Source of the DNA: Spartobacteria bacterium
GTDB taxonomy: Bacteria; Verrucomicrobiota; Verrucomicrobiia; Chthoniobacterales; UBA10450
Length of the DNA stretch: 64,000 nucleotides
Direction of reading: 5' to 3'
Assembly: GCA_003167555.1 (NCBI GenBank)
Contig: PMSN01000023.1
Span: forward strand, 124,001 to 188,000
The translations under genes and the position numbers were made by a program. This document shows, piece by piece, positions 1 to 64,000 of the stretch (position 1 is its first letter; each line of letters begins with the position of its first letter). Under the pieces are notes generated by a model. That model worked only from the letters and a program-made list of their open reading frames with translations, ran no database searches and had not been told where the DNA came from.

Positions 1-1
1 G

Positions 2-3000
2 GAACTTCTGGATCAGTTTTACGGAGACGGGCTCGTCACCAGTCCATGGCTCGCGGCCATCGCCTGTGCAGTGGAGGAAGTCGCACGACATCTTCCCGAG
101 GGGCGCGGATTGCGTATCCTGGAGGTTGGTGCCGGCACAGGTGGACTTGCATCGCAGGTGCTGCCACTGATCGAGCGCGGCTTACACTCCTATGTGTTCA
201 GTGATGTGTCCGCGGCGTTCTTTCCCGCAGCGAAACAGAAGCTGGCGGCCTTCCCGGAAGTCGAATGCAAAGTCTTTGATCTCGAGAAATCGGGTGCGGA
301 GCAGGATTTCGAGCTTGGCACGTTCGACATAATTCTCGGCACAAACGTGGTGCATGCGGTGAGCGACGTGCGGGTCGCGCTGCGCAACATCCATGACCTT
401 CTTGTACCCGGTGGGAGTTTGTTGTTCGTCGATGTGGCCACACCGCATTTGTGGTTGAACGCGGTCTTCGGTCTGACAAGCGGATGGTGGCGTTTCACCG
501 ATCGCGATCTGCGTCCCACCCATCCACTGCTCCAGCGGTCGCAATGGGAAAAAGCGCTGCGCGATTCGGGATTCAGTGAGACGGCTTCCCTGTCTGGACT
601 GGTCCACTCGCAAGGCGGCGAAAGCCTTATTGGCTTGATGGCGCGCAAGGCATGGATCGAGCCGGAAGCGATGGCGCCGGCTGCAGTGGAGACGCCTGCG
701 GAAAAGTCATGGATCGTGTTTGCGGATGCGTCCGGGCTCGGTGACCAACTCGCTGTCCAGCTCCGTGCCATCGGGGTTCGTTGTCGTGTGGCTCATCGTG
801 GCAGCGCATTCACGACTGAAGGAACTGACGCGTTCGCGCTTCGTGCCGAGGTACCCGAGGATTGGAAGCAACTTCTTCAGACATGCGCTGATGAAGCTCC
901 GGAGCGTTTCGTCTTCTTGTGGAGTTTGGACGAGTCCAAGCCTGGCAAAGACGCAGCCTTACTAGGCACCGATGCTTTGTTGCATCTGGCCCAGGCACTC
1001 GAAGCCTTAAGTCCCGCGGCAAAGCTGCGCATAGATCTGGTGACGCGTGGAGCGCAGCCTGTCGGACGACAGAACGCGGTGGCGATAGGGCAAGGGCCTG
1101 CAATCGGCTTGATGCGCGTGATAGCCAACGAGTATCCGAACCTAACTTGCCGCGCCATTGACCTCCCGCATGCCGCATCGGTGGAGGACAACGTCATGCT
1201 TTGGGAAGAGCTGTTACAGGGAGACTCCGAACGCGAGGTCGCCTTTCGGGCAGAGGCACGCTATGTCCGGCGCATCGGTCGCGGTCTGTCGCCACGAGAG
1301 CAGGTGCTTGATCGCACGGTGCCGGTTCGACTTGAATCTCGCGAGCGCGGCCTGCTCAGCTCGCTCCGCCTGGTGCCCTTCGCCCTGCCGCCCTGCGGCG
1401 CGGGTCAGGTGGTGATCGAAGTGAAAGCCGCTGGCATGAATTTTCGTGATGTGCTCAAGGCGCTTGCCCTTTATCCCGCGGAAACGGCGGACGCCCGGAT
1501 CTTCGGCGACGAAATGGCCGGCGTGGTGACGGCCGTTGGAAGTGGAGTCACCCATCTGGCGCCGGGAGACCGGGTGTTTGGCCTCGCTGTGTTTGGCCTT
1601 GCGACCTATGCGATGGCGCGTGCCGGCGACGTGCGCATCATCCCGGACGGATTATCCTTTGAAGAAGCAGCGACCCTGCCGGTGGTCTTCATGACCTCTT
1701 GGCACGCGCTAAAAGCTGTGGCGCAGCTGAAGGCGGGCGAACTCGTCCTCGTTCATGCTGGCGCGGGCGGTGTGGGCATGGCAGCGATCCAGATCGCACA
1801 CCACCTTGGAGCGGAAGTGATCGCCAGTGCCGGCAGTCCGGCCAAGCGCGCGCTGCTTAAAGCCCTCGGAGTTGAGCATGTCGTTGACTCGCGTCGTGCA
1901 GACTTTGCCGAAGAGGTCATGGAACTCACCGGCGGCAAGGGCGTGGATGTGGTGCTGAACGCACTCGCCGCCGAAGCGATCCCGATGGGGCTTTCCTGTC
2001 TCGCACCTTTCGGCCGTTTCATAGAGATCGGAAAGCGGGACATCTACCAGAACTCCCGCATTCCGCTGTGGCCGATGCGGAAGAATGCGTCGTTCCATGT
2101 GGTCGCGATGGACGCCATCTTTAGCGGCGATGAAGAAGGGACACGACAGATTTTGGAGAATGTTGCCGTGCTGGTCGAACAAAAGGCGCTTCGACCGCTG
2201 CCGTTCCGTTCTTTCCCGGCATGCCGCATTGACGCGGCTTTTCGGTTGATGGCTCAGGGCAAACACACTGGCAAAGTGATCGTGTCGTTTCCAGAGCCTT
2301 TTGTCGCGAGGCGCGGCGAGCCATTGGCTCCAGCCTTCGAGGTGAAGCCGGATGGATGTTACCTGATCACGGGCGCGTTCGGCGGCTTCGGCAAGGTGCT
2401 GGCCGAATGGCTTGCTGATTGTGGTGTCCGACATCTGGTGCTCACCAGTCGAAACGGACCTGCCACACCCGAAGCGGAAGACTTTTTGGCTAAACTGCGC
2501 GGACGCGGCGTGGACGTGCAGGTGGTGCTGGCGGATGCGGGATCGCAGGAGGATGTGAAGCGGCTACTAACGGAAATTTCATCGGCGGGGCATCCTCTCA
2601 AGGGAGTATTTCACCTGGCAATGGTGATTGACGACGCGCCGCTCGCATCGCTCACTCGCGAACGGATGCGCACCGTGCTGGCACCGAAGGCAGACGGCGC
2701 ATGGCTCCTGCACAAAGGAACACTCAGCATGGAACTGGATTGTTTTGTGATGTTCTCGTCCGTTTCGAGCATCTTCGGCAACTCGGCTCAAGGCAACTAC
2801 GCGGCTGCCAATGCCTTTCTCGACTCACTGGCTCATCATCGCCAAGCCATCGGTCTGCCTGCCCTCGCGATCAACTGGGGCGCTCTCGGTGGCGAAGGCT
2901 ATGTGGCCCGCAATGAGCGTGTGGCTGAATACCTCACACGCCTGGGCCTAACGCCCCTATCACCGAGCGAAGTCGTCGTTCTGCTGGAATCGTTCCTCTC

Positions 3001-3580
3001 CGCCGGCGTCACGCAGGCAATGGCTTTCCGAGTGGATTGGTCCAAATGGCGGCAATCGTTCCGAGGCACCCAGGAGAGTCCTTTGCTGGAACATATTATT
3101 GCGGCGGGCGTCGAGGGAGCGGAGACCAGTGGCGCAAAAAGTGACTGGCGGCTCAAGATCGAATCCGCCGCGCCGGAAGAACGCGAGGGCATCATCGGCC
3201 AGGCCGTGCGCGATGTCGTCGGTTCGGTCCTGCGTGTGAAGCCGGAAAGTTTGCGCGATGATCAGCCGCTCACGGACCTAGGGCTCGATTCGCTGATGGC
3301 CGTCGAGATCGAAAACTCGATCGAAAGCGCCATCGGCGTGGCCTTGCCACCAGCGAGCCTGATGTTGGCGCGCACGATCGGCCAGATCACGACACTGATC
3401 GCTGAACACATTGGCGGCACAGCGGCGGTCAAATCGTCCACCGCACCCGTATTGCCCGCGAAACCGGCACCCACCGATGAGGTGGACTTAAGGGCGCTCT
3501 CAGATGATGCGATTGATCGATTGCTCGGCGATGCAACACCGCGCAATCCCACGGAACTGGTGCAGGAAACTCGAGTCTGA
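2..3580 (+). CDS. Type I polyketide synthase, C-terminal part (MT-ER-KR-ACP), truncated by window edge
   Basis: The frame is open from base 2, so the gene begins upstream and about 1,192 residues are visible. Domains in order: a SAM C-methyltransferase (LEVGAGTGGL at the start); a linker that looks like a degenerate ketoreductase half; an MDR-type enoyl reductase (NFRDVL near residue 480, NADPH loop HAGAGGVGMAA near 584); a ketoreductase (TGAFGGFG near 790, active-site SSVSSIFGNSAQGNYAAA near 920-936, IDD in place of the LDD motif); and an acyl carrier domain (LGLDSLMAVE, phosphopantetheine Ser1097). The order matches highly reducing, methylating, probably iterative synthases; KS, AT and DH would lie upstream. 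No thioesterase is present. The chain may be passed to the condensation-domain protein encoded 7 bp downstream. The product is unknown. Confidence 0.93.
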   Translation, partial: ELLDQFYGDGLVTSPWLAAIACAVEEVARHLPEGRGLRILEVGAGTGGLASQVLPLIERGLHSYVFSDVSAAFFPAAKQKLAAFPEVECKVFDLEKSGAEQDFELGTFDIILGTNVVHAVSDVRVALRNIHDLLVPGGSLLFVDVATPHLWLNAVFGLTSGWWRFTDRDLRPTHPLLQRSQWEKALRDSGFSETASLSGLVHSQGGESLIGLMARKAWIEPEAMAPAAVETPAEKSWIVFADASGLGDQLAVQLRAIGVRCRVAHRGSAFTTEGTDAFALRAEVPEDWKQLLQTCADEAPERFVFLWSLDESKPGKDAALLGTDALLHLAQALEALSPAAKLRIDLVTRGAQPVGRQNAVAIGQGPAIGLMRVIANEYPNLTCRAIDLPHAASVEDNVMLWEELLQGDSEREVAFRAEARYVRRIGRGLSPREQVLDRTVPVRLESRERGLLSSLRLVPFALPPCGAGQVVIEVKAAGMNFRDVLKALALYPAETADARIFGDEMAGVVTAVGSGVTHLAPGDRVFGLAVFGLATYAMARAGDVRIIPDGLSFEEAATLPVVFMTSWHALKAVAQLKAGELVLVHAGAGGVGMAAIQIAHHLGAEVIASAGSPAKRALLKALGVEHVVDSRRADFAEEVMELTGGKGVDVVLNALAAEAIPMGLSCLAPFGRFIEIGKRDIYQNSRIPLWPMRKNASFHVVAMDAIFSGDEEGTRQILENVAVLVEQKALRPLPFRSFPACRIDAAFRLMAQGKHTGKVIVSFPEPFVARRGEPLAPAFEVKPDGCYLITGAFGGFGKVLAEWLADCGVRHLVLTSRNGPATPEAEDFLAKLRGRGVDVQVVLADAGSQEDVKRLLTEISSAGHPLKGVFHLAMVIDDAPLASLTRERMRTVLAPKADGAWLLHKGTLSMELDCFVMFSSVSSIFGNSAQGNYAAANAFLDSLAHHRQAIGLPALAINWGALGGEGYVARNERVAEYLTRLGLTPLSPSEVVVLLESFLSAGVTQAMAFRVDWSKWRQSFRGTQESPLLEHIIAAGVEGAETSGAKSDWRLKIESAAPEEREGIIGQAVRDVVGSVLRVKPESLRDDQPLTDLGLDSLMAVEIENSIESAIGVALPPASLMLARTIGQITTLIAEHIGGTAAVKSSTAPVLPAKPAPTDEVDLRALSDDAIDRLLGDATPRNPTELVQETRV

Positions 3581-3587
3581 ACAGTGC

Positions 3588-4943
3588 ATGTCCCAAGACA
3601 GACGAGCGCGTCTGACGCAATGGCTTGAGAGCGGAGAAATCCGCCTCCAGCCGCTGACATTTCCCCAGCGGGAATTATGGGAGGCCTCGCCTGTGCCAGT
3701 GGCGGACGTGTCCAACAACATCTGCGCCATCATTCAAGGACGGGGCTTGCTGACGCCGCAGGGCTCCGAGGCAGCACTGCAAAAGGTGGTGGACCGGCAG
3801 GAGGTGTTTCGCCTGTCGTTCCTTCCTGGTAAGGGCCAGCCCATGCAGATGATTCGGAATGCTGGCAAGCCGATGCTGAGGTTTCACGAACTCCCGGCCT
3901 CGCAGCGACAGCCAGAAGCGATCGAAGAACTGGCGAAGGAAGTTTTTAACAAGCCCTTCGATCTGGTGCAGGGCCCGCTCTATCGCGCGGAGGTATTCCG
4001 TCGCGCCGCTGATGACCACGTGATGGTGTTTTCGATTCATCATGCCATTGCCGATGGCTGGGCGTTGGGCGTGTTCTTTCAAGATCTGTGCGCGGCTTAT
4101 ATGGATGGGTTAAGAGGTGTGCACGCCAACCATGCTCCCGTGCCGCTCTCCTACACAGACTGGGGTGCGGCCGAGCGTGCTTTCTGGCAGCCCGCGGAAC
4201 TGGAGCAACGAGCGACCTTTTGGAAATCTTGCCTGGCTGGGGCACGCCGGCTCTGGAGCCCGCCAACCGGGACAGAGTCGACATCGGGGGAGCGGGAACG
4301 ATGGGTGTCGCTCGTCCCGGCCGACCTTGGCCGCGCGATGCGGGAACTGGCCCGAAGCAATGGCGCCACCCTCTTCAGCATGCTCTTGGCGGCGTTCCAG
4401 ATCGCCCTGTCCAAGTGGACGGGCGCTGATGACATCCTCGTGGGCACACCGGTTGCGAATCGAAGCAAACAGGCTGTGCGCGAGACAATGGGCTACTGCG
4501 CCGGCATTGTGCCGCTGCGCGGCCAGATTGACCGGGAGCGGACGTTCTCCGACGGTCTTCGGGCAGTGCATCAGGCAACCGTTGATTCCTTCGCAAACGC
4601 CATGCCCTTTGCCGAACTCGTGCGGGCTCTGGGCGATCCGGCGTCGCCTGGGCGTAATCCAATTTTTGAGGTGCGTTTCGCCCTTCAAAACCATCCCGCT
4701 CCGGATGCTGTTGTGCCGGGTCTGTCGCTTCAGCTCAGGATACGCTCGACCGGCACCGCCCGTTTCGACCTCGGCTGCGAGATCAACGAGGACGGTGACG
4801 GACTGGAGGTGGCATGGCTGTTCCGGCGGAATCTCTTTCCCATTGATGACATTCAGAACTTGGGCCACATATATCAGGCTGTGCTGGCAGGCGTTTGCCG
4901 CTCACCCGAAAGCCGAACCGACGCACTTATGACCAGTCTGTGA
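3588..4943 (+). CDS. Stand-alone condensation-domain protein (NRPS C-domain / acyltransferase-like)
   Basis: The 451-residue protein is one condensation domain with no adenylation or carrier domain. The catalytic HHxxxDG motif is intact (HHAIADG, His151-Gly157), and later C-domain signatures VGTPVANR and FEVRFALQN are present. I chose ATG 3588, 7 bp after the synthase stop, because the longer frame from 3504 would run inside the synthase. By family, free condensation domains join an acyl or polyketidyl thioester to an amine or alcohol. In this place it most likely releases or esterifies the product of the upstream synthase. The substrate cannot be read from the sequence. Confidence 0.88.
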   Translation: MSQDRRARLTQWLESGEIRLQPLTFPQRELWEASPVPVADVSNNICAIIQGRGLLTPQGSEAALQKVVDRQEVFRLSFLPGKGQPMQMIRNAGKPMLRFHELPASQRQPEAIEELAKEVFNKPFDLVQGPLYRAEVFRRAADDHVMVFSIHHAIADGWALGVFFQDLCAAYMDGLRGVHANHAPVPLSYTDWGAAERAFWQPAELEQRATFWKSCLAGARRLWSPPTGTESTSGERERWVSLVPADLGRAMRELARSNGATLFSMLLAAFQIALSKWTGADDILVGTPVANRSKQAVRETMGYCAGIVPLRGQIDRERTFSDGLRAVHQATVDSFANAMPFAELVRALGDPASPGRNPIFEVRFALQNHPAPDAVVPGLSLQLRIRSTGTARFDLGCEINEDGDGLEVAWLFRRNLFPIDDIQNLGHIYQAVLAGVCRSPESRTDALMTSL

Positions 4944-4951
4944 TCAATCCT

Positions 4952-5914
4952 ATGACAAGAGAGGAAGTAGAGAACTTGATCGAGCCGCATCAACCCCATT
5001 GGGTGAGCCGTTCGGCCTTCCAAGTCGTTATCGTCCTCTTTTTCTTCACCGAAACAGCGCTGGCTGCGGTCTTGCATAGCGGATCATCGGTCTGGCTGGC
5101 AGTGCCGCTCGTATTGCTCGCCAGCCATCTCATGCACGGGGCTTTGGTCGGTTTTCACGAGGCGTCCCACGGCCTCCTCAGGCGGAGCCGCCGCTTGAAT
5201 GAGGTGCATGGCATCATCCTTGGGGTCCTGAGCTTTATGAGCTTCAGCCTCTACCGCGCCGCGCATCAAACGCATCACGCACATCTGGGCGCCGAGCGTG
5301 ACGAGGAACTCTGGCCGTTCGTCCATCCCGGAATGTCACGATGGGGCAGGGTTCTCGCCGCCTTTCTCGAACTCACCGCCGGCTTGCTCTACACGCCGTT
5401 CTTGTTCCTGCGCACTTTTCTGCGTACTGGTTCGCCGATTCGCAACATGAAGGTGCGTCGGCGAATTTGGGCTGAATTGGCCCTGATGGTCGTCGTGTGG
5501 ATCGGGATCGTATCCGCAGTCACATATTGGCACGCATGGCGATATTTTTTGTGGATGTATCTGGTGCCCGCGATTTTGGCCGCGAACCTGCAAAGCTGGC
5601 GTAAATACATCGAGCACGTCGGACTGACTGGCAGGACGGTGAACAGCTCCACCCGAAGCATTGTGGCGGAGGGTTGGCTCGGCCGGCTCGTGGCGTTCAC
5701 CCTGCTCCATGAGCCTTATCATGGCGTGCATCACAAGTACGCTGGGCTACCGCATGCGGAACTGCCCCAGCTCGCTTCGGAGCTCGTGCCCACGGCTGCC
5801 GAAGAACGGCTCCCCTACCAGAGTTATCGACGTGCATTGTTGGACTTGGTTCGCAGCCTTCCCGACCCTCGCGTGGGTGCCCAGTGGCGCACGGCAAATC
5901 CAGTTCGAATATAG
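4952..5914 (+). CDS. Membrane fatty-acid desaturase / hydroxylase
   Basis: The 320-residue protein has the three histidine boxes of the integral-membrane desaturase superfamily: HEASH (69-73), HQTHH (105-109) and HEPYHGVHH (253-261). Hydrophobic segments lie near residues 20-60, 85-100, 135-150 and 175-210, as expected for a di-iron membrane enzyme. ATG 4952 sits 8 bp after the preceding stop; an earlier in-frame start at 4895 would overlap the condensation gene. It probably introduces a double bond or hydroxyl into an acyl chain or the polyketide made by its neighbours. Superfamily assignment is firm; regiochemistry is unknown. Confidence 0.88.
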   Translation: MTREEVENLIEPHQPHWVSRSAFQVVIVLFFFTETALAAVLHSGSSVWLAVPLVLLASHLMHGALVGFHEASHGLLRRSRRLNEVHGIILGVLSFMSFSLYRAAHQTHHAHLGAERDEELWPFVHPGMSRWGRVLAAFLELTAGLLYTPFLFLRTFLRTGSPIRNMKVRRRIWAELALMVVVWIGIVSAVTYWHAWRYFLWMYLVPAILAANLQSWRKYIEHVGLTGRTVNSSTRSIVAEGWLGRLVAFTLLHEPYHGVHHKYAGLPHAELPQLASELVPTAAEERLPYQSYRRALLDLVRSLPDPRVGAQWRTANPVRI

Positions 5915-5963
5915 AGGACGCCTGTCTCCCCTCTGGTGGAGAAAGCCCCAACTGCATCAAACA

Positions 5964-6761
5964 ATGAAAATATGCGTTCCATTATTTTTCGTCATGGCGT
6001 TCCTTTCGCCATTGTCTTCACCAGCCGTAGAAGTGACGGAATTCGAAGCGACCACGCACGGCTTTCCAGCCTTGCTGGATTCGAATGGAAAAAAGCTGGC
6101 TGATGGCGAATTCGCACAATGGATCGATGACGAGCGCCTGCACATCACGATCACCTACAAATTTAAGCGCGGAGATCGCACCGAGGAGAAAGCAGTCTTC
6201 CGGCAAAAGCCCGAGCTCATTCAGGAAGAATGGTCATGGCGCGAGCTTAAAGGCGGGCAGCTCGTGCGCCATTTCGCGGTGGACTTCAAAACACAAACGG
6301 CCACGGCGCAAAAACGTGAGAAGGACGATTTGAAAAATTGGTCGGAGAAAATCGACGTGCAGGCTGGCCGGACGTTTGCTGGTTATGGTTTCATGCTGGC
6401 GGTGCAGAATCTCCGGCCACGGCTTCTCCGCGGAGAACAGATCGAACTTCAGGCAGTTGGTTTCACACCGAAGCCGAAGGTCGTTACAGTGCAAATATCG
6501 CACGGTGGCGTCGATCAAATGAAGATGGCGGACCGGCTCCTAGAAGGCGATCGCTTCGTCATTCATCCCAAAATCGGGGTGATCGTCGGGTTATTTGTTC
6601 ACGTGCCCGACACGCTCATCTGGCTGACCAAACCACCGGCCGAGTTTCTGCGTTGGGAAGGGCCGGTAGCGGAACCTAACGACCCAATCATCCGCGTCGA
6701 TCTCGTTCCCGGGGCGGAGAGCGGCCCGGCTAAGCCGGTGGAAACGAGCGATGCTCGTTAG
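5964..6761 (+). CDS. Secreted protein of unknown function
   Basis: The 265-residue protein starts with a clear signal peptide (MKICVPLFFVMAFLSPLSSPA). The rest is a soluble, beta-rich domain with WIDDERLHITITYKFKRGDR near residues 50-70 and HFAVDFKTQTATAQKREKDD in the middle. There is no recognisable catalytic motif. It lies 49 bp downstream of the desaturase on the same strand and may be the last gene of the lipid/polyketide operon. I chose ATG 5964 because it creates the signal peptide; upstream in-frame sequence overlaps the desaturase. I do not recognise the family with confidence. Confidence 0.75.
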   Translation: MKICVPLFFVMAFLSPLSSPAVEVTEFEATTHGFPALLDSNGKKLADGEFAQWIDDERLHITITYKFKRGDRTEEKAVFRQKPELIQEEWSWRELKGGQLVRHFAVDFKTQTATAQKREKDDLKNWSEKIDVQAGRTFAGYGFMLAVQNLRPRLLRGEQIELQAVGFTPKPKVVTVQISHGGVDQMKMADRLLEGDRFVIHPKIGVIVGLFVHVPDTLIWLTKPPAEFLRWEGPVAEPNDPIIRVDLVPGAESGPAKPVETSDAR

Positions 6762-7142
6762 CGTCGTCTCAACACTGCCTCGAATGCCACGCACGGTTTC
6801 GTCGAGGAACTCGTGTGAGGAACAATTGGGATATTCGGGTTACATTTCGGAAACTGTCCGCCTCGTAAAGCTTCAAAGTGGACGTGAGCATGGTGAGATC
6901 TCTAATCGCCACCAGTTGCGTCCTCAAACACTATCATTACGATGTGTTCGAAATCCATGATGCTAAGTTGGAGGAGCGCGAAGCTAACCTCGTGGGAGCC
7001 AAATTTATGCTCCATGCCAACTGGGATGGAGCTATCGAAGCTTCCCCTCATGAGTGTAAGTCTGGTGGGCTTGATTGCGCTCTGCCTTGGCTCTAGCACA
7101 AATTCTAGTACACTGCGCTTGTTCGGTGGGTCTATTTCTCAA
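6762..7142. other. 381-bp non-coding stretch with a possible gene remnant
   Basis: No complete gene is visible. On the + strand about 6878-7045 reads as a short peptide with VLKHYHYDVFEI and VGAKFMLHANWDGAIEA. This recalls the C-terminal DUF3471-type tail of serine hydrolases, where an HYHYDTFE-like motif precedes a beta hairpin. There is no start, catalytic part or sensible end, so it would be a decayed fragment. The similarity is from memory and weak. Confidence 0.3.
7087..7114 (+). promoter_or_regulatory. Possible sigma-70 type promoter for tRNA-Leu
   Basis: TTGGCT (7087-7092) and TACACT (7109-7114) are separated by 16 bp, which would put the transcription start about 20 bp before the mature tRNA. 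Both hexamers deviate from consensus. This is a positional inference only. Confidence 0.25.
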
Positions 7143-7224
7143 GCCAGGGTGGCGAAATTGGCAGACGCGCCAGACTTAGGATCTGGTGGAGCAATCCTTA
7201 GGGGTTCGAGTCCCCTCCCTGGTA
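7143..7224 (+). tRNA. tRNA-Leu (anticodon UAG)
   Basis: A complete cloverleaf can be folded. The acceptor GCCAGGG pairs with CCCTGGT (one G-T wobble), followed by discriminator A. The anticodon stem CCAGA/TCTGG encloses loop CTTAGGA, giving anticodon TAG. A long variable arm typical of class II tRNAs follows, then the T stem AGGGG/CCCCT with loop TTCGAGT. The D arm contains GGCGAAATTGGCAGACGC. The 3' CCA is not encoded. Confidence 0.97.
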
Positions 7225-7227
7225 ATT

Positions 7228-7695
7228 TCAAGAGGATGGAGGATCGAGAATGGCGGATGGCGGGCTTGGTGCAGTAGTAAGAATCTCCATCCAACGTTCC
7301 GGCGACTCCAGTTCTTTGAAGCCGGACTTGCGATAGAGTCCGTGCGCGTCTCGCGTGGCCAGCAGCCAGCGACGCAAACCTTGGAGATCAGGATAAGCCA
7401 TCACTGCTTTCATCAGCCATGTCCCCAAGCCGTTGCCTTGATAAGCTTCAAGAACATAAACATCGCAGACATAGGCGAAGGTGGCGTAGTCGCTGATCAC
7501 TCGCGCCAATCCGATCTGACTAGCGCCTTCGTATAAGCCGAAGCAGAGAGAATTTTTCAGGGAACGCTCCACGGCGTCGCGCGATCGAGTGTTCGCCCAA
7601 TAGACGCGCGACAAGTAGTCATAGATCGCGTCCACATCCAGCCTTGCCGGGTCAGTGCTAATCAAGAACGCGTCGCGCTTTTCTTCGTGGATCAT
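7228..7695 (-). CDS. GNAT-family N-acetyltransferase
   Basis: The 155-residue protein has the GNAT acetyl-CoA binding signature in VYVLEAYQGNGLGTWLMKAV (Q/RxxGxG/A loop), followed by the beta5-alpha4 region WLLATRDAHGLYRKSGF typical of this fold. ATG at 7695. Length and order fit small-molecule or protein GNATs; the acceptor substrate is unknown. It starts 32 bp beyond the probable end of the frameshifted gene at 7728-8199 and ends only 3 bp from the convergent tRNA. Confidence 0.87.
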   Translation of the reverse strand: MIHEEKRDAFLISTDPARLDVDAIYDYLSRVYWANTRSRDAVERSLKNSLCFGLYEGASQIGLARVISDYATFAYVCDVYVLEAYQGNGLGTWLMKAVMAYPDLQGLRRWLLATRDAHGLYRKSGFKELESPERWMEILTTAPSPPSAILDPPSS

Positions 7696-7727
7696 TCAGG
7701 CACGGTTAAGGTCGGCGCGGGCTTCGA

Positions 7728-8199
7728 TCAAGGCTGGCCGCAATATTTGAAAAGGAGCATCTCGGCGGCACCGCCCTTGAAATAAAAGCGGATGGCTCCG
7801 TCCCGGCCCTGGTAATCCTTCAGCACGCTGCAACTCGAGCGCGGGACGTTCGTATTCGAAATAAGTCACGAGCTGCGACGATTCGATCTCGTGATAATCC
7901 AAACGCGCGCACGCGTGCAGACCCGGCTCCGGCAATTCGCTCCACGCGGAAATCACCACCCCCACTCGCAGACGCGGATCGAACCCAGCGCGGGCATTCT
8001 GCCTTGAGTGCGTGCTGAGCGCGATGCGCAAAGGATCACCGTTGCCAATCCGAAGCGTGATCCAGAAGTGATCGATGTTACCCGGCACCCGGCCGGTCTC
8101 GGCGGCAAACGCGATCGGCTGGCCGGCCGCGCGGAGGAATTCGCCCTGCCTGGAACGAAATTGCAGGTTCTTGTTGCGTTTGGCTCTGCGCGAGAACAC
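7728..8199 (-). pseudogene. Unknown protein, interrupted by one frameshift near 7826-7836
   Basis: The minus-strand frame from a GTG at 8199 reads as ordered protein (IDHFWITLRIGN, DPRLRVGVVISAW, VTYFEYERPALEL) up to about 7836, then becomes low-complexity Arg/Pro sequence. The neighbouring frame continues as convincing protein (VLKDYQGRDGAIRFYFKGGA, then EMLLFKYCGQP) to a TGA at 7728-7730. The joined span is 472 nt, three times 157 plus one, so a single extra base explains it. I do not recognise the family. It starts 20 bp after the histidine kinase stop, suggesting co-transcription. It may be a real mutation or a sequence error. Confidence 0.65.
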
Positions 8200-8219
8200 T
8201 GGAATTTTTTTGCCCGGCG

Positions 8220-9407
8220 TTATTTGCGCGGTGTTCCTTCTTCCAACATGCGGACGCGCTTGTCGAGATAAGGCAAACGGATGGTGAGCGTGAGGCCTTT
8301 GCCTTCGTTGCTTTCGATCGCCAATTCGCCGCCGTGTTCGCGCACGATCCGGCGCACAATTAACAAGCCAAGTCCCGAGCCGGCGCTCTTCGTCGTGAAA
8401 TACGGCTCGAAGACGCGGCTCAAACTTTCCGCCGACATGCCGCCGCCGGTGTCGGTGAAACTGATGACGACATGCGTCGCCTCCATGTCCGTGCGGATGC
8501 GCAGGATACCGCGCCGTTTCATCGCTTCGAAGCTGTTCTTGATCACATTGTAAAAGACCTGCTTCATCTGGTCGCGATCGAGCTCGAGCAACGGCAGATC
8601 GGAGCGCAGCTCCTGCTCGACCACGATGTCGCGGTCCTCGATTTCCGGGGCGAAAAAGCGCACGGCTTCCTCCACGATCGCGTTCACATTTTCCGGATGC
8701 AGCACCGGCTTGGAGGGCCGGATGGCCTGGAGGAATTGCGTCACGATCGAGTCGAGCCGCGTGATCTCCGCGCGGGAAATGGCAATCGCTTCCTGCAGCT
8801 CCTCCTTCACTTTGCCGTCGAGCTTGCGCACCTTGCGCTCCATCAACTGCAAATGGATGTGAAGCGAATTGAGCGGATTGCCGATCTCATGCGCGACACC
8901 GGCGGCCAGGAGCGTGAGCGCATTGAACCGTTCCGATTCGATCGTCTTTTCCGTCGAACGCCGGCTCTCCGTGATGTCGCGCAAGATGATCGCATGTCCC
9001 ACGGGCTCGGCGTGACTGTTCGCGCTGTCCTTCGGCGTGCGCCGCTCGATCAGGAGCGGCACGATGTAGAAATTGAGGAACCGGTTCGCCGGATAAAAAA
9101 TTTCCATGTCCCGGCTGACGGCGCCTTCCGATTGCGAGAGCGATTTCCAATCCAGCCCGCGCACGCGTTCGTCGAGGCGTTTGCCGATGGAACTTTCCGC
9201 CTCGAGTCCGAACAGCTCGCACGCCGCGTCGTTCACGTAAGTGATGCGCCCTTTCGCGTCCGTGACGATGATGCCTTCCTGGATCGCGTTGAAAACCGTC
9301 TCGATGAGCCCCTTCTCCTGCGCGAGTTGGAGCAGATAATTCTGCACCTCCTCCGGTCCAACCCGGCCGAGTCGTTCGATCAGTTTATCGAGGAAACCCG
9401 ATTTCAT
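8220..9407 (-). CDS. PAS-domain sensor histidine kinase (NtrB/AtoS-like, soluble)
   Basis: The 395-residue protein has an N-terminal PAS domain (about 36-150, EGIIVTDAKGRITYVNDAA) and a dimerisation/phosphoacceptor region with H box AAGVAHEIGNPLNS (phosphorylated His173). A HATPase domain follows: N box NVIKNSFEAM (Asn291), G1 DTGGGM (319-324) and G2 GSGLGL (343-348). No membrane segment is visible, so it should sense a cytoplasmic signal. The H-box type resembles kinases that pair with NtrC-type sigma-54 activators by family. No response regulator is adjacent, making it an orphan kinase in this window. Confidence 0.93.
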   Translation of the reverse strand: MKSGFLDKLIERLGRVGPEEVQNYLLQLAQEKGLIETVFNAIQEGIIVTDAKGRITYVNDAACELFGLEAESSIGKRLDERVRGLDWKSLSQSEGAVSRDMEIFYPANRFLNFYIVPLLIERRTPKDSANSHAEPVGHAIILRDITESRRSTEKTIESERFNALTLLAAGVAHEIGNPLNSLHIHLQLMERKVRKLDGKVKEELQEAIAISRAEITRLDSIVTQFLQAIRPSKPVLHPENVNAIVEEAVRFFAPEIEDRDIVVEQELRSDLPLLELDRDQMKQVFYNVIKNSFEAMKRRGILRIRTDMEATHVVISFTDTGGGMSAESLSRVFEPYFTTKSAGSGLGLLIVRRIVREHGGELAIESNEGKGLTLTIRLPYLDKRVRMLEEGTPRK

Positions 9408-9650
9408 TTGTTTCCAGATTCCAAATTTTCGATTTCAGATTGAGACCGAATCCGCGACTGATCAATCTGCAATCTGCCTGCTTGGCCCTTGTTCCGAGTG
9501 AACCTTTCAGCAAATATCCCGTGTGCCCCCGACTGAGCTAAAATCGAACCATTGCCGCTTGCGCGTGACTGTTCGATTCCACCTTGCCCGCAGTTAAAGC
9601 ATTCAACCGCCGCGGCGTCATATCTCCAAAACTTTGGTCCGCCGGAATTG

Positions 9651-10484
9651 CTAGCGATCCGGCGCGGTGCTGCCCCGCGCGGTGCGCGGTTCGTACTTTT
9701 CGACGGTCTGCCAATGGCGTTGCCGGACTGAGTAAAATGGGAAGGTGACAACTGTTTTCGCGGTTGCTTTGCTTAGACGAAGAAATGGGTTGGTGCCACG
9801 AGGGGGCTCCAACTCATAGGTGAATTGGAAGGTGGTGACACGCGCGATGATCCAAAAAAGTGAGCAGGGAGATTGCAGCGCGGCCTCGGCTTTCAAGACA
9901 TTGAAATCGGCCCGGCTGACCCACATCCGGCCGGCGAGCAGTCCGAAGAATCTTTCTTCGCGCGATTTCGTGTTCTGCTTTGGCTTGGGTTCGAACGTGA
10001 GAACATAAGCGCTTTCGCCCGCAACGGTCTCATCCGGCAAACGCTTCCAGAGATAACGGTCGCGGAGATTGTATTTCTTGACGGCGGCGACCGCGGATTC
10101 GGCCTGATTTTCCTCCTCGGTCGTGGCGGGTGGTTTCGGCGAGGCGGATTTTTTCGGCGCGGTCTCCTCTGCTTCAGAACCGGATTTAAAGAAGGATAAT
10201 TTTCCCTCCATTTTCTCGAATGTGAACTCGAGTGGCCGGGGATCGCCGGGCCGGACGATCGATTTCCAAGTCCCCTTCGCAATCACATTGCCATCGCTGT
10301 CCAACTGCTGGGTCGTGAGCGTTTGGTGGTACTGCCACTTGCGCAGCGCGAGCCGAATGGTGTCGAATTTCGCCAGCGCTGCGTCGAAAATTTCGAGCGG
10401 TGTTAGTTTGTCGTCCTGCCCCGCCGCCGGAAACGCCGGCAAGAGCACGAGCAGAAAAACAATCGTCAGAGAAAGCCGGCGCAC
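9651..10484 (-). CDS. Secreted protein, LolA/outer-membrane lipoprotein-sorting-like (tentative)
   Basis: The 277-residue protein has a signal peptide (MRRLSLTIVFLLVLLPAFPA) and a soluble domain beginning LTPLEIFDAALAKFDTIRLA. The middle is a disordered Ala/Pro/Lys/Glu-rich segment around residues 115-140. The region FFGLLAGRMWVSRADFNVLK resembles the strand that carries 'WVDxxxF.I.K.E' in LolA-like folds, but this is a weak match. The first codon is GTG (10484); no ATG lies nearby. It may be the last gene of the rpsO-pnp-transpeptidase strand. The 243 bp on its far side (9408-9650) hold nothing I can support. Confidence 0.65.
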   Translation of the reverse strand: MRRLSLTIVFLLVLLPAFPAAGQDDKLTPLEIFDAALAKFDTIRLALRKWQYHQTLTTQQLDSDGNVIAKGTWKSIVRPGDPRPLEFTFEKMEGKLSFFKSGSEAEETAPKKSASPKPPATTEEENQAESAVAAVKKYNLRDRYLWKRLPDETVAGESAYVLTFEPKPKQNTKSREERFFGLLAGRMWVSRADFNVLKAEAALQSPCSLFWIIARVTTFQFTYELEPPRGTNPFLRLSKATAKTVVTFPFYSVRQRHWQTVEKYEPRTARGSTAPDR

Positions 10485-10545
10485 CGGAAGAATTTCGCTT
10501 TGTGATCGCCTCCAGGCAATCCGCCGAGTGCAAAAGTTTATCGCC

Positions 10546-11073
10546 TTACGGCTTCACCACGACAGGCGTGCCGACATGCGCGGTGTTGAAAAACTGCCGG
10601 GCTTTCCAATAGGGCATTCGGATGCATCCGTGCGACGCTGGAACGCCAGGCAGATAACCCTGATGCAATCCATATCCCGGTGAAAACTCGAGGAAGTACG
10701 GCATCGACGCGCCGAGAAATGTGGAATGGGGCGGCTTCGGATCTTTCCGGACATCCACGTTTGGCCTAACGACCCGCCCCGAGTCGTCCACGTAGGAGCC
10801 GTAAAGGCTGGAACGATGATCCTCGTCTTTGCGGATAACACTGAATTGGCCCAGCGGCGTCCGGTGCCCCTCGCGGCCGCTTGAGATTCGGGAGGACGCC
10901 GTCAAATATTGTCCGCGGTAGAGATACGCTTGTTGCTCCCCTAGGTTTACGACGATGGATGGCCGGCCGGAATGTCGTTGCGGCAAATTCGCCGTGACCA
11001 TTTCGGTGACGGACGTGCACGCGCTCAAGGCAAACGCGCCGGCGACCAACATGGCGCCGAAGAAGCGAGTCAT
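10546..11073 (-). CDS. L,D-transpeptidase (YkuD domain) lipoprotein
   Basis: The protein is 175 residues from ATG 11073. The N-terminus [19 protein letters not shown] is a lipoprotein signal with lipobox LSAC (Cys19). The catalytic YkuD motif SHGCIRMP is present near the C-terminus (His148, Cys150, Arg152). By family it cross-links or modifies peptidoglycan through a cysteine acyl-enzyme. An AGGCGG ribosome site lies 9 bp before this ATG, favouring it over another ATG 9 bp upstream. It follows pnp by 17 bp and is probably read from the rpsO-pnp operon. Confidence 0.92.
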
Positions 11074-11090
11074 GGCTGGCATCCGCCTAA

Positions 11091-13253
11091 TCAGCGCGCG
11101 GGATGCTCGACGCGGTCGGGCTCGGCGGTCTGGCCGGCTTCGGCGGCGGCGCGTTCCTTGAGCGCGGCTTTCCGGCTCAATTTCACGCGCCCCTTGTCGT
11201 CGATGCCGATGCATTTCACCCAGATCATCTCGCCCATCTTCGCGACGTCTTCCGTGCGATTTACGCGGAAATCGGCCAGCTCGGAAATGTGGACCAAGCC
11301 ATCTTTCCCCGGGAAAACTTCGACAAACGCGCCGAACTCTTTGATCGAGACGACGCGGCCGTGGTAGGTCTGGCCGACTTCGATCTCGCGCGACATGCCG
11401 CCGATGATTTCTTTCGCGCGCGCCATGCTCTCGGGACTCGTCGCGTAAATGTGGACGGAGCCGTCGTCCTCAATGTTAATCTCCGCGCCAGTCTCAGCGA
11501 CGATTCCCTTGATCGTTTTTCCACCGGGTCCAATGAGCGCGCCGATTTTCTCCGGATTAATTTTGATGGTCTCAATGCGCGGCGCGTACTTGCTCAAGTC
11601 GGCGCGCGGTTTATCGAGCGTCGCCGCCATGATCCCGAGAATTTTCGTGCGCGCTTCCTTTGCGCGGAAGGTCGCTTCGCCCATGATTTTGTGGCTGACG
11701 CCCCGCAACTTCAGATCGAGCTGGAAGCCGGTGATGCCCTTGTCGGTTCCGCAAAGTTTGTAATCCATGTCGCCGAAATGATCTTCGGAGCCGATGATGT
11801 CGGTGAGCAGCTCGTAACGTTTCAGTTCGCCGCCGTCACCGAACTCCGTAACGAGGCCGATCGAGATTCCCGCGACCGGTGTCTTGATCGGCACACCGGC
11901 ATCCATGAGGGCGAGCATTCCACCGCAGACACTCGCCATCGAGGTCGAGCCATTCGATTCCATCACTTCGCTGGAAATGCGAATCGCGTAACGGAAATCT
12001 TCCGAGGCCGGCACCACCGGTTCGAGCGAGCGCTCGGCCAGAGCGCCGTGACCAATCTCGCGACGGCTTGCGCCGCCGGTCCGCCCAGTTTCGCCGACGC
12101 TGAAAGGCGGGAAATTGTAATGAAGCAGGAAGCTCTTCGAAGTCACGCCGCCGCCGTAAGCGTCAATGTTTTGGGCTTCTTCGATGGGCGCGAGAGTGAC
12201 GAGCGCGAGCGCCTGGGTTTCGCCACGCTGGAAAATCGCGGAGCCGTGTGCACGCGGAAGCACGCCAACTTCACAGGTGATCTGCCGCAAATCCTGATAG
12301 CCGCGGCCATCCATCCGCTTCTGTTTGTCGAGCACGCTGATGCGGAACGCTTTCTTCTGCACGTAATCGAACGCCTGCGAGATCGCGAATTTGTCGGCGT
12401 CGGGAAATTTCTCCAACACCTTCGCCTTCACTTCTTCTTTCAACGCGTTCACCGCTTTGCTGCGCTCGACCTTGGTCGGGTTGTAGAGCGCGCCTTCAAT
12501 GCGATCGCCCGCGACTTGATATGCCACCTCGAGAATGTCCTGGTTCACCGTCATCAACGGCATCTCGCGCTTCGGCTTGCCGACTTTCGCGGCCAGCTCC
12601 TTTTGAATCCGGATCATCTCGCGCGCGTGTCCGTGCGCGAACTCGAGCGCCTTTACGAAATCCTCTTCCGGCACTTCCTGCGCGGCGCCTTCGATCATGA
12701 TGACGTCGTTTTCGGTGCCGACATAAACAAGATCGAGATCGCTGCGATCGCGCTCGTCATGCGTCGGATTCGCGATGAACTGACCGTCCACGCGACCCAC
12801 GCGCACGGCGCCGATTGGCCCGGCAAATGGAATGTCGGAAACGGTCAGCGCGGCGGACGCGCCGTTGATCGCTAGAATGTCAGGATCGTTCTGGCCATCG
12901 GCGCTGAGCAGGATCGAAATGATCTGCGTGTCGTAGAGATAGCCGGCGGGAAAGAGGGGACGGAGCGGCCGGTCCGTCATGCGCGACGTGAGCGTTTCTT
13001 TTTCCGAAGGACGTCCTTCGCGCTTAAAATAACCGCCGGGAAATTTTCCGACCGCAGCAGCTTTCTCGCGGTAATCAACCGTGAGCGGAAACCAATCCTG
13101 GCCTTCCTTGATTTGCGTGGCGGAAACCGCGCTGACGAGGACCATGGTGTCGCCGGTGGAGACGACGACTGCGCCGTCGGCGAGCTTGGCGATTTTGCCG
13201 GTTTCGATTGAGACTTGCGTGGACCCGATCTGGGCCGTGACCTTGTGTTGCAT
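11091..13253 (-). CDS. pnp: Polyribonucleotide nucleotidyltransferase (PNPase)
   Basis: The 720-residue protein has the full PNPase layout. Two RNase PH-like domains come first (about 10-230 and 310-550, with the helical domain between). A KH domain follows (about 560-620, [15 protein letters not shown]), then an S1 domain (about 625-700, [20 protein letters not shown]). By family it degrades RNA from the 3' end with phosphate and is a core RNA-turnover enzyme. It lies 198 bp downstream of rpsO on the same strand, the gene order conserved across bacteria. A palindromic element sits in the spacer. Confidence 0.98.
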
Positions 13254-13298
13254 AACAAACTACTTTCTGAGATTTGGCGAATCCCAGGCCGGTCACCC

Positions 13299-13346
13299 TG
13301 ATTGTAGGTTTTAATCCCGCGACTGCGGGACTAAAACCTCTAATCA
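13299..13346. repeat. Palindromic element between rpsO and pnp
   Basis: A 48-bp inverted repeat. The core arms are AGGTTTTAATCCCGC (13306-13320) and GCGGGACTAAAACCT (13325-13339), flanked by TGATT/AATCA. As RNA it forms a strong hairpin without a following T-run, so it looks more like a dispersed REP-type element than a terminator. It could act as a processing site between the two transcripts. Confidence 0.8.
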
Positions 13347-13451
13347 AAGTGGAACGTCGGCCTGAGCGCCGGGTTTACTTTCTATTTAACGAATGCGTTA
13401 CGACCGAAAGAGCGGACGAAAGACGGAGCGTAACCGAAGACGAACCTGCGG

Positions 13452-13712
13452 CTACTTCCGCAAGTTGAGTTTCTCGAGCAGGTTTTTATACCGGTCGGAC
13501 TCCGACTTGCTCAGATAATCGAGCAAGCTCCGGCGCATCGCCACCATCTTGAGGAGGCCGCGGCGCGACGAATGATCTTTGGCGTGGCTCTTGAGGTGGT
13601 CGGTCAGCTGCGCGATCCGGCGGGTGAGGAGCGCAACTTGCACATCCGCGCTGCCGGTGTCCTTCTCGTGGAGCTGAAACTCCTTCATGTCCATCGTGTC
13701 ACTTTCTGCCAT
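13452..13712 (-). CDS. rpsO: 30S ribosomal protein S15
   Basis: The 86-residue protein shows the S15 pattern: [40 protein letters not shown] and a C-terminal [17 protein letters not shown]. It binds 16S rRNA (h20-22 junction) and helps start assembly of the small-subunit platform. Length matches the family (about 88). It is first in the rpsO-pnp order; an ATG 18 bp inside (MDMKEF) is an alternative start. Confidence 0.97.
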
Positions 13713-13755
13713 AAACGAGCCGGTATTGTAGGTGAAGAACGCCTCTTGGCAAGGG

Positions 13756-14145
13756 CTAGTCCTTCCTTTTGGGATGGAGCAATTCCTGGAGCGGTTTAGC
13801 CGCCGCCCGGAGCGAGACTTTCTTTGTCTTCGAAATCTGCGCCCAGCTTTGGCCTTTGGCTTTCAGCGCCGCGATCTCATTGAAGCTTTTGCTCGTAGCC
13901 AGCGCGATCGAATGCGCGACGTAGACTTCGCCCCAGCTGAAACCGGTGCGCGCTTTTTCCTGCTCCAGGGTCGTTCGGGCCGCGTCAGTGTTAATAATGA
14001 TGAGACTGATCATGCGCTCCCTGTTCGTCTTCATCGCGTCATTGATCTCGGAAATTAACCTGTTGATGGCCGCGACTTCGTCGGCCGATGCCAGGGCGAC
14101 CGGCAGCAACACAGTCGTCAGAAGAATGACGACGAATCTTCTCAT
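13756..14145 (-). CDS. Small secreted protein of unknown function
   Basis: The 129-residue protein has a signal peptide ([21 protein letters not shown]) and an alpha-helical remainder. It contains [20 protein letters not shown] followed by [20 protein letters not shown], a pattern I associate loosely with small periplasmic helical proteins in which a 'G.gWG.ia' turn recurs. No catalytic residues are evident. It ends 43 bp before the rpsO start on the same strand and has its own signal sequence, so it is probably independent of ribosomal function. Confidence 0.7.
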
Positions 14146-14205
14146 AAATTTGCGCCGCTAACTTCGCATACCGGTGACACGAGCGCGAGTTGCGAAGCTC
14201 GAATC

Positions 14206-14279
14206 TGTTGCGGCGGTCTTTGACCGTCGCATCAATGGACCTCTGGAAATCGATTCGCCGGTCAGAGACCGCCGCTACA
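14206..14279. repeat. Palindromic element, 'TGTAGCGGCGGTCTCTGACCG' family
   Basis: Imperfect terminal inverted repeats of about 23 bp bound a 74-bp element (left TGTTGCGGCGGTCTTTGACC, right GGTCAGAGACCGCCGCTACA). A relative with the same termini lies at 63806-63864. The element abuts the stop codon of the GlsB-like gene. It is non-coding and probably a REP/MITE-type sequence. Confidence 0.75.
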
Positions 14280-14280
14280 A

Positions 14281-14541
14281 TCAGCTGACCAAATTAAATT
14301 TGAGGCAAACGTAGAGCAGGATGATCGCGCCAATGAGCGACATGAAGAAACCGGCCGGATGAAACGGCGTGCCCGGCTGCGGCCGGGAAAAAAGCCGGCT
14401 GATCAAACCGCCCAGAATCGAACCGCCGATGCCGATGAGAGCCGCTTTCCAGAAACCAAGATGCTGTGCGCCGGGGTAAAAGGCTTCCGCCAGCCAACCG
14501 ATAATAAAACCAACGACGATCGACCAAATGATGTGCAGCAT
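14281..14541 (-). CDS. GlsB/YeaQ/YmgE-family small membrane protein
   Basis: From ATG 14541 the 86-residue protein has three hydrophobic segments (about 3-20, 27-45, 60-82) and the family's opening pattern IIWSIVVGFIIGWLAEAFYP, followed by GIGGSILGGLISR. Longer in-frame sequence upstream is not conserved in character and overlaps the divergent promoter region, so I reject it. Members of this family ('transglycosylase-associated protein') accompany stress responses; their biochemical role is not established. Confidence 0.85.
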   Translation of the reverse strand: MLHIIWSIVVGFIIGWLAEAFYPGAQHLGFWKAALIGIGGSILGGLISRLFSRPQPGTPFHPAGFFMSLIGAIILLYVCLKFNLVS

Positions 14542-14693
14542 AAATATTGTCTCAGTTAAGTTTCGAAGCGCCGGTGAGGGTAACACGGCCGCAAGAATCG
14601 ACGCGACATATTTCCGCGCCGCCGCTAGCGTGATTGTGATTTGAGCGAAAAAGATTTTCGCAAATGGTTCGCTCGCGAACCGCGCCTTGCCGC

Positions 14694-15386
14694 ATGAGCT
14701 CGAAGAATGCATTGATCGAGGTGCGTAATCTGCGGCGGTCGTTCGATTACGGCGCCGTCCAGGCATTGCGCGGAATCAGTTTCACCGTCGAGCAGGGCGA
14801 GTTTGTTTCCATCATGGGACCGAGCGGCTCCGGCAAGACGACCTTGCTGAATATTCTCGGCGCGCTCGACTCGGAGTTCGAGGGCGCGGTCACGATCGAC
14901 TCGGTGGAAATGCGCCACCTCGCGGAGCCGGAGCGCTTCCGCTCCCGCACGATCGGGTTTGTTTTTCAGTCCTTCCATCTTCTCCCGGCGCTGACGGCCC
15001 TCGAGAATGTGCAGATGCCGATGTTCGAGCGAAAGTGGCGCGCCTCAGAGCGGCGAACGCGCGCCGCGGCTCTGTTGGGATCGGTCGGCTTGGAACATCG
15101 CATGGACCATCGTCCCTCCAAGCTCTCGGGAGGAGAGCGACAGCGCGTGGCGATTGCGCGAAGTCTCGCCAACGAACCGAAACTCTTGCTCGCCGACGAG
15201 CCCACCGGAAATCTCGACAGCTCTGATGCGCTCAAGATCCTGGAAGTGTTGGGCGCCATTCATCAGCAGCGAAACATGACCATGATCGTCGTCACGCACG
15301 ACTGTGATGTCGCGGCGGCGACGAATCGGACGTTGCGCGTGCGGGATGGGCAACTGGTGGAAAAGCAAATCTCCAACGGCGCGTGA
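14694..15386 (+). CDS. ABC transporter ATP-binding protein (LolD/MacB-like)
   Basis: The 230-residue ATPase has Walker A GPSGSGKT (42-49), signature LSGGERQRV (144-152), Walker B LLLADE (164-169) and the H-loop VTHD. The spacing and TGNLDS following Walker B are typical of the LolD/FtsE/MacB group, which powers mechanotransmission-type transporters. ATG 14694 removes a 10-residue basic extension; ATG 14664 is an alternative. It is followed after 6 bp by its permease. Because the ADOP array at 22.8-48.6 kb has no ATPase, this one is a conceivable but unproven partner. Confidence 0.93.
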   Translation: MSSKNALIEVRNLRRSFDYGAVQALRGISFTVEQGEFVSIMGPSGSGKTTLLNILGALDSEFEGAVTIDSVEMRHLAEPERFRSRTIGFVFQSFHLLPALTALENVQMPMFERKWRASERRTRAAALLGSVGLEHRMDHRPSKLSGGERQRVAIARSLANEPKLLLADEPTGNLDSSDALKILEVLGAIHQQRNMTMIVVTHDCDVAAATNRTLRVRDGQLVEKQISNGA

Positions 15387-15392
15387 AGTTCC

Positions 15393-16511
15393 ATGTCTTT
15401 CTTCCAACTCATTTTGAAAAATCTCTTCCGACGGCGCTCGCGCAGTCTGCTCACGCTCGGTGGAATTTCGATCGGCATCGCGGCGGTCGTGTCGCTCTCG
15501 GGGATCGCGTCCGGATTCGAGCGGAGCTGGGCAAATGTTTACAAAGCACGCGGCACAGACCTGGTCGTGACGAAGTCTGTCACGCGCAGCACCATGCCGG
15601 GGCCTTTTCCTTTCGCTTTGAAAGCGGAGCTGCAGAGGATGCCGCACGTGCGGGAAGTCGGCGCGCTCCTGAGCGATGTCTTCAGCGTCGAAGATTCGCC
15701 CACCATTCTTGTCATCGGATGGGAAACGAAGACCTCGCTTTGGAATCACGTGAAACTGGTGAGCGGGAAATGGCCGGACGATTCGTCGAAAAATACGGTC
15801 GCGCTCGGCACCCTCAACGCCGAGATGCTGGGAAAAACTCTCGGCGACAAGGTCCAGATCGAGAGCGGCGAATACACCGTGTGCGGAATTTTCAGCAGCC
15901 CCGCGCTCGCGGAAAGCGGCGCGATCGTGATGCCGTTGCCGGCCATGCAATCGCTGACGAACAAGGAAGGCATGGTGAATTTTTTCGACATCTGGCTCGA
16001 GCCCAATACTTCCGTCGGCGACACGGAGAAGCTCCGCGTTTCGATCAAAGCAAAGTTTGAGGGATTGACCGCGTTCAATCCGGGATCCGTCGCGGAAAAT
16101 AATATCGCGATGCAAATCGCGAAGGCGATGACGTGGGCCGTTTCCTCGATTGCGCTCGTGGTCGGCGCGATCGGCGTGATGAACACCATCCTGATGAGCG
16201 TCTTCGAACGCTTGCACGAGATCGGGATTCTGTTGGCGATCGGCTGGCGGCGTGGGCGCATCATGCAAATGATCCTGGCCGAGTCGCTCCTGCTCAGTCT
16301 CGTCGGCGGATTCGCGGGTTGCGGCCTGGGCGCGGTCGCGGCGCGGCTGTTGCAAATGAGTCCATGGGTCCACGGAAAATTGGAAGCGGACGTGGGCCTT
16401 CCGCTCCTGGGAATCGCGTTACTGATCGCCATCGCGCTCGGCGCTCTGGGCGGATTATATCCGGCGTGGATCGGTTCGCGGATGTCGCCGGCCACCGCAC
16501 TTCGCCAATGA
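15393..16511 (+). CDS. FtsX/MacB-like ABC transporter permease
   Basis: The 372-residue permease has an N-terminal membrane helix (LLTLGGISIGIAAVVSLSGI, about 20-40) and a periplasmic MacB core region (about 45-225). Three C-terminal helices form the FtsX domain (about 240-370, AIGVMNTILMSVFERLHEIG, then ALGGLYPAWIGSRMSPATALR). It has one FtsX domain, half the length of the ADOP permeases later in the window. It follows its ATPase by 6 bp. Such pairs extrude lipoproteins, peptides or drugs, or act in envelope signalling; the substrate is unknown. Confidence 0.92.
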   Translation: MSFFQLILKNLFRRRSRSLLTLGGISIGIAAVVSLSGIASGFERSWANVYKARGTDLVVTKSVTRSTMPGPFPFALKAELQRMPHVREVGALLSDVFSVEDSPTILVIGWETKTSLWNHVKLVSGKWPDDSSKNTVALGTLNAEMLGKTLGDKVQIESGEYTVCGIFSSPALAESGAIVMPLPAMQSLTNKEGMVNFFDIWLEPNTSVGDTEKLRVSIKAKFEGLTAFNPGSVAENNIAMQIAKAMTWAVSSIALVVGAIGVMNTILMSVFERLHEIGILLAIGWRRGRIMQMILAESLLLSLVGGFAGCGLGAVAARLLQMSPWVHGKLEADVGLPLLGIALLIAIALGALGGLYPAWIGSRMSPATALRQ

Positions 16512-16545
16512 AATAAAGTCGCTGCGTGAATCGGCAGCGCCGCCT

Positions 16546-18762
16546 TCAATTACCCGGGGCAAACTTCGCGTAGCGCTCGTCGCAACCCAGCGAAAGGAGA
16601 AAAGTCCAGAGCACGCGGAGCATCGTCTTCGGTTCCGAGGGCGGGACGTGGGCGGAAAAGCGTTTCCATTGTTCCGTCATCATTTCGTGCGCCTCTCGCC
16701 GGCAAAGCGCGAGCGCGCCGGAGCGCTGCACGAGATCGATGCCTTCCGCGACGACGGAAGGTTCGGAACGTAAAGCCGGCGAACAAAAAATTGTTTCCAG
16801 GCGCGCCGCTTCCGCCGCGGGCAAAAGCCGCAACGCTTTTGCGACAACATAAGAAAGCTTTCCCGCCGCGATGTCGCTGCTCTCGGCGCCCCGGCCAATG
16901 ACGTTGGGGCTGAACTCCACGATGTCATTCACGATCTGGAATGCGACACCGAAGCAACGCCCGAAATCGCAGCAGACACGCTTGGTCGCTTCATCGGTCT
17001 GCGCGATCACACACGCCCCCTCGGCGCCGGCTTCGACAACCGCGGCGGTCTTCAAGGTGTAGAGCTGAATAATTTTGGCGTCGATCGAATCGTCCATCCA
17101 CAGGCGGAGCTGCTCGCGCGTGAGAGATTTCGACCAGTAAATGTCCTGTCCCTGACCCAGATGGACGCGCACATACAAGCGGGTCAGAATGCGGAAGAGC
17201 TCGAGCCGCTGCGCATCGCTCAAGTGCGGGTAATCGCGCAAGAGAAGCATCGGCAGAAAATAGGCGGCGTTGCCGGCGTTGATCGCCACATCCACGCCGT
17301 AACGCAGATGGATGCAATCCTCGCCGCGCCGCAGCCGGCTGTTGTCCACGATATCGTCGATCACGAGCAAACCGTCATGAAGCATTTCCGCCGTGATGCT
17401 GATCAGAGAGGAGTACGGGGTTGGCTCCACGCCGAGCGCGCCCAGGATGAGCGTTCCGAAAATTGGCCGCCACGGGTTGCCGCCGCCACGATCCATGAAG
17501 TCCCAGAGCGGCTTCGCCAGAACGGCAGTTTGCGCCATCGTATCATATTCACTGTCCGCGGGCCCGGCGAACCGCTCTAGGTCCGCCTGGCTGAAAGTGC
17601 GCGGCAAAAAAGATTCGATATCGGTGCGGATGCGGCTGACAGCTTTGTCGAGGTGTTGCTCGAGATCGAGAAGATAGGCATACCCGTGCAACTCGAGCCG
17701 CGCGTGTCCACCGATCGCTCGTCCGGCCCAAGTGCCTTCGACCCGGCCCGCTCCTTCCCAGACGGCGCGGATGGGCGGGAAGATGGGAATTTCCTGATCG
17801 AGCACGAGCGGCTCGAAATCGAGCTCCAACTCCAAAGATGGAATCGTTACCTGACACGCGACCGGATACGAAGCGTCCGAGACGGGGCTCGTCCACCAGG
17901 CGCGCGGCGTGATTTCCACGTCGCGCAACAAACGCGCGGCTCCGCCTTCGTCGACGAGCACCGCGTATTGGCAGAGAGCCGCGCCCGAGCGTTGGTCGCG
18001 GATAACCATGACCAGTAATTCAGAATCGTTCTCGAGCTGAACGCCGAGCCAGTCCCAGCCAAAAATTTGCGCCGTGTTTTCCCCGGCCACGAACCAGCCC
18101 TGGCTGCCCCATTGATGATCGAGCCAGGCCTCGCCGCGCACCGTCTCGCCATCGACATCGCCTTCGAGCGCGAGCCGCGTGTACGAGACGTAATCCATCG
18201 ATCCGCCATTCGCGACGGCAACATCCGCGAGATGAAATCGCGGATGAACCGGCGTGAGCCGGAACGAGCAGCGGCGCTCTGTTTCCGGTTCGATGAAGCC
18301 GAGCACGAACGCGTCCTCAGTTTGGCTCAATTCAAAATCACCCCAGCGCGCCCGCAGTGGCGCGGACTCGATCGTCGCACCCGGCGCCAATGTGCGAATC
18401 GATTTGGGTAATCCATATTGTTCGATCTCATCCGTGAGCGACCGGACCGCGATTGGATCGAGCCCCGCCGGCGGCGCGGTCCGCAACGCCGCGACCAGGA
18501 ACGGGACCGTGGCGGGATCGATTTGAGAGAGCCACGCGGAAGACCGGGAAGATTCTTCCAGGGTTGAGATCAACAACGAATAGGCGTTCCCGGCCGAGAT
18601 GCTGCCCCACTCGAGCGCATGACGAAAAAGCGAGACCATGAATTCACGGCGGCCGGATTTCTCACTCTCGAAGCGGCCCTGCACGAACCACCACTCGACG
18701 GGAAAACCCATTCGCGGCGATTCATCACCCAGGCGGATTTGTGTTTCACTCCGCAGGTGCAT
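16546..18762 (-). CDS. Fusion: CrtC/AttH-like lipocalin domain + polyprenyl diphosphate synthase
   Basis: The protein is 738 residues from ATG 18762. The N-terminal half resembles the AttH/CrtC hydratase family: GFPVEWWFVQGRF near the start, MDYVSYTRL, then GEAWLDHQWG (Asp215-His216) and FGWDWLGVQL. The C-terminal half is a trans-prenyltransferase: first Asp-rich motif DDIVD (469-473, in LLVIDDIVDNSRLRRGED), then GQGQDIYW and KTAAVVEAG, and a second motif reading NDIVE (612-616) where DDxxD is usual. It probably makes or modifies an isoprenoid. A longer frame to 18984 would overlap the cupin gene. Both domains are recognisable; the fusion and altered second motif are unusual. Confidence 0.82.
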   Translation of the reverse strand: MHLRSETQIRLGDESPRMGFPVEWWFVQGRFESEKSGRREFMVSLFRHALEWGSISAGNAYSLLISTLEESSRSSAWLSQIDPATVPFLVAALRTAPPAGLDPIAVRSLTDEIEQYGLPKSIRTLAPGATIESAPLRARWGDFELSQTEDAFVLGFIEPETERRCSFRLTPVHPRFHLADVAVANGGSMDYVSYTRLALEGDVDGETVRGEAWLDHQWGSQGWFVAGENTAQIFGWDWLGVQLENDSELLVMVIRDQRSGAALCQYAVLVDEGGAARLLRDVEITPRAWWTSPVSDASYPVACQVTIPSLELELDFEPLVLDQEIPIFPPIRAVWEGAGRVEGTWAGRAIGGHARLELHGYAYLLDLEQHLDKAVSRIRTDIESFLPRTFSQADLERFAGPADSEYDTMAQTAVLAKPLWDFMDRGGGNPWRPIFGTLILGALGVEPTPYSSLISITAEMLHDGLLVIDDIVDNSRLRRGEDCIHLRYGVDVAINAGNAAYFLPMLLLRDYPHLSDAQRLELFRILTRLYVRVHLGQGQDIYWSKSLTREQLRLWMDDSIDAKIIQLYTLKTAAVVEAGAEGACVIAQTDEATKRVCCDFGRCFGVAFQIVNDIVEFSPNVIGRGAESSDIAAGKLSYVVAKALRLLPAAEAARLETIFCSPALRSEPSVVAEGIDLVQRSGALALCRREAHEMMTEQWKRFSAHVPPSEPKTMLRVLWTFLLSLGCDERYAKFAPGN

Positions 18763-18826
18763 CAGAAGCCGGGAAGCGTAGCACTCCCGCAAAAACAAAC
18801 GCGATACATTTCTGCGGAACGCGCGA

Positions 18827-19174
18827 TCAACGCGCCGCAGGCTGCCGATCCAGCGCGATGTATTCGTCACGCGGCGGGCTGAAGGTATCGAGCACCCGCG
18901 TGTCCTCGGGAGTTTCGACGCCGTGCGGAACATTGCTCGCGAGGTAATAGGATTCGCCCGCGCCCAATTCGTGCGTTCCCCCATTCGCGAAGACCTTCAT
19001 CCGTCCCGAGAGGATATGGATGATCTGTTCCTGCGGATGTTTGTGTTCCGGCATTTTGCTGCCGGCCTTCAGTTCAGCGATCATTTGATACATGTGCGCG
19101 CCATGCGTCACGGTGCGGCGCCGGATTCCGGGCGCCAGGTCGATCCACGGATTTTGAGATGCGGTTTCGCTCAT
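18827..19174 (-). CDS. Small cupin-domain protein
   Basis: The 115-residue protein is a single cupin. Motif 1 is KMPEHKHPQEQIIHILSGRM, with His and Glu/Gln metal-ligand positions. Motif 2 is SYYLASNVPHGVETPEDTRV, with the conserved Pro-His. It starts within the last codons of the AI-2E-family transporter gene (4-bp ATGA overlap) and ends 64 bp before the prenyl synthase fusion. The three genes probably form one transcript. Cupins of this size bind a metal and a small ligand; the role is unknown. Confidence 0.88.
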   Translation of the reverse strand: MSETASQNPWIDLAPGIRRRTVTHGAHMYQMIAELKAGSKMPEHKHPQEQIIHILSGRMKVFANGGTHELGAGESYYLASNVPHGVETPEDTRVLDTFSPPRDEYIALDRQPAAR

Positions 19175-20220
19175 ACTGTTCTTTCTAACCTGGCTCGATC
19201 AACCGGCTCACCCGTGATGGGCCTGGAAGCGGCCACCGTAATCGGAGATGTTTCCATTTTCGACAGCTCGACCCGGAGATAATTCAAGACCACCGGCGAG
19301 AGGATCATGCCGGGGACGCCCATGAGTTTTTCGCCGATGATCAGGCCAAATAAGGTCAGCCAGATCGGATTGCGGATGCGGGCGCCGACGATCTTGCTGT
19401 TTAGGAAATATTCCAGCTTGTGGACGACCACCAGGAAAACGAGCGCGCCAATCGCGACCTTGGGCGAAACAAGGAAACCGATGAAGACGATGACGGTGTT
19501 GCTGACGACGTTGCCGACGATCGGAAGAAGCCCACAGAGAAATGTCAGTCCGACCACGACTGGCCCATAGGGAAGTTGCACGACGAAAACGAAGATCGCC
19601 GTGAGCGCGGTGTTGATGCAGGAGATCGTCATTTGCGCGCCGATGACCGTCGCGAAGCTGCGGTAAAACTCGCTGAAGCGCGCGGTGATTTCGTCGCAGC
19701 AAGCCGAGTAGAGATTATTTCCGATCTTGTGGGATTCGCGAAAGAGATCGAGCTGACTGTTGAAAAAAAGACTGACAGCCGCGACCACCCCGATGATGAG
19801 AAAAACCGCGGTCGTCGAAGCGTTCCGGGCAAAATTCGCGACGTTGCCCAGGTAATGCGCCTCATCTTTTAGCGAGGCCATCGCGGTGGCTTTGAGGCTT
19901 TCGAAGTCGGTGAAGGGAAGGTTGAGATCAGGAACATGTGCCTGCAACCAGGCAATGATGGCCGGGATGGCGTTATCGGCGATTTTCGGCAGGGCAGAGA
20001 TGGCCGCGCGAATGAAATGTCCCGCCGTGTAGGAAATGCCCGCCAGCACGACGAGAAAAACGGCGAGCACGACCCATTTGTTGGGAATGAAGCGGCCCAG
20101 TTTTGTCAGCACGAAATAGGAAAAGAGCAGAGCCAGGAACGGCGCGCCGAGTTGAAGCAATCCCACGAGAATCAAAACAGCCGCGAGCAGCACGTAAGAG
20201 AAACGGGCGGGATTCGTCAT
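19171..20220 (-). CDS. AI-2E family transporter (PerM/DUF20)
   Basis: The 349-residue membrane protein has the family layout. Two N-terminal helices and a third near 48-66 are followed by a soluble helical segment (about 75-130). A block of helices then carries FLCGLLPIVGNVVSNTVIVF and the C-terminal signature NPIWLTLFGLIIGEKLMGVP. By family these are putative exporters or sodium/proton antiporters; transport of autoinducer-2 is shown only for some members. Its gene overlaps the cupin start by 4 bp. Confidence 0.9.
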   Translation of the reverse strand: MTNPARFSYVLLAAVLILVGLLQLGAPFLALLFSYFVLTKLGRFIPNKWVVLAVFLVVLAGISYTAGHFIRAAISALPKIADNAIPAIIAWLQAHVPDLNLPFTDFESLKATAMASLKDEAHYLGNVANFARNASTTAVFLIIGVVAAVSLFFNSQLDLFRESHKIGNNLYSACCDEITARFSEFYRSFATVIGAQMTISCINTALTAIFVFVVQLPYGPVVVGLTFLCGLLPIVGNVVSNTVIVFIGFLVSPKVAIGALVFLVVVHKLEYFLNSKIVGARIRNPIWLTLFGLIIGEKLMGVPGMILSPVVLNYLRVELSKMETSPITVAASRPITGEPVDRARLERTV

Positions 20221-20261
20221 TCACTTCAAGGTGCGTTCCAGAAGCGAACTCTGCAAGAAAC

Positions 20262-20322
20262 AATGGAGTAGTGGAGTAGTGATTCCTCGTGTGAAATTAC
20301 TCCAACACTCCATCACTCCATT
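20262..20322. repeat. Palindromic 'AATGGAGTAGTGGAGTAGTG' element
   Basis: Left arm AATGGAGTAGTGGAGTAGTG is mirrored by an imperfect right arm ending CATCACTCCATT. The right arm overlaps the last codons and stop of the GNAT gene at 20313, so the element supplies part of that C-terminus. Confidence 0.65.
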
Positions 20323-20792
20323 TCCCCGTCGCGTTTTGAAGGGACCGCGAAAAGCAAAAGCGGCAACTCGCGCGGCCGGCCTTCGATTTCAGTCAGGCTT
20401 ACGCCGACCCGTTTCGCGCCCATGCGTTCGTAAAAACCTGCCGCATTTGGGTCCGCCTCGATTTTCATTTCGCGATATCCCAGTTGTTTTGCCTGCTCGA
20501 TCGCATGCTTGAACAAGGCGCGCCCGATGCCGCGACCCATGGCGTGCGGTGAGATCCAAAGATGATCGAGATGCATCCCGTCGTTCTCCGTCGTCAAAAG
20601 ATAAAATCCGATGATGCGCCCGTCTTCTTTTGCGCAATAGGTCACGTTCTCCGCGATGAATTGCGGGCGCATTGTCAGGATATCTCGCCAGCTTTCGATC
20701 CAGCGTTCGGGATAACCCCAGTGGCGCTTGGCCGCGTGCGCGATCTCCGTCAGCGCAGCCGCATCCGCAGGATCGGCCCGAAGAATCTCCAT
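20313..20792 (-). CDS. GNAT-family N-acetyltransferase
   Basis: The protein is about 159 residues with the GNAT acetyl-CoA motif LWISPHAMGRGIGRALFKHA (R/QxxGxG/A) and a downstream NAAGFYERMGAKRVGV, where the asparagine and tyrosine are characteristic. The ATG at 20792 shares its A with the stop of the upstream transporter gene (TGATG). A GTG three bases earlier would give the 4-bp overlap form. The two genes should be translationally coupled. The acceptor is unknown. Confidence 0.9.
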   Translation of the reverse strand: MEILRADPADAAALTEIAHAAKRHWGYPERWIESWRDILTMRPQFIAENVTYCAKEDGRIIGFYLLTTENDGMHLDHLWISPHAMGRGIGRALFKHAIEQAKQLGYREMKIEADPNAAGFYERMGAKRVGVSLTEIEGRPRELPLLLFAVPSKRDGEME

Positions 20793-21553
20793 CACACGGC
20801 CGCGCCTTGCTCGCGATTGCGCGCGAACGGATTGAAGTTTGTGTCCCGATCGTAGACATCCACGCCTTCGGTCCGCTTCAGTTTATTCACGACGAGATAA
20901 GTGAGCGGCGTGGCCAGCACTTCGTAAAGAACCTTAGCGAAGTAGCCCGAAAGGATCAGGTTCAACATCGTCGACCACGCTGTGCGCCCGCCGAACGCGA
21001 TCAGGATCAGCACCGTAGTATCGACGAATTGTCCGGTCACCGTCGAGCCGACCGTGCGCGTCCAAAGCCATTTGCCGTCGGTCCACAGTTTCATCTTCGC
21101 GAGCGTGTAGGAATTTGTAAATTCTCCCAGCCAGAACGCAACGAGACTGGCCAGAATGAAACGCGGCACATTGTAAAAAACCGCCTCGAACGCCGCCTGA
21201 TTCGGCCAGCCAGGCGCCGCTGGAATCCAGACGACGAACAGTCCCATCAACGACAGGATGGTGCAGGCAAAGAAGCCCAGCCAGATCGCGCGCCGCGATG
21301 CGCCGTAACCGTAAACCTCGGTGAAAATATCGCCGAAGATGTACGTGATCGGGAAAAGCAATTGCGCGCCGCTCACATTCGCCACGACCGGCTCTCCATG
21401 AAAATTGAAAAGCGGAATCGCGCAGATTTTTTGCCCGACAAGATTTGAAATCAGGAGAATGACGACGAAGACGTGAACGAGCAGATCGTAAAAGCGAAAG
21501 CTGCTCAGCCGCGCATCACGCGCCGCTAATTTGCGGATCATAGTCGCGGGCAT
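20792..21553 (-). CDS. yhhQ: Queuosine precursor transporter (YhhQ / VUT family)
   Basis: The 253-residue protein has six to seven membrane helices. Family signatures include ISNLVGQKICAI in the first helix, FPITYIFGDIFTEVYGYGAS in the second-third region and GSTVTGQFVDTTVLILIAFG later. By family it imports queuosine precursors (preQ0/preQ1) for tRNA modification. ATG 21553 is used; ATG 21541 is also possible. It is transcribed divergently from the DUF4097/ADOP array. Confidence 0.92.
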   Translation of the reverse strand: MPATMIRKLAARDARLSSFRFYDLLVHVFVVILLISNLVGQKICAIPLFNFHGEPVVANVSGAQLLFPITYIFGDIFTEVYGYGASRRAIWLGFFACTILSLMGLFVVWIPAAPGWPNQAAFEAVFYNVPRFILASLVAFWLGEFTNSYTLAKMKLWTDGKWLWTRTVGSTVTGQFVDTTVLILIAFGGRTAWSTMLNLILSGYFAKVLYEVLATPLTYLVVNKLKRTEGVDVYDRDTNFNPFARNREQGAAV

Positions 21554-21564
21554 CGGAAGTTAGT

Positions 21565-21634
21565 TAACCGCGGATTACGCGGATAGCGCGGATTTTTTCT
21601 TCCTATCCGTACCCATCCGCGTCATCCGCGGTTA
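21565..21634. repeat. Palindromic 'TAACCGCGGAT' element
   Basis: Left arm TAACCGCGGATTACGCGGAT and right arm ATCCGCGTCATCCGCGGTTA are inverted relatives bounding a 70-bp element with a T/C-rich centre. It is a non-coding dispersed-repeat type sequence. Confidence 0.8.
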
Positions 21635-21771
21635 GAAATTCCCAGTTCCTCCAAGACGTTTCGAAAATGGGACGGTGAAATCCCGACGACGGGAAAAAGA
21701 AGCGTGGGTGTGATGAGGCTCGGCTCGCGTAACCCCTTCATTGCCTAGCGGAAACGAAACGGTTCAGTCGC

Positions 21772-21787
21772 TGGCATAACCCATGCA
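21772..21787 (+). promoter_or_regulatory. Candidate sigma-54 (-24/-12) promoter
   Basis: TGGCAT-AACCC-ATGCA matches the sigma-54 consensus TGGCAC-N5-TTGCA at all but two positions, with the invariant GG and GC at the required 10-bp separation. It lies 70 bp upstream of the DUF4097-like start and points into the array. No activator site was identified. Confidence 0.42.
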
Positions 21788-21857
21788 AAGGGGTGTCCGT
21801 TGAAGTCGATCTCAAATGCATTTGCGCGCGATTTTTCACCTCAACCCATCCCGACCT

Positions 21858-22853
21858 ATGATCATTCGCACCCTTCTCCTGCTCTTTGTTGCCGCGACGA
21901 CTGCGTCCGCGTTGTCGGAAGAAAACGTCAGTCAAACTCTCGAGGGCGCGCCTGGCGGCAAACTCATCGTCGACGTCGATTTCGGAACGATCGATGTCTC
22001 GGCTGGCGCGGATGATAAGATTTCCGTCATGGCGCATCGCAAGATCGACTCGGACAATCAGGCACAGGAAAAAGAATATCTGGCCTCCGCGCCGGTCACG
22101 GTGAGCAAAGAGGGCAACACGGTCACCATTCGCGCCCGGCGCCAAAACAAAGAGCACAACCTGAATTGGAGCGGACGCTGCAGCATGGACGCGCGCTACA
22201 CCGTGCACGTGCCGCGGACATTTAATTCGGAGCTGCGCACCGGCGGCGGCACGATCATGGTCGCCGAATTGACCGGCTCGATGAGCGCCGACACGAGCGG
22301 CGGCAAATTGAAGTTCACACATTTGCACGGCCCGACCGGCGCGACCACCAGCGGCGGCAGCATCGAGCTGAACGGCTGCGAAGGCGCGCTCAAGGTCGAC
22401 ACGAGCGGCGGGCGGATCGAGGCGACCGATGGCAGTGGCTCGCTCGAAGCGCGCACCTCCGGCGGATCGATCGTCGTGCGGAATTTCGGCGGCGACACGA
22501 AAGTGGAAACCAGCGGCGGCCGGCTCACTTTCGAAAACATCAACGGCAAAATAACCGGACGCAGTTCCGGCGGATCGATCAGCGCCAAGTTGAAATCGCC
22601 CGTGCCGGGTGATGTGAATTTGGAAACGTCCGCCGGCAGCATCGACGTGACGGTTCCGCCTGATGCCGGTCTCGACATCGAAGCGGAAGCGAGTTCCGGA
22701 CGCGTGACGAGCGAGCTGCCGGTTACCGGGACGCGGACCGATCGCGATTCGATGAAAGGAAAAATAAATGGCGGCGGTAAATCGCTCGTTTTGCGCTCCG
22801 GCGCCGGCAGCATTTCGATCAAGCCCACTTCGGCGGAAGTGGCCGCGAGATAA
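21858..22853 (+). CDS. Secreted DUF4097-like beta-solenoid protein
   Basis: The protein is 331 residues from ATG 21858, which starts a clean signal peptide (MIIRTLLLLFVAATTASA). After an N-terminal sandwich (GGKLIVDVDFGTIDVSAG) comes a ladder of about eight short repeats with the core TSGGxI/L (TTSGGSIELNG, DTSGGRIEATD, RTSGGSIVVRN, ETSGGRLTFEN and others), the pattern of DUF4097 right-handed coils. It ends 13 bp before the first ADOP gene, which has its own GGAGG. It probably starts the operon. Its role, perhaps envelope-stress or surface related, is inferred from location only. Confidence 0.83.
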   Translation: MIIRTLLLLFVAATTASALSEENVSQTLEGAPGGKLIVDVDFGTIDVSAGADDKISVMAHRKIDSDNQAQEKEYLASAPVTVSKEGNTVTIRARRQNKEHNLNWSGRCSMDARYTVHVPRTFNSELRTGGGTIMVAELTGSMSADTSGGKLKFTHLHGPTGATTSGGSIELNGCEGALKVDTSGGRIEATDGSGSLEARTSGGSIVVRNFGGDTKVETSGGRLTFENINGKITGRSSGGSISAKLKSPVPGDVNLETSAGSIDVTVPPDAGLDIEAEASSGRVTSELPVTGTRTDRDSMKGKINGGGKSLVLRSGAGSISIKPTSAEVAAR

Positions 22854-22866
22854 TTCCGGAGGCGCC

Positions 22867-25284
22867 ATGAACGACCTCCGCTTCGCTCTCCGCCAGCTGC
22901 GGAAATCGCCGGGTTTCACTTTCATCGCCGTCATCACCCTCGCGCTCGGCATCGGCGCCAACACCGCGATCTTCAGCGTGATCTATGGAGTTTTGCTACG
23001 GCCGTTACCGTATCCGGACGGGGATCGAATCATGATCGTCACCGAGACCGACGCCAACCAACCGCAGATTTCGGTTTCGTTTCCGGACTATGTCGATTGG
23101 AAGCGCGACAACACCGTCTTCGAAAACATCGCGGTCGCGCGTCGAGAATCTTTTAACTTGAGCGGCCTCGAAGGACGCGCGCCCGAACAGATCAGCGGCG
23201 GTCTGGTCACGGCTAACTTTTTCAAGGTCATCGGGCTGGAGCCCCAACTCGGGCGGACATTCACGGAAGAAGAAGATCGCGTCGGCGGCCCACTCCTCGC
23301 GGTTATCAGCGATCGGCTTTGGCAAAGACTCTTCGAGCGCAATCCAAACGTGCTCGGTCGCACCCTTAATTTTGGCAATCAGCCGTACACGGTGATCGGC
23401 GTGATGCCGCCGCAGATGTTCTCGCCGCGCACGGTCGATGTTTGGTTTCCGCTCATGCGGCACACGGATAATCCAGGCTGGCAGACGCGGGATAATCATC
23501 CCGGCTTGTTCGGGTGGGCGCGCTTGAAAAAGGACGTCACGGTGGAAAAAGCGCTGAGTGAGCTAAAGCAAATCGCGGCACGTCTCGCGAAACAATATCC
23601 GGATTCAAATTCGGCGGTGAGCGTTACGGTGACTCCGCTGCTTGAAAATCAAGTGGGCGATTACCGCGATAGTCTCAATTTGTTGCTGGGCGCGGTTGCC
23701 TTGGTTCTGCTCATCGCGTGTGCAAATCTCGCGAATCTGCTCGCGGCTCGCGGCGCCACGCGGGCCCGCGAATTCGCAGTCCGCGCCGCAGTGGGAGCGT
23801 CGCGCTGGCAAATCATTCGCCAGCTCCTGATCGAGAGCGTCGTTCTCGCCCTGATCGGCGGAGCGCTTGGACTTGGTCTGGCGGCGTGGGGCCGCGATCT
23901 GCTGGTCGCGCTTTCGCCCGCCGGTTCCCCGCGCTTCAAGGACTTGCCTTTGGACGGTTGGGTTCTCTCCTTCAGTGTCGCGCTCTCGTTCGTTACCAGT
24001 CTTCTTTTTGGCCTCTGGCCGGCGTGGCATACCTCCCGCGTGGATATTCAACTCGCGCTGAAATCCGGCGGCCACGGGAGTTCGGATTCTCCCGGCGCGC
24101 GCCGCTCCCGCGATCTGCTCGTGATCGCCGAAGTCGCACTCACGCTCGTGCTCTTGAGCGGCGCAGGTTTGGTGCTGAAGAGTTTTGCCAACGCCCGGTC
24201 GCTTGGGCTCGGATTCGATCCGCATCTCTTACTTTCGGCCCGCATTAATCTTCCCGAGCCCAGCTATGCCGACGAGAGAAAGCTCTTGAATTTTTCGGCG
24301 GCGCTGATGGAGAAATTGTCCGCACTGCCAGGCGTGGAGCAAATCGCGCTCGCCTCGACTCCGCCGCTCATGACCGGATGGGAGACTTCCTTTGTCCCCG
24401 AAGGCGCGCCGGAACCGGAGCCGGGCAAGATGCCTTCGGCGGAGATGAACGTCGTCACGCCCGGCTATTTTCAAACGTTGAAGACGCCGTTGCTGCGCGG
24501 CCGGCCCTTCGAGGCCGGGGACACGAAGGACGTGCCTCCGATCATGATCATCGATCAGGTGCTCGCGGATCGTTATTTCCCCGCGCAGGATCCAGTCGGA
24601 AAACGGATCCGGATGTCGACCGGCGAGAAAGGGGAGCGTGAATATCGCATCATCGTCGGAGTCGTTCCGCACTTGAAGGTGTACGGCTTCGAGGAAACGA
24701 CGGTGTTGCCCCAGGCGTATCTTCCGATGACGCAGCAACCGCAGACCGGTCTGGTGGTATTGCTGCGCACCACGCTCTCGCCGAAATCGCTGGAGAAGCC
24801 GGTTCGCGACATCGTAGCGTCACTCGATCCCGCGCAACCTGCGTTCGAGTTCAAGACCATGCAGGAACGCGTGGAAGAAACATGGGCCACGCCGCGCCTG
24901 ATGAGTTTCCTGCTCGTTTGTTTCGCGATCCTGGCGCTGACGCTCGCGGTCGTCGGCCTTTACGGAGTGATGGCCTTCAATGCTCTGCGGCGCATGCGTG
25001 AAATCGGAGTTCGTCTCGCGCTCGGTGCGATGCCTGCGCAAATTCGCACCATGATGCTGGGCCAGGGATTGCGTTTGCTCGGCGGCGGCTTGATTCTCGG
25101 TTTCGCGGGAGCTTTCGCACTTTCTCGTGTCATCCGCAGTTTGCTTTTCGGCGTAAGCGTAAACGACCCGCTGATCTACGGCAGCGTCACGCTGGTCCTC
25201 GCAAGCGCCGCCATTTTTGCCTGCTGGATTCCCGCACGCCGGGCCTCGCGCGTCAATCCGATGATCACGCTCCGCGCTGAATAA
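22867..25284 (+). CDS. ADOP-family permease, copy 1
   Basis: The 805-residue protein has the ADOP layout. The start [19 protein letters not shown] is followed by a signal-anchor helix (about 20-45) and a first MacB-like periplasmic core (about 50-250). A three-helix FtsX domain (about 270-415, [20 protein letters not shown]) leads to a second MacB core (about 440-650). A second FtsX domain (about 680-800) ends [20 protein letters not shown] 22867 follows GGAGG by 4 bp and the solenoid gene stop by 13 bp. Its second FtsX domain has ALRRMREIGVRLALGA, most like copy 4. No ATPase is encoded nearby in the array, so its energy source or signalling partner is unknown. Confidence 0.93.
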   Translation: MNDLRFALRQLRKSPGFTFIAVITLALGIGANTAIFSVIYGVLLRPLPYPDGDRIMIVTETDANQPQISVSFPDYVDWKRDNTVFENIAVARRESFNLSGLEGRAPEQISGGLVTANFFKVIGLEPQLGRTFTEEEDRVGGPLLAVISDRLWQRLFERNPNVLGRTLNFGNQPYTVIGVMPPQMFSPRTVDVWFPLMRHTDNPGWQTRDNHPGLFGWARLKKDVTVEKALSELKQIAARLAKQYPDSNSAVSVTVTPLLENQVGDYRDSLNLLLGAVALVLLIACANLANLLAARGATRAREFAVRAAVGASRWQIIRQLLIESVVLALIGGALGLGLAAWGRDLLVALSPAGSPRFKDLPLDGWVLSFSVALSFVTSLLFGLWPAWHTSRVDIQLALKSGGHGSSDSPGARRSRDLLVIAEVALTLVLLSGAGLVLKSFANARSLGLGFDPHLLLSARINLPEPSYADERKLLNFSAALMEKLSALPGVEQIALASTPPLMTGWETSFVPEGAPEPEPGKMPSAEMNVVTPGYFQTLKTPLLRGRPFEAGDTKDVPPIMIIDQVLADRYFPAQDPVGKRIRMSTGEKGEREYRIIVGVVPHLKVYGFEETTVLPQAYLPMTQQPQTGLVVLLRTTLSPKSLEKPVRDIVASLDPAQPAFEFKTMQERVEETWATPRLMSFLLVCFAILALTLAVVGLYGVMAFNALRRMREIGVRLALGAMPAQIRTMMLGQGLRLLGGGLILGFAGAFALSRVIRSLLFGVSVNDPLIYGSVTLVLASAAIFACWIPARRASRVNPMITLRAE

Positions 25285-25310
25285 TGGCCTAACGAGAGGA
25301 GAAAAATCAG

Positions 25311-27719
25311 ATGAACAATTTTCGCTACGCCGTCCGCCAGTTGCGAAAATCGCCTGGATTCACTTTTGTCGCCATCCTTACGCTCGCGCTCGGCATTGGC
25401 GCGAACACCGCGATCTTCACCGTCGTTCACGCGGTCCTGCTCTCGCCGCTTCCTTTTCCCGACGCCGACCGCATCGTGGCAGTGCAATCGCGCAATCTGC
25501 AAGAGAACCTGAAGGGGCAAGGCTTCGCGCCCGCGGGCTTCCGGGATGTCGAGAAACAGGTCACCTCGTTTGAGAGCATCGCGGCCTATCGCTACAACTA
25601 CGACAATCTCACACGCGTCGAGAAACCGACATCGCTCACTGGCAGCCTCGTCACGCAAGATTATTTCCGAGTGCTCGGCGAGAAGGCGCTCATCGGCCGC
25701 ACTTTTACGCGAGAGGACGCGGCGGCCAACGCCAAACCTACCGTCCTGCTCAGTTACGATTTCTGGCAAAAACAATTCGGTGGCCGGCGCGAGATCGTGG
25801 GCGAAACAATCACGCTCGACGACGTGCCGCACGAGGTCATCGGCGTCATGCCGCGCACCTTCAAGGATCCGTTCAACATCTCATCCGAGTGGCGACTCTT
25901 TCCGAACGAAGGCGGCGAAAACTTCGTCGCCAATGCGCGCTTTTGGGGCGTCATCGGACGAATGAAGGCTGGCGTCGCGATGTCCAGCGTTCAGGCAGAG
26001 CTGTCCACGATCGCCACGCGGCTCGCACAGAGCGACGCGAAATTCTACAAAGGTTGGGACTTCAATCTGACGCCGCTCCGCGATTTGGTGGTCGGCAATT
26101 ACCGCGAAGGTTTGCTTCTCGTCGTCGGCGCCGCGTTGGTCGTGCTTCTCATCACCTGCGCCAATGTGGCCGGCCTGCAATTCGTCCGCACTTCGACCCG
26201 GCAACGCGAAGTCGCGATCCGTCTCGCGCTCGGGGCCAGCCGCGCGGCGATCGCGCGAGGGCATTTGATCGAATCGCTTCTGCTCGTCGCCGTCGGTGGA
26301 CTGGGCGGCGTCCTGCTCGCCAGTTGGGGCTTGGATCTGCTCCTCGCAAGTCTGGCGCGCGATTGGATTCCGCGCAGCGACGAGATCGCACTCAACACGA
26401 CGGTGCTGTTGGTCACCGCGGTGACAGCATTGCTTACTGGAATTGTCTTCGGGCTTTTCCCCGCGTGGCACGCCACGAGGATCGACGCGATCGATTCGTT
26501 GCGTGATGGAAGCAAAGGCTCCGCCGGTCTCCAATCGGTCCGGCTCCGCGGCGCGCTCGTCATCGCTCAAATTGCGCTCACCCTCGTGCTTCTCGTTTGC
26601 GCAGGTCTCGTCTGGAAAAGTTTCGCCGCGATCACGCGCGTCAATCCCGGCATCCAGATCGAGAACACGCTGAGCATGGTCATTACGCTCGCGCGCACTC
26701 GCTATGACACGGAACCAAAGCGGATCGGCTATTTCCGCCAGCTTCTCGAGCACACCAGCGTGATACCGGGCGTGGAATCCGTCGCGTTCACCCAGACGAT
26801 GCCATTCACCTGGGGGATACCGGCCACGTTCTCGGTTTACGGCTCGTCGAATGACGAAACCAAACTGCCGCCGGCCTTCTACGATTCCGTCAGTCCTTCC
26901 TATTTCGCGACGCTGCACATTCCGTTACTGGCGGGACGCACGTTCGCCGAAACGGATAATCTTCAAGCGCCCGGTGTGATCGTGTTGAGCCAGTCCGCCG
27001 CGAAGAAATTTTTTCCGAGCGAAGATCCTCTTGGAAAACGGCTCGTGCTTCCGCCGAGTCGCCAGCAACCGAATCCGCAGCCGCTCGAAGTCATCGGCGT
27101 GGTGGGTGATGTTCCGCGCAACGGTCTCGACGCCGACACGCCTTATCAAGTTTACGCTTCGCTGAATCAACGCGGCTGGGCGTTCGCAACGCTATTGATT
27201 CGCTCGCCGCTGCCCGTCGAGACAATCTCGCAAACGGTGCAGCGCGCGATCTGGGCCTTCAATCCCGAGCAGACGATCTCGAACGTCGCGCCGTTGCGAA
27301 CATTGGTGAAACAGAGCCTCACTCAACCGCAACTTTACCTCACGCTCTTCAGCCTCTTTGCTTTGCTCGCGTTGCTGCTCGCCGGCATTGGCCTTTACGG
27401 CCTCATTGCTTACAGCGTCGCGCAACGCACCCGCGAATTCGGCATCCGCTTCGCGCTCGGCGCGCAGATTGGCGATGTCCTCCGCCTCGTTCTCGGCCAA
27501 GGCGCCCGGCTGACCGCGTTCGGTCTTGCCCTCGGACTTCTGGGCGCGGCGGGAGTCGCGCGGCTCATGGAAACATTGCTCTTCCATACGACGGCTTACG
27601 ATCCTGTGGTCTTCGGCGGCGTCGTGTTCGTCCTCGGCGCGATCGGTCTCCTCGCCGCGTTGTTACCCGCGCTCCGAGCGACCAAGGCAGACCCAGTTGC
27701 CGCGTTGCGCGCCGAATGA
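25311..27719 (+). CDS. ADOP-family permease, copy 2
   Basis: The 802-residue protein begins [20 protein letters not shown] and ends ATKADPVAALRAE. It is 26 bp after copy 1, preceded by a good ribosome site (GAGAGGAG). The first periplasmic core opens with a distinct sequence (RNLQENLKGQGFAPAGF), and the second FtsX domain has the common [16 protein letters not shown] form. The 167-bp spacer after it contains a palindromic repeat. Being widely diverged from the other copies, it is not a recent duplicate. Confidence 0.93.
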   Translation: MNNFRYAVRQLRKSPGFTFVAILTLALGIGANTAIFTVVHAVLLSPLPFPDADRIVAVQSRNLQENLKGQGFAPAGFRDVEKQVTSFESIAAYRYNYDNLTRVEKPTSLTGSLVTQDYFRVLGEKALIGRTFTREDAAANAKPTVLLSYDFWQKQFGGRREIVGETITLDDVPHEVIGVMPRTFKDPFNISSEWRLFPNEGGENFVANARFWGVIGRMKAGVAMSSVQAELSTIATRLAQSDAKFYKGWDFNLTPLRDLVVGNYREGLLLVVGAALVVLLITCANVAGLQFVRTSTRQREVAIRLALGASRAAIARGHLIESLLLVAVGGLGGVLLASWGLDLLLASLARDWIPRSDEIALNTTVLLVTAVTALLTGIVFGLFPAWHATRIDAIDSLRDGSKGSAGLQSVRLRGALVIAQIALTLVLLVCAGLVWKSFAAITRVNPGIQIENTLSMVITLARTRYDTEPKRIGYFRQLLEHTSVIPGVESVAFTQTMPFTWGIPATFSVYGSSNDETKLPPAFYDSVSPSYFATLHIPLLAGRTFAETDNLQAPGVIVLSQSAAKKFFPSEDPLGKRLVLPPSRQQPNPQPLEVIGVVGDVPRNGLDADTPYQVYASLNQRGWAFATLLIRSPLPVETISQTVQRAIWAFNPEQTISNVAPLRTLVKQSLTQPQLYLTLFSLFALLALLLAGIGLYGLIAYSVAQRTREFGIRFALGAQIGDVLRLVLGQGARLTAFGLALGLLGAAGVARLMETLLFHTTAYDPVVFGGVVFVLGAIGLLAALLPALRATKADPVAALRAE

Positions 27720-27758
27720 TTCTCGATCCATGAACGCAATCGCCACTCAATTTTCGGA

Positions 27759-27877
27759 CTCCTCGTTCCCAAACTCTTTTGGGAATGCCGATGTCTTGAA
27801 AACTCCGTTTTCTCCCGGCTGCGAAACAGAGTTTCGAAAACCAAGTGCATTCCCAAACAGAGTTTGGGAATGAGGAG
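27759..27877. repeat. 119-bp palindromic repeat X, copy 1 (between ADOP 2 and 3)
   Basis: It begins CTCCTCGTTCCCAAACTC and ends CAGAGTTTGGGAATGAGGAG, the ends being inverted relatives. The interior has CCCGGCTGCGAAACAGAGTT. A near-identical copy lies at 35368-35487. Its end provides GAGGAG 9 bp before the start of ADOP copy 3. Confidence 0.9.
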
Positions 27878-27886
27878 CTGTCTGAC

Positions 27887-30337
27887 ATGAACAATCTGCG
27901 CTTCGCTCTTCGACAACTTCGCAAAGCTCCGGCCTTCACGCTGACCGCGCTTGCCACGGTCGCGATCTGCCTCGGAGCGAACCTTGCGATTTTCGCGGTC
28001 ATCAATTCGATTCTCCTCCGGCCGCTTCCCTTTCCGCAATCCGATCGGCTGGTGACAATTTTCAACACCTATCCGAAAGCCGGTGTCGAGAATGACGGCT
28101 CGTCGTACACCAATTACTACGAGCGGCGCGGCAACATTCCAGCGCTCGCGAGCCTTTCCATCTATTCCGAGCGCGGTGAAGTTGTGGGCGATCCCGGTTC
28201 GACCGAGCAGGTAGGGGTCATCCGCGTCACGCCGGACTTTTTCGCGACGCTTGGCGTTAATCTTGCGCTCGGTCGCACCTTCACCGAAGAGGAAGCGGCC
28301 GTGGCGGACAACAACGGAGTCCTCATCCTGACCGACGCTTTCTGGCGCCAGCGCCTTGCCGCCGATCCAAACGTTCTCGGTCGCGACATCCTCGTGAACG
28401 GTATCCAGAGAAAGGTCGTCGGCGTGTTGCCTCGGGATTTTCGCTTCCTCTCCTCGGAAGCGCGGCTTTTCCTGCCGATAAGGACGCGGCCGGAGCAGCG
28501 CGTGCCGAGCCAGCGTCATTCCGGCGGCGGCGCCATGCACATGATTGCGCGTTTGAAACCGGGCGCCACGATTGGCGAAGCGCAAGCGCAGATCGACGCG
28601 CACAATGCCGCGGTCGAGAAGGACAATCCCGAAGCAAAAATGATGGCCGAGGCTGGCTTCCGCTCACCGGTGATTTCGCTCCATGCTGATCACGTCCGCT
28701 CCATCCGTCCGACGCTCTGGTTGATGCAAGGCGGCGTGTTTTTTCTCCTGCTCATCGGCGCGGTCAACCTGGTGAACCTGCTTCTGATTCGCGCGAGCGG
28801 CCGCACGAAAGAAATGGCGATCCGCCAATCGATGGGCGCGAGCCGGCGGCATGTGGTGACTCAAGTGATGGTGGAAACGACCCTGCTGACGTTTTGTGGC
28901 GGATTGCTTGGTGTCGTCGTGGGCGCGTGGGGGCTTAGGCTGCTCGAAGTTCTGGGAGCGGATCGCCTGCCGCTCGGGGCGCACATTTCGTTCGACGGAT
29001 CGCTCGCGGCGATCGGGCTTCTCGGCGCAGTGGTTCTGGGAGTCGTGATCGCGGTGCCAATCGCCTGGTTCAGCCTGGGCAGCCATTTGGCGAACGCCCT
29101 CCAATCCGAATCGCGCACCGGCACGATCAACCGCGGCACTCAACGCCTTCGCCACGGCTTCATCGTCGCGCAGATCGCGCTCGCTTTTGTCCTGCTCGCG
29201 GGTGCGGCGCTGCTTGGTCTGAGCTTGAAAAAGGTGATGGCCATCTCTCCCGGTTTTCGCGCCGATCATGTTCTCACCGGCGAGTGCACCATCTCGTGGC
29301 AACTTGAGCCGGACCGGGTCGGAATCGTCGATCGCTTGCTGGAATCCGTCCGGCAGCAGCCGGGAGTCGCCGCCGCCGGAACGATCACGAACATCCCGCT
29401 GAGCGGAGATAACGGCAAAACCGCGGTTAAACCGAAGGACTATGTGCCACCGCCCGGCCAATCACTGCACGGTCATTACTCTTACGGCGTCAACGGAGAC
29501 TACTTCGTGGCCTTCGGCATTCCACTGCGCGAAGGACGGTTCCTCACCTCGGCAGATTCTCACCGCTCGGAACGCGTCTGCGTGGTGGACGAAGATTTTG
29601 CGCGGCGTTACTGGCCGAACGGGAGCGCTCTCGGCCAACAAGTCTTTCATGGCAACGTTGCCTACACCGGCAAGAGCGAAGTGGATGAGGGGAACCTTTT
29701 CACCATCGTCGGCGTTGTCGGCACGGTAAAACAGGCCGAGCTCACGGAAGCGCAGGGGCAGGGGGCGGTCTACATGCCTTACGCCTATCGCGACAACGCC
29801 AGCATTTTCGTCGTCACGCGCACGAGCCAGCGTCCGGAAGCGTTCGCCGAGACGCTGCGAAAGCTGGTGCGCGCAACACACCCCGAGCTCGCGGTCGATA
29901 ATATCCGCTCGATGGATACGCGGATCGCGGACAGCCTTATCGCGCGTCGCTCCCCGGCCCTATTGGCCGGAATTTTCGCTGGCGTCGCACTGCTTCTCGC
30001 GGCCATTGGAACGTACGGCGTTTTGAGCTACGCCGTCGCGCAACGCACGCGCGAGATCGGCATTCGCATGGCGCTCGGCGCGCAAAGGGGCCAGATCGGG
30101 ACGCAATTCCTCTCGTTAGGCCTGCGCCTTCTCGCCGCCGGCACCGGCCTCGGTTTGATCGGCGCGTGGCTGGCAGGAAGAGCGATGCAGAGCGTTCTCT
30201 TCGACGTGCCGACGCTGCACATCGCCACTCTTCTCGGTACCGCACTTGTCATTAGCGTGGTGTCATTAGTTGCCTGCCTCATCCCCGCGCGCCGCGCGAC
30301 CAAGGTCGACCCGATGATCGCGCTCCGAGCGGAATGA
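27887..30337 (+). CDS. ADOP-family permease, copy 3
   Basis: The 816-residue protein begins [20 protein letters not shown] and ends PARRATKVDPMIALRAE. The first core contains SVYSER-like SIYSERGEVVGDPGSTEQVG, and the first FtsX block is GAVNLVNLLLIRASGRTKEM, using Leu-Leu-Ile where most copies have Leu-Leu-Ala. ATG 27887 is preceded by GAGGAG contributed by the adjoining repeat. An in-frame upstream start at 27845 would lie inside the repeat and is rejected. Confidence 0.93.
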   Translation: MNNLRFALRQLRKAPAFTLTALATVAICLGANLAIFAVINSILLRPLPFPQSDRLVTIFNTYPKAGVENDGSSYTNYYERRGNIPALASLSIYSERGEVVGDPGSTEQVGVIRVTPDFFATLGVNLALGRTFTEEEAAVADNNGVLILTDAFWRQRLAADPNVLGRDILVNGIQRKVVGVLPRDFRFLSSEARLFLPIRTRPEQRVPSQRHSGGGAMHMIARLKPGATIGEAQAQIDAHNAAVEKDNPEAKMMAEAGFRSPVISLHADHVRSIRPTLWLMQGGVFFLLLIGAVNLVNLLLIRASGRTKEMAIRQSMGASRRHVVTQVMVETTLLTFCGGLLGVVVGAWGLRLLEVLGADRLPLGAHISFDGSLAAIGLLGAVVLGVVIAVPIAWFSLGSHLANALQSESRTGTINRGTQRLRHGFIVAQIALAFVLLAGAALLGLSLKKVMAISPGFRADHVLTGECTISWQLEPDRVGIVDRLLESVRQQPGVAAAGTITNIPLSGDNGKTAVKPKDYVPPPGQSLHGHYSYGVNGDYFVAFGIPLREGRFLTSADSHRSERVCVVDEDFARRYWPNGSALGQQVFHGNVAYTGKSEVDEGNLFTIVGVVGTVKQAELTEAQGQGAVYMPYAYRDNASIFVVTRTSQRPEAFAETLRKLVRATHPELAVDNIRSMDTRIADSLIARRSPALLAGIFAGVALLLAAIGTYGVLSYAVAQRTREIGIRMALGAQRGQIGTQFLSLGLRLLAAGTGLGLIGAWLAGRAMQSVLFDVPTLHIATLLGTALVISVVSLVACLIPARRATKVDPMIALRAE

Positions 30338-30362
30338 TCATGAAATCACGACCGAAACCAAA

Positions 30363-30423
30363 TTGTAGGGCGTCTGTGTCAGACGCCAATCACCACGCGG
30401 CGTTTCACAGAAACGCCCTACAA
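30363..30423. repeat. Palindromic 'TTGTAGGGCG' element (between ADOP 3 and 4)
   Basis: Left TTGTAGGGCGTCTGTG and right CAGAAACGCCCTACAA are imperfect inverted termini of a 61-bp element, ending 5 bp before the ATG of copy 4. No Shine-Dalgarno sequence remains between them. Confidence 0.8.
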
Positions 30424-30428
30424 TACAT

Positions 30429-32849
30429 ATGAACGACCTACGCTTCGCGCTTCGCCAACTCCGCAAATCCCCCGGGTTCACCATTATCGCAGTGCTGACC
30501 CTCGCGCTCGGCATCGGCGCGAACACCGCCATCTTTAGCGTGGTCAACGCGGTGCTCTTGCGTCCGCTTCCGTATCCGCAACCGGAGCGGCTCGTTTATC
30601 TTAATGAAGTTATCAGCGGAACAGACACTTCGATCGCCCTGCCGGATTACGTCGACTGGCGGCGCGACAGCACTTCGTTCCAGCACCTCGCGCTCACCCG
30701 CCTGGAATCGCGCAATCTCAGCGGCATTGCTGGCCGCGAACCGGAGCGAGTAGCGGTCGCTTTCGTGACCGCGAACTTCTTCGATGTGATCGGGCTGCCG
30801 GCGCAGACCGGCCGCACTTTCCGCGAAGACGAAGATAAACCGGGCGCGCCCGCGCTGGTGGTGATCAGCGATCGCCTGTGGGACCGCGCGTTCCACCGGG
30901 ATCCCGAGATTGTTGGGCGCGCGGTCAATTTTCACGGACAGCCTTTCACCGTTACCGGAGTGATGCCGCATGAGATGGATTCGCCGCATGGCGTGGATGC
31001 CTGGTTCTCGGTCATGCGTCGAAGCGCCAACTCCGCATGGCAGAATCGCGCCAATCATCCGATGTTCTTCGCCTGGGGCCGGCTGAAGGAGGGCGTCACG
31101 CTGCAACAAGTGCGGAGCGAGATGAAGGCAATCGCCGCGCGCCTCGAGAAAATTTATCCCGCGACGACCGCCGGCACCGGCGTCGCGGTTAGACCGCTGC
31201 TCGAAAATCTCCTCGGCAATTATCGCACCAGCCTCGCATTGCTCTTGGGCGCGGTTGCCGTCGTCTTACTCATCGCCTGCGCGAACCTGGCGAACCTTCT
31301 GGCTGCGCGTGGAGCCGCACGAGCTCGGGAGTTCGCAATTCGCGCGGCGATGGGGGCGGGCCGCAGCCAGATCATCCGGCAACTCCTGATCGAAAGCCTG
31401 GCTATCTCCGCCCTCGGCGGCGCTCTCGGCTTGGTCTTCGCGACTTGGGGACGCGACGCACTCGTCGCCTTTGCTCCAGTCGGTGCACCGCGTTTTGAAG
31501 GGATCGGCTTCGACTGGCGGGTAATGGCCTTCACCTTTTCGCTGGCGGCGCTGACAACCGTCTTGTTTGGGCTCTGGCCGGCCTGGCAGGCCGCGAGCGG
31601 AGATATTCAGGCCGCGCTCCAGGCGGGCTCGTTCGGAAGTTCGGAAACAAAAACCGCGCGGCGCAGCCGCGACTGGCTGGTGATCGTCGAGGTCGCGTTG
31701 ACGCTGCTGCTCCTGAGCGCGGCGGGCCTTGTCCTCAAGAGTTTTGCGAAGATGCAATCGACCTCGCTTGGGTTCGAGCCTGGGGGGGTGCTCACCACGC
31801 GAATCGAACTTCCCTGGACGAAGTATAACGAGGTGAACAAGACCCTGACCTTCACCAACGCATTGCTGGACGAAGTTCGCCAGCTGCCGGGAGTGCAAAA
31901 TGCCGCCAGCTCCTCGAATCCGCCCATGCTGAGCGGCTGGCAGTTGAATTTCCAACCGGAAGGCGCGCCTCCGACCGATCCCAGTCAGCAGCCCTCAGCC
32001 GACAACGAGGTCGTGCAGGGCGATTATTTCGCGACGCTGAAGATCAACCTGATCCGTGGCCGGACGTTTAACGAGCACGACAAAGCGGATTCTCCGCCGG
32101 TAGTGATCATCGACCAGACGCTGGCCGACATGACCTTCAAGGGACAGGACCCGATTGGCAAAAGGCTCATGGTCGACACCGAGGCCGATTCCTCAAACGG
32201 CCCGCGGCTCCACGAGATTATCGGCGTCGTTCCGCATCTAAAATTCCGCGGCTACGACGACGCTACGCCGGTGCCGTCGTTTTTCTTTCCGCAGACGCAA
32301 GTCGGGCGGACCAACCTTGTCCTGCTCGTCCGCGCGTCGGGGAATGTGAAGCGGCTCGAAAAATCCGTGCGTGAAATCATCACCCGCCTCGATCCCGCGC
32401 AGCCGGTTTTCGATGTCCGCACAATGGATGAACGCGTGGTGGAAACATGGGCCACGCATCGGCTCCTGACCTTTCTGCTCGCGATCTTCGCCGGTCTCGC
32501 CTTGCTGCTCGCGGCGGTCGGGCTGTATGGGGTGCTGGCTTACACCGCTTTCCGCCGGCTGCGCGAAATCGCGGTCCGCCTCGCGCTCGGTGCCCGTCCG
32601 GCACACATCCGCGGGTTGGTGCTGGGCCACGGTCTCCGCCTCTTTGGCGTTGGCATCGCGGTTGGCGCGCTGGCCGTCGCCGCTTCCGCTGGTTTGATCC
32701 GCAGCTTTCTTTTTGGCGTCAGTCCACTTGATCCACAGACCTATCTCGCCGTTGGCCTCATCCTTTCTCTCGTGACCATCCTGGCCGCCTGGCTTCCCGC
32801 GCGGCGCGCCTGCCGCGTCAATCCGATCGTCGCGCTGCGCGCTGAATAA
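30429..32849 (+). CDS. ADOP-family permease, copy 4
   Basis: The 806-residue protein begins [20 protein letters not shown] and ends [14 protein letters not shown]. It resembles copy 1 most closely: both have SxPP(M/L)MxGW in the second core, TWATxRLxxFLL before the last FtsX block and a RRxREIxVRLALGA loop instead of the QRTRE form. They are probably a separate subfamily within the array. It starts directly after a palindromic element with no ribosome-binding site visible. Confidence 0.93.
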
Positions 32850-32909
32850 ACACCACACTGTGATGAAAACGATCACTCGAATTGATTGGGTAGCGCACGC
32901 GCCCCGACG

Positions 32910-35324
32910 ATGAACACCTTCCTGGGAGATCTCCGCTACGGGCTGCGGATGCTGCTCAAGAATCCGGGCTTCACTTTCGCGGCGCTCATCACTCTGGCGC
33001 TCGGCATCGCCAGCTCGACCGCCATCTTCAGCGTCGTCGATGGCGTGCTGCTCCATCCGCTTCCTTATCCGGATTCGAAAAAAATTATGACGCTGTCGCA
33101 AACGGTCCGCAGCACCGGTATCGCCAACGGCGCGTCCTCGCCCGCCAACTACATCGATTGGCTGGCGCAGAACGATGTCTTCTCCGTCATGGCCTCGGCG
33201 CGCGGCGCGCAAACCGATCTGACCGATGGCGACCGGCCGGAGCGCATCAAAACCACCACCACGACTTCGAGCTTGTTTCCACTTTTCGGAGTCGCTCCAA
33301 TTCTGGGCCGCACTTTGCTTCCATCGGACGAACAGCCGGGGCACGATCACGTTGTCGTGCTTAGCTCGGAATTGTGGGAGCGCCGTTACGGTTCCGATCG
33401 CGGCATCGTCGGTCGCGAAATTTTCTTGAATGGCGAGCCGCACACGGTGGTCGGCGTGATGCCGCCAAATTTTTCGCCCGATGGTTACGGCGAACTCTGG
33501 CTGCCTTCGCCCTGGGGCGTGCCGGCCAACTCACTTCGCGTCAACGTCGATCCGCGGCCGATCCGCGACAGTAATTACCTCGATGTCTGGGCGCGCCTGA
33601 AACCCGGAGTCACAATCGAGAAAGCGCGCGCCGAGATGGATGCGATCGGTCGCCGGCTCGAAGCCCAATATCAAAACGCGAACATGGACGTCGGCATTCA
33701 AGTCACGCCGCTGCACGAGGAAGCGGTCGGCAGCATCCGGCCGGTCTTGTTTCTTCTTTTCGCCGCGGTGGGATTTTTGCTTTTCATCGGCTGCGCCAAC
33801 GTCGCAAATCTTCTGCTGGCGCGCGCGGCCACCCGAGCGCGCGAAGTTTCAATCCGCTCCGCCATGGGCGCGAGCCGTTACCGGCTGATCAAGCAACTGC
33901 TCACGGAAAGTGTTTTGCTCGCGCTGATCGGCGGCGGGCTCGGAGCGATTCTGGCCGCGTGGGCGATTCCGTTGCTCCTCGCGATGGCGCCGCCCGGTTT
34001 GCACAGCTTCAAGAGCATCGGGCTCAACGGCGAAGTGCTCGCATTCAGTTTCGGCGCGTCTGTGCTCACTGGCATTCTCTTCGGGCTCGCGCCCGCGATT
34101 TCCGCATCGTCGGCGAATCCCGCCGAGTCCTTGAAACAAGGCGAGCGCGGCAGCACGGGCGGCGGCGGTCGCGCCCGCGCGATTCTCATCGCGACCGAGG
34201 TGGGCCTCTCGCTCGTTCTGCTCATCGGCGCCGGCCTGATGATGAAGAGTTTCGCGAAGGTGACGAAGGTCGATCCCGGATTCACGTCCGATCGTCTCCT
34301 CATATTTAATATCGGCGCGCGCGCCACCGCCGAAGAAGATCGCCAAGTCCAGTTCTATCAACAGATCGTCCAGCGCCTCGCCTCGGTGCCGGGCGTCGAA
34401 CGCGTCGCGGCCGTGAGCCGGCTTCCTTTTTCCGGAGGAAATAGCGGCAGGTCGTTCAATCGCCCCGGAAGCGAGACGTCATACCAGGCCGACATCCGCG
34501 TCGCGACGCCGGAATATTTTCAAACGATGGGCATCCCGCATTTGCGCGGCCGCAATTTCAACGAGCACGACGTGAAGGGCGCGTTGCCGGTCGCGATCAT
34601 CAACGAGGCCACGGCGCGCGAAGTTTTTCCGGGCGAAGATCCCATCGGAAAATACGTCGAGAACTTCGGGCCGAAAGCCGAGACTCTTCAGGTCGTGGGC
34701 GTGGTGGGCAATGTCCGCCATCTTGCCCTCGATACCGCGCCACGTCCTGAACTTTATCAGCCGCTCGGCCAGGCGATTTGGCCCGCGCTCTACGTCGCGG
34801 TCAAGACAGCGCCGGAAAACTCGCTCACCCTTTTGCCCGCCGTGCAGGAGGCCGTCTGGAGCGTGAACAAATCCGTCCCACTCGGAAATCCGCGAACGAT
34901 GAACGACATCATCGCGCGATCGTTGCTCCAGAAAAAATTCACGATGCTGCTGCTGGCGATCTTCGCGGGGACCGCGCTCCTCCTGGCCGCGATCGGATTG
35001 TATGGCGTGATCTCCTACTCCGTCGCGCAACGAACGCGCGAGCTCGGCATCCGCATCGCGCTCGGCGCGCAACGGAGCGATGTCTTGAGATTGATCGTGC
35101 GGCAAGGCATGACGCTGGTCGTCATCGGCGTGGCGTTCGGTCTCGCCGCCTCCATCGGGCTCACCCGCTTGATGGCCACGCTCCTCTACGGCGTGAGCGC
35201 GACCGATCCGATCACGTTCTTCGCTCTGTCGATGGCGCTCTGTTTCGTGGCGTTGCTCGCTTGCTGGCTGCCCGCCCGCCGCGCCAGTGGCGTGGATCCA
35301 ATTGTAGCTCTGCGCTCTGAATGA
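32910..35324 (+). CDS. ADOP-family permease, copy 5
   Basis: The 804-residue protein begins MNTFLGDLRYGLRMLLKNPG, the longer N-terminal form of the family, and ends ASGVDPIVALRSE. The second FtsX domain reads YGVISYSVAQRTRELGIRIA. ATG 32910 is preferred over an in-frame TTG at 32886. The 60-bp spacer before it contains AGCGCACGCGCC (32892-32903), identical to part of the arm of the repeat at 48003, perhaps a remnant of that element. Confidence 0.93.
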   Translation: MNTFLGDLRYGLRMLLKNPGFTFAALITLALGIASSTAIFSVVDGVLLHPLPYPDSKKIMTLSQTVRSTGIANGASSPANYIDWLAQNDVFSVMASARGAQTDLTDGDRPERIKTTTTTSSLFPLFGVAPILGRTLLPSDEQPGHDHVVVLSSELWERRYGSDRGIVGREIFLNGEPHTVVGVMPPNFSPDGYGELWLPSPWGVPANSLRVNVDPRPIRDSNYLDVWARLKPGVTIEKARAEMDAIGRRLEAQYQNANMDVGIQVTPLHEEAVGSIRPVLFLLFAAVGFLLFIGCANVANLLLARAATRAREVSIRSAMGASRYRLIKQLLTESVLLALIGGGLGAILAAWAIPLLLAMAPPGLHSFKSIGLNGEVLAFSFGASVLTGILFGLAPAISASSANPAESLKQGERGSTGGGGRARAILIATEVGLSLVLLIGAGLMMKSFAKVTKVDPGFTSDRLLIFNIGARATAEEDRQVQFYQQIVQRLASVPGVERVAAVSRLPFSGGNSGRSFNRPGSETSYQADIRVATPEYFQTMGIPHLRGRNFNEHDVKGALPVAIINEATAREVFPGEDPIGKYVENFGPKAETLQVVGVVGNVRHLALDTAPRPELYQPLGQAIWPALYVAVKTAPENSLTLLPAVQEAVWSVNKSVPLGNPRTMNDIIARSLLQKKFTMLLLAIFAGTALLLAAIGLYGVISYSVAQRTRELGIRIALGAQRSDVLRLIVRQGMTLVVIGVAFGLAASIGLTRLMATLLYGVSATDPITFFALSMALCFVALLACWLPARRASGVDPIVALRSE

Positions 35325-35367
35325 CATGCATTCCTGCTTCATAACTTCGCGTCCTCGCGCGCTCCTG

Positions 35368-35487
35368 CTCCTCGTTCCCAAACTCTGTTTGGGAACGCCA
35401 TTGTCTTGGAAACCCCGTTTCCTCCCCGCAGCGAAACAGAGTTTCGAAGGCCAAGTGCGTTCCCAAACAGAGTTTGGGAACGAGGGA
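35368..35487. repeat. 120-bp palindromic repeat X, copy 2 (between ADOP 5 and 6)
   Basis: This is a near-identical relative of 27759-27877, with ends CTCCTCGTTCCCAAACTCTG and CAGAGTTTGGGAACGAGG. It contains an inner palindrome CCCAAACTCTGTTTGGG and the same GCAGCGAAACAGAGTTTCGA centre. It reads in frame with the downstream permease as a spurious N-terminal extension. Confidence 0.9.
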
Positions 35488-35507
35488 GAAACAAGCGGTA
35501 CCTTGCT

Positions 35508-37964
35508 ATGAGCGACCTTCGTTACGCCTTGCGCCAGCTTTGGAAATCGCCGGCCTTCAGCATCATCGCGATCGCAACACTCGCGCTCGGGATCGGCGCG
35601 AACACCGCGATCTTTTCCGTGATCGAAAGCTCGTTGCTGCGTCCGTTGCCCTTTCCGAAGGCGGATCGATTAGTCCGCCTTTACGAGACCTTCGATGAGA
35701 ATGGCGCCCGCAGTGACCTGCTAAATCTTTCCGACAAGACCGTTCGGCAATGGCGCCAATACGGAAGCGACATTTTCGAAGGTATCTGCGTGGCGACGGG
35801 AGCCAGCGCCACCGTGGCAAACCCCGGCGAGCCAACGGAGAGTTTTCCCGCTGCGCGGATCAGCTCCAATTTCTTGAAAGTGGTCGGGCTGCAACCGATG
35901 CTGGGCCGTAATTTCACCGCGGCAGAAGATCAGCCCGGCGGCCCGCGCGTCTTGATTGTTGGCTACGATTTTTGGCAGCGAAACCTGGGCGGGCGGGCGA
36001 ATGTGTTGGGTCACACGATCAAGTTGGCAGACGGTTCTTACACAGTCGTCGGCGTGATGCCGAAAACGTTTCGCCATCCGTATCGTGCCTCCATTTGGTT
36101 GCCGCTTGCTTTGACTTTCGCGGAAAGTGGTCCGCGGAATCATTATCTTTACGGCGCCGCGCGACTGCGCCCGGGCGTCACCATCGCGCAAGCAGACGCC
36201 GCAGTTCGCAGGATGTGCGCCGCGATTATTCAAGCCGAGCCCGATCCGGCGAATGCGCCGCGCGCTTATCTCGTTCCGCTCCGCGACAGCTTCGTCATGG
36301 ATCTGCGGCCGAAGTTGCTCATCATTGCGGGCGCGGCTCTCTGCGCGCTGCTCGTCGCCTCCGCGAATTTTGCCGGCTTGATGCTCGCGCGCGTCGTGGA
36401 ACGCGACAGTGAAATGGCGTTGCGCGCCGCGCTCGGTGCAACCCGCGGGCGCTTGATTCGGCAGGGTCTCATTCAAGCACTCGTGCTCGCGGTGTTCGGA
36501 ACAATTTGCGGCTTGCTCATCGCTGGCTGGCTCACACCAGCGCTGGTAGCGCTCAGTCCCGAAGGCGCGGACGCGACCGGCAGTGCGATCCGTGAATTTG
36601 ATTACGGTGTTCGCCTCGATTGGCCGGTCTTCGCCTTCGCCACCGGTGCGATGCTAATTATCGGCGTTGGTTTTGGTCTTGTGCCGGCGTGGCGCGCATC
36701 GCGGACGGATTTGCGAAGTGCACTCGGCGGCATCGGTCGCGGCGCGACCTTGGATGGCGGAACGCGGCGATTGCTCAGCGGACTGATTGTCATGGAGATC
36801 GCGATCGCCGCCGTGTTGCTCATGGGAAGCCTGACGCTCACGCAATATTTTCACAAGGTCGTGAACGAACCGTGGGGCTTTTCTACCGAGCACCGGCTCA
36901 TCTTCAACGCCATGTTCTCCGACCGTCTTTTTGAGTCTCCCGAATCGCGCGCACGGACGATCGACAAGACGCTCGGCGAGTTGCGAGCGCTCCCCGGAGT
37001 CCGCTCGGCTTCAGTCACGGCGCCGTCTCCGATGGAAGCGGCGCGTGATCTCATGGGTTGCGTTCCGGAAGGAAGTCAGCCGGTTGAGCCACGTGGCATT
37101 TTTCTCGCGTATATGCGCGCAACAGCGCCTGGATATTTCGGCACGATAGGCCAGCGCTTGATCCGCGGCCGCGATTTCACCGAAACCGACCGGGTCGACT
37201 CGCCGCCGGTCTGTATCGTGAACGAATCATTTGCGCGCCGGTTTTGGCCGGGGCAGGACTCGTTAGGCAAACGCATCAAACGCGGGCGCCTCGACGACCC
37301 GCGCCCATGGTTCACAGTCGTAGGCATTGTGGCGGACACCAAAGCGATCGCGGATCCGCGCGATGGCGAAGTTGTCGGCACGGTCTGTTTGCCTTTGCCC
37401 CTCTGGATCGCAAACGGTGGAGAAGACGAGATGACATTCGTCGTGGACAGCGAACCAACCGCAAAATCTCTGGAGACTGCTGCCCGCGGCGCGCTCGCTC
37501 GGGCCGATAATCGGCTCGCGGCCTACGAAATGATTCCTCTGGATGAGGCCGCGGCGGAATCGTGGGTGACCGAACGTTTCCTTTTCGTTCTCGTCTCGCT
37601 CTTCGGCGCGCTCGGGCTCGTCCTCGCCTCCATCGGAGTTTACGGCCTGCTCGCTCTGCAAGTGACGCGCCGCACGCGCGAGTTTGGAATTCGCATGGCC
37701 CTTGGCGCAACCGCGCACGCGCTCATCCGTCTCGTCGCGGCGCAGGGTGTGCGCTTGCTCGCGTTCGGATTTTTCGCCGGCGCCGTTGCCGCGTGGGGCG
37801 CGGCGAAGATCGTGCATCATCAATGGCCCGAGATTCCTGCGAGCGATCCATTGATCTGGGCCGGCGCAATCATTGTCCTTTCCGCGGGCGTCGCGGTCGC
37901 GTCGTGGTTGCCGGCGCGCCGCGCGTCGCGCGTTGATCCCATCATCGCACTCCGAGCCGAATGA
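35508..37964 (+). CDS. ADOP-family permease, copy 6
   Basis: The 818-residue protein begins [20 protein letters not shown] and ends [13 protein letters not shown]. It is one of the more divergent copies: the first FtsX block reads [20 protein letters not shown], and an insertion [16 protein letters not shown] follows. Met 35508 restores the standard family start; the frame is open for 34 more codons, but these come from the repeat. It lies 29 bp before copy 7. Confidence 0.92.
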
Positions 37965-37993
37965 TTTTTCCCGATTGCAAATCGAAAATTGCC

Positions 37994-40415
37994 ATGACTG
38001 ATCTCCGCTTCGCCATTCGCCAACTCCTCAAGTCTCCCGCGTTCACGCTTCTCGCCGTGCTCACTCTCGCGCTCGGCATCGGCCTGAACACCGCGATCTT
38101 CAGTTTGATCAACGATCTTTTCTTACGCGGTCTGCCATTCAAAGAGCCGGGACGCGTTTTGCATATGTATTCCAATGCCAAGCCTCGCAATCTGGTGGAA
38201 ATTGCGGTGTCGGCGCCGCGGTATCAGCTTTACCGCGATGGCCAAACGGTGTTCGAGGGGTTCGGCGCCGAAAACATTTTGGCCTTCACTTTGACCGGAC
38301 TGGGCGATCCCGTTCAACTTTTCGGCGGCAAAGTGACTGCGAACTACTTCGATGTGCTCGGCGTGCGTCCGATTCGTGGCCGCAATTTTTTGCCGGAGGA
38401 AGAAGAGACCGCCGACGTGGCGATGGTGACGGAGAATTTTTGGCAGAAGCGCATGGGCGGCGACGCAAATGTGATTGGTCGCAGCATCACCCTCGACGGA
38501 GTTCCGCACACGATCGTTGGCGTGTTGCCGAACCTACCGTTTTCCTGGACTGGACCGAATGCCGAGGTGTGGACGACGAGACCGTTCGTGATTCCCGGAT
38601 TTTCCTACGAACGAATGATGCGCGGCACCGGTTTTCTGCGCGTGGTCGGGCGCTTGAAACCGGGGATGACGCTGGAACAGGCGCGGGCCGCGTTGCCGTC
38701 GCTCGATGAAAGTTACCACACTCAGTATCCGGACAAGATCGACAGCTCATCGACCATGTCTCTCAAAACGCTGCCCGAGGATGTGACTGGAAATCTGCGG
38801 CCGGCCTTCGCCACTTTGCTCGCCGCAGTGGCTTTCGTATTGCTGATTGCATGCAGCAACGTTGCAAATCTCTTGCTCGTGCGCTTCACCGGCCGGCGGC
38901 GGGAGATCGCATTGCGCATGGCGTTGGGCGCGTCCCGAGCGAGCGTGTTGCGGCTTTTCATTTTCGAGAGTTTGCTGGTGAGCGTTCTCGCAGGAGTAGT
39001 GGGCGCAGCGCTAGCGGGGCAGCTGGTGCCGCTCGTGCCGAAAATGGCGGCGGATTTTTCTTCCGTTCGATCCCGCAACTGGCGTTAGCCTTTCGCTTCC
39101 CGTGCTCGGGTTCACAATTGCATTGTCGATTTTGACGGGCGTGACCATGGGAATTTATCCGGCACTGCAAAGTTCGCGCGCCGATCTGGTAGAGGGATTG
39201 AAAGAAGGCGGCCGCGGAACAAGCGGCAGCGTGCGGCAACAACGCTTCCGTAAAGTTTTAGTCGGCGCGCAAGTCGCACTGTCTGTCACGCTGCTCGCGG
39301 GCGCGGCGTTACTCATTACCAGTTTTGTGAAGTTGAGCCGGCAGAACATTGGGTTCCGCCCTGAAAATCTCTGGATCGGCCTCGTTACGTTACCGCAAGC
39401 GCAGTATCCCGACCCGGCCACGCGCCAACATTTCGTGGAACAAACTCTCGCCGCGTTGCCCGCGATTCCAACGCTCCAAAGCGCGACAATCAGCGGCGAC
39501 ATTCCGCTGCTCGCCGGCGCCGGCAGTGCAATGCTTTACTCGCGTCCGGATGGGGAGATTTTGCCGCTGGATAAACGTGCCACAGCGCCGAGCCACGATG
39601 TTGCTCCGGATTATTTCAAGACGTGGGGTATTCCAATTTTGGCTGGGCGCGATTTCGATCAGCACGATGTGACCGATCATCAGAATGTCGTTCTAATCAG
39701 CCAGGCTGGCGCGAAGAAAGTTTTTGGCAACGAGAACCCGATTGGCAAAACCCTTCTGGTCACAAGTGCGAGCACGCCGGTGGAAATCATCGGCGTAGTC
39801 GGCGATGTGCGGTCGCGACGAGTAGCCGATCCGGACGATATGGAAATCTACCGTCCCTGGGCTCAGGAGAATTTTCCATTCGCGGTGGTGGCGGTACGGA
39901 GCAATTCAAGGGTCGAGGCGGTGACTAAATTAGTGCAATCGGCGCTAAACACCGTCGATCCTGCCTTGGCGATCGCCATTCCCCAATCGATGGACACAAT
40001 TGTCGCGCAAGCCCTTGGTCAGGCGCGGCTGATGATGTGGTTGTTGGGAATTTTTTCCGGTACGGCATTGCTCTTGGCGGCGGTTGGGATTTACGGCGCG
40101 GTCGCTTACACCGTGAAGCAGCGCACCGGAGAAATCGGCGTGCGCATGGCGCTCGGCGCACAGACGGCCGATGTTTTGCGGCTGGTCGTGAAACAGGGAA
40201 TGACGCCTGTTATTATCGGGCTTGTCATCGGACTGGCCGCCGCGCTCGCGCTCGGGCGATTGTTGACCGCGCAACTCTACGAAGTCTCCGCGCATAATCC
40301 GGCGTTGCTCGCAGCCACATCCGTCACGCTCGCGATCGTCGCGCTGCTCGCGTGTCTGATTCCCGCGCGCCGCGCGAGTTTGGTGAACCCCATCGAAGCG
40401 TTGCGCACGGAATGA
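37994..40415 (+). pseudogene. ADOP-family permease, copy 7, with a +1 frameshift at 39055-39059
   Basis: The first part ([20 protein letters not shown] to LVPKMAADF) stops at 39088 after a frame change. The continuation [20 protein letters not shown] and onward to ASLVNPIEALRTE is in another frame. Removing one T from the five-T run at 39055-39059 gives a seamless [11 protein letters not shown] junction and an 806-residue protein of normal length (span 2,422 nt, three times 807 plus one). The break is at the end of the first FtsX domain. It is either a recent inactivating mutation or a homopolymer sequencing error. Confidence 0.85.
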
Positions 40416-40443
40416 GTTTCCGAACCTCAACCACGCAATCACT

Positions 40444-42858
40444 ATGAATGACTTCCGTTACGCTCTGCGACAACTGCTGAGACAACCCGGGTTCACGATC
40501 CTCGCGGTCGTCGCGCTCGCCCTCGGCATTGGCGCTAACACTGTCCTCTTCTCCGCGATCAACACGCTGTTCCTCCGGCCACTTTCCTACCCGCAGCCGG
40601 AGCAACTCGTGCGCGTCTGGGGTTCGTTCCCCGAACGCGGGCTCGATCGGACCAATGTTTCCTGGCCGCGCTTTTCCGCCTGGCGGGATCAACAGCAGAG
40701 TTTCTCTGAGTTCGCCGCGCAGGCGTTCACCGGATTCACGCTCACCGGCCGCGGCGATCCTGAAAATCTTCAAGGCATTCGCGTCACCGCTAATTTTTTC
40801 CCCACGCTTGGCGTGCAACCGCTCCTCGGCCGCACGTTCACCACCGACGACGATCGGCCGGGCGGTCCGAACGTCGCGATCCTGAGTCACGTGTTCTGGC
40901 AGAAACGTTTCGGCGGCGACAACAACATCCTCGGCCAGGCCATCGTGCTCAACGGCACGCCGTTCACCGTCATTGGCGTCATGCCGGCCGCGCTGAAATT
41001 TCCGTTCGCGCAGAACCAGGTCTGGCTCCCACGCGTGTTCGAAGAGGAAGGACTCCCGCCCGATATCATTCAACGCGGCACCGGCTATCTCCTCACCCTT
41101 GGCCGGCTCAAACCAGGAGTGACTCTCGCACAAGCCGACGAGCAATTGCACGTCATCGACAAACGTTACGCCGCGGCGAATCACGAGAAGGTGGACTCGA
41201 AGGCCGGTGTGCACGTCTTCTCATTTCATGAAGATCTGGTCGGCCAACAGCGGCCAATGATGCTCACGCTCTTCGCCGCGGTCGGCTGCGTTCTGCTCGT
41301 CGCCTGTGCGAACGTCGCGAACCTGTTGCTCGCGCGCTTCACGGCGCGTCGGAAGGAAATCGCAATTCGCACCGCGCTCGGCGCCACGCGCACTCGCATC
41401 GTCATGCAGTTTCTCGCTGAGAGCGTCCTGACCGCTGGAATTGCCGGAGTTCTCGGCGTGCTGCTTGCCGTCTGGGGACTCGATCTGCTCAAGAAAGTCG
41501 CGGAGAATTTCATCCCGCGCGTCCTCGAAATTTCGCTCGACCTGTATGTACTCGGGTTCGCCGTCGGGCTTTCGCTCGTCACCGGTTTGGTGCTCGGACT
41601 CGTCCCGGCGTTGCACGCCTCGCGGAGCGATCCGATCGATTCGTTGAAAGATTCTTCGCGCGGCACCACTGGACGGCAGGCGGGACGACTCCGCGCCGGT
41701 CTGCTCGTGACCGAGGTCGCGCTCTCACTCGTGCTGCTCGTCGGCGCGGTGTTGTTGATCGACAGTTTCCGGAGATTGCAAAACGTCGAACCCGGTTTTC
41801 AAGCTGAAGGGGTCACGACATTTTTCGTCGGCCTTCCGCCGGGGTCGTATCCGGATATCGAACGGCAGGCATTGTTTTTTCAAAATGCCATCGAGAAAAT
41901 CAAGGCACTCCCGGGCGTGGCCAATGCCGCCGCGGGCTCGAATCTCCCGGCGGCCGGCAATGGAAACACGCGCTCTCCCGCCGCCGTGGAAGGACGCCCG
42001 CTGCCGCCGGTGAGCGACCGCACCATCACCGTCCGCTCGACGATTTCGCCGGGATTTTTTGAAACGCTCGGCGTCCAGATCAAGCAAGGCCGCGATTTCA
42101 ACTGGCGCGATCGCGCCGGCGCCCCGGACGTCGTTATCATCAACGAGACGATGGCGAAAAAACTTTTCCCGGGCGAGAACCCGATCGGTCACCGGCTCAT
42201 TACCGGCATTGCCTCGATCCCGCGCGAGATTGTCGGCGTCTCCGCCGATGTGCGTTCGGAAGATCTGTCGTTGCCGCCCGGCGCGGAGATGTATTACCCC
42301 TCCGCGCAACTCGACGGCGCATTTCTCAGCGTCATCGTGCGGAGCGCGCGCCCGGCCGCGAGTCTCCGCACCGAGCTCGTCGCGGCCATTCACGGGCTCG
42401 ATCCCGGCCTGCCCATTGATCAGGTCCAGCCTTACTCGGAAATTCTCGCGCAAGCGTCCGCCGACCGGCGTCTCTCGATGTACTTGCTCGGCGGTTTCGC
42501 GGGGCTCGCGCTCGCGCTGGCTGGCATGGGAATTTACAGCGTCATCGCGTACGGCGTCGCGCAACGCACGAATGAATTCGGAATTCGTTTCGCGCTCGGT
42601 GCCGCGGCGCGCGACGTCATCGGGCTCGTTATGAAGGAAGGATTGCGACTCGCTGTGGTCGGTCTCGTCGTCGGCCTCGCGCTGTCGTTCGCGATCACGC
42701 GTCTGATGCGGCGCCTCCTCTTCGAAGTCAGTCCCACCGACCCAATGCTCTACAGCGGCGTCGCGCTCTTTATTTGCACCGTTGCTGCGCTCGCGTGCTT
42801 CGTTCCCGCCCTGCGCGCCACCAGGATCGATCCCATGCAGGCATTACGCACGGAATAA
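40444..42858 (+). CDS. ADOP-family permease, copy 8
   Basis: The 804-residue protein begins MNDFRYALRQLLRQPGFTIL and ends ALRATRIDPMQALRTE. The usual PARRA of the last helix is replaced by PALRA. The first FtsX domain reads LLVACANVANLLLARFTARR and the second VAQRTNEFGIRFALGAAARD. It starts 28 bp after copy 7 and ends 7 bp before copy 9, so copies 7-9 look like one transcription unit. Confidence 0.93.
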   Translation: MNDFRYALRQLLRQPGFTILAVVALALGIGANTVLFSAINTLFLRPLSYPQPEQLVRVWGSFPERGLDRTNVSWPRFSAWRDQQQSFSEFAAQAFTGFTLTGRGDPENLQGIRVTANFFPTLGVQPLLGRTFTTDDDRPGGPNVAILSHVFWQKRFGGDNNILGQAIVLNGTPFTVIGVMPAALKFPFAQNQVWLPRVFEEEGLPPDIIQRGTGYLLTLGRLKPGVTLAQADEQLHVIDKRYAAANHEKVDSKAGVHVFSFHEDLVGQQRPMMLTLFAAVGCVLLVACANVANLLLARFTARRKEIAIRTALGATRTRIVMQFLAESVLTAGIAGVLGVLLAVWGLDLLKKVAENFIPRVLEISLDLYVLGFAVGLSLVTGLVLGLVPALHASRSDPIDSLKDSSRGTTGRQAGRLRAGLLVTEVALSLVLLVGAVLLIDSFRRLQNVEPGFQAEGVTTFFVGLPPGSYPDIERQALFFQNAIEKIKALPGVANAAAGSNLPAAGNGNTRSPAAVEGRPLPPVSDRTITVRSTISPGFFETLGVQIKQGRDFNWRDRAGAPDVVIINETMAKKLFPGENPIGHRLITGIASIPREIVGVSADVRSEDLSLPPGAEMYYPSAQLDGAFLSVIVRSARPAASLRTELVAAIHGLDPGLPIDQVQPYSEILAQASADRRLSMYLLGGFAGLALALAGMGIYSVIAYGVAQRTNEFGIRFALGAAARDVIGLVMKEGLRLAVVGLVVGLALSFAITRLMRRLLFEVSPTDPMLYSGVALFICTVAALACFVPALRATRIDPMQALRTE

Positions 42859-42865
42859 CAAAAAT

Positions 42866-45424
42866 ATGATTCAGGACTTCAGATTCGCGTTCCGCCAACT
42901 TGGGAAGTCGCCCAGTTTCACGATCGCCGCCGTCGCGGTGCTGGCTCTCGGCATCGGAGTCAACACGGCGATCTTCAGCCTGGTCAACGTGATGGTGTTC
43001 CAGCCACCGGCCTATCAACGGCCGGTGGAGATCTTGCAGCTATTTTCGCAGGACAAGAAGGACCCGAAAAACTTCCGCGCCTTCTCTTACCCGACGTACC
43101 GGGACATCCGGGACCAGAACACAGTCTTCTCCGGTCTGCTGGCGCACGACGACAGCATCGTGGGGCTTGGGGAAAAGGGAAACTTTCGTCGCGCCATCGT
43201 GGACATCGTCAGTTCCAATTACTTCTCGGTGCTTGGCGTGTCGCCGGCGTACGGGCGTTCCTTTCTACCCGAGGAGGAAAAACCCGGTGCCAGCCAGCGC
43301 GTCGCGGTTGTGAGCTACAGCTATTGGCAGAAGCATTCGCGCGATCCTTCTTTGCTCGGGAGTGCGCTTCTCATTAATGGTCGCGCCTACACCATCGTCG
43401 GGATCATGCCGGAGGGGTTTACCGGCACAGAGAGCGTTTTTTCACGGGAAGCCTGGCTCCCGCTCGGCGTTTACGATGAAATTATGAATGCTCAGGGAGA
43501 CAGCTCGCTGACCGATCGGGGGGGCGACCGGCTCATGGTCATCGGCCGGCTCAAGCCGGGAGTCACTGCCGAAGCGGCGCGGCCAGCCTTGAAAGGACTT
43601 GCCGCAAATCTTGAGGCTGCGTTTCCGGTTGAACAAAAAGATCAGACGTTCATGACGGCGTCGCTCAACCGGTTCGGCACCAGCACCGCTCCCATCGAAA
43701 ACGACCCGGTCCCGACGATCGGCGCATTATTGACCGCCATGGCCGCCGTGGTCCTGCTTGTCGCCTGTTTGAACCTGGCGAACATGCTGCTCGCGCGCGG
43801 CACCGCGCGGCGCAAAGAAATCGCGATTCGTCTCGCACTCGGTGGCAGTCGCGGCCGTATCGTCAGGCAGCTTCTCACTGAAGGCTTCGTGCTCGCGTTG
43901 CTCGGCGGGGTTTGCGGATTGCTCCTCGGCCTTTGGTCTTCCGATCTGCTCGTCGCTTCAATGAGCAAAATTTTGCCGATGGATGTCGTCTGGTTGAGCG
44001 GACCGAATCCGGTGATCCTGGGAGCGACGCTGGGCTTCTGCATTCTGGGCACGTTCTGTTTCGCGCTCGGGCCGGCGCTCAAGCTGTCGCGGTCTGCGGT
44101 CATCGAGGATTTGAAACAACAGGCCGGCGAGGACGCGCACCGGCCGCGTTGGAGATTTCTCCCGCGCAATCCGCTGGTCGTCGTGCAGATCGCCTTCTCG
44201 CTCGCGCTGGTCACGGCCGCCGCGCTTTTCCTTCGGGGCGCCGGGAAAGCGGCTTCGGTTGAAACAGGATTTAAGGCCAGGAACGTGTTCCTCGTGGAAA
44301 CCGATGCGAGCCTGGGCGGGTTCGACCAAAAGCATGCGCAGGACCTTTACCGCCTGCTCGGCGAAAAATTCTCGGCACTCCCGGGCGTGGAGCACGCGGG
44401 CCTCTCGGCGACGGTTCCGTTCGGGATCAACACGGTGCGGAGAACAGTGCTTCGCGCCGGCGTTCCTCCTGCTCCCGATGACAAGCCGGCCACCGCGGCT
44501 GAAGGACGGACCTTCACTCCGTTCTGGAACAGTGTCGGGGCGGATTATTTCGCGGCGGTGGAGTTGCCGTTGCTCCGCGGCCGGACTTTCACCGCCGCCG
44601 AAGCGACCGAACCTGGCGGACCCGCCGTTGCCGTCATCGACGAAGTCCTTGCGAAAAAATTGTGGCCGGATGGTGACGCGCTTGGGCAGAGAATTCAATT
44701 TCCCGTTCGTGAAAACGCTCCGCCGCAAACTGCCGATGACGGCAGTGGCCAGATCAAGCGCGGCGAGCCGATCGAAATTATCGGCATTGTGCCCGCCATC
44801 AAAAACAGATTGTTCGATGGAGAGCCGGTCGGTGCGCTCTATTTGCCTTTCGCCCGCGGCTTTCAAAGCGACGCCTTCTTTTTTGTGAAATTCGCTTCGC
44901 TTTCGGCGAGCAGCGAGTCCGCCACGGCCGAGCTGCTGCGCCGCACCGTCCAAAGCGTCGATCCGTTGCTTCCCGTTCTGGAGTTGAGGACCTTTGAAAA
45001 ACATATGGACGGTAATCCGCAGCTCTGGATTGTCCGCGCTGGCGCCGCGTTGTTCTCGATTTTCGGTGGCCTCGCGCTGGTCCTCGCAGTCGTCGGTGTT
45101 TACGGCGTGAAAGCGTATTCGGTTGCTCGGCGGACACGCGAGATCGGGATCCGGATGGCGCTCGGCGCGCAAGGCAAGACCGTGCAATGGATGATTCTGC
45201 GCGAAGGCTTCGCGATGGTCGCGGCCGGACTCGCCCTCGGACTTCTCCTTGCCTTCGGGACCGGAAAAATTGTGAGCAGCATTCTCTTCGAAGTCAGTTC
45301 GACCGATCCCTTCGCATTTACGATTGCGCCCGTCGTTCTGATGACCGCGGCTTTGCTCGCCACCTGGCTGCCCGCGCGGCGCGCCACCAAAATCAGTCCG
45401 ATGGCCGCGCTGCGCACAGAATGA
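42866..45424 (+). CDS. ADOP-family permease, copy 9 (longest)
   Basis: The 852-residue protein begins MIQDFRFAFRQLGKSPSFTI and ends ATKISPMAALRTE. It is about 45 residues longer than most copies. Extra sequence lies in the first core, with EGFTGTESVFSREAWLP, which is unlike its neighbours, and in the second core near QFPVRENAPPQTADDGSGQI. The first FtsX domain is LLVACLNLANMLLARGTARR. ATG 42866 is 7 bp after copy 8 and fits the family start; longer frames overlap copy 8. The lipid-facing and periplasmic differences suggest a different partner from the other copies. Confidence 0.92.
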   Translation: MIQDFRFAFRQLGKSPSFTIAAVAVLALGIGVNTAIFSLVNVMVFQPPAYQRPVEILQLFSQDKKDPKNFRAFSYPTYRDIRDQNTVFSGLLAHDDSIVGLGEKGNFRRAIVDIVSSNYFSVLGVSPAYGRSFLPEEEKPGASQRVAVVSYSYWQKHSRDPSLLGSALLINGRAYTIVGIMPEGFTGTESVFSREAWLPLGVYDEIMNAQGDSSLTDRGGDRLMVIGRLKPGVTAEAARPALKGLAANLEAAFPVEQKDQTFMTASLNRFGTSTAPIENDPVPTIGALLTAMAAVVLLVACLNLANMLLARGTARRKEIAIRLALGGSRGRIVRQLLTEGFVLALLGGVCGLLLGLWSSDLLVASMSKILPMDVVWLSGPNPVILGATLGFCILGTFCFALGPALKLSRSAVIEDLKQQAGEDAHRPRWRFLPRNPLVVVQIAFSLALVTAAALFLRGAGKAASVETGFKARNVFLVETDASLGGFDQKHAQDLYRLLGEKFSALPGVEHAGLSATVPFGINTVRRTVLRAGVPPAPDDKPATAAEGRTFTPFWNSVGADYFAAVELPLLRGRTFTAAEATEPGGPAVAVIDEVLAKKLWPDGDALGQRIQFPVRENAPPQTADDGSGQIKRGEPIEIIGIVPAIKNRLFDGEPVGALYLPFARGFQSDAFFFVKFASLSASSESATAELLRRTVQSVDPLLPVLELRTFEKHMDGNPQLWIVRAGAALFSIFGGLALVLAVVGVYGVKAYSVARRTREIGIRMALGAQGKTVQWMILREGFAMVAAGLALGLLLAFGTGKIVSSILFEVSSTDPFAFTIAPVVLMTAALLATWLPARRATKISPMAALRTE

Positions 45425-45468
45425 ACATGAATCCCTCGGTCCAATCGATGGCGCCGCCTCATCCCAAC

Positions 45469-45536
45469 GGCTCCGCGGAGCGTCGCCCTATCACCAGATT
45501 AGTCGCGGCATTGGTAGGGCGAGACTCTGTCGAGCC
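45469..45536. repeat. Palindromic 'TGGTAGGGCGAGACTCTGTC' element with halves in reversed order (between ADOP 9 and 10)
   Basis: GGCTCCGCGGAGCGTCGCCC (from 45469) is the right half and TGGTAGGGCGAGACTCTGTC (from 45512) the left half of the element found intact in the oxidoreductase gene at 50800-50858. Here the halves are exchanged around a short spacer. Confidence 0.75.
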
Positions 45537-45568
45537 GTCGCCGCAATAAATTCGAAATCCAAAATCAT

Positions 45569-47971
45569 ATGCTAACCGATCTCCGCTACGCTTTCCGCCA
45601 ACTCATCAAGTCTCCCGGCTTCACCGCCGTCACCATCCTCACGCTCGCGCTCGGCATCGGCGCGTGCACCGCAATTTTCTCCGTCGTCAATGCCGTGCTG
45701 CTCCGCCCGCTCGATTATCCCGATCCCGCGCGTCTCGTCGTCATTCGCGAAACGCAATTGCCAGATTTCCCCGAGTTTTCGGTTTCCCCGCCAAATTATC
45801 TCGACTGGGAAAAGCAGACGAAGTCATACGAGAATCTCGCCGCCTACTCAGGCTCACGCATCAATCTGACCGGCGATGGCGAACCTCAGCAGCTCATCGG
45901 TGTAAAGGCCACCGCCCATTATTTCGACGTGTATGGCATCAAGCCGGTGCTCGGCCGGACGTTCCTTCCCGAGGAAGACGCGCCGGGAAAAAACCACGTT
46001 GTCGTCTTGAGTTATCCGTTTTGGCAACGCGTTTTCGGCGGCACTGCCGATGTGGTGGGCCGCCCGATCCAGTTGAACGGCGAACCGTACACCGTCATCG
46101 GCGTCGCGCCGCTCGGCTTCGGCATCGCGAGCAAGGTGGACGCGTGGATGCCGATGGCATTCGATCCGAAAGAAACCGCGAACGACAATCGCGGCGCGCA
46201 TTATCTTAATGTCGCGGGCCGGCTGCGGCCTGGCGTCACGGTGGCGCAGGCCGAGGCCGAACTAAAGGTCCTGGCCGCACAATTGGCGACGCAATATCCC
46301 GATTCCAATAAGGGCTGGGGCATCTTCCTGATGCCGCTGCAGGATTACAGTGTGCGCGATGTCCGCGCTGTGCTCTACACCTTGCTCGGTGCGGTCGGCT
46401 GCGTGCTGCTCATCGCTTGCGCCAATATCGCCAATCTTCTTCTCGCGCGCGCGACGGCGCGCCACCGCGAGATTTCGATTCGCGCCGCTCTTGGCGCCAG
46501 CCGTGCCCGGCTCGTCCGCCAGCTTTTGACCGAGAGCGTGCTGCTCGCGCTTTGCGGCGGCCTCGCCGGAATGTTGCTCGCGCGCTGGGGACTCGACGCG
46601 CTCCTGGCTCTCGCCCCCGCTAATCTCCCGCGCGTCGCCGACATTCATCTCGATCCAGGCGTGCTCGCATTTTCGCTCGCGCTGAGCGTTCTCACAGGAC
46701 TCGTGTTCGGCATTGCGCCCGCGTGGCTCGCAGCGCGCGCCGATGTGAACGAGGCGTTGAAGCAAGGCTCGCGCGGTTCCACCGAGGGCGGCGCTCGCGG
46801 CCGATTGCGGAGCGCGCTCGTCGTGCTCGAGGTGACCTTCGCGCTCATGCTCCTCGGTGGCGCGGGTCTGCTCGCGCGCAGTTTCATGCAGCTCACTCAC
46901 GTCGATTCAGGGTTTACTCCCGAAAACGCGACTGTTCTCCGGCTCTCGCTGCCGCAAAAAAAATACGCGCTGCCCGAACAACAAACCGCGTTTGCCGATG
47001 CGCTGCTCGAACGGGTGAAGACACTGCCCGGCGTGCAAGCTGTGGGCCTCACCCATTCGATGCCGCTCGTGGGCGACTACGTCCTTGGCTTCAACATCGA
47101 AGGCCGCCCTGCCATCGCGCCGAGCGATTTGCCGAACACAAATTATTACGCGGTCACGCCGGATTATTTTCGCGCGATGGGAATCCGGCTGATGCGCGGC
47201 CGCGTCTTTACGGCGCAGGATAACGCGAAGACGCCACGAGTCGCGATCATCAACGAAACGCTCGCACGCCAGCATTTTCCCAACGAGGACCCGATCGGCA
47301 AACGGATCAACATCACCAACGGCCCCGACACCTGGCGCGAGATCGTTGGCATCGTCGGCGACATCAAGCAGTACGGCCCGGACAAAGCCACGAGCAACCA
47401 GTCATACGAGCCGTTCGCGCAAGTGCCGTTCAGCTCGCTCAACCTCGTCATTCGCACGAGCGGTCCACCGGCCACGCTGCTCAGTGCGATCCGGCCAACC
47501 GTTTACGCGGTCGACAAGGACCAGCCAATCGGCACGATCCGTCCGCTGGAGGAGATTATGGCCGACAGTATCGCTCGTCAGCGTTTCGCGATGACACTCC
47601 TCACCGTTTTTTCGGCGGTCGCGCTTGTCATTGCAGCGGTCGGCATCTACGGCGTGATGGCTTACAGCGTTGTGCAACGCACGGGTGAATTCGGCATCCG
47701 GATGGCGCTCGGCGCGCAACAGCGTGACGTCTTGCGCCTCGTTCTAGTCCAAGGCGGAAAACTCATCGGGCTCGGTCTGCTCATCGGCCTCGCCGCGACG
47801 CTCGCCGCTTCGCGGGCCATGGGATCGATGCTTTTCAACACGAGTGCACAAGATCCATTGACGCTCGGCACGATCACGCTGCTCCTCGGTGCGGTCGCAT
47901 TGGTCGCCTGTCTTCTTCCCGCCAATCGCGCGACGAAAGTGAATCCGATCGAGGCGTTGCGCGCGGAATGA
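45569..47971 (+). CDS. ADOP-family permease, copy 10
   Basis: The 800-residue protein begins MLTDLRYAFRQLIKSPGFTA and ends PANRATKVNPIEALRAE. The first FtsX block is LLIACANIANLLLARATARH and the second has [20 protein letters not shown]. It has the same N-terminal FRQLIKSP as remnant copy 11, suggesting that these two are the closest pair at this end of the array. No ribosome site is obvious before ATG 45569. Confidence 0.93.
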   Translation: MLTDLRYAFRQLIKSPGFTAVTILTLALGIGACTAIFSVVNAVLLRPLDYPDPARLVVIRETQLPDFPEFSVSPPNYLDWEKQTKSYENLAAYSGSRINLTGDGEPQQLIGVKATAHYFDVYGIKPVLGRTFLPEEDAPGKNHVVVLSYPFWQRVFGGTADVVGRPIQLNGEPYTVIGVAPLGFGIASKVDAWMPMAFDPKETANDNRGAHYLNVAGRLRPGVTVAQAEAELKVLAAQLATQYPDSNKGWGIFLMPLQDYSVRDVRAVLYTLLGAVGCVLLIACANIANLLLARATARHREISIRAALGASRARLVRQLLTESVLLALCGGLAGMLLARWGLDALLALAPANLPRVADIHLDPGVLAFSLALSVLTGLVFGIAPAWLAARADVNEALKQGSRGSTEGGARGRLRSALVVLEVTFALMLLGGAGLLARSFMQLTHVDSGFTPENATVLRLSLPQKKYALPEQQTAFADALLERVKTLPGVQAVGLTHSMPLVGDYVLGFNIEGRPAIAPSDLPNTNYYAVTPDYFRAMGIRLMRGRVFTAQDNAKTPRVAIINETLARQHFPNEDPIGKRINITNGPDTWREIVGIVGDIKQYGPDKATSNQSYEPFAQVPFSSLNLVIRTSGPPATLLSAIRPTVYAVDKDQPIGTIRPLEEIMADSIARQRFAMTLLTVFSAVALVIAAVGIYGVMAYSVVQRTGEFGIRMALGAQQRDVLRLVLVQGGKLIGLGLLIGLAATLAASRAMGSMLFNTSAQDPLTLGTITLLLGAVALVACLLPANRATKVNPIEALRAE

Positions 47972-48002
47972 GTCACTCATATCCAAACGGCGATTGCGAT
48001 TG

Positions 48003-48153
48003 CTGGGGAGCGCACGCGCCTCGCGTGCTGGCGATGGCGCCCTCGCCATCGCGACCTTATTCTCCTTTGTTGAAATATGAGCTTCGAGCTCTGCAAGAAG
48101 TTCGTTTCGGCGAGGGCGCCGAAACCAGCACGCGAGGCGCGTGCGCTCCCCAG
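48003..48153. repeat. 151-bp element with perfect 29-bp inverted termini
   Basis: Bases 48003-48031 (beginning CTGGGGAGCGCACGCGCC) are the exact reverse complement of 48125-48153. Inner segments GGCGCCCTCGCC and GGCGAGGGCGCC are also inverted. It is non-coding and occupies the spacer between ADOP 10 and remnant copy 11. It shares its first 12 bases with the element at 57561-57724. Confidence 0.95.
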
Positions 48154-48176
48154 ACCAGAGACATCGCGCCGTAAGT

Positions 48177-48618
48177 ATGAATGATCTTCGCTACGCGTTC
48201 CGGCAGCTGATCAAATCTCCGAGCTTTAGTGTAACTGCGATCTTTGCCCTCGCGCTCGGCATTGGCGCGACGATCGCGATGTTCGCGGTCATTTACGCGT
48301 TCCTGCTGCGACCGCTGCCGTTCGCTGATCCGGAAAATTTGGTCATGCTGCAATCGCGCAGCACGCGCTCCGGCAGCGATCTCGGAGTGAACGATCTCGA
48401 TTTCGTCGACTGGCAGAAACAGAGCCGTAGCTTTGCCGACACGGCGTTTTTCAATCTGCGTTGGAACGGAAATCTCGAATCGAGGCGTCGGATCGCTCGA
48501 CGCGGCGGCTCTCACCGGCGCTCTCGTTATGCTCGCTGCCGTGGCCTTCATCGCGTGCTATTTGCCAGCGCGACGAGCGAGCCTCGTCGATCCGATCGAA
48601 GCGTTGCGGACTGAATAA
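48177..48618 (+). pseudogene. ADOP-family permease, copy 11, internally deleted remnant
   Basis: The first ~100 codons are a normal ADOP start (MNDLRYAFRQLIKSPSFSVT, then LLRPLPFADPENLVMLQSRS, VNDLDFVDWQKQSRSFADTA). After about 48480 the reading changes abruptly to the family's last ~45 residues, in a different frame (LTGALVMLAAVAFIACYLPA, then RRASLVDPIEALRTE ending 48618). Roughly 2 kb of the gene is missing, and the deletion is not a multiple of three. The product would be a short non-functional peptide. It marks past turnover of the array. Confidence 0.88.
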
Positions 48619-48624
48619 CTCTTC

Positions 48625-48650
48625 TGTAGCCGCCGCCCTGTTGGCGGCGC
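48625..48650. repeat. Short GC hairpin, possible half repeat element
   Basis: TGTAGCCGCCGCCCTGTTGG forms a GCCGCC/GGCGGC hairpin just after the copy 11 remnant. It resembles the left half of the TGTAG palindromic elements. It could also terminate transcription of the array, though no T-run follows. Confidence 0.4.
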
Positions 48651-48699
48651 CGCTTCGCTTGTTGCTTCCTGCGCAGAAGCGTAATCTGGCAGCAACGCG

Positions 48700-51600
48700 A
48701 TGACGTCGTTGCAAACATCCACGCTCGCCGCCGCTGATTGCGAAGTCGCTTTTGACGATCTGACGCGAAAGCTCTACGCGACGGATGCTTCGCTTTATCA
48801 ACTCGAGCCGGCAGCGGTAGCGTTTCCGCGCAGCGCGCAACAAGCCAGCTCGATCATCACGGCGGCGGCGGACGCCGGCGTTTCGATAACACCGCGCGGT
48901 GCGGGCACGGGTTTATCCGGCGGCGCGATCGGCGATGGATTGATCCTCGAATTCTCGCGCTACAATCGCCAAATCACCGATCTGAATTTGGCAGCACGCA
49001 CCGTTCGCACCGGCGCGGGCGTCGTCCTCGATCAACTCAACGATTTTCTCAAACCGCATGGATTTTGTTTCGGCCCGGACGTCGCGACCAGTTCGCGCGC
49101 GACCATCGGCGGCATGATCGCAAACGATTCGTCCGGCGCGCACGTCCCGGTTTACGGAACGACGGCGGATCATGTGATCTCGCAGGAACTGGTCATGGCC
49201 GATGGGAGCATCCAGCGAATTGGTCCTGCTCACGACACGCTGCGATCTCAGCGAGAGCTGGTCGCGAATCTGATCGCGGCGCACACGAAGGAAATCGGCG
49301 AGCGGATGCCGCCGGGATTGCAGAAGCGCTGGTCTGGTTATGCGCTTACTCGCTGGCTGCGCGATCCGGGCAACCTCAACAACATGCTTTGCGGCAGCGA
49401 AGGAACTCTCGCGGCGATTTTCTCCGCGAAACTAAAAATCGTTCCGCTCCCGCGCGAGAAGGGTCTGGGCCTGGTCTTCTTCGCCTCCGTCGCGGAAGCG
49501 ATGCAAGCCACCGTCGAGCTACTCGATCTCAAGCCATCCGCGATCGAACACATCGACCGCCCCTTGTTCGATCAAACGAAGGGCCAACTGAATTTCGAAG
49601 CAGCGCGGCAGTTACTCCAACTCGATACCACGCCGTGCGAGTCCCTTCTCATCGTCGAGTTCTATGATGACGTGGCTGAGCGGCTGTCTCTTTTGTCCGC
49701 GCGGAAACTCGGGTTGCGCACGACGATCTGCACGAAACCGGCCGAGATGAATCTTGTCTGGTCGCTTCGCAAAGCAGGCCTTTCCCTTCTCACTGGACGC
49801 AAAGGTACGGCCAAGCCGGTTGCGTTCATCGAAGATGCGGCGGTCCGGCCGGCCCAGTTGCCCGCTTACGTCGCGGGCCTTGCCTCGATCATGCGGCCAC
49901 TCGGTCTGGAGGTATGCTACTACGGTCACGCCGCGACGGGCCTGCTCCATGTCCGGCCGGTCCTCGATCTTCACACGGCGGACGGCCTTAGGAAATATCG
50001 ACTCGTGGCCGATCAAGTCTCGGCACTCGTTAGGCAGTTCAAAGGATCGCTCGCGGCGGAACACGGCGTGGGCATGGCGCGGACCGAATACATGGAAGAA
50101 CAGATCGGAGAAGAGCTGCTTGGAGTAATGCGCCAGATCAAGGCCGCCTTCGATCCAAAGAACCTGTTCAATCCGGGCAAGATTTTGACCGACGGCCGCT
50201 TCAAGATCGACAACCATCTCCGCGTCGAATCCGAAACGCGGCTTACCCTTCCATTCAAGCCGGTCCTCGCCTTCGCCTTTAAAGACGAATCTTTCATCGG
50301 CAATCTAGAGCAATGCAATGGCTGCGGCGGTTGCCGGAAGGATGCGCCCACAATGTGCCCTACCTTTCTGGCCACCGGGGAGGAATACATGTCGACCCGC
50401 GGCCGGGCGAATGCCATCCGCGCCGCCTTGGAGTTGCGCTTCCACGATGATCCCTTACGCGCAGCGGAATTGGATGCGGCTCTGAGCAACTGTCTCTCCT
50501 GCAAAGCGTGCACGGTCGAATGTCCCTCGAATGTAAACCTTGCCTTGCTCAAGGCGGAGCTGACACATGCCCGCATTCGGCGGGATGGATTGCCTTTACG
50601 CGAGCGAATGCTGAGCGTCGTGGACTTGTTAGGCCGACTGGGTTGCATGATGCCGACGGTGGCGAACACGATGCTGGATTCGCCTTTGATCCGGCGCGTA
50701 ATGCGCAAAACGCTAGGTCTCACCGACAAACGTCCACTGCCGCATTACACCCGGCAGCGGTTCGATAGGTGGTTCCATAAACGCGCTCCTGCTTTTTTCG
50801 TCGGGCGAGACTCTGTCGAGCCCTCGCTCAGCGGCTCAGCAGAGCTTCGCCCTACCACACGCGGCGACGTTATTCTGTGGGACGATACCTTCGTCCGTTA
50901 CCACGAGCCGCACATCGGCATCGCCGCGGTCAAGGTCCTCGAATCTCTGGGGTTCAACGTTTCGCTGGTCAAGGGCCGCAAGTGCTGCGGCCGCCCGGCC
51001 TTTAGTCAAGGTAACCTCGAAGCAGCCGCAGTGATGGGGCAACATAACCTTGATCTTCTTCGCCAAGCAGGCTCCGATGCGCCCATTCTTTTTCTCGAGC
51101 CTTCCTGCTACTCGATGTTCGTCGAGGATTATCGGGAGCTGAAGTTACCTCACGCTGAGGCAATGGCTCGGCGCTGCTTTCTCTTCGAGCAATTCGTCGA
51201 TGACCTGCTCGAGCGTGAACCTGACGCACTCCAGTTCGACAACAAATCCGTTCACGTCGCCATTCACGTCCATTGCCATGCGAAAGCTCTCACACAGCCT
51301 GGCTACATGGCACGTCTCGCCGGACGTCTGCCTGGTCGAAAGGCGACACTGCTGGACACCGGCTGCTGCGGAATGGCCGGGGCCTTCGGCGCGCTCGAGT
51401 CGAAGTATGAGCTATCGCTTAAAGTCGCGGCGCCGCTCGTCCAACAGGTCGCAGCGCAAACGGCCGGCACCGTCGTCGTGGCATCGGGAACAAGCTGCCG
51501 TCATCAACTGGAGCATCTGACGCCAGTTCGTCCCAAACACATGGCTGAGTTACTCGCTGAAGCCATTGTTGAAAGGAACGCTCGTTCGTCGGAGAACTAA
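48700..51600 (+). CDS. Fused FAD-linked oxidase and iron-sulfur protein (GlcD/GlcF- or D-lactate dehydrogenase-like)
   Basis: The 966-residue protein joins a PCMH-type FAD domain (RGAGTGLSGGAIGDG near 65-80) and FAD-oxidase C domain (to about 510) to a ferredoxin-like domain with two cysteine clusters (Cys539, 542, 545, 553; Cys598, 601, 604, 608). Two CCG domains follow (KCCGRPAF, Cys762; GCCGMAGAFG, Cys889). By family such fusions oxidise D-2-hydroxyacids such as D-lactate or glycolate and pass electrons to the quinone pool. Residues 701-720 are the in-frame translation of a palindromic repeat, lying between the cluster domain and first CCG domain. It follows copy 11 by 81 bp and is unlikely to be functionally linked. 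Confidence 0.92.
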   Translation: MTSLQTSTLAAADCEVAFDDLTRKLYATDASLYQLEPAAVAFPRSAQQASSIITAAADAGVSITPRGAGTGLSGGAIGDGLILEFSRYNRQITDLNLAARTVRTGAGVVLDQLNDFLKPHGFCFGPDVATSSRATIGGMIANDSSGAHVPVYGTTADHVISQELVMADGSIQRIGPAHDTLRSQRELVANLIAAHTKEIGERMPPGLQKRWSGYALTRWLRDPGNLNNMLCGSEGTLAAIFSAKLKIVPLPREKGLGLVFFASVAEAMQATVELLDLKPSAIEHIDRPLFDQTKGQLNFEAARQLLQLDTTPCESLLIVEFYDDVAERLSLLSARKLGLRTTICTKPAEMNLVWSLRKAGLSLLTGRKGTAKPVAFIEDAAVRPAQLPAYVAGLASIMRPLGLEVCYYGHAATGLLHVRPVLDLHTADGLRKYRLVADQVSALVRQFKGSLAAEHGVGMARTEYMEEQIGEELLGVMRQIKAAFDPKNLFNPGKILTDGRFKIDNHLRVESETRLTLPFKPVLAFAFKDESFIGNLEQCNGCGGCRKDAPTMCPTFLATGEEYMSTRGRANAIRAALELRFHDDPLRAAELDAALSNCLSCKACTVECPSNVNLALLKAELTHARIRRDGLPLRERMLSVVDLLGRLGCMMPTVANTMLDSPLIRRVMRKTLGLTDKRPLPHYTRQRFDRWFHKRAPAFFVGRDSVEPSLSGSAELRPTTRGDVILWDDTFVRYHEPHIGIAAVKVLESLGFNVSLVKGRKCCGRPAFSQGNLEAAAVMGQHNLDLLRQAGSDAPILFLEPSCYSMFVEDYRELKLPHAEAMARRCFLFEQFVDDLLEREPDALQFDNKSVHVAIHVHCHAKALTQPGYMARLAGRLPGRKATLLDTGCCGMAGAFGALESKYELSLKVAAPLVQQVAAQTAGTVVVASGTSCRHQLEHLTPVRPKHMAELLAEAIVERNARSSEN
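50800..50858. repeat. Palindromic repeat inserted in frame inside the FAD/Fe-S oxidoreductase gene
   Basis: Left GTCGGGCGAGACTCTGTCGA and right AGCAGAGCTTCGCCCTACCA are imperfect inverted termini. It is read without a stop as VGRDSVEPSLSGSAELRPTT. The same two halves occur at 45469-45536 in intergenic DNA. Confidence 0.9.
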
Positions 51601-52172
51601 ACCAACGCGGTCACCACAGCTACCGTAGCCCCCAGGATCATGCCGCCCAGGACTTCGCTCCACCGATGCCGCGCCAGCGTGAGCCGCGACCAGACGATCG
51701 GCGGAACCAGGCACAACACTCCCACGCCCCAGGGTAGGGCAAAATAACTTAGGAGCACTCCGGTAAACATCGCGAACGCGACATGATTCGACAGCTTGAT
51801 CCAACGATTCAGAACAGCCGCTACTCCCATCAAGACCGCCACGGCCGCGCAACCTCGAAGCATAAAGCTCGCGCCTTCTACAAAAGCGAAACAACCCGTG
51901 AGTAAGCCGATGAGCAGTAAGGCGACGCCGTAGAACGAAGGCCTGTCTCCCGAGTCGGAGGCGTCCACGGTTTTCCAGCGCCCCGATCGCCATCTGCGCC
52001 ACATAAAAATCCAGAGCGGAACGATCAAGACGATGGCCGTGAGACCGACCAGCCGCATCGTGCCGCCGAATCCATATCGTTTGGAACCGGCCAGGCCCAC
52101 GAGCAGCACGACGAACGAGAACGGATGTCCAACGATCGAAATCCAGCGTGCGATAGTAAGCCTCGCGTTCAC
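51597..52172 (-). CDS. PAP2-like membrane protein
   Basis: The 191-residue protein has about five hydrophobic segments. Near the C-terminus KLSNHVAFAMF and SRLTLARHRWSEVLGG match the last two PAP2 phosphatase motifs (PSGH and SRxxxxxHxxxD), but Gly and Asp are replaced by Asn and Glu and the first KxxxxxxRP motif is not evident. It may be a degenerate or inactive relative. The first codon is GTG 52172. It converges on the oxidoreductase gene with a 4-bp overlap. Confidence 0.72.
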   Translation of the reverse strand: MNARLTIARWISIVGHPFSFVVLLVGLAGSKRYGFGGTMRLVGLTAIVLIVPLWIFMWRRWRSGRWKTVDASDSGDRPSFYGVALLLIGLLTGCFAFVEGASFMLRGCAAVAVLMGVAAVLNRWIKLSNHVAFAMFTGVLLSYFALPWGVGVLCLVPPIVWSRLTLARHRWSEVLGGMILGATVAVVTALV

Positions 52173-52258
52173 GCTTCGCCTTTAGCCCGGAGAGCGCTCG
52201 GACGCACGTCTTGTTTTCTGCGCTTGAACGAATCCCGCGAACCCGTCAGGATGGACAG

Positions 52259-52648
52259 ATGAAACAATCACTCACTTTCAGAATTCTTCTTGCCGGCATC
52301 GCTGTTTTTCTTTTCCAAGCCTGTGCGACTACGGCTCCTACTAGTGGAATGGCCGCGCTCACGGGCACCTGGACGAACTCACTGGGGACAGTCTGGACGA
52401 TGCGCGCCGACGGTTCGTTCGATGTCGACCTCAATCACGATGGAAAGCGCGACGCGTGGGGCACATGCTCGGTCGAGGGAAGCACGGTAACGATTGTTGG
52501 AACTGGAGGCGTCGTCCCCAAAGGCTGCGCCAAGACCACAGGGAGCTACCATTTCACTCGGACGAAGGACACACTCCACTTCACGCTCGTCAAGGATCCT
52601 TGCAAATTGCGCGTTAAGAACGTCACGCTGGACTGGAATAAGAAATAG
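52259..52648 (+). CDS. Small lipoprotein of unknown function
   Basis: The 129-residue protein begins MKQSLTFRILLAGIAVFLFQ, with a lipobox ending at a cysteine (FQAC, Cys22). The mature part is a small beta-rich domain: GTWTNSLGTVWTMRADGSFD is of the 'lipocalin-like / DUF-type GxW...F' pattern, and three further cysteines could form disulfides. It is similar in style to small stand-alone periplasmic lipoproteins; there is no catalytic motif. ATG 52259 follows AGGATGGA. Confidence 0.75.
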   Translation: MKQSLTFRILLAGIAVFLFQACATTAPTSGMAALTGTWTNSLGTVWTMRADGSFDVDLNHDGKRDAWGTCSVEGSTVTIVGTGGVVPKGCAKTTGSYHFTRTKDTLHFTLVKDPCKLRVKNVTLDWNKK

Positions 52649-52695
52649 CTTGCTCGCAGCAATGCGCCCGCGAGGCGTGCGCGCGCGAATAAGTC

Positions 52696-53091
52696 TCAGA
52701 CTTCCTCGGAGATCTGGTCGAGCATCTTGGCTTCGCACTCCGGGCACATCCCATGCGAAGTCTTCGTGCGCATGTCCCTCACAATATACTCCTCGAAAGG
52801 CACCCATTTCCCGTCCTGATCCAACTTCCGGCACCAAGCACACATCTTCACCATTCCTTCGAGGTAATGAAGCCGGCCGATAATCTTCCTGGTGAAAACG
52901 AACACGCCGAACCAGACACACAAGGTCACGATTGATTCCATCGCCGCCTCGCGCCAGTTCGAGCACGACGCTCCACCGAGGAGGCGTTGCGGCAGGCTCA
53001 GCAACTCATCGAGCCACGACATCAGGATAATGCACAGGAACCCGGCGCACTCATACCAAAGAATTCGGCGGGCCTTGTTCTTCCTTCTCAT
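52696..53091 (-). CDS. Two-helix membrane protein with a C-terminal CxxC...HGxCPxC zinc-ribbon-like tail
   Basis: From ATG 53091 the 131-residue protein has hydrophobic helices near residues 10-28 and 55-70. The tail MCAWCRKLDQDGKWVPFEEY continues to SHGMCPECEAKM. This tail, with CAWC and HGxCPxC and usually WxxxExY between, is found at the C-terminus of many sensor and receiver proteins. Here it stands alone behind two membrane helices without a kinase or receiver domain. The function is unknown, possibly redox or metal sensing. Confidence 0.75.
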   Translation of the reverse strand: MRRKNKARRILWYECAGFLCIILMSWLDELLSLPQRLLGGASCSNWREAAMESIVTLCVWFGVFVFTRKIIGRLHYLEGMVKMCAWCRKLDQDGKWVPFEEYIVRDMRTKTSHGMCPECEAKMLDQISEEV

Positions 53092-53188
53092 GCTTCCAGC
53101 ATCGCGCTGGCGCGAGCTATAAACTATCGCGCGCAAGAAAGCGATGCTTGTTTGCGCAGGCCAGCTCTGTTTGCACCCTCCCCTCGAG

Positions 53189-53608
53189 TCAGGGCGAGGG
53201 CGGCGGAGCGTCCGGCGGGGACGGCGTGAAACCGTGGTGCATCAGGATTTTGTGATGCTCCTCTTTTAGCTTCTTGAGTTTCGTCAGCTGTTCGGGTGTC
53301 AACTGCGGAGCGATCTGCTGCTCCGATTCTTCCATCGCCTTCCGCACGCGTTGCGCTGTCTCGACCCGGATCTCCTCGAGCTTGGCGGACGTCGCGTCAA
53401 TGATGGGCGCGATCTTGGCCTCCTGCTCCGGCGTGAGATCAAGCACATGCCGCAAATGTTCCCGCATTCTTCCCGGCATCTCGCCGGAATGCGGAGGCGC
53501 GAGAAAAAGATGCCTCATATGCAACCCGCCGAACAAGCCCGTCATCGCGCCAGCGATAAAGACAAGGAGGAACGCAAAGGCCAGTTTCCATTTCAAAGCG
53601 TTATTCAT
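53189..53608 (-). CDS. Periplasmic Spy/ZraP-like heavy-metal-sensor protein
   Basis: The 139-residue protein has an N-terminal membrane anchor or signal (LAFAFLLVFIAGAMTGLFGG) and a helical domain. It contains LDLTPEQEAKIAPIIDATSA and APQLTPEQLTKLKKLKEEHH, the doubled LTPEQ pattern of the Spy/CpxP/ZraP group, plus His-rich ends (HMRHLFLAPPH). By family it is a periplasmic chaperone or metal sensor. It starts with a 4-bp overlap with the preceding gene of the ECF sigma operon. Confidence 0.85.
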   Translation of the reverse strand: MNNALKWKLAFAFLLVFIAGAMTGLFGGLHMRHLFLAPPHSGEMPGRMREHLRHVLDLTPEQEAKIAPIIDATSAKLEEIRVETAQRVRKAMEESEQQIAPQLTPEQLTKLKKLKEEHHKILMHHGFTPSPPDAPPPSP

Positions 53609-53916
53609 TGCTGGAATTCTGTCTGGATGGCGCTGTCCGCGATCGCATATTCGTTTGTCTGCGGTGTCGAGCGTTCTTCGTAATCGGCGAACTGCTGGTA
53701 AGCACCGACGCCGGCCAGAGCTAGCACCACCAAAGCAACCGCGCCGATCCGCCGAACAAAACGAGTCAGATCGCCGGTGCCATTTGCTTCGCCATTAGCG
53801 GCGCGCCACAACGCCATTACGCGAGTCTCGAAACCGAAAGGCGCCTCCGGAATTCCTTCGGGCACATTGGCGGCCGAGCGCAGGAGACGAACGAGATCGT
53901 GGTCGCGTTTGTTCAC
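53605..53916 (-). CDS. Single-pass membrane protein, candidate anti-sigma factor
   Basis: The 103-residue protein has a cytoplasmic N-terminal helix region (LVRLLRSAANVPEGIPEAPF), one membrane helix (VRRIGAVALVVLALAGVGAY, about 55-75) and a short periplasmic tail. It is encoded between an ECF sigma gene and a Spy/ZraP-like gene, each with 4-bp overlaps. The order is that of CnrY/X/H-type systems. It starts at GTG 53916. The anti-sigma role is inferred from context and topology; there is no HXXXCXXC zinc motif. Confidence 0.68.
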   Translation of the reverse strand: MNKRDHDLVRLLRSAANVPEGIPEAPFGFETRVMALWRAANGEANGTGDLTRFVRRIGAVALVVLALAGVGAYQQFADYEERSTPQTNEYAIADSAIQTEFQQ

Positions 53917-54497
53917 TGGCTCTCCCTCCTTGCGATGATCGACATCTGTTTCTTCATTTTTTGGCGGGCCCGGAACGCGCGCACTTTCACCAGCGCCCCG
54001 CTCCAGCCGGTCGCCTTTTGGATCTCCGCGATGGAACGTTGTTGGAGGTAAAGTAAATCAATCACGAGCCGCTCCGCTGGTTTCAGGAATGTCATAAGAT
54101 GATCGACAAGCTCGCGCGAGACAAAACGTTCACTGGCGTCCAGCTCCCCCTCCGTCGTCGCCATCTTTTCGACGAATGCCTCCTGCTCTTTGCTCAGATC
54201 GGCCAGACGCAATTCCGGCCGCGCTTTCTCCGCCTGGATCTGATTGATGCAAGTGTTGATCGCGACCCGCGAAACCCAGTGTTCGAGCGGCACTTTGCCC
54301 GAAAACTGAGAGAGCTTTTGCATGATCTTGATGAAAATCATCTGGCAAAGGTCCTCCTCGGCGCTCCGGGCCGGCCGATGCGCCCGCACCAGTTTCGCCA
54401 CGGTCGGGTAAAGCGTGCGGACCAATTCGCGCGCCGCGTCATCGTCATCCTGAAGGACTCGCGAAACCAACTCGCGTAAGACCTCGTCATCAGCCAT
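53913..54497 (-). CDS. ECF-type RNA polymerase sigma factor
   Basis: The protein is 194 residues from ATG 54497. Sigma region 2 is about residues 20-90 (EEDLCQMIFIKIMQKLSQFS, then LEHWVSRVAINTCINQIQAE). Sigma region 4 is about 125-185 (LKPAERLVIDLLYLQQRSIA, EIQKATGWSGALVKVRAFRA). It is the first gene of a three-gene operon with a putative anti-sigma and a Spy/ZraP-like protein. A GGAACCA-N16-TCGATA promoter lies just upstream, consistent with autoregulation. Confidence 0.93.
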   Translation of the reverse strand: MADDEVLRELVSRVLQDDDDAARELVRTLYPTVAKLVRAHRPARSAEEDLCQMIFIKIMQKLSQFSGKVPLEHWVSRVAINTCINQIQAEKARPELRLADLSKEQEAFVEKMATTEGELDASERFVSRELVDHLMTFLKPAERLVIDLLYLQQRSIAEIQKATGWSGALVKVRAFRARQKMKKQMSIIARRESQ

Positions 54498-54519
54498 GTA
54501 AAGCAAAGCCAGTCCACAC

Positions 54520-54548
54520 TATCGAAGCAGACAGCACGGGATGGTTCC
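54520..54548 (-). promoter_or_regulatory. ECF-type promoter upstream of the sigma gene
   Basis: On the minus strand GGAACCA (54542-54548) and TCGATA (54520-54525) are spaced by 16 bp, as in promoters of ECF sigma factors. The expected start lies about 15 bp before the sigma ATG. No equally good copy is seen before the divergent Spy-like gene. Confidence 0.55.
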
Positions 54549-54686
54549 TGGTTACAAAATAATTAGCCGGGCCTGCGGTCGAGCGAAATTTCGGAAAGAA
54601 TTCTGTAACCGCATCGCGGTGGGCCCGGTCATCCATCCATGAAAGAAGCGCATTGATTGCGCCGAAAACAAGAAACAAACCAAACA

Positions 54687-55082
54687 ATGACACGAAAACT
54701 TATTACTCTCATCGCCGCCGGCGGACTCACGCTGGGCGGCCTCACTTATCTTCAGGCTCAGGAACCTCACGGACCCAAGCATGAACACGGACCGGGACCA
54801 AACCATCACATGGAAAATCCGTTCGACCATCTCACCGAAACCCTGAGCCTGACGGCGGAACAAAAGGCCAAGGTGCAACCGATCCTCGATCAAATGAAGC
54901 CGCAGCTCGAGGCCATCCATAAAGAAGCGATGGAAAAAATGAAGGCGATCATGGAAAGCACCGGCGCGCAGATCCGCCCGTTGCTCACACCCGAGCAGCA
55001 ACAGAAATACGATGCGATGAAAAAGGCGCACGAAGACATGCGCAAGGCGGAACAGGAAATGCACGACGCCCAGAAGAAGTAA
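54687..55082 (+). CDS. Secreted Spy-like (LTxxQ) helical protein
   Basis: The protein is 131 residues from ATG 54687 with a signal peptide (MTRKLITLIAAGGLTLGGLT, cleavage near AQA) and a His-rich mature start (EPHGPKHEHGPGPNHH). A helical domain follows with LSLTAEQKAKVQPILDQMKP and LLTPEQQQKYDAMKKAHEDM. It is divergently transcribed from the ECF operon, which encodes a related protein, so both may belong to one metal or envelope-stress response. The His-rich segment suggests metal binding. Confidence 0.85.
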   Translation: MTRKLITLIAAGGLTLGGLTYLQAQEPHGPKHEHGPGPNHHMENPFDHLTETLSLTAEQKAKVQPILDQMKPQLEAIHKEAMEKMKAIMESTGAQIRPLLTPEQQQKYDAMKKAHEDMRKAEQEMHDAQKK

Positions 55083-55144
55083 CTTTCGAGCCACGCAGGA
55101 AGAAACACGCGGCGGCGATTCGAAAGGTCGCCGCCGTTTTTCTT

Positions 55145-55241
55145 AGGTAGGGTCGGCGCGCGGCGCCGACCGAAACGAGTTGCGAGAACCCCTCCTTTGG
55201 TTTTGGATTCGGCGAAACGCCGCAGCGCGGCGCCCCTACCT
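55145..55241. repeat. Palindromic 'AGGTAGGGTCGGCGC' element
   Basis: AGGTAGGG at the left end is matched inversely by CCCCTACCT at the right end, with GC-rich inner arms (GGCGCGCGGCGCC and CGCAGCGCGGCGCC). Its right end supplies the TAG stop of the membrane protein at 55236. Confidence 0.75.
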
Positions 55242-55652
55242 GGAAGACACTCCAGGTTTGTAGATGAGAGCCGTGACAATGCCAAGGAGGACGGCTTGCA
55301 CGAGGCCGCCCACGAACCATTTCACGGCGAGCTCTCCTGGCAACGGCATTACCACAAACAAGATGATGGCCCAAGTCTGCTGAAAAATCCCCATGAGCAG
55401 GCCGAAAGTGACCGCCGCGCCGGTGCTGCGTCCCGCGAAGCCTTTGGCCCAGACGATCACGAAAGTCGTGACAATCAAAAATTGCGCCAAGAACATCCAG
55501 CAAATGTGCGTGTGCATTTCAGTTTCCAGTCGCCAGAGAGGCTTGGTCGCTTGATAAAGCGGTCCCAGCCAGAGGTCGTGAATGAGAAAGTCGGTCGCGA
55601 AGATCACCACCCAGCCTGCGAGGATGGCAAGAAGCAAACGTTTAATGTTCAT
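55236..55652 (-). CDS. Four-helix membrane protein of unknown function
   Basis: The 138-residue protein has hydrophobic segments at about 5-25, 50-70, 80-103 and 112-130. A conserved-looking loop follows helix 1 (TDFLIHDLWLGPLYQATKPL), a pattern I have seen in small DUF1761-like membrane proteins but cannot assign with confidence. Its last codon and stop come from the adjacent palindromic element, so the original C-terminus may have differed. It is 21 bp from the end of the YdeI-like gene on the same strand. Confidence 0.7.
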   Translation of the reverse strand: MNIKRLLLAILAGWVVIFATDFLIHDLWLGPLYQATKPLWRLETEMHTHICWMFLAQFLIVTTFVIVWAKGFAGRSTGAAVTFGLLMGIFQQTWAIILFVVMPLPGELAVKWFVGGLVQAVLLGIVTALIYKPGVSSR

Positions 55653-55673
55653 AGCCGCAGGCTAACGACTCGA

Positions 55674-56132
55674 TTATCTGGAAGGCGAGCCCGAAAGCTG
55701 TCTGATGGTGCGCCTGATCCGAGACTGGCGCGTCTCCGGTCGCTTCGCACTTACTATCCATCGCAGGATCTCTCTACGTCGCGAAGGCGTTGCTTTCCGG
55801 AAGGCGGTCATGGCCAAAGGACGCGCACCCAAAACGGACGCAACATCGGAGGGAGTTCTTATGGCCCGTGAGGCTTTGTCCAGTTTCAGCTGAACTCTGA
55901 TCATGCTATCGACATCGGTCCTCGTAGCTTTCCGGATTTCTCCGTTGAGATAAAGACGATGCAGGCCTCCTCCTCGGGGTACCAGGGTTGCACGGTAGGC
56001 CTCGCCGTTAACCAAACCGGCGATGGGGATGAAGCCGCGCCGTTGAAAGACTTTTCCCGTCTCAGGAGGCGCATCCACGCCTGGATTGATTCCTACTTTG
56101 TAGACTCGGGCCGTAAAAGAGAGAGCCTTCAT
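55674..56132 (-). CDS. DUF1905 / YdeI-OmpD-associated family protein
   Basis: The protein is 152 residues from ATG 56132. The N-terminal half is a small beta-barrel (KALSFTARVYKVGINPGVDA ... LVNGEAYRATLVPRGGGLHR) typical of DUF1905. The C-terminal half (MTAFRKATPSRRREILRWIV, SAKRPETRQSRI) matches the 'bacteriocin-protection, YdeI or OmpD-associated' helix pair. The biochemical role is not established. It follows the amino-acid permease by 12 bp and is probably co-transcribed. Confidence 0.85.
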   Translation of the reverse strand: MKALSFTARVYKVGINPGVDAPPETGKVFQRRGFIPIAGLVNGEAYRATLVPRGGGLHRLYLNGEIRKATRTDVDSMIRVQLKLDKASRAIRTPSDVASVLGARPLAMTAFRKATPSRRREILRWIVSAKRPETRQSRIRRTIRQLSGSPSR

Positions 56133-56144
56133 CAATTCAAAAAC

Positions 56145-57533
56145 TCAGTCGGCTGTGGCCCGAGGAGCCGCCCAGAAGCGATACACCAGGACGCCGATGA
56201 AAAGAATAACGACGCCGATCCCGGCGTTTTGAGGAAACCTCACCAGTGTGCTGATGGCTAGGCCCCAACAAGCCAGCACGAACAGCCAGGTCGTGAACGG
56301 ATGCCACGGCACCCGGACCAATGCACCGGCCGCATCCTCCGTTCCGTCTCGGCGTGCCCTGGCGCGAAACACCAGCAGTGATGCGCCGGTCAACCCAAAG
56401 AAGAGGACATCGATGGTCACGACGTAGTTAAGGATCTGCTCATACCTTCCGGTCATCGCCACGATGGCAGCCCAGACACCTTGGAGCACGATCGCAATAA
56501 CTGGAACCCTCGTTCGCGGATTAAGCTGACCCACCGCTTTGAAAAAGACGCCATCGCGCGCCATCGCATAGTAAACCCGAGGGGCAGTGAGAATGCTCTG
56601 GCTTAGAAACCCCACGGTCGAGACGGCGATCCCGCAAGCTATGATCTTCGCGCCACGAGAGCCCAAGGCCTGGCGCATCACCTCGGACGCAGGGGTTGTG
56701 GTATTCGCCAGCCCTGCCACGCCCAGAGCACGCAAACAAACATAGGTGACAAGAAGGTAAACGACAATGACGCCCGCGACGCCGATGAAGAGTCCGCGCG
56801 GCAGGTCGCGCCTTGGGTTGCGCATCTCGCCACTTACAAACGTAGCTGTTTGCCAGCCGCCGTAAGCGAACAGCACCGGAACCATGGCCGCCGCCAGTCC
56901 TTTCCACGTGCCAGCAGACCCGTTCACGTCCGCGGAGAAGCTTGTCGTTAGCTCTGCTGCGGGAGCAACAATCATCCAGCCGACACCGATCAGCAAAGCG
57001 ATCGCACCTAGCTTAATGACCATCAGAGCGCTTTGGACGTTGCTACCCGCGCGGATACCCAGGCAATTGATTACAGTTAGAACTGCCAGGGTTAGGGCCG
57101 CGACGGCTTGCTCCGGAATAGCCAGGCCGGATAGCTCGCGGAAGTAACGCCCAAAAATAATCGCCGCGCCCGCCATTCCTCCTGTCTGCACAACCAGTAG
57201 CAAAGTCCAACCATACAAGAAGGCGACAACCGGATGATAGGCGTCGCGGAGGTAGGCGTATTGCCCGCCTGTGCGGGGCCGAAGCACGGCCAGCTCCGCG
57301 TAGACGAACGCGCCAATCAGCGCAATCAGACCTCCTATCAACCACGCGCCAAGGACGAGGAGTGGCGTATGCACCTGCCGCGCCACCACTGACGGGTTGA
57401 CAAAAATCCCCGCGCCGATGATTCCGCCCATGACGATCATCGTCGCGTCGAAAGGACCGAGCCGACGCGCGAATGACGGCTCGGGAATATCGTGCGCGGC
57501 GGTATTCAAGCCCTCACTCCAATCGATCGGCAT
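56145..57533 (-). CDS. APC-family amino-acid permease
   Basis: The 462-residue protein has about 12 membrane helices. The first carries the APC signature MGGIIGAGIFVNPSVVARQV, and ELAVLRPRTGGQYAYLRDAY follows in helix 3. A 'VPVLFAYGGWQTATFVSGEM' segment occurs in helix 6, typical of amino-acid/polyamine transporters that use proton or exchange coupling. The substrate is unknown. A palindromic element lies between it and the sugar dehydrogenase gene. Confidence 0.93.
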   Translation of the reverse strand: MPIDWSEGLNTAAHDIPEPSFARRLGPFDATMIVMGGIIGAGIFVNPSVVARQVHTPLLVLGAWLIGGLIALIGAFVYAELAVLRPRTGGQYAYLRDAYHPVVAFLYGWTLLLVVQTGGMAGAAIIFGRYFRELSGLAIPEQAVAALTLAVLTVINCLGIRAGSNVQSALMVIKLGAIALLIGVGWMIVAPAAELTTSFSADVNGSAGTWKGLAAAMVPVLFAYGGWQTATFVSGEMRNPRRDLPRGLFIGVAGVIVVYLLVTYVCLRALGVAGLANTTTPASEVMRQALGSRGAKIIACGIAVSTVGFLSQSILTAPRVYYAMARDGVFFKAVGQLNPRTRVPVIAIVLQGVWAAIVAMTGRYEQILNYVVTIDVLFFGLTGASLLVFRARARRDGTEDAAGALVRVPWHPFTTWLFVLACWGLAISTLVRFPQNAGIGVVILFIGVLVYRFWAAPRATAD

Positions 57534-57560
57534 CCGATTTGCAAGAGCGAGCGCGTCTTT

Positions 57561-57724
57561 CTGGGGAGCGCAGGCTGCCAGCCTGCTCCGTCCGGCAGCT
57601 TGCCGGGCGGGTTCGGCGATCGCCGCGCGAGAGAGTAGACTCGACGTCCTATTCCGTATCGCGGGCGTGGCAGTGTTCGCGGCAAGCTGCCGCGAACTGC
57701 AGGCTGGCAGCCTGCGCTCCCCAG
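57561..57724. repeat. 164-bp element with 45-bp near-perfect inverted termini
   Basis: The first 26 bases of the left arm (57561-57586, beginning CTGGGGAGCGCAGGCTGCC) are the exact inverse of the last 26 of the right arm (57699-57724). After a 7-bp mismatch, GGCAGCTTGCCG is again matched. It shares only the outer 12 bases with the element at 48003-48153. Confidence 0.93.
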
Positions 57725-57736
57725 AGGCGCTAATCG

Positions 57737-59636
57737 CTACGGTATGTTATAGACTTCGACCAGGCCGATTCCAGTGCCGCCGTTCTTTCCCGCCACGATC
57801 GCCGTGTAAGGCCCAGGGAGCAGGCTCGTCGCGATAGCTGACTCGAGCGCATTCGTAGGCGGGATGCCGGCCGCTGTTATCTGCGCGGCCTGGCTCGGAT
57901 CGTCCTGCCAGTCGTCGTTCGCTATTAATACCGCCCCGTTCCCATCTCTTAATTCGAGTGTCGGATCAGCCAGCGCGTTGTTGATACCCGCCTGCGCCAG
58001 GGAAGGCCCGATCGCGCGCACGATCACTTTCGCTGCGCCGTTGTTACTGCCGAGAATAAAGCCACCGATCAAAACATTGTCAGTCGTTTGAACAAAGCTG
58101 CGAGCGCTGATGTTCGCCAGCTTCGACGCAGCCGCCGCATCAAGGTCGTAAACTTCCACGAGTCCAACGCCGCTGGCGCCGCTCTTGCCTTTGAGTATGG
58201 CGGTGTAGGCGCCAGGCTGCAGCGTTTGAACGATAGCCGACTCCAGATCGTTCGTAGGCGCGAGCTGGCTGTTGACGATCTCGGTTTGCTGAGTGTCTCT
58301 CCAGTTGTCGTTTGAAGCGATAAGCGCTCCCGAAGGTCCGTGCAGTTCGAGGATCGGATCAGCTAAGGCATCGGGCACATTCGATTGTGTCAGCGACGGG
58401 CCGATCCCGCGCACTATCACCTTCTTGCCGGCTGTCCCCGTGATGATGAAACCGCCGATCATGACGTTATCGCCCGTAGTTACCCGCGACCGCGAGGAAA
58501 CGTCCAGGGCCTGTGAAGCTATGGCACTGATCTTAAAAACCTGGCCACCATTTCCCTGGGCGAGATAGTAAAGGCAGCCATCAGGTCCCAGCGCCAAACC
58601 GACAGGAGATAGCAATGCCGGAAGCGAAATCGCTCGCTGAGTTATTCGACGGATCGAGCAACCGAATCCAGCCGCTGCATAAATCAGCAAAAAAATACTT
58701 ACCGACATAGCTGGCCGGAAACTGATTTGCCGCCGGATTATAAAAAGCGCCTCCAATGATCGCGCATCCCGTCGTACTGCTAGTGCCATGGCCGTAGCTG
58801 AAAATAGGCGACCTGAAACGAGGGTCTGTCGTGGGACCTTCCGTGATGGGCCATCCATAGTTCGAACCGACAACACCATCATCGATCTCCTCCCAGGTGC
58901 TTTGTCCTACATCATCGATGAACAGCCGGCCAGTGCCCGGTTGAAAGGCAAAGGTGTAAGGATTCCTCAAGCCGAGCGCCCAGATGGCGCGGTTAACGCG
59001 GGTAGCTGTGTTAACGAAGGGGTTATCAGCCGGGATGGTTCCATCCGTGTTGATGCGCAGCATCTTCCCAAGCAGGTTACCCAACGTCTGCGCATTCGAC
59101 CCATTCGCGTTCTCGCCTACTCCGATGTAGAGCTTGCCGTCCGGGCCGAAGTGGATCGCGCCGCCGTTGTGGTTGGTCGCGCTGCTCAGGTTATCCAAAT
59201 CGAGGAGAACCGTCTCGCTCCCTGCCACGGCGACGTCCCCATTCGCGGTGAAGCGGCTGACCCGATTATGAACCGGTGAAGTGCTCGTGGTGTAATAGAG
59301 GTAAACAAAATTGTTCGCAGAGAAATTAGAGTCGAACGCGACGCCCGGTAATCCACGCTCGCCATCCGAGGTTACGGTGAGGGTAATAAATGACGCCGCG
59401 AGCAAGGCGCCGTTCTTGATTACGCGAAGTTGTCCTCCCTGGAGACAAACGAAAAGCCTGCCGTCGGGCGCGAAGGCCATGGCCGCGGGGCTCGAGCCCA
59501 CGTTACTCCCCACCTGCGCTTCGGTGAAACCCGCGGGGAGCGTCGCCGCGCCGAGAGCCGGCGCCCGCAGTAAAAGAATAATTGCAGCAACACCTACGAC
59601 CCGAGTGCCCCGCCATGAAAGCCATTTTATAATCAT
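57737..59636 (-). pseudogene. PQQ-type sugar dehydrogenase (GSDH) with two C-terminal repeats, one frameshift near 58604-58622
   Basis: From ATG 59636 a signal peptide (MIIKWLSWRGTRVVGVAAII...) precedes a glucose/sorbosone dehydrogenase beta-propeller: ERGLPGVAFDSNF, NHNGGAIHFGPDGKLYIGVG, ALGLRNPYTFAFQPGTGRLF, GSNYGWPITEGP. At about 58610 the frame changes. The next frame carries SPVGLALGPDGCLYYLAQGN and two ~115-residue repeats, each with NVxIGGFI, KVIVRxIGPSL, ALADPxLEL and GVGLVEVY/GIGLVEVY. The span is 1,900 nt, one more than a multiple of three, so one extra base explains it. By family the enzyme oxidises aldoses with PQQ in the periplasm. Confidence 0.87.
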
Positions 59637-59763
59637 CTTCAATATCCCTTCGTTCCCCAACTCACACTCGCGCGCACAGAAAACTTCTCCGGCTGATATG
59701 CAGCATCTCTCGCGCCGAAAGTTGCAGTCCAATAGGGTGCTCTAAACCGAATTATTCTTGAAG

Positions 59764-60441
59764 ATGCAATTTGACGATCGCGCAGAGGCAGGCCGGGTAT
59801 TGGCCGCGGCATTGCAGGCTTATCGTGGACGCGGGGATGTCATCGTCCTGGCGCTTCCACGCGGCGGCGTGCCGGTCGGATTTGAGGTGGCCCGATCGTT
59901 AGGCGCGCCGCTCGATGTCTTCGTCGTGCGGAAACTCGGTGTGCCAGGTTACGCGGAGCTGGCGATGGGAGCGATCGCGAGCGGCGGCATCCGCGTGCTT
60001 AACGAAGATGTCGTGGCCGCACTCGGCCCGAAGGCGCAGGAAGCGATCGAGCTGGTGGCGAATGCCGAGCTGGCGGAATTACATTCGCGCGAGAAGCGTT
60101 ACCGCGGCGAGCGGCCGCCGCCGGATTTGCGCGGACGCTGCGTGATCATCGTCGATGACGGACTCGCCACCGGCGCCACGATGCGCGCGGCAGTGCGCGC
60201 CATTCGGCAACGAAAACCCAGCGCAATCGTGGTAGCTGTTCCGGTCGCGGCGGAATCGAGCTGCCTTGAAATGCGCGAAGAAGCCGATGTTGTGATCTGC
60301 GCCATGACGCCGGACCCCTTCTATGGCGTGGGACAATTCTACCGACACTTCCCGCAAACGAGCGATGACGAGGTCCGCGAACTTCTCCAGCGCGCGGCGG
60401 AAACAACTCCTCGAGATAACCCGCGCTCAGATCGTCATTGA
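59764..60441 (+). CDS. Phosphoribosyltransferase-domain protein
   Basis: The 225-residue protein has an N-terminal LALPRGGVPVGFEVARSLGA and VRKLGVPGYAELAMGAIASG, then the PRPP-binding loop VIIVDDGLATGATM (about 128-141). The fold matches type I phosphoribosyltransferases of the ComF/'predicted phosphoribosyltransferase' group, often annotated only at domain level. ATG 59764 is preferred to a TTG two codons earlier. It is divergent from the sugar dehydrogenase and abuts the convergent ABC-2 permease stop with no gap. Confidence 0.9.
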   Translation: MQFDDRAEAGRVLAAALQAYRGRGDVIVLALPRGGVPVGFEVARSLGAPLDVFVVRKLGVPGYAELAMGAIASGGIRVLNEDVVAALGPKAQEAIELVANAELAELHSREKRYRGERPPPDLRGRCVIIVDDGLATGATMRAAVRAIRQRKPSAIVVAVPVAAESSCLEMREEADVVICAMTPDPFYGVGQFYRHFPQTSDDEVRELLQRAAETTPRDNPRSDRH

Positions 60442-62058
60442 CTAACTCGTGAGCTGCCGTTTTCGGCCGGCTATGGCGAAGACTGCCAGCGCCGCCGTGA
60501 GCGCGAGGAAGAATAACGGAGTTCGCGGTGGCAAGAGCGGCCCCGTTGCTCCCATGAAGTCGACCTCACCAAGATGGCTCGCAGGTCCAAGATACCAAAG
60601 GAAGAGATAAAGCACCTCGAAAAGCTTGCTGCTGCCGCTCCAGACACCTAGCACTAGAGCAAACGTCGGGATGAACAGAGCGCCCGCCGTCCACGCGGTA
60701 AGACCTAGTTGATCGCCGGCCAGGAATAATCGCACGCCTGTGCCGCTTCCAGTTAGCACAGTGATGATAACGCCGGCCACCCAGCAAGCGGGCAATTGGC
60801 GGCGCAGCGGATGCGCCGTGGAAAAGACAAGCTGATCGGTCCGCAAACGGCGCTCGCGCGTTCCCATGGCGCTCCACAGAACGAGCGGCCAGATCCACGC
60901 GACCACGAGAAAGCCGCGAGAGATGGGAACAGGAGTAAACACACCCCCAGCCACCAAGCCTGCCGCGACGAGGTACCACCATAGACTTATCCCATGAAGG
61001 GCGAGGCGCAGTTCCGCCAGAACCATGAAGCGAAAACTGAAACGCGGTCGCTTCGTGATAGGATGAAGAGTCGCCGCGTGCACAAGATAAGGAACATCGC
61101 GGTCTTTAGTGATTTCGGGTGATGGTGGTGACTTGGCAACTTCAAGCGCTCGCTTGGAGCGCTCTCGCGCCGGATCGAAACGTCGAAAGAAAACGGCGGC
61201 TAACAAAGCGAGACCCAGACCAACACCGAGCCACCAAAGCCGACTGACAATGACCTCACGGGTCCAATGCAAGCCGTCCCAACGGAACGTCGTCAGATCC
61301 CAATATTGACCGCTGTCCTTGAAGTTGAGGCCCAGATTGAAACCGGTCTTGCCTGATGTTGAACCCGGGAAGGCCGCTTCGCACGCGGCGGCGATTCCGG
61401 GAATCAGAACGCCCGTTCCGAAAAGATCGTTCGATTGAACATGGAGGTTGTCCGTCCCGCCAGCTCGAATACTGAGCGCGGCCACCCAGAGAAAAAAATA
61501 AGCAACGTTACCGAAACCCCCTCGCAGCCAGGGAATGGCCTCGAAAAGAATAGCGGTGGCGGCGACCACGGCCATGACGGGCAACGCCACAAAAACCAGC
61601 GGCGCCAGAAGTTGGCCAACATGAATGGTCACATCTTCCTGCCGGACAAACTGCATCGCACCGGTGACGACTGCCATGACCGCGACCATGGCGGCGAGCA
61701 CGGCAAAGTTACTTAACGCCTTGCCCAAAGTATAAAGGGGTTTCGTCAGAGTTGTCGTCTCCAGGATCTGCCCAACCCTCGTCTGAATGTCGCGATCGAT
61801 GCAGTTCTTCACCAAATAAAAGCCCACGAGCGAGAGAAAGGGCGAGATCAACAGCGCCATGAGGCTGCCGAGATAAGCAGAATTGTAGACACCTCGATGC
61901 CCGCTGATCGTCATCGTTGCGTAGGAAGAATGGTTCGGAGGGACGAAACCGTAGGCCGCGTAAAGAGTCACACCAAGCGTAATAAGAAAGCCGTAACTGC
62001 GTGTCCGTTGGAAGAAATCAGCCCGCGCCAGATGGTAGAGAGCGCGCAAGGTTTTCAT
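60442..62058 (-). CDS. ABC-2 type transporter permease
   Basis: The protein is 538 residues from ATG 62058. A first half has a cytoplasmic ALYHLARADFFQRTRSYGF and about six helices, with a large loop (about 210-260). A second half again has helices after a 40-residue linker. The character (YGFLITLGVTLYAAYGFVPP, GFYLVKNCIDRDIQTRVGQI) is that of ABC-2/NosY-like exporters. Its start overlaps the ATPase stop by 4 bp (ATGA), so the two proteins are stoichiometrically coupled. The substrate is unknown. Confidence 0.85.
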   Translation of the reverse strand: MKTLRALYHLARADFFQRTRSYGFLITLGVTLYAAYGFVPPNHSSYATMTISGHRGVYNSAYLGSLMALLISPFLSLVGFYLVKNCIDRDIQTRVGQILETTTLTKPLYTLGKALSNFAVLAAMVAVMAVVTGAMQFVRQEDVTIHVGQLLAPLVFVALPVMAVVAATAILFEAIPWLRGGFGNVAYFFLWVAALSIRAGGTDNLHVQSNDLFGTGVLIPGIAAACEAAFPGSTSGKTGFNLGLNFKDSGQYWDLTTFRWDGLHWTREVIVSRLWWLGVGLGLALLAAVFFRRFDPARERSKRALEVAKSPPSPEITKDRDVPYLVHAATLHPITKRPRFSFRFMVLAELRLALHGISLWWYLVAAGLVAGGVFTPVPISRGFLVVAWIWPLVLWSAMGTRERRLRTDQLVFSTAHPLRRQLPACWVAGVIITVLTGSGTGVRLFLAGDQLGLTAWTAGALFIPTFALVLGVWSGSSKLFEVLYLFLWYLGPASHLGEVDFMGATGPLLPPRTPLFFLALTAALAVFAIAGRKRQLTS

Positions 62059-62936
62059 TCCGAGTCTCCTTTCTTGCCGGCGACCCAATAGAGATACGCA
62101 TCTTCCAAGGTGGGCGGCTGAGGAACCGCGCTAGTGCCGGGCTTTTCTTCCGCCACGATGCGCAAGTGGACGCCATCGCTGCGATGCATCGTGCTGCTCG
62201 TTAGGTATTGCTGCCGCAAGATCGGCAACTCCGCGCTCGGAACCACCACCTCCCATACCTTGCCCTCCACTGATTGGAGTAACTCTTCCGGCGCGGCGGA
62301 AGTGATAAGGTGTCCACGCGCGATTAGAGCAATGCTGGTCGCGCACGCCTCGACATCGGAGACAATGTGTGTCGAAAGGATAACGATCCGGGCACCGGAT
62401 AGCTCTGAGAGGAGATTCCGGAAGCGAAGACGTTCCTCGGGATCCAGCCCAGCCGTGGGCTCATCGACAATGAGCAACTCGGGATCATTCAGGAGCGCTT
62501 GGGCGATGCCAACGCGCTGGCGCATCCCGCCGGAGAAACCGCCGAGCGGACGCTTCCGCGCTTCCACCAAGTTCACGACTTCAAGCAGCTCCTGGATTCG
62601 TTGGCGCGCGGTCTTGCGATTGAGACCTTTGGCGGCGGCCAGGTATTCGAGGAACTCGACGGCGTTCAGATTCGGGTAGACGCCGAAGTCCTGCGGGAGA
62701 TACCCGAGCACCGCTCTTAGGCGATTGGGCGCACGGAGAATGTCCACGCCGTTCCACATCACGGTGCCGCTCGTTGGCTTGGTGATCGTGGCCAGAATGC
62801 GCATCAGCGTCGATTTGCCCGCGCCATTGGGCCCGAGCAGGCCGAGGATTCCCGGCCCGACCTCCAGCGAAAAATCCTTCAAGCCCCAAACCTTTCCTGA
62901 ATAAAGTTTACTGACGCTCTTGAGTGATAGTTTCAT
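62055..62936 (-). CDS. ABC transporter ATP-binding protein (CcmA/NodI-like)
   Basis: The 293-residue ATPase has Walker A GPNGAGKS (35-42), signature FSGGMRQRV (134-142), Walker B LLIVDEP and the H-loop STHI. The FSGGM form is typical of ABC-2 export ATPases. A ~70-residue C-terminal extension ends APTLEDAYLYWVAGKKG-like (TLEDAYLYWVAGKK), the usual regulatory tail. It is translationally coupled to the permease. Confidence 0.94.
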   Translation of the reverse strand: MKLSLKSVSKLYSGKVWGLKDFSLEVGPGILGLLGPNGAGKSTLMRILATITKPTSGTVMWNGVDILRAPNRLRAVLGYLPQDFGVYPNLNAVEFLEYLAAAKGLNRKTARQRIQELLEVVNLVEARKRPLGGFSGGMRQRVGIAQALLNDPELLIVDEPTAGLDPEERLRFRNLLSELSGARIVILSTHIVSDVEACATSIALIARGHLITSAAPEELLQSVEGKVWEVVVPSAELPILRQQYLTSSTMHRSDGVHLRIVAEEKPGTSAVPQPPTLEDAYLYWVAGKKGDSE

Positions 62937-63009
62937 GCTCTAGTTCGTAGCTGATGAAGGCCCAATATCTGAATTCGTCGCCGTTCAAGAAGCAGCCTTT
63001 AGGAGGTGA

Positions 63010-63798
63010 CTATAGCTTGCCGAGCGCTTTCAAGCATTCGCGTCCAATCGGAATGCGTTTGGCCGCGTCGTCGTCCTTGGTCATATCGAAGTTCAGCGCG
63101 AACGGATAGAACTTGTTCTCTCGTTCCACCCAGCCGACCCACCACCCAAGTTGCTCGTTCTTACTAACGAACCATCCTGTCTTTCCGTGCAACTCGTAGG
63201 TCTCCGTTTTCTCCAACAACGTGATCTCCTTCACTGCGCGGGTGGCTTCCGCGCGCACCGGCAGTTTGCCCGCGACCAACCGGCTGAGAAACTCCGCCTG
63301 CTCGACCGCTGAGATCGCCAGCGGCCCGACCAACCAAAAACGATCGACTACATTGCCGATCTCCATATTCCCATAGTCGAGCTTCTTCACTCCTTCCCGC
63401 ATCCGTTCCAACCCAATCCGCCGAGCCAGCTCCTGATAGATGGGCACGTTCGACATTTTGATTGCTTCGCGCAGTCCCATATCGCGTTCCCATTCCTTGA
63501 TCCGCTGCGGCTTGCCGCCGTACGGCAACACTTCATCCACATCTTTCACCGCGCCGACGTCGAGACCGATGAGTGAGTTTGCGATCTTGAAGGTGGAAGC
63601 CGGGGCGAAGCGCTGCTTCGCTCGCGCTTCGTTCGAAACCAACATCGTGTCCGTCGCCACATCATAGAGAACAAAGGTGCCCGCAACGCCTTGTCCTTTG
63701 AAGACCTGCTCCAGCTCCGCGACCTCGCGATAAGTTCTAGCCGGCAACGAATGGAGCGACACGACCAGCCCGATTAAGAGGGCAAAACTTCGTTTCAT
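63010..63798 (-). CDS. Class D (OXA-type) beta-lactamase
   Basis: The 262-residue protein has a signal peptide (MKRSFALLIGLVVSLHSLPA) and all class D motifs: STFK (Ser68-Lys71), SNV (Ser116-Val118), YGN (142-144), and KTG (206-208) followed by WWVGW. By family it hydrolyses penicillins through an acylated serine, using a carboxylated lysine. There is no integron, transposase or other resistance gene nearby, so it looks chromosomal and ancestral rather than acquired. It might instead have a penicillin-binding or sensor-like role, which sequence cannot exclude. Confidence 0.94.
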   Translation of the reverse strand: MKRSFALLIGLVVSLHSLPARTYREVAELEQVFKGQGVAGTFVLYDVATDTMLVSNEARAKQRFAPASTFKIANSLIGLDVGAVKDVDEVLPYGGKPQRIKEWERDMGLREAIKMSNVPIYQELARRIGLERMREGVKKLDYGNMEIGNVVDRFWLVGPLAISAVEQAEFLSRLVAGKLPVRAEATRAVKEITLLEKTETYELHGKTGWFVSKNEQLGWWVGWVERENKFYPFALNFDMTKDDDAAKRIPIGRECLKALGKL

Positions 63799-63805
63799 AA
63801 TGAAT

Positions 63806-63864
63806 TGTAGCGGCGGTCTCCGACCGCCGAAGGTCTGGAGCGACGCTCAGAGAGCGCCGCTACA
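63806..63864. repeat. Palindromic 'TGTAGCGGCGGTCTCCGACCG' element
   Basis: TGTAGCGGCGGTCTCCGACC (from 63806) and the inverse-related GCTCAGAGAGCGCCGCTACA (to 63864) bound a 59-bp element upstream of the beta-lactamase start. It is related to 14206-14279 by its termini. Confidence 0.85.
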
Positions 63865-63887
63865 GGCTTGGCTCGATGTTTCCCGAT

Positions 63888-64000
63888 TCAACTCCTTCGC
63901 CCCTCGTCGAGGTCGATGAAATCCGGGACGGTGACGATGTCAGTTCTATGGGCAAAGCCGCCCTTCTGTTTCTGATCCTCGAGCATTGGTGTGACGAAAT
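63888..64000 (-). CDS. 3' end of an unidentified gene (runs off the window)
   Basis: One minus-strand frame is open from the edge to a TGA at 63888-63890 and reads as ordered protein (FVTPMLEDQKQKGGFAHRTD, then IVTVPDFIDLDEGRRS), 36 residues. I do not recognise the family. The other two minus-strand frames are less protein-like. It would be transcribed toward the beta-lactamase. Confidence 0.5.
   Translation of the reverse strand, partial: FVTPMLEDQKQKGGFAHRTDIVTVPDFIDLDEGRRS

Follow-up and report, generated by a model that had tools for sequence, protein, structure and literature searches.

The gene at positions 16546..18762 on the minus strand of the analysed DNA (the window, a 64,000-nucleotide stretch from the genome of a Spartobacteria soil bacterium) raises the question of whether one polypeptide can make an isoprenoid chain and also modify it. 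Its 738-residue product joins an AttH/CrtC lipocalin-like region to a trans-isoprenyl diphosphate synthase (IDS). No cooperation between these families is known, and AttH itself has been a structure without a function for two decades. The first-pass annotation of this DNA had noticed that one open frame joins the two domains and that the synthase keeps DDIVD but reads NDIVE where the second DDxxD would stand, and had suggested that the protein may build and then hydrate or cyclise a prenyl chain, or that the synthase half may have changed reaction. The frame has exactly the coordinates given there, and both motifs read as described.

The frame runs without a stop from the ATG at 18762 to 16546 (738 codons). 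A mechanically called open reading frame reaches 18984, its 74 additional codons overlapping the neighbouring cupin gene; the start was placed at 18762 because a 79%-identical relative in another Spartobacteria genome (L005) starts at the equivalent Met, and the Pfam positions given here were counted after removal of the 74-residue extension. The double lipocalin region spans aa 1-361 (17680..18762, minus strand), where CrtC (PF07143; E=7e-11, 43.5 bits, best stretch aa 127-220) and Lipocalin_9 (PF17186; E=6e-22, 78.6 bits, aa 234-361) both score above cut-off, and the nearest solved structures are AttH NE1406 (2ich, Z 31.6) and kievitone hydratase (7a0t, Z 28.2), which places this half in the CrtC/AttH superfamily by domain and by fold. 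The IDS domain spans aa 415-659 (16786..17520, minus strand), matching polyprenyl_synt (PF00348; E=1e-39, 136 bits against a cut-off of 27) and the all-alpha isoprenoid synthase fold (Z 31.2 to GGPP synthase 1wy0). The full-length AlphaFold model (pLDDT 74, pTM 0.59) has an unreliable linker at 361-430 and is unfit for domain arrangement or metal geometry. Modelling of the second motif, as proposed in the first-pass annotation, returned a sound IDS domain when that domain was modelled separately (pTM 0.82), with the motif at the end of an intact helix, but the model is silent on metals. A link to family 2 encapsulin cargo, the best NCBIfam match (NF041169), was rejected at 101.7 bits against a cut-off of 450.

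Origin and spread of the fused gene

A scan of contigs recovered four more full-length fusions, from Spartobacteria (79% identity), Aminicenantes (38%), Acidobacteria (41%) and a proteobacterial MAG (37%). The 79% identity to the first of these spans both halves in an independent MAG, so the window fusion is no chimera. Searches of whole genomes found matches in 2 of 387 Verrucomicrobiota (the phylum of the window), in 10 of 119 genomes of the Aminicenantes class (nine fused, with the synthase alone in L033), in 3 of 396 from the phylum of L008 (L033 again among them) and in 1 of 299 from the phylum of L007. Among plasmid records, a Streptomyces canus fusion covers 96% of the query, with further matches in Tolypothrix and, diverged, in Nitrosomonas stercoris; these members are annotated merely as polyprenyl synthetase family protein or hypothetical protein. 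Full-length fusions recur in Verrucomicrobiota, Acidobacteriota (mostly Aminicenantia), a proteobacterial MAG, Streptomyces and Tolypothrix. The search for the same fusion in related genomes, which the first-pass annotation had called for, was therefore productive, and its own counter-case, that the halves exist separately in all relatives, is contradicted by this recurrence.

A tree built from 33 synthase domains gathers all 18 fused rows into a single clade (support 100/99) and sets them apart from the housekeeping IDSs that these genomes also encode. L033 and Streptomyces NBC_01431, both single-domain rows, are nested inside the fused clade and look as if the lipocalin had been lost. Comparison with L005 gives a dN/dS of 0.10 (lipocalin part 0.11, synthase part 0.09) at a dS of ~1.4, which is near saturation, and by this measure the window gene is under purifying selection. 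Judged from the sequences, the fusion is real and old, and no assembly accident. The architecture already sits in databases, and the family is an unstudied combination of two known families; an open-access literature search found no paper describing an AttH/CrtC–IDS fusion, an absence that is weak evidence.

Two sets of candidates were set aside. The Thermus loci (L009-L014) are stand-alone lipocalins whose match is confined to the lipocalin half. The long frames at L093:2687-4678 and L094:2823-4856 (minus strand) are a different fusion, in which a PF04240 carotenoid-biosynthesis membrane domain is joined to a CrtC lipocalin. We take the PF04240 domain to be CruF-like, so these frames would join two unrelated types of carotenoid hydratase in one polypeptide.

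Active-site residues of the two halves

A 2025 study of Rubrivivax CrtC (RgCrtC) found W110, W283 and W285 to be essential and D268 to be needed for protonation, with activity drastically reduced or abolished in mutants of these four residues (PMC12402844). The equivalents in the window protein are E23-W24-W25 for Trp110 (18688..18696, minus strand; invariant columns, register approximate), D215 for the catalytic Asp268 (18118..18120, minus strand; from the alignment, which also includes kievitone hydratase 7a0q) and W236-x-W238 for Trp283/Trp285 (18049..18057, minus strand; from the alignment). W24, W25, D215, W236 and W238 are invariant in an alignment of the fusions, AttH and the CrtC of Roseobacter litoralis; the exception is L040, where D215 is replaced by E and two W by R (W24 or W25, and W238), and the lipocalin catalytic set is lost in the Nitrosomonas row. 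The R. litoralis reference, a photosynthesis-plasmid gene adjoining crtD and read from 90 bases upstream of its annotated start, has H, W, Y, D, W and W at -29, -27, -2, 0, +15 and +17, exactly reproducing the 0/+15/+17 spacing of D268/W283/W285. The H, W and Y of this series presumably match H239, W241 and Y266 of RgCrtC. In kievitone hydratase (7a0q) the D and the WxW fall in the same alignment columns as in the fusions.

D215 is assigned as the catalytic acid because of its spacing relative to the H239/Y266/W283/W285 positions. Asp237 of the GWDW stretch was considered for this role and rejected: several fusions have N or S instead, and the corresponding stretch of genuine CrtC is YWTW. Equivalents of His239 and Trp241 are not kept in the window protein, which has M189 and Y191 at those columns. 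The fused lipocalin therefore retains the proton donor and the cation-stabilising tryptophans without the H239/W241 pair. The D...WxW set is conserved at the level of the superfamily and is no proof of hydration, since AttH itself is without proven activity. As a separate observation, the annotated start of the R. litoralis carotenoid 1,2-hydratase (L095:10801-11763, minus strand) looks too late, and in-frame codons upstream of it add a conserved WWYVDG motif.

The synthase half presents a more mixed picture. The first Asp-rich motif, DDIVD (D469-D473; 17344..17358, minus strand), is intact in the alignment, whereas the second reads NDIVE (N612-E616; 16915..16929, minus strand), with Asp1 and Asp3 replaced, and is no DDxxD. 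A third alteration, which the first-pass annotation did not include, lies at GGGNPWR (aa 426-432; 17467..17487, minus strand), where a one-residue insertion accompanies loss of the IPP-binding Lys of GGKR. The window protein keeps D469, D470 and D473 of the first motif, R478 and R479 (RRG), K571 and T572 (KT) and Q609 (FQ), and the IPP-site residues R432, H462 and R479 are also retained. The FARM, RRG, H, KT and FQ motifs are intact in all fused rows (with T as S in some), and GGK in most. The window protein is best described as a member of the IDS fold with an altered active site, and its status as a working IDS is at most a prediction.

The change in the second motif separates into two parts. 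Asp3 is replaced (by N, G, E or S) in 17 of the 18 fused rows, S. canus alone keeping it, and is present in all 15 single-domain rows, including the nested L033 and Streptomyces NBC_01431; the association with fusion (Fisher p about 1.5e-8) ignores relatedness, so the value is too small. Loss of Asp3, which had also escaped the first-pass annotation as a family-wide feature, is by this alignment a general trait of the fused family. The Asp1>Asn replacement is confined, among the 33 rows, to the window gene and L005, which alone read GGGNPWRP for GGKRWRP, with its inserted residue and missing IPP-binding Lys, and which have RGAESSD instead of the usual KxxGxD after the motif; on the same alignment it is a lineage-specific extra of this pair. 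Of the six Asp residues in the two IDS motifs, the third of the second motif is the one most easily spared, and the first of that motif is a direct Mg ligand. Loss of Asp3 alone therefore need not end catalysis, whereas the additional changes of the window lineage (Asp1>Asn and the altered GGKR loop) may abolish condensation with IPP. The altered motif thus combines a family trait with a lineage-specific change that merits testing, and this natural variation can be used to examine what the second Asp-rich motif contributes.

Genes beside the fusion

The fusion gene adjoins a Lol/Att-type export locus (14664-16511), which was not part of the first-pass annotation. It consists of a LolD-like ABC transporter ATPase (14664..15386, plus strand; PF00005), with homologues beside the fusions in L005, L007, L008 and L053, and a 372-aa permease of the FtsX/MacB type by Pfam (15393..16511, plus strand), likewise a recurrent partner and convergent with the fusion gene. 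The 34-bp gap between the convergent genes contains a terminator-like stem that may be due to chance, because shuffled sequences contain stems of this kind at least as often. In L008 and L053 the ATPase/permease pair and the fusion form an operon, as they do in L007, where an MlaC gene lies in between. When the window permease was used as a query, the best match genome-wide was the gene beside the fusion in all four other genomes (G387, G389, G390 and G794), an adjacency estimated to arise by chance at ~0.3-1.3% per genome, if each genome is taken to have 2-15 permease homologues and a flank of 2.5 kb is allowed.

Elsewhere the adjoining exporters are of other kinds. An RND protein adjoins the fusion in L049, L051, L052 and L055, together with LolA in the first three, and the best NCBIfam matches of these RND proteins are hopanoid HpnN, HAE3 and sterol BstA, all below cut-off. 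Two loci of the Aminicenantes class (L051:2408-8748 and L055:252-5897) place an aldehyde dehydrogenase, an HpnA-like epimerase, an SDR and the HpnN-like RND beside the fusion, a set that may form a pathway of terpenoid oxidation and export. An ABC-2-type pair lies near the S. canus fusion, and DevC with an ATPase near that of Tolypothrix. An exporter adjoins the fusion in the window and in L005, L007, L008, L053, L044, L045, L049, L051, L052 and L055; none was seen at L059 and L046, and the contigs of L050, L054 and L057 are too short to judge. The consistent neighbour of the fusion is a lipid exporter, whether a LolD/FtsX-type ABC transporter or an HpnN-like RND plus LolA, MlaC or DevCA, and the common theme of lipid export is the more telling because the exporters are unrelated to each other.

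The first-pass annotation had instead cast a linked cupin and transporter as possible accessories. The cupin gene (18827..19174, minus strand), 64 bp upstream of the fusion, and the gene for an AI-2E family membrane protein (19171..20220, minus strand), both identified by Pfam, are linked to the fusion in L005 only, and they were dropped as conserved partners. Neither the flanks of the window gene nor the other neighbourhoods inspected contained carotenoid genes. Elsewhere in the window's own genome there are three other IDS genes, two genes of the squalene/phytoene synthase family and one squalene-hopene cyclase, so the fused protein is a specialised extra and not the housekeeping enzyme.

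Several loci are recorded here in their own right. The window also carries three 800-residue FtsX-type duplicated permeases in tandem (22768-30337, plus strand). Contig C3 of the same genome has a paralogous ATPase and FtsX permease pair (L097:7447-10050), ~55% identical to the window pair and followed by a LolA_like gene, with no lipocalin or IDS gene nearby. A plasmid of Tolypothrix sp. PCC 7601 encodes a 1509-aa chain of sulfotransferase, glycosyltransferase, lipocalin and IDS (L045:12172-16701), near devC and an ABC ATPase gene, which suggests a sulfated, glycosylated isoprenoid. In a member of the Verrucomicrobiota (L060:7066-11789) the fusion lies between HMG-CoA synthase and a glycosyltransferase like diglucosyl-diacylglycerol synthase, and on a conjugative plasmid of N. 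stercoris (L046:9500-16085) a diverged IDS with a 340-aa N-terminal part is followed by FMO and GMC oxidoreductase genes. The Tolypothrix fusion partners and the neighbours at L060 and L046 all fit a decorated isoprenoid.

Proposed mechanism, alternatives and known systems

The reading preferred here, which we hold with middling confidence, is of one enzyme with two functions: it would build a polyprenyl chain and, by protonation, hydrate or cyclise the end of that chain, and the resulting lipid would be exported. The activity of either half, the order of the steps and the chain length are, like the outcome of the reaction and the export of the product, what we infer from sequence. An allylic prenyl diphosphate would bind to the C-terminal trans-IDS fold, which across the family generally would probably extend it with IPP. 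The N-terminal AttH/CrtC double lipocalin would act on the far end of the chain, with D215 protonating an unactivated C=C and W24/W25, W236 and W238 stabilising the cation, to yield a tertiary alcohol by hydration or a ring by protonation-initiated cyclisation. The product, or a glycosylated or oxidised derivative, would leave through the dedicated exporter, in the window the LolD/FtsX-type ABC transporter. The conserved CrtC catalytic residues and the mostly intact IDS residues thus lend support to the first-pass suggestion of building and modifying in one protein. Its other suggestion, of a changed reaction in the synthase half, applies most of all to the window gene and L005.

That suggestion is itself an alternative to be taken seriously, if doubtful overall: the synthase of the window and L005 would be an IDS-type terpene synthase or prenyl-diphosphate hydrolase, ionising an allylic diphosphate supplied by another IDS, with the lipocalin finishing the product. 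The coincidence of Asp1>Asn, Asp3>Glu and the GGKR>GGGNP insertion in these two rows only, the three other IDS genes of the genome and the strong purifying selection are consistent with such a switch, and in insects substitutions in the IPP motif mark transitions from IDS to TPS (PMC10962984). IDS-type terpene synthases such as those of insects are marked by the loss of most IPP-contact residues; in the window protein the altered parts are the GGKR loop and the second motif only. Against the switch, R432, H462 and R479 of the IPP site are retained. The missing GGK is also weaker proof of lost IPP binding than it looks, since the presumed-functional R. litoralis CrtE likewise lacks the lysine (GGAR), and the second motif does not form the NSE motif of class I terpene synthases, (N,D)Dxx(S,T)xxxE, as NDIVEFSPN has no S/T at +4 and no E at +8. 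A rather unlikely reading is that the lipocalin half is non-catalytic, a carrier that takes the hydrophobic prenyl product from the synthase to the adjacent exporter. Lipid transport is the role assigned to AttH (NE1406) on the strength of its calycin fold and its link to ABC transporters/LolD (PMC2954199), an unfused AttH-like gene lies within an ABC operon in Caballeronia, and both the exporters beside the fusions and the absence of the lipocalin domain from L033 and Streptomyces NBC_01431 accord with carriage. A pure carrier would nevertheless have no need of the D and WxW set, yet CrtC, AttH and most fusions all keep it unchanged, and proven hydratases belong to the superfamily.

Prenylation of an acceptor other than IPP, with the lipocalin half modifying or binding the prenylated product, would suit the altered IPP-binding loop of the window clade and the glycosyltransferase, FMO or GMC genes adjoining other members of the family. 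We consider it distinctly improbable, as other members of the family keep most of their IPP-binding residues and the neighbourhoods share no conserved acceptor gene. Metal-motif substitutions and a patchy distribution (2 of 387 Verrucomicrobiota genomes) might also be expected of a decaying pseudoenzyme or functionless chimera; with the dN/dS of 0.10, low in both halves, and the same architecture across several phyla in one clade, this is very improbable indeed. The boldest extension of the bifunctional reading would be a new class of terpene synthase present in several phyla, in which the IDS makes or presents the chain, the lipocalin cyclises it by protonation and a dedicated exporter handles an undescribed outer-membrane or secreted terpenoid lipid, the window-lineage IDS having switched from elongation to ionisation; taken whole, this is an unlikely conjunction.

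On the preferred reading, the fusion is a compact bifunctional protein that could serve as a terpene hydratase or cyclase without cofactors. Through the IDS half, prenyl chains become a likely class of substrate for AttH-type lipocalins, and the linked exporters indicate what probably happens to the product; together, fusion and exporters suggest an unstudied route to exported isoprenoid lipids. Among known systems, CrtC (PF07143) shares the lipocalin-like double domain and the conserved W110/D268/W283/W285 equivalents, and its action on the terminal C=C of prenyl chains is the role proposed for the fused lipocalin, but it is a stand-alone protein encoded in photosynthesis clusters beside crtD and is about 16% identical to the window domain. 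AttH/NE1406 (2ich) is closest to the lipocalin half in fold (Z 31.6, 25% identity) and among PDB sequences and shares the ABC transporter context (PMC2954199), although no IDS is joined to it. Kievitone hydratase (7a0q/7a0t) is a CrtC-superfamily hydratase of prenyl side chains with a solved structure and an aligned D and WxW; it differs in being fungal, in its single domain and in its substrate, a prenylated isoflavonoid. The solanesyl and GGPP synthases have the PF00348 fold and the FARM, RRG, KT and FQ motifs of the IDS half, whereas the fused family has lost Asp3 of the second motif and branches apart from housekeeping IDSs, and the window clade differs further in Asp1>Asn and the GGKR insertion. 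Finally, the fungal prenyltransferase-terpene cyclase fusions, for example PvCPS, the alpha domain of which is among the fold matches, likewise join an IDS domain to a product-modifying domain, but theirs is an alpha-helical terpene cyclase and that of the fusion a beta-barrel lipocalin.
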